Of a stretch of 41,611 nt of DNA, positions 1 through 41,611 are shown piece after piece (position 1 is the stretch's first letter; each line of letters begins with the position of its first letter). The DNA comes from a virus. Both the position numbers and the translations under genes were made by a program. Below the pieces are notes generated by a model. That model had not been told where the DNA came from. It saw only the letters and a program-made list of their open reading frames with translations, and did not search any database. The DNA is taken from IMG/VR virus record IMGVR_UViG_3300036845_000265, positions 1 through 41,611 of that record. One strand, 5' to 3'.

Positions 1-85
1 CTGCGATTACTTCGCCAATACTAAGAGGCATCCGATGAAGTGTTGAACGCGCCCCTACACCCGACAGTTGTGTCCGGGGAAAGCG
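1..85. repeat. Left copy of 85-bp perfect inverted repeat
   Basis: Bases 1-85 are the exact reverse complement of 34473-34557. The match begins at the first base of the window and stops after base 85, where the flanks diverge. No gene is seen in 1-225 apart from this repeat. Because the copy starts exactly at the window edge, it may mark an assembly break rather than a biological element. Confidence 0.95.
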
Positions 86-225
86 CGAGATTTCTGCTTT
101 TCGCCCAATATCTTGCAAGTCGACGTCACACAATCGGTTGCTGAGTTGTAACAACTTTGCCCCTGACGATTGCTTTAGGCGGCCGCTGAATAGGGGGTCT
201 GCAATCTAGCTAGAATGATAAGGGC

Positions 226-252
226 AAAAAAAGACCCCCATAGCGGGGGTCT
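226..252 (-). terminator. Rho-independent terminator of left early block
   Basis: On the minus strand an 8-bp GC-rich stem (AGACCCCC / GGGGGTCT) with a short loop is followed by a run of seven T. It lies 25 bases past the stop codon of the last minus-strand gene, as expected for the end of the leftward early transcript. Confidence 0.88.
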
Positions 253-277
253 GGAGGCGATTTAAACGCTAGGTCGT

Positions 278-589
278 TTAGGCGTCCGACTCGCCGTCGC
301 GATCCTCCCATCGCAGATTGTCCAGGCGGATTGCGAGGCGGCCGGTTGGCGCGGGCGCCTTGCAAGCCTCGCAAGGTTCCTTCATTGCGGCTTCAATGAC
401 AGACCATAGGCGGGAATAACCATCGGCAATCCGGTTGCACGTATCGGCATCGACATTTTCGCCCTTGGCTCGATGCGCGCTAGCACGGTCGCGCCACTCG
501 GCGCCGTGGGAGCTACATGCAATGCGTAAGCTAAGGCCGTCATTGTACGATACGTTAACGGTAATCGGTCGGTCAAAGTCGGTTGTCAT
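278..589 (-). CDS. Hypothetical small early protein
   Basis: A 103-residue protein that I do not recognise. The ATG at 589 is preferred over an upstream in-frame ATG at 622 because a GAGG Shine-Dalgarno inside the recurring CACATGAGG leader lies about 8 bases before it. The middle holds a CEACKAP motif that could be half of a metal site, though only one CxxC is present. It is the last gene of the leftward early block, preceded by a long hairpin and a promoter-like pair and followed by the terminator at 226-252. Function unknown. Confidence 0.72.
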   Translation of the reverse strand: MTTDFDRPITVNVSYNDGLSLRIACSSHGAEWRDRASAHRAKGENVDADTCNRIADGYSRLWSVIEAAMKEPCEACKAPAPTGRLAIRLDNLRWEDRDGESDA

Positions 590-621
590 GTTCGTTGCCT
601 CATGTGTGACGTTGCGACGCA

Positions 622-654
622 AGAGCGCCGCGCTAGGGGATAGCGCGGCGCTCT
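622..654 (-). other. 14-bp perfect hairpin in early leader
   Basis: AGAGCGCCGCGCTA and TAGCGCGGCGCTCT pair perfectly around a 5-base loop. There is no T tract on either side, so this is not a standard terminator. On the minus strand it lies between the gene ending at 676 and the start at 589, about 20 bases before the ribosome site. It could be an attenuator, a processing site or an mRNA-stabilising leader. Confidence 0.75.
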
Positions 655-665
655 CATTATGTCAA
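637..665 (-). promoter_or_regulatory. Sigma70-like promoter candidate for gene 278-589
   Basis: On the minus strand TTGACA (660-665) is followed after 17 bases by TATCCC (637-642). The -35 is perfect and the -10 weak. The spacing matches the promoters at 1001-1029 and 1739-1767. The -10 overlaps the hairpin at 622-654. Confidence 0.5.
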
Positions 666-675
666 CTGATTTGGT

Positions 676-967
676 TTACGCGGGCAGTAGCACGCGCTCG
701 CGCCGGAACAAGTCAGGGTCAACCATCGGCAGCAAGAGGTTTAAGGCCTTGCCCTTCATATCGTCGCCACTGCCCCATGTACCGGCCTCAAAACGCGAGG
801 CGATCAATCCCTCGGTTGAACCATCGGCGCCCCTTACAGAGCGGCTGTGGTCAACGTAGCGTGTCACCGCCTGAAGGGCAGACCAGACGTCATCGCGGGC
901 GGTGTTTCGCTCGCGCTTAGTGACATTGTACGCGTCGATTATGTCTGAAGCATCTTTTTTCCCTCAT
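676..967 (-). pseudogene. DUF932-like C-terminal fragment, start disrupted
   Basis: The frame encodes about 95 residues containing VTRYVDHSRSVRGADG and a tail that, from memory, resemble the C-terminal end of phage DUF932 proteins, which are normally several hundred residues. In the correct frame there is no ATG, GTG or TTG between an in-frame stop near 966 and a GTG at 867. The ATG at 967 would lead straight into the frame if the six-T run at 955-960 (plus strand) had one base fewer, giving MREKDASDIIDAY. The ATG at 953 gives only MLQT. So it is either an indel, a remnant, or a 63-residue protein from the GTG. A promoter and hairpin precede it. Confidence 0.55.
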
Positions 968-974
968 GTGTGGC

Positions 975-996
975 GACGGGGCGATTGCGCCCCGTC
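975..996 (-). other. 9-bp perfect hairpin in early leader
   Basis: GACGGGGCG and CGCCCCGTC pair around a 4-base loop just before the CACATGAGG leader of the gene ending at 676. It has no T tract. Its placement between promoter and ribosome site matches the hairpin at 622-654. Confidence 0.65.
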
Positions 997-1000
997 AATC

Positions 1001-1029
1001 GTTCTAGTTGACACTCACTCTTTTGTCAA
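1001..1029 (-). promoter_or_regulatory. Sigma70-like promoter with inverted repeat
   Basis: On the minus strand TTGACA (1024-1029), 17 bases, then TAGAAC (1001-1006). The -35 lies in a 7-bp perfect inverted repeat, GTTGACA and TGTCAAC, separated by 10 bases (1007-1030), which could be an operator. It overlaps the stop codon of the gene at 1026-1721 and would drive the gene ending at 676. Confidence 0.6.
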
Positions 1030-1721
1030 CCGGCTTGTTTTGGCTTGCGGCGGATTGCCTTGCGACGTTCGCTTTCCGCGTTCATTTCTTTCAGTAGCTC
1101 GCCAAACCTCCAGTCGGTCATATTCTGCGCGATGGTCTGCGCGATCAGCTTCACGCCATCGTTTTTTAGATCGAACAGGCTTCCATCTTTTTCCGCTTGG
1201 CGCTTCCACTTGTCGCGCTCTGTCGCCAGCGCCTCCAGTTCACGTTCGACTTTTTGTGCTTTCGTTTCTGTCACGGGCTTTTTTTCTGCGCCCTTGTCGA
1301 CCATCATGCGCTCATAGTTGCGCTTGACGGTTCCGGGGTGATTAATCATGAGCCGCTGCGACACGCCCACCGTCTCGCGCCACGCCTCGATCGCGGCCAT
1401 GTGATCCGCGCACCAGATCGCTTGATTGCGCGTCGCCTTGTCTATGTCGGTCGCCCACTTCCGCGCGTGCATCCACTCGGAAAAGGAGACGTTATAGGTC
1501 TTTCCGATCGGCTGGTTGGTCCCGGCGCGAGCCATTGCGGCGGCGCGGCCATCGGCAAAGCGGACGCAGATGACTTTCCAGTCATCCCAGCTTGCGCCTC
1601 GTTTAAGCCTTTCCCACGCGACACATGTTGCGACTTCCGCGCGTTCCTCATGGTCCGTCGTCATCTGTGTTTCGATGTTGTCCATTGTGACGTCCTTTCT
1701 AAAGTCCCTGTGTGTCATCAT
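1026..1721 (-). CDS. Hypothetical early protein with C-terminal coiled coil
   Basis: A 231-residue protein of unknown function. The N-terminal half contains a Trp-rich region (ASWDDWKVICVRFADGR) and the middle has NHPGTVKRNYERM, resembling short helical motifs in other phage early proteins. Residues of about 155-230 are charged and helical, probably a coiled coil. The ATG at 1721 has GAGGAC upstream; an internal ATG at 1685 also has AAGGA before it, so the start is uncertain by 12 codons. It has its own promoter at 1739-1767. Confidence 0.75.
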   Translation of the reverse strand: MMTHRDFRKDVTMDNIETQMTTDHEERAEVATCVAWERLKRGASWDDWKVICVRFADGRAAAMARAGTNQPIGKTYNVSFSEWMHARKWATDIDKATRNQAIWCADHMAAIEAWRETVGVSQRLMINHPGTVKRNYERMMVDKGAEKKPVTETKAQKVERELEALATERDKWKRQAEKDGSLFDLKNDGVKLIAQTIAQNMTDWRFGELLKEMNAESERRKAIRRKPKQAG

Positions 1722-1738
1722 GCGTCCTCACGACATTA

Positions 1739-1767
1739 TGATTACATGTGTTAGGTTAGGTTGTCAA
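1739..1767 (-). promoter_or_regulatory. Sigma70-like promoter for gene 1026-1721
   Basis: On the minus strand TTGACA (1762-1767), 17 bases, then TAATCA (1739-1744), followed by the GTGAGGAC leader. The same TAATCA -10 occurs in the promoter at 2834-2863. The -35 falls inside a copy of the recurrent motif at 1751-1783. Confidence 0.68.
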
Positions 1768-1783
1768 CCCTATCGTTTTACGT
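1751..1783. repeat. Copy 1 of recurrent TTAGGnTAGG-TGTCAA motif (degenerate)
   Basis: Plus-strand TTAGGTTAGG, T, TGTCAA, then CCCTATCGT and TTTACG. It aligns base by base with the copies at 15922, 25701 and (reversed) 11135, but the second palindrome arm is degenerate (TTTACG instead of TTGACA). It overlaps the -35 of the early promoter, so a protein bound here could control it. Confidence 0.7.
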
Positions 1784-1845
1784 GGCGCAGAGGGAAACGA
1801 AGATCGTTTTCCATATATTTTACATAAAAAAGTAGTGCTATTGAC

Positions 1846-2025
1846 CTAAAGAAAGTGTGGATAGGCGGCCATCGCAATGAACGCCAACCAAAACCACCAC
1901 ACCCACTTCGGCGCACTTTTTCGTGGCTTAGGCGGGGGCGGCGGCTTTGGCTCGTTGGCGGGCGTGAGTTGCATTAGGATCGCGAGCAACAGCACCGCGA
2001 TGATAAACAGCATCCCGATCATCAT
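1846..2025 (-). CDS. Small two-helix membrane protein
   Basis: A 59-residue ORF, with ATG ATG at 2025 three bases after the stop of the upstream gene. Residues 1-18 (MMIGMLFIIAVLLLAILM) form a transmembrane helix. A Pro/Lys-rich linker with a run of prolines follows. Residues 41-55 (WVWWFWLAFIAMAAY) form a second Trp-rich hydrophobic segment. Such small membrane proteins in early blocks may alter the host envelope or act as holin-like proteins; nothing here decides. Coupling to the upstream gene is likely because no separate promoter is visible. Confidence 0.72.
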   Translation of the reverse strand: MMIGMLFIIAVLLLAILMQLTPANEPKPPPPPKPRKSAPKWVWWFWLAFIAMAAYPHFL

Positions 2026-2028
2026 CGC

Positions 2029-2355
2029 TCAATCCATCCTGCAAGCTTCAAACGATCCGTCCGGCTGGAAGATGGCGACGTAGGCGCCCGGATAGACAAA
2101 GATCACTTCCGTACGGAACGGGATCGCCGCCAGCGGCATCATTGGCGGATCGCCGGGAAAGTGCAGCACCCCGTGGCGGCTGTGCGTCAAACCCGATTGC
2201 GGATGCCAGCCGCCGTAAACATACCGCTCGTTGAATTGCTCGCTAGCCGGGCGCGGATCGTCAACGTCAAGGTAGTCGGGAATGAACCCAACGTCATGCG
2301 CAGGGTTGCAGCGCGTGTCTAGGACGATGATGGGCAGGGGCCAGTTTCTTTTCAT
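2029..2355 (-). CDS. Hypothetical early protein
   Basis: A 108-residue protein that I do not recognise. It has a hydrophobic beta-like start (NWPLPIIVLDTR), many prolines, and a GGWHPQSGLTHSRHGVLHF stretch with three histidines. Its ATG at 2355 overlaps the preceding stop codon (ATGA), so it is translated by coupling. It lies third in the leftward operon started at 2834-2863. Confidence 0.75.
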   Translation of the reverse strand: MKRNWPLPIIVLDTRCNPAHDVGFIPDYLDVDDPRPASEQFNERYVYGGWHPQSGLTHSRHGVLHFPGDPPMMPLAAIPFRTEVIFVYPGAYVAIFQPDGSFEACRMD

Positions 2356-2507
2356 CGGAAGCCCTCAATCCATCGCTTCACGTCATCAAAAGGATGCTTA
2401 TCGAGGTCCGATCCCATCGACGCGACGGCGTTTGCCAAATCGCCTGCGCGCCAATATTCGAGCGCGCGTTTCTTGCACCAAGCAAGGTGTTCGTCTCTGT
2501 CCATCAT
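2352..2507 (-). CDS. Small conserved phage-type protein (MDRDEHLAWCKKRALEY)
   Basis: A 51-residue protein beginning MMDRDEHLAWCKKRALEYW and continuing with GDLANAVASMGSDL. From memory this small family is widespread in phages of Rhizobiales and relatives, with unknown function. The ATG at 2507 has a GGAGG site upstream and overlaps the previous stop (ATGA); its own stop overlaps the next start in the same way. This is tight operon coupling. Predicted to be all-helical and soluble. Confidence 0.8.
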   Translation of the reverse strand: MMDRDEHLAWCKKRALEYWRAGDLANAVASMGSDLDKHPFDDVKRWIEGFR

Positions 2508-2803
2508 TCCATTCCTCCCTCTGGCCAGATGGCGATCGACACTGACACGCCTTTGGTCGCGATCCCTGTTTCGCTACGATACTGCACGCCAATGTGAGCG
2601 CGGAACATCGAGCGCGTGCCGCTGCTGCCGCACTCATTGATGAAGCCAACTGTCCCAAGTTCCTCATACTTTCTTTCGGCTGCAATGTGCGCGACCGCCC
2701 GAGCCGCTGCGGCTGGATCGCGCGCCTCAACTGGCACCACCGAAAACCGATCATCGTCCTGCGGCCTCGCCGTCAGGTGAACCACGTCCGCACCGTACCT
2801 CAT
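2504..2803 (-). CDS. Hypothetical early protein, first gene of leftward operon
   Basis: A 99-residue protein starting MRYGADVVHL. I chose the ATG at 2803 because the CACATGAGG leader places GAGG at usable spacing; an in-frame ATG at 2818 lies inside that leader. It contains an Ala-rich helix (DPAAAARAVAHIAAERKYEEL) and a beta-rich C-terminal half. Not recognised. It is the first gene behind the divergent promoter at 2834-2863. Confidence 0.75.
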   Translation of the reverse strand: MRYGADVVHLTARPQDDDRFSVVPVEARDPAAAARAVAHIAAERKYEELGTVGFINECGSSGTRSMFRAHIGVQYRSETGIATKGVSVSIAIWPEGGME

Positions 2804-2833
2804 GTCATTTGTCCTCATGTGTTTGGCGTCATA

Positions 2834-2882
2834 TGATTAGCATGACATACCGCTTGACGTCAAGCACGATGGCGATTATGCA
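2834..2882. promoter_or_regulatory. Divergent promoter pair with shared palindrome
   Basis: A 14-bp perfect palindrome, GCTTGACGTCAAGC (2852-2865), supplies a -35 in both directions. Minus: TTGACG (2858-2863), 18 bases, TAATCA (2834-2839), leading to the operon at 2803. Plus: TTGACG (2854-2859), 17 bases, TATGCA (2877-2882), leading to the MarR-like gene at 2913. The palindrome is a natural operator for that regulator, since MarR proteins bind inverted repeats as dimers, but binding is inferred. Confidence 0.65.
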
Positions 2883-2912
2883 CAATTAGGCTTGTTCACT
2901 TAAGGAGGCCGA

Positions 2913-3302
2913 ATGAGGAGGGAAGCTGCAATGCACTTGAGGACAGGCGACAACAAAGTGCGATCGGAAGGGCAGACCATCGTCATCCGATCCATGCTGA
3001 CCGGGCTTGATCCTTTCTTTCGGATCAGGGCGACGATGCCAGCGCGGCAAATTCAGGCGTTCCTGCTTGTCGCGGAAAAGGAAGGGATGAGCGTCGCCGA
3101 CTACGCCAAGAAAGCCTCGATTTCGCCAACCACCATGTCACGCAATCTTTTGGACATGGGGGAGCGCGATCGGCGCAACGAAGACGGCGCGGGCCTTGTC
3201 GAGGGCCGCGACAACATATTAAACAGAAGGGAACGGGTGTACCACCTCACTCCAAAAGGCCGGGCGCTCCTCGCCTCGATCACTGCGAGGGTGAAACCAT
3301 GA
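2913..3302 (+). CDS. MarR-like winged helix-turn-helix regulator
   Basis: A 129-residue DNA-binding protein. Residues of about 42-125 carry the winged-helix pattern: MPARQIQAFLLVAEKEGMSV, then the recognition region ADYAKKASISPTTMSRNLL, then RRERVYHLTPKGRALLASI, the wing and helix typical of MarR-type regulators. An AAGGAGG site 6 bases before the ATG supports the start. It faces away from the leftward early operon across the palindrome at 2852-2865, so it probably represses or activates both. No ligand site can be read from sequence. Confidence 0.82.
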   Translation: MRREAAMHLRTGDNKVRSEGQTIVIRSMLTGLDPFFRIRATMPARQIQAFLLVAEKEGMSVADYAKKASISPTTMSRNLLDMGERDRRNEDGAGLVEGRDNILNRRERVYHLTPKGRALLASITARVKP

Positions 3303-3385
3303 CATTCAAAACCTTTGAGGACCGCCGTTGCCCGAGCTTGCGACAATACCGCCGCAAGAAACCGAACCCAGAGGACGAAACCGTC

Positions 3386-3535
3386 ATGAGGAAAATTGTG
3401 TTAGTTGCGTTGGCGATCGGGTTGGGTGCCGCTACCGCCGCTTGGGCGGGGCAGGGCTGCACCACGCGCTGCAACAACTCAGGCACGTGCAACACGTACT
3501 GCGACGATGACCGCCCAAATGGCGGCACTCAGTAA
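3386..3535 (+). CDS. Small secreted cysteine-rich protein
   Basis: From the ATG at 3386 (GAGGA upstream) the product is 49 residues: a signal peptide MRKIVLVALAIGLGAATAAWA with a likely cut before GQ, then about 28 residues with four cysteines (GCTTRCNNSGTCNTYC). The longer frame from 3299 overlaps the MarR stop, but its extra N-terminus looks like leader sequence. Four cysteines in the periplasm could form two disulphides. Candidate roles are superinfection exclusion or envelope modification; both are guesses. Confidence 0.68.
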   Translation: MRKIVLVALAIGLGAATAAWAGQGCTTRCNNSGTCNTYCDDDRPNGGTQ

Positions 3536-3545
3536 CTAACGGACT

Positions 3546-3584
3546 AAAAAAAGATCGCCAATCGGGGCTTACTCCGATTGGCGA
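3546..3584 (-). terminator. Strong hairpin with T run on the minus strand
   Basis: TCGCCAATCGG pairs perfectly with CCGATTGGCGA over 11 bp with an 8-base loop. The seven-A run at 3546-3552 becomes a T tract only on the minus strand, giving a terminator against leftward transcription although no minus-strand gene lies just to the right. On the plus strand it may still act as a pause or mRNA-end structure after the gene ending at 3535. Confidence 0.6.
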
Positions 3585-3662
3585 CCAACCCGTCAAACAC
3601 ACTTAGGGACGGCCCCTGACGTCACACAAGGGCGGCTTTCACGTCTATCACGGGAGGTCGAC

Positions 3663-3911
3663 TTGGACAATGACGAGCTGGTGGCGCAACTGGAAGACAT
3701 CAAAGCCACCCTGAACAGGGTGGCGGATTTGCTCACCGGGCAAATCATGATCGCCGAAGCCGCCGATCGAGCGAGGGAGCGCCAAAACGAAATGGACCGG
3801 CGCGTGGGCGAAGTCATCCGGTTGCACGAGGTGACGGCCGAGACGGCGTTGCAAGGCTACCTGTCCGGCCGGTGGAAGCGGCGCGACGGAACCATTGTCC
3901 CGGAAGCTTAA
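3663..3911 (+). CDS. Hypothetical coiled-coil protein upstream of terminase
   Basis: An 82-residue protein starting at TTG 3663, supported by GGGAGG at good spacing and no better ATG. Residues 3-60 are strongly helical with heptad character (ELVAQLEDIKATLNRVADLL, then ARERQNEMDRRVGEVIRLHE), predicting an oligomeric coiled coil. Its place before the large terminase makes a DNA-recognition or packaging accessory role possible, but no HTH is evident, so I do not call it a small terminase. Confidence 0.68.
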   Translation: MDNDELVAQLEDIKATLNRVADLLTGQIMIAEAADRARERQNEMDRRVGEVIRLHEVTAETALQGYLSGRWKRRDGTIVPEA

Positions 3912-3941
3912 TCCAGCTATCCCGGCCGGGTGGAGGACAAA

Positions 3942-4160
3942 ATGCCGAAAGCAAAAGCCGCACCCGAATATCCCGCCAATGGCGCTGACTACCAACTGGA
4001 CCCCCTTATCGAGGCCTTGCTAGGGCACTTGCCCGCGCCCGGCGACGTGTTCCTGCCGGCCGATCGCAAGCGATGGCTGGCGATCATGGAGCAAGCCTTG
4101 GGGCTGGTGTATCTGGAAACCGAGCCAGAGGGGACGGACCAACAGGATGCCGCGACCTAG
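3942..4160 (+). CDS. Hypothetical protein preceding terminase
   Basis: A 72-residue protein from the ATG at 3942 (GGAGGACAAA upstream; a GTG at 3930 is less likely). Core: LDPLIEALLGHLPAPGDVF, then DRKRWLAIMEQALGLVY, an amphipathic helical pattern that from memory recurs just upstream of terminases in alphaproteobacterial phages. It might be a small terminase-like subunit, since none is otherwise recognised, but this is unproven. Its 3' end overlaps the HNH gene by 14 bases. Confidence 0.68.
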   Translation: MPKAKAAPEYPANGADYQLDPLIEALLGHLPAPGDVFLPADRKRWLAIMEQALGLVYLETEPEGTDQQDAAT

Positions 4161-4470
4161 CTCGATCGCCGAGCTGATCGAAGCCAACAGCATCCCCGAG
4201 CCTAATTCGGGATGCTGGATTTGGCTGCGCGGGTGCAGCAACGATTACCCTGTCGCATGGTGGGACGGGCGCCAGCGGTACGCGACTCGGCTCGCCTTAG
4301 AGCTTAACGATGATGACAAGCGCGACGCCTGTCATCGCTGCGATATGCCGTTCTGCGTCAACCCAGATCATCTGTTTGCCGGGACGCGAAGCATCAATAT
4401 GCTCGACGCCGGGTCCAAAGGACGCTTGAAACGGCGGCAAGACCCGGTGACACGAAAATGGCTCCGGTAA
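4147..4470 (+). CDS. HNH endonuclease
   Basis: A 107-residue HNH-type nuclease. The signature is CHRCDMPFCVNPDHLFAGT followed by SINMLDAGSKGR, the metal-binding His-Asn-His core with a Cys pair as in phage HNH_3 proteins. Such enzymes nick or cut DNA and often behave as free-standing homing endonucleases. Some HNH proteins beside terminase assist packaging, and position next to TerL allows either. The start overlaps the gene before, and the stop overlaps TerL by 13 bases. Confidence 0.85.
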   Translation: MPRPSSIAELIEANSIPEPNSGCWIWLRGCSNDYPVAWWDGRQRYATRLALELNDDDKRDACHRCDMPFCVNPDHLFAGTRSINMLDAGSKGRLKRRQDPVTRKWLR

Positions 4471-6260
4471 CGATCCGCCAAGGCATCTATGATCTGTTGC
4501 AGGCGGTGGAAATCGACACGAAGGAATTAGGCCGCACTCACGTCGATCCGTGGATGTCTCAACGGCTCGTCATTGACGCCGTAGCCAAGGGGCTTGAGGA
4601 GGGCGTCCATGAATTTGTCGTCCTCAAATGTCGTCAGGTGGCGATCACAACCGTCTGTAGTGTGATCGAACTGTTTTGGGCGCTCGCCAATCCGGGCGTT
4701 CAAGGCGCGATCATCGCCGATCGCACGGACAACCTCGAACGGTTGCGCCGCATCTTCGCCGCGCTCCTCGAGACGCTGCCGCCAGAGTGGCGATCCGAGG
4801 AACACCGGCTGATCAGCAACAATCGCAACGGCATGGCGTTCGCCAACCGCAGCGTGATCGACCTGATGGCTGCGGCGTCCAACCCGGACCTTGGCGCGTC
4901 CCGCGCGCTCAACATGATGCACGCCACCGAGTGCGGACAGTGGAAGTCGCTGGCCGGCGTCGAAAGCCTCAAGGCCTCGCTCGCCCGCGTCAATCCCCAT
5001 CGGCTCTATGTGTGGGAGTCGATCGCAAATGGCTTCAATTGGTTTTACAACCATTGCCAGCAAGCGAAGACCGACCGGCACATGCGGTTTATCTTCATCG
5101 GTTTTTGGGCCAACCCAACCTACTCGATCGCCAAGAGCGATCCTGACTACAAGACCTATTGGGATGGCGGGCATCTGACCGAGGAGGAAATCGAAAAGGC
5201 GCGCTTCGTCAAACGAACCTACGGCGTGACCGTCAAACCGGAGCAAATCGCGTGGTGGCGAAGGGAAGCGGAGTTCCGCGACGAACAATATATGCTCCGA
5301 CACTATCCGTGGAACGAAAGGGAGTGCTTTGTAGCTTCGGGCTCGTCTTTCTTCCCAGCAGCCCGGACCCTAGAGCTGATCGAGGGGTTGACGGAGGGAC
5401 CGAAATATCAGGGCTACAAGTACAGCTTCGAGGATGCCTTCCTTGGATCAACGATAGCCCAAACGACCAATCGGGACGAAGTGATGCTGAGGGTGTACGA
5501 GCCGCCCGATCCAAAGGGCGTGTACGTCATCGGCGGCGATCCGTCGGGCGGCGGCGGGGGGGACGCTAACGACCACGCGATCGAAGTCTTTCGCTGCTAC
5601 GCCGATCGCATCGTCCAAGTCGCCGAGTTCCAGTCGAACAAGCCGCTGACCTATCAATTCAGTTGGGTCTTGTCGCACCTGTGCGGAGCCTACCGCGACC
5701 ACATGGCGAACGTCGAAGTGTCGGGCGTCGGCGCCGCCGTGATCCCCGAGGTCCGCAACCTTCGCCAGCTCGCCGAGCGCGGCATCATCCAAGCCGAGGC
5801 CGGGAGCGACAACATCCTCAACATGATCGGCGCTGTCCGATGGTTCCTCTACAAGCGGGCTGACACGATGGGCGGGGCGGGCAACGTCATCGCGTGGAAG
5901 ACCAATCAGGACAACAAGGCCCACGTCTACAGCGCGCTGCGCGACAGCCTCATGCTGCGGCGAATCGAAATCAGATCAATCCATCTGATGCAGGAGTTGC
6001 AGGCGATCGTTGAGGACGACGGCTGGCTTGGGGCCGGGCCGGACACCGGCGAAAACGACGACCTCGTGAGCGCGACCGTTCTGGCGCACCACACATGGAT
6101 CGAGTGGCGGCGGGCCGGGCTGATCGCTCGCAATCTGACGTGGGATAGCGTGAACGGCAACCGGCCTCCGCAGGACGCGGGCACCGTGCTATCGTTCGCT
6201 TTCAGCGAGCATATTCGAAAAATCAACCAGAAGCAGGCGCGGCCAAGGGACGTGTTTTAA
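4458..6260 (+). CDS. terL: Terminase large subunit
   Basis: A 600-residue packaging motor ATPase and nuclease that threads DNA into the prohead through the portal. A Walker A-like segment CRQVAITT lies at about residues 58-65; it is a variant of the CRQ(V/L)GxTT form with Ala in place of Gly. The Walker B and catalytic glutamate region is MMHATE at about 153-158. The nuclease half starts at GGDPSGG (about 359-365) and ends near TGENDDLVSAT (about 545), giving the acidic metal-binding residues. The ATG at 4458 lies inside the HNH gene, without a clear ribosome site, so coupling is likely. Length fits the family. Confidence 0.92.
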   Translation: MAPVTIRQGIYDLLQAVEIDTKELGRTHVDPWMSQRLVIDAVAKGLEEGVHEFVVLKCRQVAITTVCSVIELFWALANPGVQGAIIADRTDNLERLRRIFAALLETLPPEWRSEEHRLISNNRNGMAFANRSVIDLMAAASNPDLGASRALNMMHATECGQWKSLAGVESLKASLARVNPHRLYVWESIANGFNWFYNHCQQAKTDRHMRFIFIGFWANPTYSIAKSDPDYKTYWDGGHLTEEEIEKARFVKRTYGVTVKPEQIAWWRREAEFRDEQYMLRHYPWNERECFVASGSSFFPAARTLELIEGLTEGPKYQGYKYSFEDAFLGSTIAQTTNRDEVMLRVYEPPDPKGVYVIGGDPSGGGGGDANDHAIEVFRCYADRIVQVAEFQSNKPLTYQFSWVLSHLCGAYRDHMANVEVSGVGAAVIPEVRNLRQLAERGIIQAEAGSDNILNMIGAVRWFLYKRADTMGGAGNVIAWKTNQDNKAHVYSALRDSLMLRRIEIRSIHLMQELQAIVEDDGWLGAGPDTGENDDLVSATVLAHHTWIEWRRAGLIARNLTWDSVNGNRPPQDAGTVLSFAFSEHIRKINQKQARPRDVF

Positions 6261-6424
6261 TGTACTCGTCAGACACCGTTGTCGCCGAGCTGGAAATGGC
6301 CGAGGACGAGCTGGCCGAGCTGTACTTCACCGGCCGTGAGCGCGTGATCCAACTCATTCGGGATGAAATCGACCGGCTTGAAGCGGCCAAGGGCATCCCG
6401 AAAGCAGAGGTTCCTGACAAATGA
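6260..6424 (+). CDS. Small acidic helical protein after terminase
   Basis: A 54-residue ORF from the ATG overlapping the TerL stop (TAATG). It is highly charged and helical: VVAELEMAEDELAELYFTGR, then VIQLIRDEIDRLEAAKG, likely a helical hairpin or coiled coil. The stop overlaps the next start (ATGA). Function unknown; tight coupling to terL suggests a head or packaging accessory. Confidence 0.68.
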   Translation: MYSSDTVVAELEMAEDELAELYFTGRERVIQLIRDEIDRLEAAKGIPKAEVPDK

Positions 6425-6699
6425 CCGAAATGTTCGCGCGCTCGCCGATGATGCTGCGCACGGCCGAAACCGAGGGCCGGATCAGCGCGCTCGAAAAGAT
6501 GGTGGAGCGGATCGCCAAAAAGATAGGGCTTGAAGATGATCGTGAGGACATACCATTGCGGGGAGTGCAATTATCGGATGGAAGTGACGCTGACGAGCGA
6601 CCAGTGGGACCAACCACCCCCGAGCTGCACAGCGTGCGACCAGAACCAGATGAACCAAGAGTTCAAGCCCCCCGCGATCGGCGGAAGCATCGGAGCTAA
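6421..6699 (+). CDS. Hypothetical helical protein, long 3' overlap
   Basis: A 92-residue frame. The first 40 residues (TEMFARSPMMLRTAETEGR, then ISALEKMVERIAKKIGLED) form a convincing helical segment. The rest, from about position 6540, is Pro/Arg-rich and coincides with the better frame of the zinc-ribbon gene, with a 164-base overlap. The real gene may be this full frame, or an indel near 6536 may have extended it. Function unknown. Confidence 0.5.
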   Translation: MTEMFARSPMMLRTAETEGRISALEKMVERIAKKIGLEDDREDIPLRGVQLSDGSDADERPVGPTTPELHSVRPEPDEPRVQAPRDRRKHRS

Positions 6700-7000
6700 A
6701 GCGCGCGGGATCACCGAGGACATCCTCGCCAACGACTACAACGTCGCCGACATCCGCTTTGACAACCGGCAAGGCGGAACCGGCAAGGTCCGCTACAAGG
6801 ATCAAACCGCCTCGATCCTGCCATCCGATTGGCAGAAGGCCGGCCACAAGGCGATGCTTGAGACCGCGATCGGCATCGGCCAGCAGAACCGTCGTCAGTT
6901 TGGCATGGACGGGCTGGACCTCCTGAAGCGCAACCTTGCCACCGGCGACCAACCGGACCTCATAGCTGCATCGAAGAGGCGCGCAATTAAAGTGTGGTGA
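6536..7000 (+). CDS. Zinc-ribbon structural or packaging protein
   Basis: A 154-residue protein (ATG 6536; a TTG at 6530 is in frame). The N-terminus has YHCGECNYRMEV and PPSCTACDQNQM, two CxxC pairs forming a zinc ribbon of the kind seen in FmdB-like proteins. The C-terminal region (ARGITEDILANDYNVADIRF, later LDLLKRNLATGDQPDLI) is helical. It lies in the terminase-portal interval among small unknown genes. A packaging or assembly role is inferred only from position. Confidence 0.75.
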   Translation: MIVRTYHCGECNYRMEVTLTSDQWDQPPPSCTACDQNQMNQEFKPPAIGGSIGAKARGITEDILANDYNVADIRFDNRQGGTGKVRYKDQTASILPSDWQKAGHKAMLETAIGIGQQNRRQFGMDGLDLLKRNLATGDQPDLIAASKRRAIKVW

Positions 7001-7030
7001 ATAGAATTAAGTCTTGTGATATAAGGGAGG

Positions 7031-7531
7031 ATGACCGAAGAGGAACGCGCTCGCCATCGCGAGTACATGCGTCAATACCGTCTGAAAAATCTGGAGCGGG
7101 ATCGCGCCCTTCGTCAGGCGCAAGGCCAACGTTATTGGCAGGAAAACAAGGAAACAATCGTTGCGAAACGAAAGGCAAAGCCGCGCACTGACGAAGATCG
7201 AGCAAGGGAGCGCGCTTACATGCGCGTGTATGTCAAGCACTGGCGTGACAAAAACCCCGATAAGGCTGCTGCCGCGCAGAAAACGTACAACGCAAAACAT
7301 CCGCGCAGAGGCCAAGAGCTTAGGAAGCGCGTCCTCGAACGAAAGGCTGGAAGGCCCAAGCCGAGCGTCTGTGACATTTGCGGTTTGACGAACGGCCGCA
7401 TTTCGTTCGATCACTGTCACCGAACTGGCGAATTTCGCGGCTGGATATGCTCCTACTGCAATGTGGTTCTAGGTTATGTCAAAGATGATCCAGACCATCT
7501 GCGAAAACTAATCGCATATTTGGAAGCCTGA
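7031..7531 (+). CDS. Recombination endonuclease VII-like nuclease
   Basis: A 166-residue protein with a charged N-terminal helical region (residues 1-110) and a C-terminal endonuclease VII domain: CDICGL, then ISFDHCHRTGEFRGWICSYC and NVVLGYVKDDP. The Cys pairs bind zinc and the DHCH segment is the His-Me finger active site. Family members such as T4 gp49 cleave branched DNA, including Holliday junctions, before packaging. GGGAGG directly abuts the ATG. With its basic N-terminal extension it could also be a mobile, homing-type copy. Confidence 0.9.
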   Translation: MTEEERARHREYMRQYRLKNLERDRALRQAQGQRYWQENKETIVAKRKAKPRTDEDRARERAYMRVYVKHWRDKNPDKAAAAQKTYNAKHPRRGQELRKRVLERKAGRPKPSVCDICGLTNGRISFDHCHRTGEFRGWICSYCNVVLGYVKDDPDHLRKLIAYLEA

Positions 7532-7532
7532 C

Positions 7533-8372
7533 ATGGGCGACACGAGCAGCTTCGGCCTGTCCGGCCTGTCCGACCTGATGAGCGCGCTATCGCGCATGGC
7601 CGGCGGCCAAGCCGCTCCACCCCGTGTCGAGCCGCCGATGAACGCTCCCGGCCGCGCCGCCGGGCTCAAGGCCGTCGAGGGCGCAACCACCGGCCGACAG
7701 GAGCCGACCGTCAGCGGCGAGACAGCTCGCGCAGCCGGATTGAGCGCAGTCGACAAGGAAATGGACGCGGCGAACACCGAGGCTTGGAAGGCCAAGATGG
7801 CGGGCCGCAAGGCCGATCGAGCGCGGGCCGGGTCCGAGGGCAAGGCCGCAGTCGCCGACGCCTTGAAGCCGGCGGACGTGCGCGCGATGATCCAAGCGAG
7901 GGCGCAACAGCCAAGCTGGGCCTCGCCCGAGGAAAGCGCGGGGTGGGCGCAAACCTTGGGACCGGTGGGCGTCGAAGGCGCGCTTCACACGCCGCAAAAC
8001 CCGCCCGGCTTTAGTCCGCCGGCGAACACCGATCGCCCGACAACCGTCACCCGAGGGCCGAACGCGCACCTTCTGACGCCGGAACAGGAGGCTTCGGTGC
8101 AAGACATGATGCGTGAGTACCAAGGCGGGGCCGAGGGCGACGAAATCCATCACGACATGACGCTCGTTGACGAATTTCTGGCGAGGGGCCATCCCGACTA
8201 CCAGCCGGTTCCAGCCGGCGATCCGCGCTTGCCGATGATCCCGCCCGGCATGACCTTCGGGCCGCAGGAAGTGACCACGCCCGACATGGCCGGCGCCGCG
8301 CCCCGATCAATGCGAGCGGTCAAAGCTGGCCGGGACGCCGTGTCGCGCGAACTCGACAAAGAGCCGGAATAA
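7533..8372 (+). CDS. Hypothetical head-region protein between terminase and portal
   Basis: A 279-residue protein rich in Ala, Pro, Gly and charged residues, with mainly disordered stretches and two repeated short elements (APGRAAGLKAVEGAT and ARAAGLSAVDKEMD). The C-terminal part is a little more ordered (GDEIHHDMTLVDEFLARGHPDY). It ends directly before the portal start codon. No family recognised. Position and composition would suit a scaffold or head accessory, but that is inference. Confidence 0.72.
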   Translation: MGDTSSFGLSGLSDLMSALSRMAGGQAAPPRVEPPMNAPGRAAGLKAVEGATTGRQEPTVSGETARAAGLSAVDKEMDAANTEAWKAKMAGRKADRARAGSEGKAAVADALKPADVRAMIQARAQQPSWASPEESAGWAQTLGPVGVEGALHTPQNPPGFSPPANTDRPTTVTRGPNAHLLTPEQEASVQDMMREYQGGAEGDEIHHDMTLVDEFLARGHPDYQPVPAGDPRLPMIPPGMTFGPQEVTTPDMAGAAPRSMRAVKAGRDAVSRELDKEPE

Positions 8373-10112
8373 ATGGCCCTCAAAATCCCAAGCCGGGACG
8401 GCGGCTTTCTTGGCGCTTGGGTCAAGGAAATGGTTGACGAGTGCATGGCCAGCGCGAGCGAGCGCGGCATGGTCTACTCGCGCGCCGCCCAATATTATTA
8501 CACCGGGGCCGCCGACAGCCGGGCCGCGCTCTACAACAAAACCAAATCCTTCATCGACAAGCTCGCCGGCTTCCTCATGCAGCCGACCGACGTCCGCTTG
8601 CGGCTCGTCTATGACAGCGGCGAGGACGATAGCGTCCTCGAACGATCCGAGCTGGTGGGCGAAAAGCTGTCGGCCGACTTCCGCCAAGTCGACGGCGATG
8701 TGACTTTCGCCGACGCCGTGACGTGGAGCCTGATCAATGGCGCGGGCCTGTTAAAGATTTTGCCTGACGGCGACAGCGGCACCTTCAAGGTGGCGCAAGT
8801 CCATCCGCAGAACTTCGGCGTCCTGTCCGAAACGACGTTGCATCTGGACGAGCAAGAGGCCTTCTGCCACGTCAGCTATCCGACCAAATCGCGGCTGCGC
8901 ACGTCGCTCATGGAGCATCCGCGCTACAACGAAATCATGAAAGCCCTTGACGACGATCCGGGGCCGGATCGCGACGAGGAGGAAACAACCTACTTTCACC
9001 AAATGGTTGTGGGTGGTCTGCAACCGTTGGGAGACGTTGGCGACGCTCCGTCATCCGCCGCAGGGATCGTCAACGTCTTTCCCGTTCCGACGCCGTGGCG
9101 GCCCAATCGACGTTTCGCCCCGACCGTCAAGCACTGCGAGCTATGGATCAAGGATCGCGACCGCGATGAAGACTGGACGACAATCCAAGTGCTTTACGGT
9201 CACGAGCCGATCATCATCGAAGGCGAGACGACGCGGCGCAATCTAAGCCGCATCCCCGGCAAGCATCCGTTCGTCAAGGTGCAGGGGGGTGAGACGCCCG
9301 GCTATTTCTGGGGCCGTTCGAGCATCGCCGACGTGCAGATGTTGCAGGACATGCTGAATAAGCGGCTGCGCGACATAAAAGTAATGTGGGATCGCAATGT
9401 CAACGCCCCTCAAGTCTTCAGCGGCTTCACCAGCGTCACGGAGGAGCAATACTATAAGATTGTCAATGAGGGAGGTTTTATTAACGACCCAAATCCCAAC
9501 GCGAAAGCGTCGAAGCTACTGGACCCCCCGCCGGAAAACTACTTGGAAGAACTTGAATTTGTTTTCAAGCTGTTTGATGAAGCTAGCGGCTTCAGTCCGA
9601 TCATGTCAGGACAAGGCGAATCGGGAGTCCGGGCTGGAGTCCACGCTCAGACTTTGGTTAGAACTTCATCACCCCACCTTATCAAGCAGGCTTCCAGGAT
9701 CGAGCGGCAGCTCGCTGACTGCGGGTGGCTTGGACTCCGCATCATGCAGGCGATGGACGCGCTCATCTACACGACAGCAGACACGAACCAAGAGTTCCTA
9801 CTCAGCCAGCTCCCCGGCAACTTCCAAGTCCAAGTCGACTCGCACTCCGCGTCGCCCGCCTTCGCGGAAGACAATCGTCAAGTGGCTATTGCGCTCGCTA
9901 GAGCAGGCGCGATCGACGCCGAAGACCTGATCCACATGCTCCATCCGCCCGGCGCCGAGCTGCTGCTAGCGCGCCTGAAGCAGCGTCAGAAAGCGCAGGC
10001 CGCCGCAGCGAAGGAGGACAAGAAGGAAGAAATGATCAAGGGGCTTTTGGGGATCAAGGAAGGCGGCGGCGGATCACGACGTAAAGCCGCCGCCGGCGCA
10101 ACAAAGCACTGA
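8373..10112 (+). CDS. Portal protein
   Basis: A 579-residue portal subunit forming the dodecameric ring through which DNA enters and leaves the head and to which the tail attaches. Typical features are an N-terminal helical region with YSRAAQYYYTGAADSRAALYN, a stem and wing region including WGRSSIADVQMLQDMLNKRL, then FDEASGFSPIMSGQGESGVRAG, as seen in podovirus-type head-tail connectors, and a charged Ala/Lys-rich C-terminus. It starts right after the previous stop. The length suits a podovirus-like portal. Confidence 0.9.
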   Translation: MALKIPSRDGGFLGAWVKEMVDECMASASERGMVYSRAAQYYYTGAADSRAALYNKTKSFIDKLAGFLMQPTDVRLRLVYDSGEDDSVLERSELVGEKLSADFRQVDGDVTFADAVTWSLINGAGLLKILPDGDSGTFKVAQVHPQNFGVLSETTLHLDEQEAFCHVSYPTKSRLRTSLMEHPRYNEIMKALDDDPGPDRDEEETTYFHQMVVGGLQPLGDVGDAPSSAAGIVNVFPVPTPWRPNRRFAPTVKHCELWIKDRDRDEDWTTIQVLYGHEPIIIEGETTRRNLSRIPGKHPFVKVQGGETPGYFWGRSSIADVQMLQDMLNKRLRDIKVMWDRNVNAPQVFSGFTSVTEEQYYKIVNEGGFINDPNPNAKASKLLDPPPENYLEELEFVFKLFDEASGFSPIMSGQGESGVRAGVHAQTLVRTSSPHLIKQASRIERQLADCGWLGLRIMQAMDALIYTTADTNQEFLLSQLPGNFQVQVDSHSASPAFAEDNRQVAIALARAGAIDAEDLIHMLHPPGAELLLARLKQRQKAQAAAAKEDKKEEMIKGLLGIKEGGGGSRRKAAAGATKH

Positions 10113-10189
10113 CGCTAGACAGACCAAGAACTCGGTTCTAGTTTCCCGCACGTCCCGGCGCCCTCGCACCCCCCGTGAGGCGCACACTG

Positions 10190-10223
10190 GGAAGGCCGCC
10201 TCGTTCCAACGGGGCGGCCTTCC
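10190..10223. other. GC-rich intergenic hairpin
   Basis: GGAAGGCCGCC and GGCGGCCTTCC pair perfectly over 11 bp in the gap between portal and the next gene. No T tract follows, so it may be a processing or pausing structure rather than a complete terminator. Confidence 0.6.
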
Positions 10224-10234
10224 GGGTAAAACAA

Positions 10235-10756
10235 ATGGCTTTTGATCCAACCGCGACAGAAGACGACGATTCAGGTCAGGGGATGCCGCCCGGTGGCGCT
10301 CCTCCCGGCGGGCCGCCGTCCCCCGGACCTCCTCCCACGCCGGGCGGCGGCGCTCCTTCCGGCCCCGGCGGAATGGCCGCCTTCGCGCGCAGCCGCATGG
10401 GTCCGCAGATTTCAACGCCCGGACCCGGCAACCAAGCCGACAGCTCCATGCTGTTGCAGCAAGCCGTCCAGCTCATCCAGCAAGCGGCGCTTGGACTCGA
10501 GCCCGGAAGCCAGCTTCACCGCGACGCGCTGCGCGCCGCGACCCAGCTTTCCCGCCACCTTGGCGGCGCCGGCGGCATGGGCGCGGCAGTCGGAGTGCAG
10601 AAGACCATGCTGGGCGACCAGATGAAGCGGACGGTGCAAAACCAGCTCTTGCAACGCCTATTCGGGCAGGGAAAGCCGCCGGGCGGCGGTCAGCCCGGTC
10701 AACCTCCGGGCGGCGGCGGGGCGCCTATGCCCTCGACGCCGTTGCCGGGCGCATGA
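10235..10756 (+). CDS. Pro/Gly-rich head-region protein
   Basis: A 173-residue protein from ATG 10235. Residues of about 10-55 are a Gly/Pro-rich disordered segment (GGAPPGGPPSPGPPPTPGGG). Residues of about 75-145 form Gln/Leu-rich helices (SSMLLQQAVQLIQQAALGLE, MKRTVQNQLLQRLFGQG), and the C-terminus is again PGGG-rich. This disordered-helix-disordered plan between portal and capsid resembles assembly factors, but I cannot assign a family. Confidence 0.75.
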   Translation: MAFDPTATEDDDSGQGMPPGGAPPGGPPSPGPPPTPGGGAPSGPGGMAAFARSRMGPQISTPGPGNQADSSMLLQQAVQLIQQAALGLEPGSQLHRDALRAATQLSRHLGGAGGMGAAVGVQKTMLGDQMKRTVQNQLLQRLFGQGKPPGGGQPGQPPGGGGAPMPSTPLPGA

Positions 10757-10786
10757 TAGCCATGCAGTCTTCAACGGGAGGTCACT

Positions 10787-11035
10787 ATGGCTAAACATCC
10801 GGGCGGCGATAAGCACCGCGACGCCGCCAAGAAGCACGAGGACGCGGCGAAGGCGCACCACAAGGCCGCCAACGCGCACGACGCAGAACAGCATGACGAC
10901 GCGAAGGAACACGCTGAAAGCGCGCACCTTCACAGTCAGGGCGCACACGAAGCCAGTTCGCAGGCGAAAGGACAGCCCGGCCAGCCGGCGACCGATGCAC
11001 GCGGTCAGCCTCTAAGCGACAAGCAGCCGTCGTGA
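10787..11035 (+). CDS. His/Ala-rich helical protein
   Basis: An 82-residue protein with a good GGAGG site before the ATG. It is almost entirely polar and helical: HRDAAKKHEDAAKAHHKAAN, then HDDAKEHAESAHLHSQGAHE, with about 13 His and a repeating A-x-x-H spacing. Such a helix could bind metal or be pH-sensitive. The stop overlaps the next start (GTGA). Function unknown. Confidence 0.75.
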   Translation: MAKHPGGDKHRDAAKKHEDAAKAHHKAANAHDAEQHDDAKEHAESAHLHSQGAHEASSQAKGQPGQPATDARGQPLSDKQPS

Positions 11036-11214
11036 CCTCGCTCAAGGACGCCATCCTCATCGTCGGCGTCTTCTTCTTAGGCTCGTTCGTTCTGTTTATG
11101 TGTTTCGTCATCGCCGCCAGTATCGACGTCGCGGCATGGTGTCAATCGAAAGGGTTGACACGATACCCTAACTTTGGGAAGGAAAGTGGCCCCACAAATT
11201 CAACCGATCGCTGA
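11032..11214 (+). CDS. Small single-pass membrane protein
   Basis: A 60-residue protein starting at GTG 11032, overlapping the previous stop. Residues of about 8-33 (ILIVGVFFLGSFVLFMCFVI) form one transmembrane helix; the C-terminus is polar. Its 3' end contains a reversed copy of the recurrent TGTCAA motif and overlaps the following HNH gene, so its coding end may have been altered by HNH insertion. Confidence 0.6.
   Translation: MTSLKDAILIVGVFFLGSFVLFMCFVIAASIDVAAWCQSKGLTRYPNFGKESGPTNSTDR
11135..11171. repeat. Copy 2 of recurrent motif (inverted orientation)
   Basis: TGTCAA (11140-11145), 9 bases, TTGACA (11155-11160), then CGATACCCTAA. Read on the minus strand this is TTAGGGTATCG, TGTCAA, N9, TTGACA, CCATG, matching the copies at 15922 and 25701. 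It lies just upstream of the HNH gene at 11186, inside the coding end of the previous gene. Confidence 0.8.
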
Positions 11215-11611
11215 ACGGCTGGCGCGCTATTCGGAACGTGTCGTGAATGGCGGCTGTCTGATTTGGCTTGGCAAGTGGGACCATCGGGGCTACGGGCAAA
11301 TTCACTGCCGCGACCTGAATGGCGCTAGGCGTCACCAAAAGACGGCGACTGTCGTTTGGGAACGGGAGCATGGGCCGCGCCCCGAAGGCTTGGAAATCGG
11401 GCACACATGCCGCAACCGAGCGTGCATCGAACTCGGACACCTACGTCTGCAAACCCGCAGTGAAAACAGTCTGGACCGCGCGCCGTATTTGCGTAAGCGC
11501 GCGAAATGCGGGCATGAGCTTGTCTACATGCCCGGAAGAAAAGAGCGCGGATGTCCGCCTTGCCGCGTCGCCTATATGGCAGAGTGGCGAGCAAAGCAGA
11601 AACAGCAATAG
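11186..11611 (+). CDS. HNH endonuclease
   Basis: A 141-residue HNH nuclease from GTG 11186, chosen because GGAAGG lies 4 bases upstream; a TTG at 11174 is in frame. The core is GLEIGHTCRNRACIELGHL, then RLQTRSENSLDR, with His and Cys metal ligands. A C-terminal Cys-rich tail (CGHELVYMPGRKERGCPPC) looks like a second zinc site. It sits among small genes before the capsid gene and is probably a free-standing homing endonuclease. Confidence 0.85.
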   Translation: MAPQIQPIAERLARYSERVVNGGCLIWLGKWDHRGYGQIHCRDLNGARRHQKTATVVWEREHGPRPEGLEIGHTCRNRACIELGHLRLQTRSENSLDRAPYLRKRAKCGHELVYMPGRKERGCPPCRVAYMAEWRAKQKQQ

Positions 11612-11620
11612 GAGTTTCTG

Positions 11621-11806
11621 ATGGCCCAAAATCGCAGCTACGATCCGCCGATCACCACGCCGCCCGAAACCCCGCCGCGCACGATCCTACAGGTCGACAC
11701 GCAGTCAGAAGTCGGCGAGTGGGGCAACATCCCCAAGGTCGTGCCAAAACCCGAAGGCGGCGTGCCACTACAGCCAGCTGTAACAGGGAAGACGAATAAC
11801 AACTGA
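11621..11806 (+). CDS. Small Pro-rich hypothetical protein
   Basis: A 61-residue protein ([20 protein letters not shown], then [20 protein letters not shown]) with GGAG at correct spacing. It is proline-rich and probably extended. It lies between two HNH genes, so it may be an original head-region gene. Function unknown. Its stop and the next ATG overlap (TGATG). Confidence 0.65.
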
Positions 11807-12264
11807 TGGGCATCGTAAGCAAAAACACGCCGCCGCGACCGTGCGCCCAATGTGGGACGCTGATGGCACCGCGCTTGCGCCAATACAGCGGCAAGCCAGC
11901 TTGGATAATGCCGACGAAGTATTGTTCATTTGCGTGTTCCGCCATCGGTCGCGGAGTCAAGATGCGCGGTACACGCCGAGCGGCGCGCGGAACCGGCGAC
12001 GGTTGGGTTGACACCCTTGGCTATAAGAGGTTTTCCGATCCAGATCGGCGTGGAACCGTCCACGAACATCGCCTGATCATGGAAAAACTCTTGGGAAGGA
12101 AACTGAAAAAGGGCGAGACAATCCACCACAAGAATGGGATCAGAACCGACAACCGTCCGGAAAACTTGGAGTTGTGGACGACCAACCACGGGTCAGGCGT
12201 CCGCGTAGCCGATCAGGACATCTGGAGCGGCAACGTCGCTCCGTATCACTTTGGAGCGTTGTGA
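11806..12264 (+). CDS. HNH endonuclease with N-terminal zinc finger
   Basis: A 152-residue protein. The N-terminus has CAQCGTLM and [10 protein letters not shown], a CxxC/CxxxC finger. The HNH_3 core follows: [20 protein letters not shown], then [19 protein letters not shown]. This architecture is common for phage-borne homing HNH proteins. Its stop overlaps the start of the next gene (TGATG), as if inserted cleanly between genes. Confidence 0.9.
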
Positions 12265-12806
12265 TGCCGCGAACTATCAGCGACGAGGAGTTTTCCTTTT
12301 TACAAAATAAGCGGATGACTGCTGATTTCGTTGAATCAATTTACAATGATCCGCAGCTCAACAAGGAAGCCAAGCGGCTCATCAAAAAGAAGTACCCCAA
12401 CCTCGCCATCCCCGACTACGACATGGAACAGAAGATCGACGCCAAGCTGGGGAAGGTCGAGGAGGACAAGCGCAAGGAGCAAGAGGCGCAGCGGACCAAG
12501 GCCGACATGGACGCTTGGAACGCCAGCCGAGGCAAGGTGAAGAAGGAATATGGCTTCACCGACGAAGGTCTGAGCGACCTCGAAAGGTGGATGCACGAAC
12601 ACGCCGTCGCCGATCATGAAGTGGCGGCGTCATACAGGGCAAGCAAGAACCCGCAGACCAGCGAGCCGACTTATGACAGTCAGTTCTGGCGCCACGAGGA
12701 GGAGCCTAACTTCAAGGACATCGCCAAAGACCCGGAAGCGTGGGGACGCAAAGAAATTCTAGGCGCAATCCACAAGGATCAGGAGCGCGCTAGAACAGGC
12801 CGCTAA
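12264..12806 (+). CDS. Helical head-region protein, scaffold candidate
   Basis: A 180-residue protein directly before the major capsid gene. It is very polar and helical (NKEAKRLIKKKYPNLAIP, then KLGKVEEDKRKEQEAQRTKA), with almost no Cys. The position and charged helical composition fit a scaffolding protein for prohead assembly, but sequence similarity is not evident to me, so this is inference. Confidence 0.72.
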   Translation: MPRTISDEEFSFLQNKRMTADFVESIYNDPQLNKEAKRLIKKKYPNLAIPDYDMEQKIDAKLGKVEEDKRKEQEAQRTKADMDAWNASRGKVKKEYGFTDEGLSDLERWMHEHAVADHEVAASYRASKNPQTSEPTYDSQFWRHEEEPNFKDIAKDPEAWGRKEILGAIHKDQERARTGR

Positions 12807-12824
12807 CCACCGTAGGAGGCTACC

Positions 12825-13841
12825 ATTCCGATTCTTGGCGCGGGGATTATCCCAAGTGGCCCTATCGGGCTAGAACTTGAAGCAACCATCCGGCGCGTCT
12901 TCGCGCAAATGGTCGTCATTCTCATCTACAAGCAGAACCCGCTGTTGGCGCTGCTATTGCGCAACGCCATCCGGGCCAGCGGCGGTGTATCCCCATACAC
13001 ACAGCCCGTGCAGACCGGGCAGTACGTCCAAAGCTCATGGATTGGCCCCGCCGGCCAGTTCAACCTGCCGCAGGACGTGGCCGCGACCGTCAACGCCGAG
13101 TTCAACATGTGCTGCTTGGCGACGCCCGTCAGCTCGCTTGGACTCGAGCAATTGGTCACTCAGGACGCGATCGCCGTCGCCTCGCGCCTGATGCTCAAGC
13201 TGAACGACCTCAAGAACTCGTCCTTGCAGGCCTTGTCGTCCGCGCTGTTTGGACCGCCGACAACCAACGTCTTGCAGATGTTTTCGCTTCAGGACGCCTA
13301 CGGCAACGCCACCACGGCCCCAAGCTACGGAGGCTTGGCGCGGGCGACCTATCCCGACTGGCAGGCCTTGGTGACGCCGGCCGCCGGCGCTGTCCTCACC
13401 CGAGCGGCTTTCATCCCGAATATGCTCGCCGCAGTGAAAAATTCGGGCGGCGAGGCGCTCGATTTCGTCGTTATGTCCGTCGAAGACTGGACGACGCTCC
13501 TAACCGACTTCATGTCGGTCGAAAGGTACAACAATGACCCGTCAAGCCGTTGGGGAAAGGACGATCCTGTTAATTCAGGATTCCGAGGGCTCCTATTGGG
13601 GGACACCCCGCTGTTCTTTGACCTTAACTGCCCACAGGGTACGGCTTACGGCTTCAACTCGAAATATATCACCCTTGTCGTTCACGAGGACGCCAATTTC
13701 GCGTGGACCGGGTGGTACTCCACCATCCCGCAAGGGCAGATTGCCAGCGTGGGTCTATCGCTTACTGCGCTCAATCTGGTTTGCTCTAAGCCATCGACCG
13801 GGGTCCAAATGCAGGGCATAACGGGAGGCGCGCCCTTCTAA
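12825..13841 (+). CDS. Major capsid protein, probable ATT start
   Basis: A 338-residue protein if started at ATT 12825, or 310 from ATG 12909. AGGAGG at 12814-12819 sits 5 bases before the in-frame ATT, while ATG 12909 has no ribosome site; the only codons upstream of the ATT before an in-frame stop are GAG GCT ACC. The added N-terminus reads PILGAGIIPSGPIGLELEAT. The body has many beta stretches, with FNMCCLATPVSSLGLEQLVTQ and LQMFSLQDAYGNATT, and length, position after a scaffold candidate and before adaptor genes all suggest the shell protein. The fold call is inference. Confidence 0.72.
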   Translation: MPILGAGIIPSGPIGLELEATIRRVFAQMVVILIYKQNPLLALLLRNAIRASGGVSPYTQPVQTGQYVQSSWIGPAGQFNLPQDVAATVNAEFNMCCLATPVSSLGLEQLVTQDAIAVASRLMLKLNDLKNSSLQALSSALFGPPTTNVLQMFSLQDAYGNATTAPSYGGLARATYPDWQALVTPAAGAVLTRAAFIPNMLAAVKNSGGEALDFVVMSVEDWTTLLTDFMSVERYNNDPSSRWGKDDPVNSGFRGLLLGDTPLFFDLNCPQGTAYGFNSKYITLVVHEDANFAWTGWYSTIPQGQIASVGLSLTALNLVCSKPSTGVQMQGITGGAPF

Positions 13842-13853
13842 TCGGAGGTTCCG

Positions 13854-14348
13854 ATGCTTCCCGTAAGCGCATGGCCCCCCGGACCTCCCGGATCGGCGCT
13901 GTCGCCGTTCGGGAAACCGCGCGCGGTAAGCTGCTTCCCGTGCGTTCTGCCAAAGGGCGCATGGGTGGTGTCGACCACCACGAACAGCGTCGTCTTCAAC
14001 GTCCTCCCGGTGCAAAACTTCAACCCGGCGCGTTCGCCGGGGACCGGGCTCCTGCCGGGCTCAGTGCCGGTTAACCCGCTCCCAAACCCCTCCCCGTTCT
14101 TGAGGTATAACGATTACGTCGAGGCGTGGCGCGCGCGCCAGCGCAGAACGGGCCGCACCGACCCGCCGATCCGACCGCTGGCCGGACACCGGCCGCCGAA
14201 TTGGTTCGGCTGGCGGCAAGTGGCGCCCGGACCCAACACGTTCACCATGATTGGGCCTAACGCAGCCGGCACGGTGCTGGCCGACGGCGAAAACGTCCAG
14301 CTCGTCGGTTCCGGCACGGCAACCATCATTCAGGCATTTTCAGTGTGA
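13854..14348 (+). CDS. Hypothetical virion protein after capsid
   Basis: A 164-residue protein with GGAGG before the ATG. It is Pro-rich with a central YNDYVEAWRARQRRTGRTDP segment and a beta-like C-terminus (NTFTMIGPNAAGTVLADGEN). Not recognised. It directly follows the capsid gene and overlaps the next start (GTGA), so a decoration or head-closure role is plausible but unproven. Confidence 0.68.
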   Translation: MLPVSAWPPGPPGSALSPFGKPRAVSCFPCVLPKGAWVVSTTTNSVVFNVLPVQNFNPARSPGTGLLPGSVPVNPLPNPSPFLRYNDYVEAWRARQRRTGRTDPPIRPLAGHRPPNWFGWRQVAPGPNTFTMIGPNAAGTVLADGENVQLVGSGTATIIQAFSV

Positions 14349-15184
14349 GCAACGGCACCGCCCCAATCCAGCCCGCGCCCGTCCCGCCGTCGATCGCCGG
14401 CATCCCTCAGCCCGTGTTCGAGTCCGGATCCGCGACCTCGCCTGCGACGCCCATTCCGATCACCGGCTCGCCGATCATCCCGCCGCCGACAATCGGCGAT
14501 CCTGAAGGCTTCCCTGTCTTCCCCCCGACCGGCACAGACACCGCGCCTGTCGCGGTCCCCGTAGGCCCGCTTGTCGGCCCAGCCATCGCCTACGCGGCCG
14601 TCCCGCCGTCAATCGCGGGCGTCGTCCAGCCGCAATTCGCCCCGCCCGGCTCCTCGACTGTCCCGCCGACGCTATTCCCCGGCTTCTTCACCACGACGCC
14701 GCCGAGCCCGCCGATCGTGTTCGCCAACATCTTCAAGATCGGCGCTATCCCGCCGGCGCTGCCATCAACACCCGGACAGACACCGCCACCGATCGTCCCG
14801 TCGCCCGTCCCGACCATTCCCCAAATCCCGTGGCCGCCGGTTCCCCCGACGCCTCCGCCCGTCAATACCGTGCGACCTGTCGTTTCGGTCGTCACCAATC
14901 TTCAAGTCGGGTCAACGCTCACCAGCACAACCGGAACTTGGACTGGCGCCACGACCTATGCCCGCCAGTGGATGCGCAACTCCGATCCCATCAGCGGCGA
15001 GGCTGGGGTGGACTATGTGCTTCAAGAGGCTGACGTTGGGACGATGATCTTCGTCGACGTCACCGCGACCGGTCCCGGCGGCGAAGCGAGCATGGATAGC
15101 GGGCCTGTCGGCCCGATCGTCGCCCCGCCCGGCGGGGACGATCCAGAGCCCGCCGCCCGGACAATCAGACGAAAGCGAGTATGA
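14345..15184 (+). CDS. Pro-rich protein with C-terminal Ig-like domain
   Basis: A 279-residue protein from GTG 14345, overlapping the previous stop. Residues of about 1-175 are Pro/Thr-rich with repeated units (VPPSIAGIPQPVF and VPPSIAGVVQPQF). Residues of about 180-260 form a bacterial Ig-like domain: GSTLTSTTGTWTGA, YARQWMRNSDPISGEAG, then DVGTMIFVDVTATGPGG. Ig-like domains on phage heads commonly act as surface decorations that bind carbohydrates. The C-terminus is basic (ARTIRRKRV). The decoration role is inferred from the domain and from position beside the capsid. Confidence 0.75.
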   Translation: MSNGTAPIQPAPVPPSIAGIPQPVFESGSATSPATPIPITGSPIIPPPTIGDPEGFPVFPPTGTDTAPVAVPVGPLVGPAIAYAAVPPSIAGVVQPQFAPPGSSTVPPTLFPGFFTTTPPSPPIVFANIFKIGAIPPALPSTPGQTPPPIVPSPVPTIPQIPWPPVPPTPPPVNTVRPVVSVVTNLQVGSTLTSTTGTWTGATTYARQWMRNSDPISGEAGVDYVLQEADVGTMIFVDVTATGPGGEASMDSGPVGPIVAPPGGDDPEPAARTIRRKRV

Positions 15185-15190
15185 TGCGCC

Positions 15191-15925
15191 ATGCTCGCCC
15201 AATACGTTGACGAAGTTCAAAGCCACCTGAACGACTCGCAAGGTCAGTTCTTCAGCATCCCTCGCCTGACCGGCTTCATCAATCGCTCGCGCCGCCGGAT
15301 CGCCGCCACGTCAGGCTGTCTCCGCGTCGTCCCGCCCGGAACGCAAACCAAGCCCGGCCGCGAGGTCTATCCGTTCAGCGAATGGAACGCGCTCGCCCAG
15401 CAAATCTGTCCGCAGTCGGCAGGCATCCTCGCGTGCCGCTCGCTCGCCGTCGGCATCGGCGGGCAGTGGGAGGAGGATGTCGACGGCATCTGGTCGATCC
15501 AGAAAGGGACATGGAAACCCGTGTGGAAGCGGATCGTGTGGACCGACTTTCAGGCCCGCTTCCGCATCTATGGCGGGACGTTCTATGGCACGATCAGTCA
15601 GCCCGGCTGGTACTCGCAATTTGGGTCAGGACCGCTAGGCGCACTCTACCTCGCGCCGGTCCCGTCGATCGCCGCACCGATGGAAGTCGACTTGACGCTG
15701 ATCCCCCAGCCGCTCCTCACGGATGACGACATCGAGCCGATCCCCTACCCGTGGACCGATGCGGTCAGTTATTGGGCGGCGGTCCTGTGCCTGTTCCAGC
15801 AGCAGCGGCAGGAGGACGCGAAAGGGCTGGCGGAACTGTTCGCGGCCGACCTCCCAATGTGCGCGTCCGTCGTGGCGCCGCAGATGGTCATGAACGCCTA
15901 TGGCGCGACGCTCCGCTCCGCTTAG
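15191..15925 (+). CDS. Head-tail adaptor, tail tubular A-like
   Basis: A 244-residue protein beginning MLAQYVDEVQSHLNDSQGQF, then PRLTGFINRSRRRIAATSGC, a pattern of head-completion adaptors in podovirus-like phages, followed by a beta-rich core and a helical C-terminus (VSYWAAVLCLFQQQRQEDAK) that packs on the portal. Adaptors form the ring under the portal. Its TAG stop is inside the recurrent motif copy at 15922. The family call rests on pattern and position. Confidence 0.72.
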   Translation: MLAQYVDEVQSHLNDSQGQFFSIPRLTGFINRSRRRIAATSGCLRVVPPGTQTKPGREVYPFSEWNALAQQICPQSAGILACRSLAVGIGGQWEEDVDGIWSIQKGTWKPVWKRIVWTDFQARFRIYGGTFYGTISQPGWYSQFGSGPLGALYLAPVPSIAAPMEVDLTLIPQPLLTDDDIEPIPYPWTDAVSYWAAVLCLFQQQRQEDAKGLAELFAADLPMCASVVAPQMVMNAYGATLRSA

Positions 15926-15957
15926 GGTAGGCTGTCAAACGGATCGCTTGACACATG
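15922..15957 (+). repeat. Copy 3 of recurrent motif, between stop and start codons
   Basis: TTAGGGTAGG, C, TGTCAA (15933-15938), 9 bases, TTGACA (15948-15953), CATG. It contains the stop of the adaptor gene (TAG 15923-15925) and ends with the ATG of the next gene (15955), filling the whole intergenic space. No Shine-Dalgarno is present. The 6-bp arms form a perfect inverted repeat with 9-base spacing. Confidence 0.88.
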
Positions 15958-17586
15958 GCCATTCAGTCAGATAATGTTCCCGAGCTAACGACGCTGGAGG
16001 AGTGGAAGGGACTCAACCAGCAATCGAAGCGGGGGAGCATTGATGACCAAGAGGAATGGTGGAACGAAAACCTATTCTCAGTCGGCCCCGGAAATCTTCG
16101 TTCATGCTGGGGACCGTCTGCCCCGATATACACCGCCCCGGCGGGAACGACGATACTTCGCATTTTCTTTGGCTTTTACGGTCGCGGAACTCCTCAGTTC
16201 GGCGCTCCTCCTCCGGGCGCTATGGGTTGGATGTTTCTTAGTGATGGTACGATTGATGAGGTTGACCTTAATACGCACGCGGTCACAGGGCTCCGCGCCG
16301 AAGGCCCCATTTGGGCGGGCGTAGGCAACCCGCCGCAATATTGGGCGAGCGCGAAAGTCTGGCGACCGCAATTCGTCGGCGCAGCTCTAGGCCAGCAAGG
16401 CGGCGTCCTGTTCGGAAGTCCGCAAGGGCTTTACGGTTGGGACGGAACGACACTCAGCTCGCCCGGCGATCCGGCCCCTGATTGGCTGACTGACCTCGCC
16501 GAGACGGACCCCACCGCGCCGATCCCGCCAATGCCGTCCGGTCTGCCCGGCATCTATGCGATGGAAGTCTACCAGTCTCGCCTATGGGTGGCGGGCAAGG
16601 ACGTGATCAGCTTTTCCGCGCCCTCGAACGGCGCTGACTTTTCGACCACCAGCGGCGGCGGCTCGTTCGGCTACTTCGGCGACAAACTTGTCTACTCGTA
16701 CATGGATTTGTACGCCGTCGCAGGCTACCTGTTCGTCTTCGGCGACTCGTCAACCGATCTGATCAGCAACATCCAGCTCACCGGGTCCGGCACGCCGGAA
16801 AGCCCCTACACGACCAACTTCAATTACGAAAACATCGACCCGCAAGTCGGCCAGCGTTTCCCGCGCCCCGTCGGCGTCATCGGCCGCTACATGATCATGT
16901 TCGATGGGTCCGGTCTGTTCCTCATGCAGGGCGGCGACGCGCAGCCGATCGGCGACAAGGTGACGCGCCTCTGGCAAACCCTCGACACGTCGCTCTACAT
17001 GCCGACATTCGCATCCGCGACGATGTTCGGCTTCCGCGTCGTCCTCTGCAACGGACGGTTCACCGATCCTTGGGGCGTCACTCGAAACCTCCAACTCATG
17101 TACCACCCGACGCGCGGTCATGAATTTTGGTCTGTCGCCTCGCAGGGCATCGAAATGACCAACATCGGCACTTACGAGCAAGACTCGATCCTCACGCCAT
17201 ACGGCACCGATGGAACCAACCTTTACAAGCTGTTCGCCCAGCCGGACCCGACGCTGATCAAGCGGCTCGCCACTAAGTCGCTGCGCGGGCAGCAAATGGC
17301 CCAGCTTCAAATCAAGAATTTCAAACGGCTCTATTGCGAGCTGGACGACGAGGACGGGCGCGGCGTCCAGATCACCGGAACCGTGACATCCGGCGACGGC
17401 GGCATCCCCGGCGGGGTGCAGGGCGTCGCCTTCGATCTAGCGCCCGGCGAACGCCACCGGATCATCCCAGCGCCGATCGAGGGAGCCGGAATTTGGGCCG
17501 CAGTTGACTTAACGAGCATTTCGCCTGACTTTGTGATCGAGCGCCTACACCTGACCGCAGATGAGCGGACTCTGTTCGGCGCTTAA
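15955..17586 (+). CDS. Large tail hub or DNA-stabilisation-like protein
   Basis: A 543-residue protein rich in beta-strand stretches (GTTILRIFFGFYG, ALGQQGGVLFGSPQGLYGWD, RLWVAGKDVISFSAPSNG, QRFPRPVGVIGRYMIMFDGS), suggesting a beta-propeller like the tail hub or packaged-DNA stabilisation proteins (P22 gp10 type) that follow head-tail adaptors. The similarity is structural impression only. Its ATG forms the end of the recurrent motif with no ribosome site. The length is near the family's usual 450-550 residues. Confidence 0.6.
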   Translation: MAIQSDNVPELTTLEEWKGLNQQSKRGSIDDQEEWWNENLFSVGPGNLRSCWGPSAPIYTAPAGTTILRIFFGFYGRGTPQFGAPPPGAMGWMFLSDGTIDEVDLNTHAVTGLRAEGPIWAGVGNPPQYWASAKVWRPQFVGAALGQQGGVLFGSPQGLYGWDGTTLSSPGDPAPDWLTDLAETDPTAPIPPMPSGLPGIYAMEVYQSRLWVAGKDVISFSAPSNGADFSTTSGGGSFGYFGDKLVYSYMDLYAVAGYLFVFGDSSTDLISNIQLTGSGTPESPYTTNFNYENIDPQVGQRFPRPVGVIGRYMIMFDGSGLFLMQGGDAQPIGDKVTRLWQTLDTSLYMPTFASATMFGFRVVLCNGRFTDPWGVTRNLQLMYHPTRGHEFWSVASQGIEMTNIGTYEQDSILTPYGTDGTNLYKLFAQPDPTLIKRLATKSLRGQQMAQLQIKNFKRLYCELDDEDGRGVQITGTVTSGDGGIPGGVQGVAFDLAPGERHRIIPAPIEGAGIWAAVDLTSISPDFVIERLHLTADERTLFGA

Positions 17587-17601
17587 CCGTAGAGGCTGAC
17601 C

Positions 17602-17643
17602 ATGCGCAGGGCGCGTCGTAGAGGACGTCGCTACTACCGATAG
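17602..17643 (+). CDS. Arg-rich micro-ORF 1 (13 aa)
   Basis: The peptide is MRRARRRGRRYYR, with 8 Arg in 13 residues. AGAGG lies upstream of the ATG. It is too short to be confident alone; it counts because six more basic ORFs, most with their own ribosome sites, follow. Protamine-like composition suggests nucleic-acid binding. Confidence 0.45.
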   Translation: MRRARRRGRRYYR

Positions 17644-17651
17644 GAGCAACC

Positions 17652-17732
17652 ATGTCCCCCAACTCGAATTGGCTTGATTTCACCGCAGATCGTCGTGGCC
17701 GCCGTGGCCGTCGCCGGTTCCGTCGAAGGTAA
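17652..17732 (+). CDS. Arg-rich micro-ORF 2 (26 aa)
   Basis: AGGAG stands 5 bases before the ATG. The peptide has a polar head (MSPNSNWLDFTAD) and a tail of RRG/RRR units ending FRRR, with 10 Arg in 26. The tail resembles RG-type nucleic-acid-binding segments. Second member of the basic micro-ORF array. Confidence 0.52.
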   Translation: MSPNSNWLDFTADRRGRRGRRRFRRR

Positions 17733-17747
17733 GGCAAGGAGGGGACG

Positions 17748-17822
17748 ATGGCTTGGCGACGATCCCGACCGTTGCGGATGACACGCCGCGCGAGACGCAT
17801 CCGAGCGCGTAAGCGCCGCTGA
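17748..17822 (+). CDS. Arg-rich micro-ORF 3 (24 aa)
   Basis: AAGGAGG before the ATG is an excellent ribosome site. The peptide has 13 Arg/Lys in 24 (MAWRRSRPLRMTRR, then ARKRR at the end). It would bind DNA or RNA electrostatically. Its stop is 1 base before the next ATG, implying coupled translation. Confidence 0.55.
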   Translation: MAWRRSRPLRMTRRARRIRARKRR

Positions 17823-17823
17823 C

Positions 17824-17943
17824 ATGAAGCGGACTGGTCTGCGCAATACGCAAAACTTGCGCAGACAGTTGCAGCCGAAAAGCTGGCGTCTGCCTAGCTG
17901 GCGCCCCCGCCTTAACTCGTATCGGAAAGGCAGGAGGCTCTGA
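17824..17943 (+). CDS. Basic micro-ORF 4 (39 aa)
   Basis: MKRTGLRNTQNLRRQLQPKS, then WRLPSWRPRL and ending YRKGRRL: 13 Arg/Lys in 39 with three Trp/Tyr that could stack on bases. No separate ribosome site, but it starts 1 base after the previous stop, so it is probably coupled. Its TGA overlaps the next ATG. Confidence 0.52.
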   Translation: MKRTGLRNTQNLRRQLQPKSWRLPSWRPRLNSYRKGRRL

Positions 17944-18086
17944 TGGCAAGAGGTGTGAGGCTTGGCCCTCGCAGCCGCGTCGATCCGGCCGGCAAACTCC
18001 CGACCAAACGGCCGACCACCCGCATCAAGCGGGCGCGCGGTCATCGGCAGGGAACCGGGCGTGGGCGCGGGCGCAGGAGGCCATAA
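17943..18086 (+). CDS. Arg-rich micro-ORF 5 (47 aa)
   Basis: AGGAGG before the ATG. MARGVRLGPRSRVDPAGK, then KRPTTRIKRARGHRQG and the GRGRGRRRP tail: 17 Arg/Lys in 47, including an RG repeat. Its stop codon shares its last A with the next ATG. Confidence 0.58.
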   Translation: MARGVRLGPRSRVDPAGKLPTKRPTTRIKRARGHRQGTGRGRGRRRP

Positions 18087-18253
18087 TGGCTCGTCGCTCC
18101 AAGAAGGCCCCCGGTCGCGGCGGCCCCGTTAATCGGCAGCCGTGGAGCGACGGCGCTATGCCCGGCGATTGGGGTAGCGCCCGAAGCAAGCGGCGCGGCC
18201 GATCGCCGCGCCCCGGCGCTCGAACCGGGCCGGTCAGAGGCAGGCGGCGATGA
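18086..18253 (+). CDS. Arg-rich micro-ORF 6 (55 aa)
   Basis: AGGAGG before the ATG. It begins MARRSKKAPGRGG and ends GPVRGRRR, with 17 Arg/Lys in 55 and Gly/Pro/Ser filling the rest, as in protamines. A small acidic-tolerant centre (SDGAMPGDWGS) separates two basic blocks. Its stop overlaps the RuvC-like start (ATGA). Confidence 0.6.
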   Translation: MARRSKKAPGRGGPVNRQPWSDGAMPGDWGSARSKRRGRSPRPGARTGPVRGRRR

Positions 18254-18777
18254 CCATCCTTGGCGTCGACATCGGCGCCAGTGGCGCAATCGCCCACCTA
18301 AGCGACGGCGGCGAGCTGATCGACGTGTGGGACATGCCTTGCCTTCACGACGGGCCGAAGAACCGAAGAACCGTCAATGCTCCGCTCCTCGCTGAAATCA
18401 TCTACAAGTCTCACGCCCTTAGAGCCTTTGTTGAACGCGTCGGTCCTCGACCTATGGAGGGAGCTGTCGGCGCTTTCGCCTTCGGCGATGCAAAAGGCGT
18501 GGTCCGTGGCTGTCTCGCTGCCGCAGCTATTCCCACCACCTTCATCCAGCCCGCCCAATGGAAGCGAATCGTCGGCATCCCGCCCGGAAAAGACATGAAA
18601 GACATGGCCCGATCCGTGGCGATCAACCGCTGGCCCGGCATGGCGGGGAAATTCGCGCGCAAGCTCGATGACGGCAGAGCTGAAGCCGCGCTGATCGGGC
18701 TGGCTGGGTTGCTGCGCTTCAATGACGTGATCGAGCTGGTCCCGATTGAGACGCTTAAGGCGCGGGCAAATGGCTAG
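18250..18777 (+). CDS. RuvC-like Holliday junction resolvase
   Basis: A 175-residue endonuclease of the RNase H fold. Catalytic acidic residues are visible: D7 in GVDIGASGAIA, E62 in FVERVGP, and D140/D141 with E145 in KLDDGRAEAALIGLAG. The intervening GAFAFGDAKGVVRGCLAA and WKRIVGIPPGKDMKD fit phage RuvC relatives. It cuts four-way junctions and complements endonuclease VII. It lies between Arg-rich micro-ORFs 6 and 7 with overlapping starts and stops, so the group is one transcription and translation unit. Confidence 0.9.
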   Translation: MTILGVDIGASGAIAHLSDGGELIDVWDMPCLHDGPKNRRTVNAPLLAEIIYKSHALRAFVERVGPRPMEGAVGAFAFGDAKGVVRGCLAAAAIPTTFIQPAQWKRIVGIPPGKDMKDMARSVAINRWPGMAGKFARKLDDGRAEAALIGLAGLLRFNDVIELVPIETLKARANG

Positions 18778-18856
18778 AGGCTCACGGGCGCAGAAGAAGG
18801 CGCGCAGGCGTAACCTCCGCAAGGGACGAAGCAAGCGGCGCAAGCAAAAGAGGTAG
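18770..18856 (+). CDS. Basic micro-ORF 7 (28 aa)
   Basis: It overlaps the RuvC stop by 8 bases. Peptide MARGSRAQKKARRRNLRKGR, then SKRRKQKR: 16 Arg/Lys in 28. It shares the MARG(S/V)R opening with micro-ORF 5, suggesting duplication. The next gene's ATG is 3 bases away. Confidence 0.55.
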   Translation: MARGSRAQKKARRRNLRKGRSKRRKQKR

Positions 18857-18858
18857 TC

Positions 18859-19065
18859 ATGGACCTGTCGCCGGCCGCGAAGCTCGTCATCCTCGTCCTG
18901 CTTGGCCCGGTCGCGGCGGCCTATGACTTCGTGACCAACCCTGCCGCCCCGCCGCAAATCTTCATCGCGCAGTGGAACGAGGGCTTCCCCAACCACCAGC
19001 TCCCGCCAATCTTGCCGCCCCGCCCGAGGCGGGTGCATAAGACGGTCATCGTCACGAGGAACTGA
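18859..19065 (+). CDS. Small membrane-anchored Pro-rich protein
   Basis: A 68-residue protein with AGAGGT before the ATG. Residues 6-23 (AAKLVILVLLGPVAAAYD) form one hydrophobic helix, and the C-terminal half is Pro-rich (PPILPPRPRR). It could be a spanin-like or holin-accessory protein because it precedes the lysis genes, but it has no lipobox or spanin signature. Confidence 0.65.
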   Translation: MDLSPAAKLVILVLLGPVAAAYDFVTNPAAPPQIFIAQWNEGFPNHQLPPILPPRPRRVHKTVIVTRN

Positions 19066-19066
19066 C

Positions 19067-19363
19067 ATGGCGAAGCAATCCGAATGGCCGCGAGGGCAAG
19101 CTGACGGCAGCGAGCGCGGAGGTCCGACCGGATGTTTTCAGACACGGGACGGAGTGCTGAAATCAAATCGCTCACTCGCCGGGCCTTTGCGGTACGGAAC
19201 GGCGCCCGGCGTGGGACCAAAAGGGGACGGCGGCGGGAACGGCGCATCTGACTTCGGCATGGACCGGGTGGAGCCGCGTGATTTCGATCCGATGGGCACG
19301 CCGCGCAACCGCTTCGGCGAAATCCCGTCCGAGCTAGTGTCGAGGTCCGCACGACGGCGATGA
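19067..19363 (+). CDS. Hypothetical Gly-rich protein
   Basis: A 98-residue protein, probably disordered, with GGGNGASDFGMDRVEPRDFD and a basic SARRR end. No family recognised. It starts just after the previous stop and its stop overlaps the next ATG (ATGA). Confidence 0.6.
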   Translation: MAKQSEWPRGQADGSERGGPTGCFQTRDGVLKSNRSLAGPLRYGTAPGVGPKGDGGGNGASDFGMDRVEPRDFDPMGTPRNRFGEIPSELVSRSARRR

Positions 19364-19584
19364 AGGTGGCGATCCTCGCGCTCATTCAACTGCAAGCGCC
19401 GGATCACCATCCAATCTGGATCAACCCGAATGGGATACTGGAGTTACATGACGCCCGCGAGGAACATTCGAGCCACTTCGCACCCGGCGCAAAATGCCTG
19501 ATCGAAATGCGCGACGGCGGCACGGTGCAGACCGGCGATGACTGCAATCTGGTGATCAGCAAAATATGGGTGAATCATCCCTAA
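19360..19584 (+). CDS. Small beta-strand-rich phage protein
   Basis: A 74-residue protein with an alternating beta pattern: VAILALIQLQAP, IWINPNGILELHDAREE, KCLIEMRDGGTVQTGDD and LVISKIWV. This LxxP..IWINP..I layout recalls small conserved phage or FlbD-like proteins, but I cannot name a function. Its 3' end overlaps the endolysin start. Confidence 0.65.
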   Translation: MKVAILALIQLQAPDHHPIWINPNGILELHDAREEHSSHFAPGAKCLIEMRDGGTVQTGDDCNLVISKIWVNHP

Positions 19585-20150
19585 CCGACGATGATTTCGA
19601 GCGCGCCGCCAAGGCGTTGAACGTGGAAGTGTGCGCCATCAAGGCGGTCGCTGAAGTCGAAAGCGCGGGCAAGGGCTTCCTGCCGGACGGGCGACCGGAA
19701 ATCCTCTACGAGGCGCATATCTTCAACAAGGAAACTGGCGGCAAGCACGCCGGCGCCAGAGACAGGCGCGGCGTGGCGCTGTCATCGCCGAGCTGGAACC
19801 GCGCCCTTTATGGCAAGACCGGCGTCGCCCAACACGATCGCTATGAGGATGCCCGCAAGCTCGATGCCGACGCCGCCAACAAAGCCTGTTCGTGGGGTCT
19901 GTTTCAAATTTTGGGGCAAAATCACAAGGTTTGCGGCTTTGACGACTCACAGAGCTTCGTTGACGCCATGTGGGGCGGCGCGGGGCCGCAGCTTGACGCC
20001 TTCGTCGCCTTCATCAAAGGCAACAAGCTAGACGGCTTTCTGCGCAACAAGGATTGGGCGAAATTCGCGCGGGGCTACAACGGCCCAGCCTACGCCGCCA
20101 ACAAGTACGACAAGAAGATGGCTGACGCTTACGCGCGCTGCAAAAAATGA
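19566..20150 (+). CDS. Endolysin, N-acetylmuramidase family
   Basis: A 194-residue peptidoglycan hydrolase of the N-acetylmuramidase family (DUF3380/PF11860 type), which cuts the glycan backbone. Diagnostic: AIKAVAEVESAGKGFLPDGR (general acid in the EVES segment, around residues 30-32), EILYEAHIFNKETGG, and SWGLFQILGQNHKVCGF. No signal peptide is seen, so it needs the holin that follows. Its stop overlaps the holin ATG (ATGA). Confidence 0.92.
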   Translation: MGESSLTDDDFERAAKALNVEVCAIKAVAEVESAGKGFLPDGRPEILYEAHIFNKETGGKHAGARDRRGVALSSPSWNRALYGKTGVAQHDRYEDARKLDADAANKACSWGLFQILGQNHKVCGFDDSQSFVDAMWGGAGPQLDAFVAFIKGNKLDGFLRNKDWAKFARGYNGPAYAANKYDKKMADAYARCKK

Positions 20151-20494
20151 CCTCCGCGCTAGCGGGCACAATCGAGCCGGTTGTCCCCACCACCATGCTG
20201 CCCTACCCGATCATTTCCAGCATGGCCGTCGGAGTGCTGTTCACCGTCATCCTGCTTGTCATTTCTGGCAAATTCGACCAGACGCAAGGCGTCCTGACGA
20301 TCAGCATCATGATCATCTTGGGCATGTTGGGCGCGACGGCCTATTGTCTGATCTTCACCATTCCGCAGGATGACATAACTCCAGGTATTGTCGGTGGATT
20401 AACGGCCGGTTTTGGGGCAGTTGTGGCGCATTGGCTGGGCCGACGGGATCAAGGGAGCAACAATGCCGATCGCGACCCTCCTAAACCGGAATGA
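20147..20494 (+). CDS. Holin-like membrane protein
   Basis: A 115-residue membrane protein with two or three hydrophobic helices: residues of about 18-41 (PIISSMAVGVLFTVILLVIS), about 48-69 (VLTISIMIILGMLGATAYCL) and a weaker GIVGGLTAGFGAVVAHWLG. A charged C-terminus follows. Overlap with the endolysin gene is the classic lysis cassette; the holin makes the membrane hole that releases the endolysin. Family not specified. Confidence 0.78.
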   Translation: MTSALAGTIEPVVPTTMLPYPIISSMAVGVLFTVILLVISGKFDQTQGVLTISIMIILGMLGATAYCLIFTIPQDDITPGIVGGLTAGFGAVVAHWLGRRDQGSNNADRDPPKPE

Positions 20495-20804
20495 TCCGAG
20501 CTTCGACTTCGATCACGACCAGTTCCACCGGCGGATGTTCACCGCCATCCCCGCCGGGGCCGGCGCGTCGGCCTCGCCCTACCTGTTAGACCCAGTGATC
20601 GGCGCCGCCGTCCCCGCCGGATACTGGAATTTCAATCATGCGACCGCGCACAGTGACTTCGCCAACGCCTTTCCGACGATAACGTGGCCCTCGAACGTCA
20701 AGCTGATCGACCTCAACCTGTCCGTGGGATCGCAAGCGTGGTGGATGCTCAGTAATCGGACGTTGCACGACATCGCTAACACGATGCTGAATCTAAACGC
20801 CTAA
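20463..20804 (+). CDS. Hypothetical virion-region protein
   Basis: A 113-residue protein from ATG 20463 (GGGAGC upstream), overlapping the holin by 32 bases. It has LNRNDPSFDFDHDQFHRRM, then beta-like segments and a C-terminal helical DIANTMLNLN. No family recognised. Its 3' end overlaps the converging HNH gene by 29 bases on the opposite strand. Confidence 0.65.
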   Translation: MPIATLLNRNDPSFDFDHDQFHRRMFTAIPAGAGASASPYLLDPVIGAAVPAGYWNFNHATAHSDFANAFPTITWPSNVKLIDLNLSVGSQAWWMLSNRTLHDIANTMLNLNA

Positions 20805-21234
20805 CGCGCGCGTGAAGCTGCGCGTGTTCTAAGTGCGGAAGCCACACGCAATTCCCCGGCGCATAATCACCGTCGTTGTCAATGCGGTGGATGTCGGAGC
20901 CGGGCGGGCGTTCGCCCATGTCCTCGAAAAAGTTTTGGAAAGAACGCCAGCGTTCGCAGACCTTGATCCCACGGCCGCCATAATTCTTGAATCCCTTCAA
21001 TTTTTGGTTGGTGCAGCGTTGGATCATGTTGCGCCAACTGTAGTGGGTAGCTGTTCTATAATGCAGAACACAGCGGCATCCGGCAGTTCGGCGCGGCAGA
21101 TTTCCACCCTTGACAACTGTTGTCCTGCCGCAGTCGCATTGACAGAGCCAGCGGACGGGACTTGTCTCGCCGCACCGTTCCAACGCGACCAATGGGCCGA
21201 AACGCTTGCCAGTGTTATCAAGGAATTTGGGCAT
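20776..21234 (-). CDS. HNH homing endonuclease, inserted antisense
   Basis: A 152-residue HNH-family protein on the minus strand within a plus-strand block. It opens MPKFLDNTGKRFGPLVALER with a Cys-rich CQCDCGRTTVV and CRC site, then [27 protein letters not shown], and the nuclease core IHRIDNDGDYAPGNCVWLPH. The same architecture occurs at 30684 and 32343 in this window. Its ATG lies base-to-base opposite the ATG of the plus gene at 21233. It is probably a recent mobile insertion. Confidence 0.88.
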   Translation of the reverse strand: MPKFLDNTGKRFGPLVALERCGETSPVRWLCQCDCGRTTVVKGGNLPRRTAGCRCVLHYRTATHYSWRNMIQRCTNQKLKGFKNYGGRGIKVCERWRSFQNFFEDMGERPPGSDIHRIDNDGDYAPGNCVWLPHLEHAQLHARVRRLDSASC

Positions 21235-21718
21235 GGCGACCTCCACCAAGGTTGCTGAGTCAAGTAGCGACCGGGCTTTGGCGAGTCCGGTCGCTGCGGA
21301 CCTTAGCATAAGGCTGATCCAAGAAGCGGACATCCGGCCTTGGATGGTTGATCTGGCCGCACGGCGCTACCCGCAGAATTTCGACATCCGATCGGCCGAG
21401 GGCTGGGTCCGCAACATCGTCATGCGTCAGCCGATGGTGTTCCTGCCAATCAGAACTGACGACGCCTTCCTCATCGCCCTCGTCGCCTGCATCCCGTGGA
21501 AGCCAGCCGACATGGAGTGCAACGTCGCCCTCGTGTGCGCCGAGGACGGTCACATGTGGGAAGCGATGGCGCTGATCCGCGAAAGCGTCGCGTGGGCCAA
21601 GCAACGCGGCTGCGCCAAGTGGCATATCAGTTCGGAAACCGGCTATGACTTCGCCCCGATCGCCAAGCGCGTCGGCGCCGGGGTGTGCGAGCCCCGATAC
21701 GAAGTGAGGCTCAAATGA
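21233..21718 (+). CDS. GNAT-like phage protein
   Basis: A 161-residue protein from ATG 21233 (a GTG/ATG further upstream is blocked by the HNH gene). It has IRLIQEADIRPWMVDLAARR, FLIALVACIPWK, then the core-like MWEAMALIRESVAWAKQRGC and AKWHISSETGY, typical of the GNAT fold, though the acetyl-CoA P-loop is poorly formed. Phage GNAT-like proteins near tail genes are often virion proteins of unknown enzymology. The N-terminus may have been reshaped by HNH insertion. Its stop overlaps the next ATG. Confidence 0.68.
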   Translation: MATSTKVAESSSDRALASPVAADLSIRLIQEADIRPWMVDLAARRYPQNFDIRSAEGWVRNIVMRQPMVFLPIRTDDAFLIALVACIPWKPADMECNVALVCAEDGHMWEAMALIRESVAWAKQRGCAKWHISSETGYDFAPIAKRVGAGVCEPRYEVRLK

Positions 21719-22107
21719 GCATCCCCGGAGGAAACAAGGGCGCGCAGGACGTCAACATCCCGGCCTTCACCAGTTCGGGCGGGATCACGCCCGAGCAAGG
21801 CGCCCTCGCCCAATACACCTACGGCGAAGGGATGGACGCGATCGGCAACGAGTTCGGCCAATCGGGAACCGGCATGTCCACGATGGCGACGCAGGCCGGG
21901 GGCGGCATCAACTTCGCCGACGCTCAACAGCAAGGCCAGATGAGCGACGTTGATCAAGGCGCTCAATACCAGCTTTTCCAGAACGACGTGGGCAACGAGC
22001 TGCAAGGGCTTGCCAACCAAGCCACCCAAAACACCCAAAACGCCGCCGCCTTGGGCACTGAAGCGAAGGCGGCTGGTCAACTGATCGGCAGCGGGGCCAG
22101 CCTATGA
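21715..22107 (+). CDS. Gly/Gln-rich virion candidate A
   Basis: A 130-residue protein beginning MSIPGGNKGAQDVNIPAFTS, rich in Gly, Gln and Ala, with helices in QGQMSDVDQGAQYQLFQNDV. The opening MSIPG(G/S)(N/S)KG is shared with the next gene, so the two are likely paralogous in their N-termini. The starts and stops overlap (ATGA). Probably an internal or tail virion component; no family recognised. Confidence 0.68.
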   Translation: MSIPGGNKGAQDVNIPAFTSSGGITPEQGALAQYTYGEGMDAIGNEFGQSGTGMSTMATQAGGGINFADAQQQGQMSDVDQGAQYQLFQNDVGNELQGLANQATQNTQNAAALGTEAKAAGQLIGSGASL

Positions 22108-22580
22108 GCATCCCCGGAAGTTCGAAGGGCGGCGGCTCAAACGCGCAGTTTAACGTCACCGGCGGCGGCTCAAACGCGCCGTGGAGCTGGGGCGTGTCAG
22201 ATTTCGACCAGTCGCAGATCGACACCGCCACCGGCGAAAACGCTACGGCGATCGGCAACCGCTACAACCAGCTTGGGCTTGGCGGCTCAACGATGGAGGG
22301 ACAGGACCAAGGCACGATCCCCACCCCCACCGGCGGCAACATCGGGGCGGGCAAAGCCGTGACCGGGCAGGAACAGACCGCCAACGTCGGCAACGCGGCC
22401 CTCAATCCGGCGCTGCAACCGCAATTCAATGAACAGATCGGCCAGAACACGTCCGGGCAATCGCTTGGCACGCTGGCCGGGCTCGCCGGCAAGGCGGTGG
22501 GTGCGGGCGGAACGGCGGCAGCGGGGGATGCCGCCGGGGATGCCGCGATAGACGACGCAGCAGCTACCTTCCTCTTATGA
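22104..22580 (+). CDS. Gly/Gln-rich virion candidate B
   Basis: A 158-residue protein, MSIPGSSKGGGSNAQF at the start, sharing the opening with the previous gene. It is rich in Gly, Asn and Gln, with an Ala/Gly-rich C-terminus (GKAVGAGGTAAAGDAAGDAA) resembling membrane-interacting segments of ejection proteins. Function unknown. Its stop overlaps the next ATG. Confidence 0.68.
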   Translation: MSIPGSSKGGGSNAQFNVTGGGSNAPWSWGVSDFDQSQIDTATGENATAIGNRYNQLGLGGSTMEGQDQGTIPTPTGGNIGAGKAVTGQEQTANVGNAALNPALQPQFNEQIGQNTSGQSLGTLAGLAGKAVGAGGTAAAGDAAGDAAIDDAAATFLL

Positions 22581-23827
22581 GCGGAGTCGAAATGACGAGC
22601 GTCGACTACCTCAAACTCCGACACACGCATCAGTGGCGCTTTGGCGTCTGTTGGGATGGCGACGGCAGCGGCGGTTCTAGCGGCGACGGCGGCGACGGCG
22701 GCGACGGCGGGTCTGGCACGAGTGGTGTCGGCGGCGCTGGCGCGTCAGTCGGCTTCGGCGGGGCAGGCGACGCGAGCGGTGTCGGCGGCGTAGGCAATGC
22801 GGCAGGAGCGCCCGCCGGGACAAGTTCAACCGGAACGGGCGGCTTCGGCGGTTTTGGCGGCGGCGACGCGGGTGACGCAGGCTTTGGCGGCGCGTCATCG
22901 ACCGGCAGTTCCGTTGGCTTCGGGCCGGGCACTGCGAGCGCAGGCGTTGGGTCAGCCGGAGGCGTCGGCGTCGGCGCGGCTGGCATCGGCGGCCCCGGAT
23001 CGAGCGCGGCGGCCGGCTTCGGCGGCGGCGGGGCAGCGGGTGGCGGCGGGGCGACCGGAGGCAACGCAGGCGGCACCGCTGGCGGGGGCGGCGCCGCGAC
23101 TGGCTTCGGCGTGCGCGGAACAAATTCGCTCACCGCCAACTCACTCGGTCTGGCGTCCCTCTTGGGGCTTGGGCAGTCTGGCCTGCTTGGCGGACTAGGC
23201 AACGCGGCACCCGTGGGCGCGGTCACTTCAGCCCCGCTGGGCGGGCTTGGCGTGCGCGGCATTAGCCAAAGCCAAGTCGCCGCCCTCAACTCAGCCTTGA
23301 AGGGGCTGACCGCGCCGGGACAGGGCGTGGGCGCACCATCGTCTCCGGGCCTCGCCGGGCTGGCGTCGCAAGTCGCTGGAATGAGCGGAACCTTTGGCTT
23401 CCCGGCGCTGGAAGGCGTGAGCCCCGGATTGACCGCCGCGCCGGCCGGCCCTCAAGGACCGGGCTTCGGCGTTTCAATCGGTTCAAGCGGCGCCCCAGCT
23501 CGAGGCGGCGGAACAGCTCGCGGCGGCGGCGGAACGAGCGCGGCGGCGGCGACCCACGCCGCCCCGCCGTCGCCCCCAACGCAAATCGGCATCCCGTCGG
23601 GCATGGAAGCCCTCGCCTCAACGAGTGGGACAGGCAGTGGAACGGGCAGCGGAACCACCGCCGGCAGCGGGGGCGGCGTCGGAACATCGAGCCTCGCTCC
23701 GTCAGCCGCGCAAACAGCCGCATCAACCAGTGGAATAGGGTCAATCCTTACCGACATTCTAGGCGGACTCAGCCCGGCGACCTTACAGCAGCTCGCACAG
23801 ATGGCTTTGGGAGGCGCAGTTGGGTGA
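22577..23827 (+). CDS. Large Gly-rich low-complexity protein
   Basis: A 416-residue protein. After about 25 ordinary residues (VDYLKLRHTHQWRFGVCWDG) it becomes a long Gly/Ala/Ser repeat region with GVGGAG and GFGG units to about residue 175, then a less repetitive region (LTANSLGLASLLGLGQSGLL). Either ATG 22577 or 22591 could start it. Comparable Gly-rich phage proteins are fibrous tail or internal virion components. Its 3' end overlaps the next gene. Confidence 0.65.
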   Translation: MSGVEMTSVDYLKLRHTHQWRFGVCWDGDGSGGSSGDGGDGGDGGSGTSGVGGAGASVGFGGAGDASGVGGVGNAAGAPAGTSSTGTGGFGGFGGGDAGDAGFGGASSTGSSVGFGPGTASAGVGSAGGVGVGAAGIGGPGSSAAAGFGGGGAAGGGGATGGNAGGTAGGGGAATGFGVRGTNSLTANSLGLASLLGLGQSGLLGGLGNAAPVGAVTSAPLGGLGVRGISQSQVAALNSALKGLTAPGQGVGAPSSPGLAGLASQVAGMSGTFGFPALEGVSPGLTAAPAGPQGPGFGVSIGSSGAPARGGGTARGGGGTSAAAATHAAPPSPPTQIGIPSGMEALASTSGTGSGTGSGTTAGSGGGVGTSSLAPSAAQTAASTSGIGSILTDILGGLSPATLQQLAQMALGGAVG

Positions 23828-25709
23828 CATGCTTGGCGGTTCGAGCGATGGCAGCAGCTCTGGCGGAAACCCGCTTTCCAGCCTTGGCTCGACCCTAAGC
23901 TCACTGTTCAGCGGCGCCGGAAACGCAATCGGCAGCGGCGCAACTGACGTCGGAAACGCCCTCAGCAGCGGCGCGAGCGCGCTAACCGGCATGTCGAGCG
24001 CCAACGCGGCGGAACAGGCCTTCGACCCAACCGGATCAATCGGCGCGCAGGAAACCATCGACCCTCCAAGCGCCGGATCGGCGTCAGACCAGCAATCGAG
24101 CGTCGGCGGCACGCAATCGAGCGGCGCTCCGTCGAGCGGAACCGGGCAAAACCAGCAGCCGCAGACCCAATCGGCGCAACAATACGCGCCGCAGTCGGCC
24201 GTCGACGGGCTCAAGAAAGCCCTGACCTCGCTCGCACAAGGCCAGCCCCAAACAAATCCGTGGCAGGCCCCGCAGCAGGGGCGGATGGCGATCGGGGCGC
24301 CGGCCGCGCCGGTCGATGGAGGGGGCCGGATGGCGATCGGGGCGCCGCAAGCCGCGCAGCCGCCCGTCCTGCCGCAGCTTTCGCCCGGCGAGACTGGCCC
24401 ACAATCGGAAGGGCGAACGTCGGCCGAAAGCGAAGGCGTCCAGCGCGCCGGGCGGATGAACGCCGGCCTGCCCACGGGCGCACCCGACCAAACTCCAGTC
24501 GGCGACGCGGCCGAGGCCTCGACCGGAGGAGCCGCAACCGCCCCACCGACTGCGACACCTGAAGGCCCAACCGTGCCGTCCTCGACCGGCGGCAAGCCGA
24601 CGCCGAAGACCGACGATCAGGGGCATCCGATCACCGTCCACGCCGCGGAGCCCGGCGCGGCCGGATCGACGGACGCGAACGGCAACCCGTTGCCGACCAA
24701 AGTCCCGCTTCCGACGAAAAAGCCCGGCCTTGTGCCGACGAAGAAGCCCGGCGCCGCGCCCGACTTCCCGCCCGAGCCCAGCCAGATCATGCGCGACGTC
24801 ACCGGCGGCCAAGGCGTGCCGCCCGCGTTGGGCCAGCTCGCTGTCGCCGCGCTGGGGACGCTTCTGCCCATGCTCCTGTCCGGCGGCTTTGGCGGGGGGC
24901 GGCGCGGCGGCTTCCGGCATGGCGGCGGCTTCCATCACGGCGGCGAAGGCCACTGGCCTTACCATCACCCAATGATGGGCTGGCAGTTGCACGGTCATCA
25001 TCCGGGCGGCGGCTGGCGCCCGCTTCACCCGCACCACATGCGCGGCATGATGCAGGACGGCAGCATGGGCGACGGACAGTCGGACGTGTCGCAAATCATG
25101 CAGGCGATGTTTGGCAACAGCCAGCAGGGGCAGGAAAACCAGCGGCAGGCGGGCGGGGGACAGCAAGGAGGAGGAGGACAGGCTGACACGACGGAATATG
25201 ACGCGAGCCGAGTCCCGATGGGATCGACCGAGCGCGGAACGCCCGGCGTCAGCGCCTCGCAATATGACGGCTTCACCCGCGACTACGCCAAGCAGATCGG
25301 CATCGACCCGGACACCGCCTCGCGCGTCCTCGCCACCGAAAGCAGCTTCGGCCAGAACATCTATGGCGACTATGAAAATGGCCGGCCGACCAGCTTCGGC
25401 GGCTTCCAGCTCCACCTGTCGGCCGACGGCAAGGCGATGGGCAACCAGTACCTGCGCGACACCGGCCACGCGCCGTGGGATCACAAATATTGGCAGGAAC
25501 AGGTGAAATACGCGCTCGACAACGCCAAGAAGCACGGCTGGGGCGCATGGGACACGACGCGCAAGAAACTCGGCTATGGTGAATGGACCGGCATCGGCGG
25601 CCAAGGCTCGACCCGGCAGGCGAGCGCGCCGCCCGCACAGGGCGTCGCCACCCCGCCGACCATGCAATCGCCGTCCGCCGGCGGATACAACCCCAGCCCG
25701 TTAGGGTAG
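23820..25709 (+). CDS. Virion-associated lytic transglycosylase with His-rich segment
   Basis: A 629-residue protein from TTG 23820 (or 626 from ATG 23829). Residues of about 1-340 are Gly/Ser/Pro-rich and disordered. A short hydrophobic LAVAALGTLLPMLLSGG is followed by a His/Gly-rich patch (GGGFHHGGEGHWPYHHPMMG). The C-terminal region of about 470-590 is a transglycosylase-like domain: YAKQIGIDPDTASRVLATES with the catalytic Glu in ATES, NIYGDYENGRPTSFGGFQL, then YWQEQVKYALDNAKKHGWGA. It likely degrades peptidoglycan as DNA enters the cell. The TAG stop is inside the recurrent motif at 25701. Confidence 0.8.
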   Translation: MGDMLGGSSDGSSSGGNPLSSLGSTLSSLFSGAGNAIGSGATDVGNALSSGASALTGMSSANAAEQAFDPTGSIGAQETIDPPSAGSASDQQSSVGGTQSSGAPSSGTGQNQQPQTQSAQQYAPQSAVDGLKKALTSLAQGQPQTNPWQAPQQGRMAIGAPAAPVDGGGRMAIGAPQAAQPPVLPQLSPGETGPQSEGRTSAESEGVQRAGRMNAGLPTGAPDQTPVGDAAEASTGGAATAPPTATPEGPTVPSSTGGKPTPKTDDQGHPITVHAAEPGAAGSTDANGNPLPTKVPLPTKKPGLVPTKKPGAAPDFPPEPSQIMRDVTGGQGVPPALGQLAVAALGTLLPMLLSGGFGGGRRGGFRHGGGFHHGGEGHWPYHHPMMGWQLHGHHPGGGWRPLHPHHMRGMMQDGSMGDGQSDVSQIMQAMFGNSQQGQENQRQAGGGQQGGGGQADTTEYDASRVPMGSTERGTPGVSASQYDGFTRDYAKQIGIDPDTASRVLATESSFGQNIYGDYENGRPTSFGGFQLHLSADGKAMGNQYLRDTGHAPWDHKYWQEQVKYALDNAKKHGWGAWDTTRKKLGYGEWTGIGGQGSTRQASAPPAQGVATPPTMQSPSAGGYNPSPLG

Positions 25710-25736
25710 GGTGTCAACCGTATCGTGTGACACATG
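25701..25736 (+). repeat. Copy 4 of recurrent motif, between stop and start codons
   Basis: TTAGGGTAGG, G, TGTCAA (25712-25717), 9 bases, GTGACA (25727-25732), CATG. Five of six bases of the second arm match TTGACA. The previous stop (TAG 25707-25709) and next ATG (25734) lie inside it, exactly as at 15922. Confidence 0.88.
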
Positions 25737-27728
25737 ATCGACGCTTTCCAGAATGATCCGCTAGACCGCGCGCAAAGGGTGTACAGCCCGCTCCCACAAA
25801 TGGTGCAGCGGTTCCAGTCGATGTTCGGCGGCGGCCGACCCGCGCCGGTTGCGCCGCCCGACCTCGAACAGCAAGATCAGCAAGAACAGCAAGGCGGGCC
25901 GCCCGATCCGTCGCGGATGCCCGAGTGGAACCAGCCCAGAAGGCAGAATTTAGCCCTCCCGCCGGGCGTTCCGACCCCCCGTCCAGCCCCGTTTCAGCCG
26001 TTCATCCCCGCGTCCATCCCGCGCCCGCCTCACCAGTGGGGACAGGAGGAGCGATTCCCTCAATTGCCGCAGCCGTTTGAAGTTCCTCACCTTCTGAAGG
26101 GGTTGAGCGGCTATTTCGCCCAAAACGGATCGCAGAGCGTCGCCCAGATGGCGATGGCGATGGGGCCTTACGCCGGTCAGTTCCTTGAAGGCGTTCAGAA
26201 GGGACAGCACGAAAGGGCGCAGCAGGCGAAGGAACAGCTCGCCTTGCGCGCCGCCAAGATGCAGGAACGGGCAGTCGAGGAACAGACCGCCTATTCCGAC
26301 ATTTTCGCCGAATATGGCGCGCTCGCCGGGACGAGCAACCCGAGCATGATGAACCGCCCGATCAAGGGCGTCGGCTTCATGGACGCCATCGGCAACAAGG
26401 CGGCCGAACTCGGCGACAACACGCTTCACGATCTGATCGGCGCCGGGGCGAAGCCGTCCGACGTGCAGAAATTCCTTGAAGCGCGCGACCAGCGCATCCG
26501 CGATCTGCAAAAAACCAATAAGGCGATCGGCGACGATACCGTCGAGGAAACCAAGTGGGGCTTGACCCCGGCGGCGCAGACCGGCGGCGGTGAAGACAAT
26601 TCCTATTCAGGATTGCGTGAGCCCGGAAGTCCGGCCGCTCCGCAGGAAACGTCCGCCGCGCCCGTCGATCCGCTGACCGGCAAGCCAGCGCCCGCCGCTG
26701 CCCCGGCGGCCAAGCCGCCCGAAGACAAAGCCCATGATCCAGAAGACCCGTTTGCGACCGGCAGCGCGGGGGAGGCGGCGGTCACGGATGTCCAGCGCGG
26801 CGGGGACATGAACACCCAAGTCGCCAAGCGCCACCCCGGACTTGCCGATGCGGTCTATACGGAAGCCAACCGACGAAACGGAAAGCTGCAAGACCTGATC
26901 ACAAACCCGCCGAAAGACCCGGTGCAAATCTTTGATCAAGTCAAGCGTATCAACCCGGCCGTCGCCGACGACCTCGATCAAGTCCTGAAATATAAGCGGC
27001 CGGCGTCAGGCGGCACGTCGGGGACCGGCGCGTCGATCGGCACGAAAGGCAGTCAATACGGCAACAAGCTCGCCGACCTCGCCCACCTAGTCGACCCGCA
27101 GTGGAACCAAGGCTTCTATCAGGATCAGCAACGGTTCCGAACCGATGTCAGCACCCAGACCACGCTCGCGCGGACGAAAGACCTCGCGGCGATGGCTGAC
27201 CGCCTGAACACCGATTTGCGGGTTGTCGAGGCCGACCTGAAAAAACGCGGCCTAAGCACGTCCAACGTCAACATGGACGCCATCCTCAAAAACTTCATGG
27301 GCGATCCAAAATATATCGGGCTCCACACCGATTTCCTCGCCTACAACGACGCCTACAACACCATCGTCAGCGGCGGCCGACACACCGTGTCCGGGGCGCG
27401 CGAGGCCAGCGGCGCCATCCCGGCAATCGCGCCGCTCGCCACCTATCGCAACGTCATCAAAGGCCACATGTCCGGCGTCGACGGCATGGTTGACGCCGTG
27501 CGCAGCCGATGGCGCTCGATCGGCGGCAAAGACGACAATCTGCCGAGCGGCGACGATCAGGCGTCGCAAGACGCCTTCCAAACGATCAAAGACTACAAGC
27601 TCATGGATTACGTGACCGGCGCGCGGCCGATGAAGGATGTCGTCATTCACAACGGCCATCGCGTCGTCTGGACCGGCAAGAACCAAGTCGATCGCGACGC
27701 TCGCGAAAACTGGATGGCGGCTGACTGA
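25734..27728 (+). CDS. Large internal virion or ejection protein candidate
   Basis: A 664-residue protein with a Pro/Gln-rich N-terminus (LEQQDQQEQQGGPPD), then long helical regions such as GQFLEGVQKGQHERAQQAKE and QLALRAAKMQERAVEEQTAY, and a structured C-terminal part (DNLPSGDDQASQDAFQ, then VVIHNGHRVVWTGKNQVD). No catalytic motif recognised. Size, helix content and position after the transglycosylase suggest an inner-core or DNA-ejection protein. Its ATG lies in the recurrent motif without a ribosome site. Confidence 0.68.
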   Translation: MIDAFQNDPLDRAQRVYSPLPQMVQRFQSMFGGGRPAPVAPPDLEQQDQQEQQGGPPDPSRMPEWNQPRRQNLALPPGVPTPRPAPFQPFIPASIPRPPHQWGQEERFPQLPQPFEVPHLLKGLSGYFAQNGSQSVAQMAMAMGPYAGQFLEGVQKGQHERAQQAKEQLALRAAKMQERAVEEQTAYSDIFAEYGALAGTSNPSMMNRPIKGVGFMDAIGNKAAELGDNTLHDLIGAGAKPSDVQKFLEARDQRIRDLQKTNKAIGDDTVEETKWGLTPAAQTGGGEDNSYSGLREPGSPAAPQETSAAPVDPLTGKPAPAAAPAAKPPEDKAHDPEDPFATGSAGEAAVTDVQRGGDMNTQVAKRHPGLADAVYTEANRRNGKLQDLITNPPKDPVQIFDQVKRINPAVADDLDQVLKYKRPASGGTSGTGASIGTKGSQYGNKLADLAHLVDPQWNQGFYQDQQRFRTDVSTQTTLARTKDLAAMADRLNTDLRVVEADLKKRGLSTSNVNMDAILKNFMGDPKYIGLHTDFLAYNDAYNTIVSGGRHTVSGAREASGAIPAIAPLATYRNVIKGHMSGVDGMVDAVRSRWRSIGGKDDNLPSGDDQASQDAFQTIKDYKLMDYVTGARPMKDVVIHNGHRVVWTGKNQVDRDARENWMAAD

Positions 27729-28567
27729 TGCCACGCGCCCTCACCGACAAAGAATGGGCCGAAGTCGCCCCAAGCATCCAAGCCGAAAGCGCCGGCCCGT
27801 CAGGCGGCGAAGACTACTCGCCTCCGGTTCAAGGCACGCTCAATTTCGCCAAGGGGCTAGGCAAAGGCGCGGTTAAAGGCGTCGCCAGCATGATCCCCGA
27901 AAGCATCGAAGGGAAAAGCTGGAAAGATTGGTCCGGCTCACCCGCTGATCCGACCTCGCCAGCCGAACAATGGGGCGAAACCGGCGGCGATGTCGCCGCC
28001 AACGTCGCCCCGTTCTTCCTCGTCCCCGAGCTGGGCGTCGGCGCCAAGCTGGGGCAGCTCGCCGCCAAGGTGGGGCCGCGCGCCGCGACATGGGCGACAC
28101 GAGCCGGGCAGGCGATCGAGGACACGGCCAAGGGCGCGTTTGGCGGCGGGACGGAGGCCGCCATCCACAACGAAGAAACCAAAGACGTCAACCAAGTCGG
28201 CGAGCGAGTGAAACGCGGCGCCGTCGAGGGCGGCGTGTCATCCTCAGCCCTCGCGGCCGGCCGGATGGTGTATGAGGCGTTGCCGCCCGGCGCGAAACAT
28301 TTGCTTCACGCCGGCGCCGGCGTGGGCGGCGGCCTCCTCGCCGTGGACAGGGCTGGCGGGCATCATTGGATACCGCACTGGCTGGCCTATGGGCTGACCG
28401 GGCTGGCGACCGGAACAGCGGCGGCTGCGTCGAAACTGAAGCCGGCAGTCGCCGGTGCGGGTTACGAGCGCGCGTTGCAGGGAGCTGGATATGAGCAAAC
28501 CGACAAAACTGGCAGCAGCGTCACCGAAGGCAGCGGCGACTACATCGAAGACCCCGCCGGTCGGTGA
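27728..28567 (+). CDS. Hydrophobic internal virion protein candidate
   Basis: A 279-residue protein whose ATG overlaps the previous stop. It contains several Gly/Ala-rich amphipathic or membrane-active stretches (AKGLGKGAVKGVASMIPESI, VAANVAPFFLVPELGVGAKL, AGAGVGGGLLAVDRAGGHHW and LAYGLTGLATGTAAAASKL), typical of ejection proteins that form a channel in the host membrane. Family not recognised; the role is inferred from composition and neighbours. Confidence 0.66.
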   Translation: MPRALTDKEWAEVAPSIQAESAGPSGGEDYSPPVQGTLNFAKGLGKGAVKGVASMIPESIEGKSWKDWSGSPADPTSPAEQWGETGGDVAANVAPFFLVPELGVGAKLGQLAAKVGPRAATWATRAGQAIEDTAKGAFGGGTEAAIHNEETKDVNQVGERVKRGAVEGGVSSSALAAGRMVYEALPPGAKHLLHAGAGVGGGLLAVDRAGGHHWIPHWLAYGLTGLATGTAAAASKLKPAVAGAGYERALQGAGYEQTDKTGSSVTEGSGDYIEDPAGR

Positions 28568-28883
28568 TCCGCTCGACGTCAACGCCCGCCTCTACCGGCA
28601 AGTCGCGAGGCTTCTGGACGATCTTGAGTCGGCCGATCGGAACGAGACAATGACCATGCCGCAGCGCATAAGTGCGTTGATCGCCGTCGGCCGCGTCCAG
28701 ATCATGTTCGCCAACCTCAGAAAGAACTCGTTCAATGACGGATCAATCGGCAGCGCCGTCCGCAAATACTCAGCCGCGTTCGCGCGCCCCCATGCAGCTC
28801 GTGTCGGAAAAGACAACCCCGGACCTAGCGGGGTTAGTTTCGGGGATGACGACGGCGACGACAGCCCCGGCTACGACGCCTAG
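28491..28883 (+). CDS. Hypothetical helical protein
   Basis: A 130-residue protein from ATG 28491, with GGAG upstream, overlapping the end of the previous gene by 77 bases. Core LYRQVARLLDDLESADRNET, then MPQRISALIAVGRVQIMFAN, is a helical pattern that resembles terminase small subunits or assembly proteins only loosely. The C-terminus is acidic (GDDDGDDSPGYDA). A 149-base overlap with the next frame is unusual. Confidence 0.66.
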   Translation: MSKPTKLAAASPKAAATTSKTPPVGDPLDVNARLYRQVARLLDDLESADRNETMTMPQRISALIAVGRVQIMFANLRKNSFNDGSIGSAVRKYSAAFARPHAARVGKDNPGPSGVSFGDDDGDDSPGYDA

Positions 28884-29115
28884 TCCCCAGCCAGAAGCCC
28901 TGCACCGTCAAGCATGGAAGGCCGGCGTCCTCGGCGCCCTAAACGCGCTGTTCGTCATCCTCGCGGTCAGGGCGATCCTCTTGGTCGCGGTCGTCGGCGC
29001 GATCTGGATGGCGATGATCGCGGTCGACCGGCCGGACCCGTACCGGCTTGGGGCGCTTGCGATCTACTGCCTCGCCACGATCGTCCCGACCGTCTGGCTT
29101 GCCGCCCGACGATAG
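28735..29115 (+). CDS. Two-helix membrane protein
   Basis: A 126-residue maximum frame; ATGs at 28735, 28793 and 28847 are all possible, none with a strong ribosome site. The conserved part is C-terminal: VLGALNALFVILAVRAILLV, VGAIWMAMIAVD, then YRLGALAIYCLATIVPTVW, two or three transmembrane helices. It could be a second holin or a membrane component of DNA delivery. It is the last gene of the rightward block. Confidence 0.62.
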   Translation: MTDQSAAPSANTQPRSRAPMQLVSEKTTPDLAGLVSGMTTATTAPATTPSPQPEALHRQAWKAGVLGALNALFVILAVRAILLVAVVGAIWMAMIAVDRPDPYRLGALAIYCLATIVPTVWLAARR

Positions 29116-29133
29116 GCGAGCCAAGCCGCTTTT
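29095..29133 (+). terminator. Possible terminator of rightward late block
   Basis: TGGCTTGCC and GGCGAGCCA pair over 9 bp with one G-U pair, loop of 11, followed by AGCCGCTTTT. It overlaps the coding end at 29115 and precedes converging minus-strand genes. The T tract is short and displaced. Confidence 0.4.
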
Positions 29134-29146
29134 CCAGTTCGTCCAG

Positions 29147-29527
29147 CTAGCCATCGCGCTTCATGTTCACTTTCATACGCTCCCGCATCGCAGCCCTTTG
29201 CTCGTCGCTAAGGTTGTTCTTGCGGAAGGGGTTCTTGCCCATCCGATAAGGCCACGACGCGCAGGCGACCGCAACACACTTACGAACTTCGTCAGATTGC
29301 TCGACACAGCAGTCGAGGCACCGGGCGCGGATTAGGTCCAGTCCTTCGCCAGAAATCTTCAAGCTGGTAATTCCAGCGTCGATGAATTGTCGAGCTGAAA
29401 CTTGGCGGGGATCGCGCCCGATCAGCTCACCGCCGTCGGCCTCCCAAGGCGATTTTTCCAGTAAAATTGCACGCGCCGCGTCGACTTGCTCCCGCGTCCA
29501 CTCGTCCCGCTTGCGTACTTGGGGCAT
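29147..29527 (-). CDS. Conserved Cys-containing phage protein
   Basis: A 126-residue protein. Opening KRDEWTREQVDAARAILLEK, then IRARCLDCCVEQSDEVRKCV and ACASWPYRMGKNPFRK. The five-cysteine cluster and WPYRMGxNPF motif recur, from memory, in many alphaproteobacterial phage and prophage genomes, with unknown function; a zinc-binding domain is likely. Last gene of the leftward recombination block. Confidence 0.75.
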   Translation of the reverse strand: MPQVRKRDEWTREQVDAARAILLEKSPWEADGGELIGRDPRQVSARQFIDAGITSLKISGEGLDLIRARCLDCCVEQSDEVRKCVAVACASWPYRMGKNPFRKNNLSDEQRAAMRERMKVNMKRDG

Positions 29528-29542
29528 ATCAACCGTCCGTTG

Positions 29543-29989
29543 TCAGAACTCCACCAGCACCCCTTGCGGCACCCACCAGCAGGCGGCGTCCTCGCCGCGC
29601 GCTGGGCGCCAGTAGTCGTCAATCTTTCCGTTGAGGGCGAGGATTTGCCCCCGGATCGAATAGACAGGCGGCTTGGCGACCACGAGGACGAACAGCCGAT
29701 CGTCCCGGTCTGTCTCGTGCAGAAGCAGATGACCGTCCTCATAGATCGTCGCCCGGACCTCCCGGCCGTCGGTCAGATCGGCGCCAGAGTTGCGATGCCC
29801 GATCCAATAGATGCCGCGATATTTGCTGACCGCCATTTCGGCGATGGCGCTGTCGATGTCCGTCGACCACGAGGATTTTCTCGCGTAGCGATCCCGCGTC
29901 GGGGCCTTCATTGAGCCCACCCGCCGCATCAACCCGACAAGCCCGCCCTGCATCATTTCAGGCGCCGTCATCGGCACGTCGACATTCAC
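29543..29989 (-). CDS. Hypothetical protein
   Basis: A 148-residue protein from GTG 29989 with GGAGG upstream. It has a polar helical N-terminus and a beta-rich middle and end (KYRGIYWIGHRNSGADLTD, VRATIYEDGHLLLHETDRDD, RLFVLVVAKPP, then DAACWWVPQGVLVEF). Not recognised. It overlaps the stop of the previous gene (GTGA). Confidence 0.7.
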   Translation of the reverse strand: MNVDVPMTAPEMMQGGLVGLMRRVGSMKAPTRDRYARKSSWSTDIDSAIAEMAVSKYRGIYWIGHRNSGADLTDGREVRATIYEDGHLLLHETDRDDRLFVLVVAKPPVYSIRGQILALNGKIDDYWRPARGEDAACWWVPQGVLVEF

Positions 29990-30225
29990 CCCTCCCCCTC
30001 CGTCGCACGGCGCACGGCGTCGAGCCCGGCAAGCCGCTGCCCAACCGGATCGTGGGCTGGGCCGTTCAGCGCCGGCTTGATCACCGCCACCGCCTCGGCA
30101 ACCCGTTCCGGCATGACGCCCAGCAAGGCCGCGACCTTGTGCGCGTCCCAGCCGTTGATCAAAACCGCAACCGCAACCCGCAGCCGTTCATTCGGCGCTA
30201 GCTGTCTGTCCTCGGATAAATTCAC
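29986..30225 (-). CDS. Small helical protein, possible HTH
   Basis: A 79-residue protein from GTG 30225, chosen over an upstream in-frame start because GGAGGACGGAC precedes it. DAHKVAALLGVMPERVAEAV has the spacing of a helix-turn-helix, but it is too short and isolated to claim DNA binding. Part of the leftward block. Confidence 0.65.
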   Translation of the reverse strand: MNLSEDRQLAPNERLRVAVAVLINGWDAHKVAALLGVMPERVAEAVAVIKPALNGPAHDPVGQRLAGLDAVRRATEGEG

Positions 30226-30236
30226 GTCCGTCCTCC

Positions 30237-30503
30237 CTATTGCGGCTCGCAAAAGCACGCCGAGCAAATCCTGTCGTCATCGTCATTCCACGGTTGCTCG
30301 TCCCCCAAAATCGGATCGTCCCAAATGATGCTCCGGCAAGCGCAGCAAATCGGGAAGCTGACGCGATTGGGCGGCTCGATCCAAACCCCGTTGTTCCTCG
30401 CCTTTTGTCCGGGCAAACTGATGTAGTCCCACACGTCGGGCCACTCGAAAGGCTTGCGCCAGTTGTCGACGGCTCGCGCGGTTTGGTCAGGTCGAATTTT
30501 CAT
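30237..30503 (-). CDS. Small zinc-binding protein
   Basis: An 88-residue protein from ATG 30503. It has WPDVWDYISLPGQKARNNGV, then ICCACRSIIWDDP and RICSACFCEPQ at the C-terminus: two CxxC pairs, likely one zinc site. Function unknown; small Cys-rich proteins of this kind are common in phage early operons. Confidence 0.66.
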   Translation of the reverse strand: MKIRPDQTARAVDNWRKPFEWPDVWDYISLPGQKARNNGVWIEPPNRVSFPICCACRSIIWDDPILGDEQPWNDDDDRICSACFCEPQ

Positions 30504-30508
30504 CGCCG

Positions 30509-30697
30509 TCAGTTCATCGTCGGCGGCACGCAGTTGAAAAACTCGCGCATCTGCGCGATCATTTCCTTGGTGCACTCCATCTTCCGTTCCGCCTCGCGGA
30601 TCATCAGGCACCCCTGACACAGCGTCGCGGCTGGATCGCCGCCGTAAGCGCTCACGTCAGACTTGCAGTCGGCGCAAACGAACTCATGCACTTGCAT
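30509..30697 (-). CDS. Small zinc-ribbon protein
   Basis: A 62-residue protein from ATG 30697, inside the 3' end of the HNH gene. VCADCKSDVSAYGG and TLCQGCLMIREAERK give CxxC...CxxC, a zinc ribbon, followed by a helix. The 14-base overlap with the HNH gene suggests coupled translation or an HNH insertion at its start. Function unknown. Confidence 0.66.
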   Translation of the reverse strand: MQVHEFVCADCKSDVSAYGGDPAATLCQGCLMIREAERKMECTKEMIAQMREFFNCVPPTMN

Positions 30698-31196
30698 CGC
30701 CCATGTCCTCCGGGTTGACCAGCTTGAGCTGCCAGTGAAGGCGCATGTGTTCTGAGTGCGGGAGCCACACACAGTTGCCCGGTGCGTAGTCGCCATCGTT
30801 GTTTTTGCGATGGAGTTCGCAGCCGGGCGGCCTTTCGCCTACATCGGCGCGGAAGGCTTCAAAACTCGGGTAGCGATCCCTAATCCCTCGCCCGCCGTAC
30901 CACTTGTAGTTTTCACTTCGCGGGTTGTTGCAGCGTGTTCGGATTGCAGTCCAGATCAAATACAAGGGGTCTTTGCGACAACCGTGCTTTCGCCTTAGCG
31001 AACCGACAACCTCACGCTGACGACAGCCGCATGAAGTAGTGTGTCCTGCCCGTAAGTCATAACCGGAAACTACAGCCAAGCCGCCGCAATCACAGTCACA
31101 AAGCCAACGCAGCTCGCGTCCTCGTGGGTTGTCATGCGCGCGCACTGCGGTAAGCCGCCCGAACCTTTGGCCCGAAATATCCTTACGCTTTGTCAT
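30684..31196 (-). CDS. HNH homing endonuclease
   Basis: A 170-residue paralogue of the proteins at 20776 and 32343. It opens MTKRKDISGQRFGRLTAVRA, has WLCDCDCGGLAVVSG with CGC, RTRCNNPRSENYKWYGGRGI, and nuclease core ELHRKNNDGDYAPGNCVWLP. It sits within the leftward block, between the zinc-ribbon gene and the exonuclease, with its start at the exonuclease stop (ATGA). Probably a mobile insertion that has kept the operon in order. Confidence 0.88.
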   Translation of the reverse strand: MTKRKDISGQRFGRLTAVRAHDNPRGRELRWLCDCDCGGLAVVSGYDLRAGHTTSCGCRQREVVGSLRRKHGCRKDPLYLIWTAIRTRCNNPRSENYKWYGGRGIRDRYPSFEAFRADVGERPPGCELHRKNNDGDYAPGNCVWLPHSEHMRLHWQLKLVNPEDMGDASA

Positions 31197-31912
31197 AACT
31201 CGCCATCGTCTTTGTCAGGGATCACCAGTTTTAACTGCTCATCTTCAGGCTGACTATAGGCGACGTCGGCGGGCGTCTCGATCCGCCGCGTCACCGCATA
31301 GGCCCCAAGCGACCGGGCGCGCTCCGTCTTCAGCTCAAGCAGATCGCAAAACGAGTTGAGCCCGCTCGCCAAGACGCCCTGAAAGGCCCGGTCAGGAAGG
31401 ACGATACGGTGGTACATCGGCATCTGCGGATGCCACGACAGGAAATTCACGCCCTCGAAACCGCCAACGAGTATCTGACCCTGCAACTGGACCATGTGAT
31501 CGTCGCCCACGCCGTCCAGCAGATAGCCAAGGTGCGTGTGCGGGGCCGGGCACTTGACCTCAAGCGCCTCGCGATGGCCCTTGAACAGCCGATCGGGCGA
31601 GGCCCCAATGCGTCCGTCATCGGACGTGATGAAGCCGCCGGGCTCAACCTTCACGTCGTTCACGAACTCGAACGCCGCGATGGCGTTGGGCTCATTCAAC
31701 CGGCCATGCTCAATCCATTGGATGAAGCCGAGCTGATCGTCCTGCGTTTCGTTTAACAGCCGCTCACAGATCAGACGATACATGTACACGTCGGCTTGCT
31801 TCGATGGCTTGCCGCCGGGGGTGACGATGCGGTGGAAGTTGCTCGACGTCGGCCGGCCGAGCCGCGCCGCGTACCATTGGCTCGATCCTTGATCGACGCG
31901 ATAGAGTTTCAT
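31193..31912 (-). CDS. YqaJ-type recombination exonuclease
   Basis: A 239-residue exonuclease of the lambda exonuclease/YqaJ type that resects double-stranded DNA ends to give single strands for annealing. Motifs: SSQWYAARLGRPTSSNFHRI, GRLNEPNAIAAFEF, then GASPDRLFKGHREALEVKCP, with D107, E118 and K120 forming the nuclease metal site. Adjacent to Erf, it gives a two-component recombination system. The stop overlaps the HNH start; its ATG overlaps the previous gene's stop. Confidence 0.88.
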   Translation of the reverse strand: MKLYRVDQGSSQWYAARLGRPTSSNFHRIVTPGGKPSKQADVYMYRLICERLLNETQDDQLGFIQWIEHGRLNEPNAIAAFEFVNDVKVEPGGFITSDDGRIGASPDRLFKGHREALEVKCPAPHTHLGYLLDGVGDDHMVQLQGQILVGGFEGVNFLSWHPQMPMYHRIVLPDRAFQGVLASGLNSFCDLLELKTERARSLGAYAVTRRIETPADVAYSQPEDEQLKLVIPDKDDGEL

Positions 31913-32163
31913 CTGTCGTCATCCTTCACGAACACGACCAGCCCCAATCGTTGCGCGATCTGGCCCGCCTGAAACTTCCACTTGTGCCGGTTCCAAAAAC
32001 CACGGCAGCAAGCGTCCTTGGAATGGTGACAGACGCGGTAGCCTTTGAAGCCGCCATAGTTGTCGCGCACGTCGTTTTCCAGTTTCCTAATGTCGAGCGG
32101 GCTGTCCTTGCGATAGATGCAAGTCGTGCACGCCTTCGCCTGAACCTTAAAACCGTGTGTCAA
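31909..32163 (-). CDS. Conserved small Cys-rich phage protein
   Basis: An 84-residue protein; the likely start is TTG 32163, as the frame upstream to ATG 32229 overlaps another gene. Core KACTTCIYRKDSPLDIRKLE, GYRVCHHSKDACCRGFWNRH and IAQRLGLVVFVK belongs, from memory, to a widespread phage family of unknown function with a Cys/His cluster, probably metal-binding. It lies directly before the exonuclease gene and may assist it. Confidence 0.72.
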   Translation of the reverse strand: MTHGFKVQAKACTTCIYRKDSPLDIRKLENDVRDNYGGFKGYRVCHHSKDACCRGFWNRHKWKFQAGQIAQRLGLVVFVKDDDR

Positions 32164-32275
32164 TGCGATTGGCGACGATCGCCCAAAGCGGCTCGCCCTC
32201 CCATGCGAGCGGGAGCGGGATTTCGACATACCAACTGCGATCTTCCTGCGGCGCTTCGGCGCGCATCGCCATCAT
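32147..32275 (-). CDS. Small hypothetical protein, possibly truncated by HNH
   Basis: At least 42 residues from ATG ATG 32275 (MMAMRAEAPQEDRSWYVEIP). The open frame continues upstream into the HNH 3' end without a better start, so the original N-terminus may have been lost when the HNH gene was inserted. No function recognised. Confidence 0.45.
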   Translation of the reverse strand: MMAMRAEAPQEDRSWYVEIPLPLAWEGEPLWAIVANRIDTRF

Positions 32276-32342
32276 GACCCGACACCGCTGCGGCGTCGGA
32301 TAGCGCCAGACGCTGAACCTTCGACAAGCCCATGCGTCGGAG

Positions 32343-32798
32343 CTAAACGTAGCAGCGAGCGTCAGAACGATTGTTCCTTTGCTCAACAGCCGTAGCCCAT
32401 CGGCAATTCCCCGGCTCGTAGTCGCCATCGTTGTCCTCCCGGTCGATGCTGTGCCCCGATGGTCGCGGACCCATGTCAGCAAAAAACGCCTCGAAAGAAT
32501 TGCGCCAGCGTTCGCAGACCTTGATCCCGCGCCCGCCGTAGCGGTCGTAACAGCGCGCTTTCGGATTAGTGCAGCGTTGGATCATTGTCGTCCACGTCTC
32601 GTACTCGACGCTTTTCTTGCGGCGTTTGGTTCCACCGCCAGATTGTCCGTGGGTCCGCGTGTCCGGCCGGATGCAGCCGCAGCTTGCTTGGCCGCGAAGC
32701 AAGGCGTCGCCGCGCACAACATGCTCATTGCCGCAATCACACAGACAATGGAAATAGACGCGCTTCTGCGTGCTGTAAGAAAACGTCCGCACGCTCAA
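32343..32798 (-). CDS. HNH homing endonuclease, in frame after erf
   Basis: A 151-residue protein if started at TTG 32798. Paralogue of 20776 and 30684: [13 protein letters not shown] with [23 protein letters not shown], and [20 protein letters not shown]. The conserved N-terminal TGQRFGRL lies upstream of the TTG, in frame, directly after the Erf stop codon, with no ATG/GTG/TTG between ([12 protein letters not shown]). So the gene has lost its start, uses TTG, or is reached by stop readthrough. Confidence 0.8.
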
Positions 32799-32831
32799 AC
32801 GCCCAAACCGTTGTCCAGTGAGGCCACCGGA

Positions 32832-33581
32832 TCATTTCTTCACCCTCCGAGCCTTGTCCTTGAGCGCCAGCAACAGCCGGTTGAAGTCGCGCTGCCGCAC
32901 GTCCTCCAATCGCTCCGCGCCGTTGACCATCAATCGAACGAACGCCAGTTCGTCAGTCTTGGTCGCCTTGATCAGCTCGATCAGTTCAGCCGTCTGAGCG
33001 GCGTCGATCAGCGCCTCAAGCGCGCCGCGTCCGTCGTCGTCCCTGCCCTTGCGAACGACGTTGCAGAGGTCGTCGGTAATGTACCGCTTGGCGTAGCGGC
33101 GCGACGAGCCGCGCGCCTGTATCGAATTGCGCCCCGGACCCTGATCGGCAGGCAGCGTGTAGGTTGACGACCGCTCCCAGCCCCAGCCCGACAGCGTGCC
33201 CGTGATCGTCACGCCGTCCTTATCGTCGCGCGACGTGAAGCTGATGGCAAAGCCATGCTTGGCCAGAAGCGGCCGGATCACGACGTCCATCGCTTCGATT
33301 GTCGTGAAATTATAGCGCCCCTTGCCTGTCCCAAGATCGACTGTGCCGTCACGTTCGACTTGCGGCATGTCCGCGCTGAACTCAGCGTAGTGCCGTTGGA
33401 ACGACTCGCGCGCCTGATCGGCCAAGACCTCGCGGCGCATATTGAGCATCACTTCCAACTTGTCGGCGGGAATGTCCGGGTTGGCGAGCGCCTGCATCAG
33501 GAAGACGGCAAAGGCCTCTGCCGGGGCCGCGCGCTCGATCCGCTCAACGATCGAGCCGCCTTCCTCGTGAGTGTCATTCAT
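32832..33581 (-). CDS. erf: Erf-type single-strand annealing protein
   Basis: A 249-residue recombination protein of the ERF superfamily that anneals complementary single strands, here with the adjacent YqaJ-type exonuclease. Diagnostic core: FSADMPQVERDGTVDLGTGK, GRYNFTTIEAMDVVIRPLLA, KHGFAISFTSRDDKDGVTIT, then GPGRNSIQARGSSRRYAKRY. The basic C-terminus (KDKARRVKK) is followed at once by the HNH frame. Good match in length. Confidence 0.9.
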   Translation of the reverse strand: MNDTHEEGGSIVERIERAAPAEAFAVFLMQALANPDIPADKLEVMLNMRREVLADQARESFQRHYAEFSADMPQVERDGTVDLGTGKGRYNFTTIEAMDVVIRPLLAKHGFAISFTSRDDKDGVTITGTLSGWGWERSSTYTLPADQGPGRNSIQARGSSRRYAKRYITDDLCNVVRKGRDDDGRGALEALIDAAQTAELIELIKATKTDELAFVRLMVNGAERLEDVRQRDFNRLLLALKDKARRVKK

Positions 33582-33738
33582 GAGTTTTGGCCTCGTTGCT
33601 TTTCATATCCTCGAAGATGACGGCGAGGATCGCGAGCGCCGTGCCCCAAGGGATGAAACGGGCGAGTTCAACGAAAGCTTCGCCGGGCCGATCTTCGTAG
33701 ACAGTGACGATAGGTTTTGCTGCTGGCTTATCGCTCAT
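33574..33738 (-). CDS. Small membrane protein, first gene of leftward recombination block
   Basis: A 54-residue protein from ATG 33738 with GGAAGG upstream. The hydrophobic segment FIPWGTALAILAVIF suggests one membrane helix, between a polar head and a charged tail. The stop overlaps the Erf start region. It is the first gene behind the divergent promoter at 33767-33794. Function unknown. Confidence 0.7.
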   Translation of the reverse strand: MSDKPAAKPIVTVYEDRPGEAFVELARFIPWGTALAILAVIFEDMKSNEAKTHE

Positions 33739-33766
33739 AAACGAACCTTCCTCGCTGGCTGTGGAA

Positions 33767-33794
33767 AGCGTATATGATTCGGTTGACGTGTCAA
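33767..33794. promoter_or_regulatory. Divergent promoter/operator TTGACGTGTCAA
   Basis: A 12-bp inverted repeat TTGAC-GT-GTCAA (33783-33794) lies between diverging blocks. Minus: TTGACA (33789-33794), 16 bases, TACGCT (33767-33772). Plus: TTGACG (33783-33788) with no clear -10 at standard spacing. It parallels the palindrome at 2852-2865 and lies beside an HTH gene, its probable regulator. Confidence 0.58.
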
Positions 33795-33823
33795 GCGCAC
33801 CGTATGACAGTGAGGCAACCCTA

Positions 33824-34300
33824 ATGGACGACTTCAATCACCAACTCGACCAGCTCGCCGAAGCCATCGCCGTCCCTGCGCTCAAGCGCGAGTTTCGCGC
33901 CCTTGTCCACCGGCTGCGCTACCCGATGGCCGACATCCTCGCCAAGGTGCCCGGCGACAGCCTCGCTGACCGCGCCCGCGCCATCGGCGTGTCGCGCCAG
34001 ACCATCTACGTATGGACGGACGAAAAATTCAGGCCGGTTCCGGCCATGGCCAAAAAGATCGCCAAGCTGACCGGCGTCCCGGTCGAACATATCCGCGAGC
34101 TGGAGGAACAGGATGACACTGGAGGAACGCCTCGTAAGGCGGCTGCGAAACTGGCAGGCCGCAGCAAAGCAGCATCGGGAGGCGATGGACGAACTGGACG
34201 AGGAAGTCGACAGCCACGAGTGGCGGCTCCACAAAAGCGAGGCCGAGTGCTTCGAAAGGTGCGTGTCAGAAATAGCGGCCGATCTGGCAGCAAGAAATGA
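33824..34300 (+). CDS. Helix-turn-helix regulator
   Basis: A 158-residue protein from ATG 33824 (GTGAGG upstream). Residues of about 46-66 (SLADRARAIGVSRQTIYVWT) form a HTH, followed by FRPVPAMAKKIAKLTGVPVE, the pattern of a Cro/CI-like DNA-binding domain. The C-terminal third is Arg/Gly/Ala-rich and overlaps the next gene's frame by 188 bases. It likely regulates the divergent promoter at 33767-33794. Confidence 0.75.
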   Translation: MDDFNHQLDQLAEAIAVPALKREFRALVHRLRYPMADILAKVPGDSLADRARAIGVSRQTIYVWTDEKFRPVPAMAKKIAKLTGVPVEHIRELEEQDDTGGTPRKAAAKLAGRSKAASGGDGRTGRGSRQPRVAAPQKRGRVLRKVRVRNSGRSGSKK

Positions 34301-34361
34301 CCCTAAAAAGAGGCGGCCAACCCGAAAACAAAAACCCGCAAACGCACGGATGCTCGCGTGA
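34113..34361 (+). CDS. Charged coiled-coil protein overlapping HTH gene
   Basis: An 82-residue protein with GGAGGAACAGG before ATG 34113. LEERLVRRLRNWQAAAKQHR, then EAMDELDEEVDSHEWRLHKS is a strong coiled coil; the C-terminus is basic. It overlaps the HTH gene by 188 bases in another frame and the truncated HNH gene by 65. The strong ribosome site and composition favour it as a real gene. Confidence 0.65.
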   Translation: MTLEERLVRRLRNWQAAAKQHREAMDELDEEVDSHEWRLHKSEAECFERCVSEIAADLAARNDPKKRRPTRKQKPANARMLA

Positions 34362-34503
34362 ACTGATTTATTCAACTTGGAATCAAATGCGCGAGCGTTG
34401 TTCCAACCCTAAATCCAGTTCTTACAAATGGTACGGCGGGCGCGGTATCACAGTAGCGCCTAAGTCGAATACCGCTTTCCCCGGACACAACTGTCGGGTG
34501 TAG
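34297..34503 (+). pseudogene. Truncated HNH endonuclease remnant
   Basis: The 68-residue frame opens MTLKRGGQPENKNPQTHG, then IYSTWNQMRERCSNPKSSSY and KWYGGRGITV, matching the first half of the HNH proteins at 20776, 30684 and 32343. After GGRGITV it diverges (APKSNTAFPGHNCRV) and stops; the second half with the HNH core is missing. The break coincides with the start of the inverted repeat at 34473. No other copy of the lost half exists in the window. Either an assembly break or a rearrangement cut the gene. Confidence 0.82.
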
Positions 34504-34557
34504 GGGCGCGTTCAACACTTCATCGGATGCCTCTTAGTATTGGCGAAGTAATCGCAG
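34473..34557. repeat. Right copy of 85-bp perfect inverted repeat
   Basis: Exact reverse complement of bases 1-85. It begins about 15 bases after the HNH similarity ends and stops before TATAGAGTTGG. Two such copies could be recombination sites for inversion of 86-34472, or the signature of a misassembled contig end. Confidence 0.95.
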
Positions 34558-34865
34558 GTATAGAGTTGGCACGATGCTTGCTCGTTACTTTCCCTATACC
34601 CTCGCTTGCCTCTTGCTTCTGCTAGACCGAAGCTATAAAGGAACTTCGGATTCGCAGAAACGTCTCTGGGTCGTGCGTGCGCGACCGCTGCGCAGCAGGC
34701 CCCGAGTTTTTACAAAAGGCAAAACCTTCAAACCACTTCCGTTCTGGAAAATTTATCCGTTAGAGCCTTCCGGGTGGAGACGGGTGGAGACAAAATCATA
34801 TAACGCTCAGGCGCGCGCGCGCGCGTAGGGGAGATATAGTAAAGGGTGTCCACCCGTCTCCACCC
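34558..34865. other. Non-coding, repeat-rich region, candidate replication origin
   Basis: No convincing gene. It holds GGGTGGAGAC as a direct repeat (34772-34791) and a 17-bp perfect inverted repeat (34772-34788 and 34849-34865) with a 60-base spacer that includes a GC dinucleotide run of about 15 bases (34811-34825) and the AT-rich TATATAG-like stretch at 34834-34840. It abuts the 3' end of the primase-helicase gene. Iteron-like repeats beside such a gene are typical of origins; function is inferred. Confidence 0.5.
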
Positions 34866-36179
34866 TCAGAAGGGATCGAGGAGCGTTAAACCACGCATGT
34901 AGTTTGTGCCGTTGACGGTTTTCCGTTCAAAGCGGTGTTTCGTTGCTTCGTGGAAGGTGTTGTTATTAAGTTTCTTTTCGCCGTATTTGTTCGCCCAATC
35001 GTTGAACGACAGGAGGGCGAGGCCGGGTTTGACGTTGCCGTTCGGGTTGAGGTCGCAGCGTTCTTCAATCCAGCGGGCGATGGTGTCCTGATTGCGGAAA
35101 TATTCGTCCCCGGCGGCCACAATGTCAGGCGGTGGATTGAGGCCGTTTTCAAACCAGTCGAGGCAACCGTCGATCATCCATCTGAGGATTGCCGGGAACT
35201 CGTTGCGGAGGGCTGATTTGAGGTTTGGGTCCGGGGTGGCGGGCGGGTGGTTGAACGGGATGATGCGCAGTCGGCGGCGCAGACCGGAGGCGACCGACTT
35301 GAGTTCGGGGACTTGCTCGCCGTTGATCCAGAGCTTGTGCGAGGGCACGAAGTCGAACACCCGGCCGCGCGGCTGGCGGGCCGACAGGTGGTCGGAGCCG
35401 GTGATTTCGTTGACGAAGGCGTCGCTCCACGTCGCGCCCTTTTCCGGTTCGGAGGCGAGGACGAAGCGTTTGCCGGGGAGTTTGGCGCGGTAATATTCGA
35501 GCGCGCGCCATCCGGTGTCGGTGAACATGGTCATCGGGACTGAGGCGCCGTAGTCGCGCAGGATCGCCTTGATCGTGGTGGTTGCGGTCCCCTTGCCGGA
35601 TCCGGACTTGCCGGCGAGGTAGAACAGGGCTTCCTCGCTGGTGAGCCCGGTCAGGCTGTAGCCGCAGGCGCGTTGCAGGAACTGGATGTTTTCGGCTTTG
35701 CCCTCAAGCGCCTGATCGAGGAAATCGAGCCATCGCGGACAGTCTTGGCGCTCACTCGGGGCGCAGGCGGTGACTTTGGAAATCATGTCGTCGGGGAGGC
35801 CCAGCCGCAGCGTCCCGGCTTGGAGGTCGACGGTTCCGCCCGGCGTGCCGATCATCCACGGATCGTTGTCCCAATTTTCGTTGACGGTGGCGACTTCCTG
35901 CATGACGCGCGCGCCAGTCTCGACGTTGCTGGCGAAGCGGACCTTTTGGACGGTGGCGGTGTTCGATAGCCCCCGGCAGAGGCCAAGGATCATTTCGAGG
36001 ACTTTGCCTTTGCGGTCCTCGCGCCAGCGATTGTTGTGCCAGATCAGCCACGCCCCGGTGTCGTGGTTGTAGCGGAGGTCGTCTTTGTGGGCGTCTACAA
36101 ACTGCCGCATGACATCTTGTTCGGTGAGCTGGGGGGCGGGGGTGGCGCGGGGAGGCGGAAGGCGGGTGACGTTGCTCAT
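34866..36179 (-). CDS. P4/D5-type primase-helicase
   Basis: A 437-residue protein from ATG 36179. It has the SF3-like helicase of phage P4 alpha and poxvirus D5: D5 N-terminal region to about residue 180, Walker A AGKSGSGKGT (about 189-198), Walker B-like KRFVLASEPEKG (about 237-248), sensor region HKLWINGEQVPEL (about 281-293) and basic RRRLRIIPFN with arginine finger (about 301-310). No separate N-terminal primase zinc motif is visible. It unwinds the phage origin using ATP. It directly overlaps the previous gene's stop (ATGA). Confidence 0.9.
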   Translation of the reverse strand: MSNVTRLPPPRATPAPQLTEQDVMRQFVDAHKDDLRYNHDTGAWLIWHNNRWREDRKGKVLEMILGLCRGLSNTATVQKVRFASNVETGARVMQEVATVNENWDNDPWMIGTPGGTVDLQAGTLRLGLPDDMISKVTACAPSERQDCPRWLDFLDQALEGKAENIQFLQRACGYSLTGLTSEEALFYLAGKSGSGKGTATTTIKAILRDYGASVPMTMFTDTGWRALEYYRAKLPGKRFVLASEPEKGATWSDAFVNEITGSDHLSARQPRGRVFDFVPSHKLWINGEQVPELKSVASGLRRRLRIIPFNHPPATPDPNLKSALRNEFPAILRWMIDGCLDWFENGLNPPPDIVAAGDEYFRNQDTIARWIEERCDLNPNGNVKPGLALLSFNDWANKYGEKKLNNNTFHEATKHRFERKTVNGTNYMRGLTLLDPF

Positions 36180-36409
36180 ATCCGCGCTCCGTCGTCGTCG
36201 GGATCCGCTTTGCCGAGACGATTGACGAGCGCGATCGTCGCCTTCGTCAGAACTGAAATTTGCCTTGCGTTGGTTCGGACGATGGCGTCGTCGCCGCGCT
36301 GGGCGGCGAGGAGGAGGGAGGACCATAGGTTGACGCCAAGGTCCGCCTGCCGGGCAAGCTCGTGGTATCGGTCAAGGTCCAAGGCGGCAGTGAGCTTGTC
36401 GTTTGGCAA
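36176..36409 (-). CDS. Small helical replication-block protein
   Basis: A 77-residue protein from TTG 36409, supported by AAGGAGG 6 bases upstream. It is all-helical with LTAALDLDRYHELARQADLG and ISVLTKATIALVNRLGKADP. Not recognised. Its stop overlaps the primase-helicase start (ATGA), so both are co-translated; it may help load the helicase, but this is only positional. Confidence 0.68.
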   Translation of the reverse strand: MPNDKLTAALDLDRYHELARQADLGVNLWSSLLLAAQRGDDAIVRTNARQISVLTKATIALVNRLGKADPDDDGARI

Positions 36410-36639
36410 GGTTCCTCCTTGTGGTTTCTACAGAACCACTTGTAATCACTGGCTTTAGAATGACGGACGCCGAAGGGCGCGTAAGGCGCTCCGCATGTCG
36501 CGCACGGGTGGTCCTCCATCGCCCGGGTCAAAATTGACCCTTCCGATGGTTGGACAGGCGCGCGAGCGAGCGCGTCGAGTGACGCCTCGAACTCCGCTAA
36601 ACGGTTGCTGTCTTGGGGGGTTTGGGCTACATCTGGCAT
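36247..36639 (-). CDS. Zinc-finger-like protein, long overlap
   Basis: A 130-residue frame from ATG 36639. Residues of about 2-75 are reasonable (NRLAEFEASLDALARAPVQP, then HPCATCGAPYAPFGVRHSKA and YKWFCRNHKEEP), forming a CxxC...CxxH site. The last 50 residues are low-complexity Ser/Pro/Thr and coincide with the 36176-36409 gene over 163 bases, so the true gene may end early through an indel. It is the first gene of this leftward group. Confidence 0.5.
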   Translation of the reverse strand: MPDVAQTPQDSNRLAEFEASLDALARAPVQPSEGSILTRAMEDHPCATCGAPYAPFGVRHSKASDYKWFCRNHKEEPCQTTSSLPPWTLTDTTSLPGRRTLASTYGPPSSSPPSAATTPSSEPTQGKFQF

Positions 36640-36700
36640 CGCCTGACTTTTGGTTTGGTGACGCCTGTTACTGCGCTGGTGACTGGCACTCGATTGATTT

Positions 36701-36726
36701 GGGCGGCGTGGAAGCGCCGCCCTTTT
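36701..36726 (+). terminator. Hairpin plus T run, rightward orientation
   Basis: GGGCGGCG and CGCCGCCC pair perfectly (8 bp) with a 6-base loop, followed by TTTT at 36723-36726. It is oriented to stop rightward transcription, yet the nearest upstream genes are leftward. It may prevent read-through from elsewhere into the fibre genes or be a leader structure. Confidence 0.5.
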
Positions 36727-36774
36727 CCATGCTAGGCTCGCCCGCGAACCGCGCAAGGCGCCAGCCGTAGTGTC

Positions 36775-37080
36775 ATGCAGCATCTTCGACACCCAAGCTC
36801 TAGACCGTCCGTCGTCCTCGATCCGGCCGCGTTTGGCGTCTTTGACCCGTCATCCGGGACGGTTGTCGGCAGGCCCGGTCCTTTCGGCCGTGAGCGCGTC
36901 CTGTCTGCGCTGCCGCTCAATCCGGGGCCAACTCTGCTATCGCCACCAGCCGTTGTCCGTGATCCCGGCGCGGCCTACCTCGCGGACCCCGATGGCGCGC
37001 TGATCGGCGAGCCCGCTGTATGGGTCAACCGGATGCTGACGGTGCGCTTCACCGAAGACACCCGACGCCTGGGCTGGTGA
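36775..37080 (+). CDS. Hypothetical tail-region protein
   Basis: A 101-residue protein, first gene of the rightward fibre block. It is beta-like with SVVLDPAAFGVFDPSSGTVV, then LADPDGALIGEPAVWVNRML. Not recognised. Its place before a conserved small structural protein and the fibre suggests a tail component. Confidence 0.62.
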   Translation: MQHLRHPSSRPSVVLDPAAFGVFDPSSGTVVGRPGPFGRERVLSALPLNPGPTLLSPPAVVRDPGAAYLADPDGALIGEPAVWVNRMLTVRFTEDTRRLGW

Positions 37081-37083
37081 GCG

Positions 37084-37401
37084 ATGCCGCTGTCGCGCCG
37101 CTACAATCCGGAGCATCCACCGGGGGAAAGCTGTTCGTTCGGGCTTGACTATTCCCCGATTATCCCCGTGGGCGTGGGGATCGAACAGGGAACAGTTCAG
37201 GTACTTACGAACACCGCGACGCCGGTCGACGTGACGAGCCAATGGACTGTCGGCCCGGTGAGCGTGCGCGGCCGGGCGATTTATGCCACCTTGACCGGCG
37301 GCGTTTCCGGCACCGACTATCAGATCAAGTGGACGGCGACCGATTCGGCGGGGAACGTTTGGCCGCGCATCGCGCTCGTGCTTTGCGCCGACACGAGCTG
37401 A
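37084..37401 (+). CDS. Small conserved tail-region protein
   Basis: A 105-residue protein, opening MPLSRRYNPEHPPGESCSFG, then YATLTGGVSGTDYQIKWTAT and DSAGNVWPRIALVLC. This all-beta pattern (SRRYxPxHPxGE, GTDYQxxW) resembles small fibre-associated proteins that recur beside alphaproteobacterial phage fibres; the exact role is unknown. It starts 3 bases after the previous stop. Confidence 0.72.
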   Translation: MPLSRRYNPEHPPGESCSFGLDYSPIIPVGVGIEQGTVQVLTNTATPVDVTSQWTVGPVSVRGRAIYATLTGGVSGTDYQIKWTATDSAGNVWPRIALVLCADTS

Positions 37402-37404
37402 CCG

Positions 37405-39978
37405 ATGCCCCTAAGCGACCTCGCCATCAACGTCCGTCAGATCGCCGGCTATCCTCCGACCGGCAACGCCATCGCGTCCGACGAGCTGCTGCTTCAGCGC
37501 GGTGGGCTTGGCGGCCCCTACGTTTCGATCACCGCCCCCAACTTCGTTGGCACGGCGCTCGCGACCGGCGGCGACATGGCGATCGGCGGCGAGCTTTCCG
37601 TCGTGTCGGTTTCCGGCGCGTCGGCGATGTTTTCAAACGCCAACATCGCGCTCCTGATCGCGCAGACGGCGAACATCGGCAACCTGACGGCGACGTGGGG
37701 GGCGTTCGGCTCGCTGACCGCGCCCAACCCGCAATTCGGAGCCTTGACCGTCGCCGGCGACATGCAGGTTGGCGGCACGGCCAACCTCGCCAACGCTGTC
37801 GTGCAGGCGCAGTTGACGGCGGGCTATCTGAGTGTCGTCCAGACGCTCGACGCGACCAATCTCAACGTCAGCAACTTGGCGACTGTCGGCAGCTTGCTCG
37901 TCAACGGCAACCTCGCCGTTCCCAACGGGACCGCCACGGTTGGCGGCTATCCGATCGTGACCACGGGCAACAGCGACGTGAGCGGCCTCGCGCCCCTCGC
38001 TAGCCCTGCGTTCACCGGCACGCCGACGGCGCCGACGCCGGCCGTGGGGACGAACTCGACGCAAATCGCCACGACCGCCTACGTCGTTGGCGAGCTGGGT
38101 CAGATCAGCGCGACCTATGCCCCGCTCGCGTCGCCGCAGTTTTCCGGCCTGCCTTCCGCGCCCACCGCAGCGGTTGGCACGTCCACCGGGCAGCTCGCGA
38201 CCACCGCCTTCGTGCAGGCCGCCGTGGCCGCAAGCACGGCGGGCGTCTCCAGCTTCAACACCCGCACCGGGGCGGTCGTCTTGACCACCGCCGACGTGAC
38301 GGGAGCTGGGGGAGCGCCGGTCGCTTCCCCGATCTTCACCGGCACGCCGACGGCGCCGACGCCGGCGCCCGGCAACAATTCGACCCTCCTTGCGACCACC
38401 GCCTTCGTGCAGGCCGCCGTGGCCGGCCTCAACATCGGCGTCTCCAGCTTCAACACCCGCACCGGGGCGGTCAGTCTGACGACGGCCGACATCACGGCCG
38501 CAGGCGGCGCGCTGGCGACGCAGGCCGGCGTCTCGAGCTTCAACTCGAGGACCGGGGCGATCACCCTTGAGGCGAACGACGTCTCGGCGGCGGGCGGCGC
38601 GATTCTGGCTTCACCGGCCTTCACCGGCACGCCGACGGCGCCGACGGCTGCGCCCGCGACCTCGACCACGCAAATCGCCACGACCGCCTTCGTGCAGGCC
38701 GCCATCAGCGCGGGCACGGGTGTCACGAGCTTCAACAGCCGCACGGGGTCCGTGACGCTGGCGGCAGGCGACGTCACCGGAGTAGGCGGCGCGCTCCTTG
38801 CCTCGCCTGCCTTCAGTGGCACGCCGACGGCGCCGACGCCGGCGCCCGGCAACAACTCGACTCAGCTTGCGACCACGGCCTATGTCACCGCCGCGCTGGC
38901 TGGCGCCGGGGTGGCGAGCTTCAACGGGCGGTCAGGCGTGGTGACGCTGACTGCCGCCGACATCATAGGGGCTGGCGGCGCGCTGGCGACGTCGGCTGGG
39001 GTGACGAGCTTCAACACCCGCACGGGCGCGATCACCCTCATTCCCAACGACATATCGGCGGCGGGCGGCGCGACCTTGGCCTCGCCTGCCTTCACCGGCG
39101 TTCCCACCGGCCCGACGGCGACAGCAGGGACCACGACCACTCAGCTCGCGACCACGGCCTTCGTCACCGCCGCCATAGCGGCAAGCGGCGTTTCGTCGTT
39201 CAACGGGCGGGCTGGGGCTGTGACGCTCACGACTGCGGACATCACCGACGCGGGGGGAGCGCCGATCGCCACGCCCATCTTCACCGGGCAATCGGCGATG
39301 ATTTCCAACGCCACCGCGCCTGCGTTCGGGTGCCTGATCCCCGGCGGCACGAACTTCGGCATGTGGAACGCCGCCGGGTCGGCTCTGTCGCTCGGCGCGT
39401 TGAGCCTCGCTGGCGTGCCGACGACCGCTTGGGTGACGGTCAGCTCGACCAGCGTTGGCGTTCCAACCGGTACGTCTTCGATTGCTTGCCGCACGTCGGG
39501 CGGGTTCGTCACCATCAACGGCGCGTCTGCCTTCGTCGCGGCGGGCGGGCAAGCCTCGTTGATCGTCAATGGCGGCGGGCGGGCGACTTACGCCTATGAA
39601 CTTTACGGGTTTAGCGGCGGCGCGGCGACGCGCTTCATGACCCTCGACGGCGGGGGCAACATGGTCGTCCTCGGAACCGTCACACAAGGCTCGGATCGGG
39701 CGTTCAAACGCAACATCGCGTCGATCACTGGCGCGCTGGCCAAGGTCATCGCCCTGCAAGGCGTCGCCTTCGACCGGCTGGATGGAACGCATGAAATCGG
39801 CCTGATCGCGCAGGACGTGGAGCCGGTCGTTCCCGAAGTCGTCCGCCACATCGAAGGCGCGACCGACACGGAGCCGAAGATGGGCGTGGCCTATGCGCAG
39901 CTCACGGCGCTTTTGATCGAGGCGGTCAAGGAGTTGGCCGGCCGCCTTGGGCAGCTTGAAACGAGGATGGCGACATGA
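37405..39978 (+). CDS. Tail fibre with S74 chaperone domain
   Basis: An 857-residue fibre. Residues of about 195-620 hold repeats: six SPAFTGTPTAPT..QLATTAFV units and seven GVSSFNTRTGAVTLTTADV..AGG units, typical of trimeric beta-fibre shafts. The C-terminal domain of about 763-857 is a peptidase S74 (endosialidase-type) intramolecular chaperone: SDRAFKRN with the cleavage Ser, GVAFDRLDGTHEIGLIAQDV, then YAQLTALLIEAVKELAGRL. After trimerisation this domain self-cleaves. Receptor specificity probably lies before it. Its stop overlaps the adhesin ATG. Confidence 0.92.
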   Translation: MPLSDLAINVRQIAGYPPTGNAIASDELLLQRGGLGGPYVSITAPNFVGTALATGGDMAIGGELSVVSVSGASAMFSNANIALLIAQTANIGNLTATWGAFGSLTAPNPQFGALTVAGDMQVGGTANLANAVVQAQLTAGYLSVVQTLDATNLNVSNLATVGSLLVNGNLAVPNGTATVGGYPIVTTGNSDVSGLAPLASPAFTGTPTAPTPAVGTNSTQIATTAYVVGELGQISATYAPLASPQFSGLPSAPTAAVGTSTGQLATTAFVQAAVAASTAGVSSFNTRTGAVVLTTADVTGAGGAPVASPIFTGTPTAPTPAPGNNSTLLATTAFVQAAVAGLNIGVSSFNTRTGAVSLTTADITAAGGALATQAGVSSFNSRTGAITLEANDVSAAGGAILASPAFTGTPTAPTAAPATSTTQIATTAFVQAAISAGTGVTSFNSRTGSVTLAAGDVTGVGGALLASPAFSGTPTAPTPAPGNNSTQLATTAYVTAALAGAGVASFNGRSGVVTLTAADIIGAGGALATSAGVTSFNTRTGAITLIPNDISAAGGATLASPAFTGVPTGPTATAGTTTTQLATTAFVTAAIAASGVSSFNGRAGAVTLTTADITDAGGAPIATPIFTGQSAMISNATAPAFGCLIPGGTNFGMWNAAGSALSLGALSLAGVPTTAWVTVSSTSVGVPTGTSSIACRTSGGFVTINGASAFVAAGGQASLIVNGGGRATYAYELYGFSGGAATRFMTLDGGGNMVVLGTVTQGSDRAFKRNIASITGALAKVIALQGVAFDRLDGTHEIGLIAQDVEPVVPEVVRHIEGATDTEPKMGVAYAQLTALLIEAVKELAGRLGQLETRMAT

Positions 39979-40739
39979 TGAACGCTCCCCTTACCGCAGC
40001 CGTTGGGCTTCAAATCCAGACGACGGTGTTCACCGTGTCCGGAACCTACATGCCCTCGCCGGGGCTGGTGAGCTTGGTGGTCGAGTGCATCGGCGGCGGC
40101 GGCGGCGGCGGCGCGGCGGCGGCGAGCAACGCGGACGTGATCGTGACCGGCGGCGGCGGCGGTTCGGGCGGCTATTCGCGCAAGACGCTTCCGGCGGCTC
40201 TGGTGGCGGGCGGCGTCATTGTCACCGTCGGCGCGGGCGGCGCGTCGAATGGAAACGGCGCGGCGACCAGCTTCGGGGCGCTGTGCCTCGCTCAGGGCGG
40301 CCTCACTGGGCAGGGCAACAACGACGTCAACGAGTACGGGGCGGCGGGCGCCGGCGCTCCTCCGGGCGTGGGCGACGTGACCTTCCCCGGTGCGACCGGC
40401 AGCACGGGGACGACGGACATCGTTCAAACCCCGCCCTTGCTCAACGTCGCGATGGGCGGCCTCGGCGGGCAGATTTTCGGCGGCAACATCAGCACGGCTG
40501 CGGCCCCCGGCGCGGCGACTGTAGGCGCGAACGCCCTCCCCAATACAGGCGCAGGCGGGTCTGGCGCGGCAGTCAACCAGCTCGCCTCATCGAGCGGCCA
40601 GCTTCTCGGCGGCACGGGCGGCTCGGGCCTCTGCACGGTGACGGAGTACATCGTCCCTGTCGTCCCCGTCCCACCCCCCAACACCGGGAACATCCTCGTC
40701 CCCTGCTGGCCCACGGAGTTCACCAATGGTTGCTGTTAG
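39975..40739 (+). CDS. Gly-rich tail-tip adhesin
   Basis: A 254-residue protein. After a short N-terminus (QIQTTVFTVSGTYMPSPGLV) it has several Gly-rich motifs (CIGGGGGGG, TGGGGGSGGYSRKTLP, GAGGASNGNG, GAGAPPG, GGLGGQIFGG and GAGGSGAA) as in polyglycine-sandwich receptor-binding proteins of the T4 gp38 type. Placement directly after the S74 fibre supports a host-receptor role. Cys near the C-terminus (CWPTEFTNGCC). Confidence 0.8.
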   Translation: MMNAPLTAAVGLQIQTTVFTVSGTYMPSPGLVSLVVECIGGGGGGGAAAASNADVIVTGGGGGSGGYSRKTLPAALVAGGVIVTVGAGGASNGNGAATSFGALCLAQGGLTGQGNNDVNEYGAAGAGAPPGVGDVTFPGATGSTGTTDIVQTPPLLNVAMGGLGGQIFGGNISTAAAPGAATVGANALPNTGAGGSGAAVNQLASSSGQLLGGTGGSGLCTVTEYIVPVVPVPPPNTGNILVPCWPTEFTNGCC

Positions 40740-40947
40740 CCTCGACACGCAGGAGTGGAACCAAGTCCTTCAAATCCTGTCGCAAGCCCCTTGGGCAGTT
40801 GCGAATCCGCTGATCATGAAGCTCGGCGATCAGTTGCGGGCGGCGGCGACGACGCGTGACCCCGATGCCGAAGCCAAGCATTACATGGAGGCGGTGAACG
40901 AGGGCGGGAAGGCGCACTCCAACAGCGGCCGGAAGATCGACAACTGA
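40726..40947 (+). CDS. Small conserved phage protein
   Basis: A 73-residue protein (MVAVSLDTQEWNQVLQILSQ, then MKLGDQLRAAATTRDPDAEA). It overlaps the adhesin end. It is helical and resembles small proteins found after fibre genes in several phages. Function unknown. Confidence 0.68.
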   Translation: MVAVSLDTQEWNQVLQILSQAPWAVANPLIMKLGDQLRAAATTRDPDAEAKHYMEAVNEGGKAHSNSGRKIDN

Positions 40948-40949
40948 CC

Positions 40950-41129
40950 ATGAGCCTGCCGCTCATCATCGTGATCGTGCTGGTGATCCTCCTATTCGGA
41001 GGCCTCGGCGGCCCCTACGTCCACCCCGGCTGGCAACCGGGCTATGGGACCGGCTGGTACGGCAACGGGCTGATCGGGATCATCCTGATCATCGCCCTGA
41101 TCCTGCTGCTGACCGGCTACCGCTTCTGA
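40950..41129 (+). CDS. DUF3309-like two-helix membrane protein
   Basis: A 59-residue ORF from ATG 40950. Two hydrophobic helices (MSLPLIIVIVLVILLFGGL and GIILIIALILLLTGYRF) flank a Gly/Tyr/Trp-rich loop (HPGWQPGYGTGWYG), the layout of DUF3309 proteins, which are common in alphaproteobacteria. Last gene of the rightward block. Confidence 0.78.
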   Translation: MSLPLIIVIVLVILLFGGLGGPYVHPGWQPGYGTGWYGNGLIGIILIIALILLLTGYRF

Positions 41130-41208
41130 CCGTAGGGGGCCTCGCCGCCGCATATCATCGAGCGGCAAAGCCCCACACGCTCTGATCGCCGGACACGTCT
41201 TGAGGACG

Positions 41209-41418
41209 CTATCGCCGGCCTGCCCGCGCACGATGCAGCCGGGCTAACTCCGTTGCAAGCCTAGCGACGCGCCAAGGGATCGGCGCGCCCAATCGCCACT
41301 CTACGACGTCGGTAGCATCAAAAATGATGGATCGCGCCTCGAGCCTATCGGATGGGGTGATGGGTCTGTTCCCTACAAGTTCCTGCGAAACTCGCTCGAT
41401 CAGGGCGATCTGTGGCAT
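41209..41418 (-). CDS. Small hypothetical protein near right end
   Basis: A 69-residue frame from ATG 41418 (MPQIALIERVSQELVGNRPI, then DATDVVEWRLGAPIPWRVAR). The N-terminal part of the longer frame looks non-coding. No family recognised; a weak AAGAA precedes the start. It faces left, against the fibre block. Confidence 0.5.
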   Translation of the reverse strand: MPQIALIERVSQELVGNRPITPSDRLEARSIIFDATDVVEWRLGAPIPWRVARLATELARLHRARAGRR

Positions 41419-41611
41419 GATTCTTGTCCGGGACGCCGATCTGTCGTGGAAAACGCTTGACAGTAGAGGAAAACTGGTGCAGTATAGCAATACTTATTAG
41501 GCACACTGTAGAGTAATCATAGAGTGTAATATACTTAGAGTAGTCACACTATACTAACACTATACTATACAACTAAAGATTGCCAGAACCAGAATGGCAA
41601 CCTATGCTAGT
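41419..41611. promoter_or_regulatory. AT-rich right end with repeats
   Basis: A region strikingly AT-rich compared with the rest of the window, with repeated ACTATACTA-like units (about 41549-41573) and a short inverted repeat TTGCCA...TGGCAA near 41580-41600. TTGACA occurs at 41457-41462, with TATAGC 20 bases on, too far for a standard promoter. It may be a regulatory region, an end region or an origin-like DNA-unwinding element. Confidence 0.45.

Follow-up and report, generated by a model that had tools for sequence, protein, structure and literature searches.

The described systems nearest to the genes reported here are polypeptide X/mu of the adenovirus core (alongside VII and V), the protamines and baculovirus P6.9, and, among phages, the disruptins. 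Mature adenovirus mu is a DNA-condensing peptide of 19 amino acids, present in 100-300 copies per virion (PMC7998265). Disruptins are described as lysis peptides that form amphipathic helices; the one from phage PhiKT is short, cationic and antimicrobial (PMC12819732). The accepted view of tailed phages is that the DNA they package is naked (PMC5491326). Phage enzymes of the RuvC type are thought to rid DNA of branches that get in the way of packaging (PMC3864405).

The peptides described below resemble adenovirus mu in being very short and Arg-rich, in having their genes in the late structural part of a dsDNA viral genome and in occurring as several basic peptides per virus. They differ from mu in that they have no sequence match in Pfam, PHROGs or NCBIfam, need no precursor or protease cleavage, belong to a bacterial virus and are encoded in arrays that can reach nine micro-genes, accompanied by a resolvase gene. 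With the protamines and P6.9 they share strong Arg/Lys richness at very short length, Arg clusters split by Gly, Ser or aromatics, the expectation of no fold, and a position among late structural genes, either in the gap between the portal and major capsid protein (MCP) genes or behind the tail hub gene. However, no homology to any of these described families was found, and four of the phage peptides (B, D, E and F) have 31-42% Arg/Lys together with conserved non-basic motifs. We think that the peptides may work like viral protamine-type peptides without being members by homology. Disruptins are likewise small cationic phage peptides, but the micro-peptides lack, judging by composition, the hydrophobic face of an amphipathic helix and are encoded among head and tail genes. 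What appears to be new is this class of genes and the way it is organised in tailed phages; adenovirus mu is a putative functional analogue in unrelated viruses.

Micro-ORFs of the window

The window is the whole of a 41.6-kb virus record, from a soil phage. Seven Arg-rich micro-ORFs and a RuvC gene (17602-18856) fill the interval between the genes at 15955-17586 and 18859. The features, with their Shine-Dalgarno (SD) sites and the pN/pS of their families, are:

8373..10112, plus strand: portal gene, 30% identity to the annotated portal of MW202753
12909..13841, plus strand: MCP gene, phrog_9953 (E=3.5e-20)
15955..17586, plus strand: anchor gene 5' of the cassette, probably a tail hub/nozzle gene of the podovirus type (P22 gp10-like; AlphaFold and Foldseek)
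17602..17643, plus strand: micro-ORF A, 13 aa, MRRARRRGRRYYR; SD GAGG; many relatives have a short pure-Arg peptide here
17652..17732, plus strand: micro-ORF B, 26 aa, family WLDFTEDRRGRR; SD AGGAG; pN/pS 0.16
17748..17822, plus strand: micro-ORF C, 24 aa, family LKQTRRARRIRARKR; 7-nt SD; pN/pS 0.19
17824..17943, plus strand: micro-ORF D, 39 aa, family WRLPKWRPRLFSYRKGRRL; without SD; pN/pS 0.21
17943..18086, plus strand: micro-ORF E, 47 aa, family MARGVxLGPRSRVDPAG; 6-nt SD; pN/pS 0.19
18086..18253, plus strand: micro-ORF F, 55 aa, family PWSDDAWPSDW..PRPGGRTGPVR; 6-nt SD; pN/pS 0.32
18250..18777, plus strand: RuvC/MOC1-like Holliday junction resolvase, 175 aa; phrog_1770 (E=8e-26), PDB MOC1 (E=2.7e-11)
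18770..18856, plus strand: micro-ORF G, 28 aa, family AARRNLRKAR; SD AAGG; pN/pS 0.25

The first-pass annotation had reported ORFs of 13, 26, 24, 39, 47, 55 and 28 codons with about 30-60% Arg/Lys, and these were recovered at 17602, 17652, 17748, 17824, 17943, 18086 and 18770 with 31-62% Arg+Lys. The share is 46-62% in A, C, G and a further family, H (MVLVPASRRAARARRRGRR), which occurs in relatives and is absent from the window. The SD sites are present as proposed, but their number was put at five and is six of seven, counting matches of at least 4 nt; the 39-codon ORF is the exception. All of the stop/start overlaps that had been described exist in the sequence: TGATG at 17943, TAATG at 18086, ATGA at 18250 and an 8-nt overlap at 18770. 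Micro-ORF D starts 1 nt past the stop of C. Two peptides had been said to open alike with MARG(S/V)R; the shared MAR start stands, but the peptides belong to different families, E (MARGVxLGPRSRVDPAG) and G (..ARRNLRKGR). The structure model of micro-ORF F is mostly unstructured (pTM 0.24).

P22 gp10 and other tail proteins of podoviruses are the structures nearest to the model of the anchor protein, whose confidence is low (pLDDT 58), as is the TM-score (about 0.3; Foldseek to P22 gp10 E=5.5e-6, prob 1.0); on this basis the phage is probably a podovirus. An endolysin gene lies downstream of the cassette at 19566.

A further Arg/Lys-rich ORF of 39 amino acids with a good SD site (19132-19251) was considered as a micro-gene and rejected, as it lies in another frame inside the gene at 19067-19363. 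Such alternate-frame ORFs recur in relatives and are probably an artefact of the overlapping conserved gene.

Conservation in related phages

Scanning IMG/VR with the anchor protein (543 aa) yielded 72 loci at 53-83% identity, and an alignment-based scan yielded 118 relatives. About 80 related IMG/VR phages underlie the cassette comparison; they are kin genomes, and the counts taken from them are not independent. In almost all relatives with a complete region the same peptide families are found, in much the same order and place. Family E is the most conserved, with its motif found in 76 of 79 loci; for family C the scan confirmed only close copies, the peptide being too short.

We calculated pN/pS from Nei-Gojobori counts, with the two other frames of the same alignments as control. 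The micro-ORF families gave 0.13-0.32 in frame and 1.4-6.0 in the shifted frames. The check for frames or starts broken in relatives found the micro-ORFs intact and the substitutions mostly synonymous. Because the families recur in place and the substitutions are mostly synonymous, the comparison establishes the micro-ORFs of the window as real genes under purifying selection, in agreement with the earlier claim that they are genuine coding genes.

The further claim that they are not chance ORFs is backed by strand asymmetry and shuffles as well as by the frame-specific selection. When ORFs of the cassette region were picked by composition alone in the relatives, 144 were on the plus strand and two on the minus strand, and dinucleotide shuffles of 17587-18250 gave an expectation of 0.145 Arg-rich SD-led ORFs against four seen under the same criteria, with none of 2000 shuffles reaching four; both the shuffle and the strand counts derive from related sequences and are not independent events. 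An SD site precedes 81% of the 144 composition-picked ORFs and 51% of long ORFs.

The 71 complete cassettes hold 3-9 Arg-rich peptides each (median 6), where the automatic counts include some alternate-frame overlaps (e.g. L003, L009, L059) and the number per locus is good to about +/-1. Their summed net charge is +30 to +108 (median +68), and Arg makes up 33.5% of residues over all cassettes. Some peptides have small conserved non-basic motifs (LGPRSRVDPAG, PWSDDAWPSDW and WLDFTE), and strictly hydrophobic residues (ILMFVW) have a median of 12%, near zero in the 12-15-mers. Peptide families were often gained or lost on the anchor-gene tree (family H with 12 changes, some of them probably detection errors), and in one locus (L040) a B-type start is fused to an H-type body. 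This turnover and the fusion are signs of modular gain, loss and shuffling of peptide families.

No relative was found among the GTDB genomes scanned with the tail protein and peptide E, searches of named phages with DNA and peptides gave zero matches, and we found no cultured member of the virus family. The micro-ORFs had no match in Pfam or NCBIfam and at best one in PHROG at E=2.9, in searches whose power is limited by the very short queries. A profile of peptide E had no match in the PDB. Searches of the open-access literature, from which most subscription journals are absent, found no paper on such phage genes; together with the Pfam, PHROG and NCBIfam results this agrees with the first-pass statement that no such phage cassette is known.

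The resolvase gene

The 18250-18777 protein aligns to phrog_1770 over residues 1-157 and to MOC1 of the PDB over residues 3-153, and has an N-terminal GVDIGASG motif. The micro-ORFs had been placed in the structural region with a resolvase, and the relatives bear this out: exactly one resolvase-type nuclease gene adjoins the peptides in 79 of 79 complete loci. Its type varies. Assigned by Pfam, PHROGs and PDB matches, three unrelated types are found, namely RuvC/MOC1-like (24 loci), VRR-NUC (43) and Hjc/PDDEXK_15-like (12), where the Pfam scores (PDDEXK_15 and Hjc) of the last type fall short of the curated thresholds and PHROGs label the proteins Holliday junction resolvases. All three are predicted Holliday-junction-type resolvases and belong to the known phage RuvC/MOC1, VRR-NUC and Hjc-type families.

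On the anchor-gene tree the nuclease type switched at least four times, or twice if only well-supported branches are counted. That non-homologous genes have repeatedly taken each other's place here implies that a nuclease for branched DNA would be required at that point of the late operon, and the locus illustrates cleanly how three unrelated resolvases can substitute for one another in a single operon position. We know of no precedent for a constant linkage of a resolvase to an array of polycation micro-genes, or for a three-way exchange at one site. The linkage is confined to the lineage with the expanded set.

Portal-side polycation ORFs

A pattern scan of IMG/VR for an SD site followed by ATG-GCN-(CGN)4 gave 31 matches. 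Eleven belong to the virus family of the window, and ten of these are distant members, whose TerL, portal or MCP has 26-46% identity to that of the window and in which the micro-ORF follows the portal gene. Scanning IMG/VR with the capsid protein showed that the TerL/portal/MCP family comprises at least 581 contigs.

We then defined portal-side polycation ORFs as ORFs of 9-31 codons with at least 40% Arg/Lys and an SD site, located between the portal and MCP genes. Among the 61 loci in which portal and MCP are both present, 49 carry one to three of them, mostly of 11-31 codons and often no more than about 350 nt from the portal stop; relaxed criteria add four loci. The 49 loci hold 65 of these ORFs; the opposite strand has two, and shuffles gave 0.05 per locus. 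Examples are MARRRHRRGRRR, MARKARKGRKSRK and MYKHAKRGRKTRR. The peptides have a median of 60% Arg/Lys, and the shortest consist almost only of R, K, H and G (MARRRHRRGRRR). In three subfamilies pN/pS is 0.11-0.33 in frame and 1.3-12 in the other frames; a fourth gave 0.58 from three pairs, which are too few.

Genome GC ranges from 0.43 to 0.66, and Lys replaces Arg in the portal-side peptides as GC falls (Spearman correlation of GC with Lys share -0.67), with net charge staying at +6 to +11 across the range. It is charge that selection acts on, and codon bias driven by GC does not account for the genes.

Two members in GenBank, MW202753 and MW202825, each have two 13-codon portal-side genes, all unannotated. 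In MW202753 (L090) these SD-led genes are at 4758-4799 and 4878-4919 on the plus strand, far from the annotated resolvase gene of that genome. Over the polycation-gene region of both MW202753 and MW202825 (L091, reverse strand), minus-strand hypothetical genes are annotated in GenBank, and this annotation is probably wrong.

In a small clade no polycation ORF could be recognised on the portal side. Seven loci (L315, L318, L320, L325, L328, L329, L331) have a similar portal-MCP spacing with a gap in which no polycation ORF is recognisable. In Arthrobacter phage Jasmine, tried as outgroup, only 63 nt separate the portal from the next gene. In the window's own lineage, 15 genomes were searched for a counterpart beside the portal and none was found; their portal gap holds a few Arg/Lys-rich SD-led ORFs that are isolated and mutually unlike. 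The distant members covered far enough have no polycation ORFs behind the hub gene. Peptide families H and K are common to the portal-side and the hub-side arrangement. Since no portal-side counterpart was detected in those 15 genomes, the set apparently moved, and the simplest reading would be that a stock of micro-genes changed its place in the structural module and multiplied in the soil lineage. The set of the window has the look of a polycation micro-gene, present portal-side across most of the family, that was expanded in one lineage.

Proposed function and alternatives

Our preferred reading, to which we give a probability of about 0.5, is that these genes encode DNA-binding counter-ion peptides, analogues of mu and protamine, which would act with the resolvase around packaging. 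The cassette would supply polycationic peptides that are short and for the most part unstructured, produced late together with the structural proteins. These would bind the phage's own DNA electrostatically as counter-ions or condensing agents and offset the phosphate charge of the concatemer or of the DNA in the head as it fills, in a mode of action that we liken to that of mu or protamine. The co-encoded resolvase would debranch the same DNA before or during packaging, and the LGPRSRVDPAG, PWSDDAWPSDW and WLDFTE motifs may serve to attach some of the peptides to a protein of the virion. The role proposed in the first-pass annotation, namely DNA condensation, charge neutralisation or handling of branched DNA, would fit all the comparative evidence.

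Several results support the DNA-binding reading: the selection on every family and the charge kept despite Lys/Arg exchange, the linkage to a nuclease in 79 of 79 loci with swaps among three interchangeable unrelated types, the location in the portal-MCP gap or behind the hub gene with H and K in both arrangements, and the several peptides per genome with a summed charge of about +68 and an unstructured model for F. Other points count against it. If tailed phages package naked DNA, the peptides would have to reach the inside of the head by a route of their own; speculatively, small peptides might diffuse through the shell, or might dock via the motifs of E and F. The resolvase linkage is found only in the expanded lineage, with the MW202753 peptides far from its resolvase, the small clade has no recognisable portal-side polycation ORF, and the conserved non-basic motifs of E and F go beyond pure charge neutralisation. 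It is possible, and we hold this more tentatively, that this large podovirus-like family depends on more than naked DNA: most members would encode polyamine/protamine analogues which coat the genome or go in with it as it is packaged, one soil lineage having amplified and diversified the gene into a set of 3-9 with an exchangeable debranching nuclease.

If the DNA-binding reading is true, tailed phages would encode protamine-like genome peptides, contrary to the textbook view of naked DNA in heads, and a source of packaging counter-ions besides host polyamines would become testable. Whatever the function, annotation has missed conserved functional genes of about 11-31 codons, many of them below the usual size limit of gene finders.

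The peptides might instead be assembly cofactors that link virion proteins (portal, tail hub, scaffold, capsid) through their acidic surfaces, for instance by cementing the capsid or the head-tail joint, with nucleic-acid binding being secondary. This would suit genes that always adjoin portal/capsid or tail-hub genes, and the conserved aromatic/acidic motifs in B, E and F. Yet the shortest peptides, made of R, K, H and G with Lys and Arg interchanging, offer little for specific protein contact, and the multiplicity and turnover of peptide types and the link to a DNA nuclease also speak against it; we consider a cofactor role unlikely.

Arginine-rich motifs are a classic RNA-binding device. 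The peptides could accordingly be directed at mRNA, rRNA or a transcript hairpin, or the micro-ORFs could be leaders that tune the translation of the structural genes next to them via a polybasic nascent chain, to which the tight start/stop coupling would lend itself. However, a search of the window against Rfam returned zero matches, a leader peptide would not be expected in two locations followed by different genes or in sets of as many as nine, and bodies of 24-60 amino acids are conserved residue by residue. An RNA-directed role therefore seems to us distinctly improbable.

We give very little credence to lysis or envelope-active peptides of the disruptin kind, suggested by the position upstream of the endolysin gene at 19566 and by the short cationic PhiKT peptide (PMC12819732): disruptins are amphipathic, yet the hydrophobic content here is a median of 12% and near zero in the 12-15-mers, and most of the family has its genes between portal and MCP, away from lysis genes. 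Chance ORFs or a by-product of CGN-rich DNA, plausible insofar as GC-rich DNA readily yields Arg-rich ORFs, are refuted at the sequence level by frame-specific purifying selection, the 144 to 2 strand asymmetry, the shuffles and Lys-bearing versions at GC 0.43-0.52.

Further basic and repetitive ORFs

Some cassettes have additional RGG-box-like peptides among their micro-ORFs, of about 48-75 amino acids with Arg/Gly/Phe repeats (L014, L045, L049, L052, L056, L220, L222, L232, L234), several of which contain a GPPxFAMAFGRR-like stretch; the window has none. In one clade (L012, L013, L015, L020, L030, L043, L060) a Gly/Ser-rich gene lies directly 3' of the resolvase gene. It resembles the gene at 22577-23827 of the window, which indicates that the module order was rearranged. 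Arg/Lys-rich ORFs of about 33-78 amino acids were also seen on five contigs with no detected kinship to the family (L242, L248, L250, L261, L266), and some of these ORFs share a CRFGKVRRGRRKGxC-like motif.
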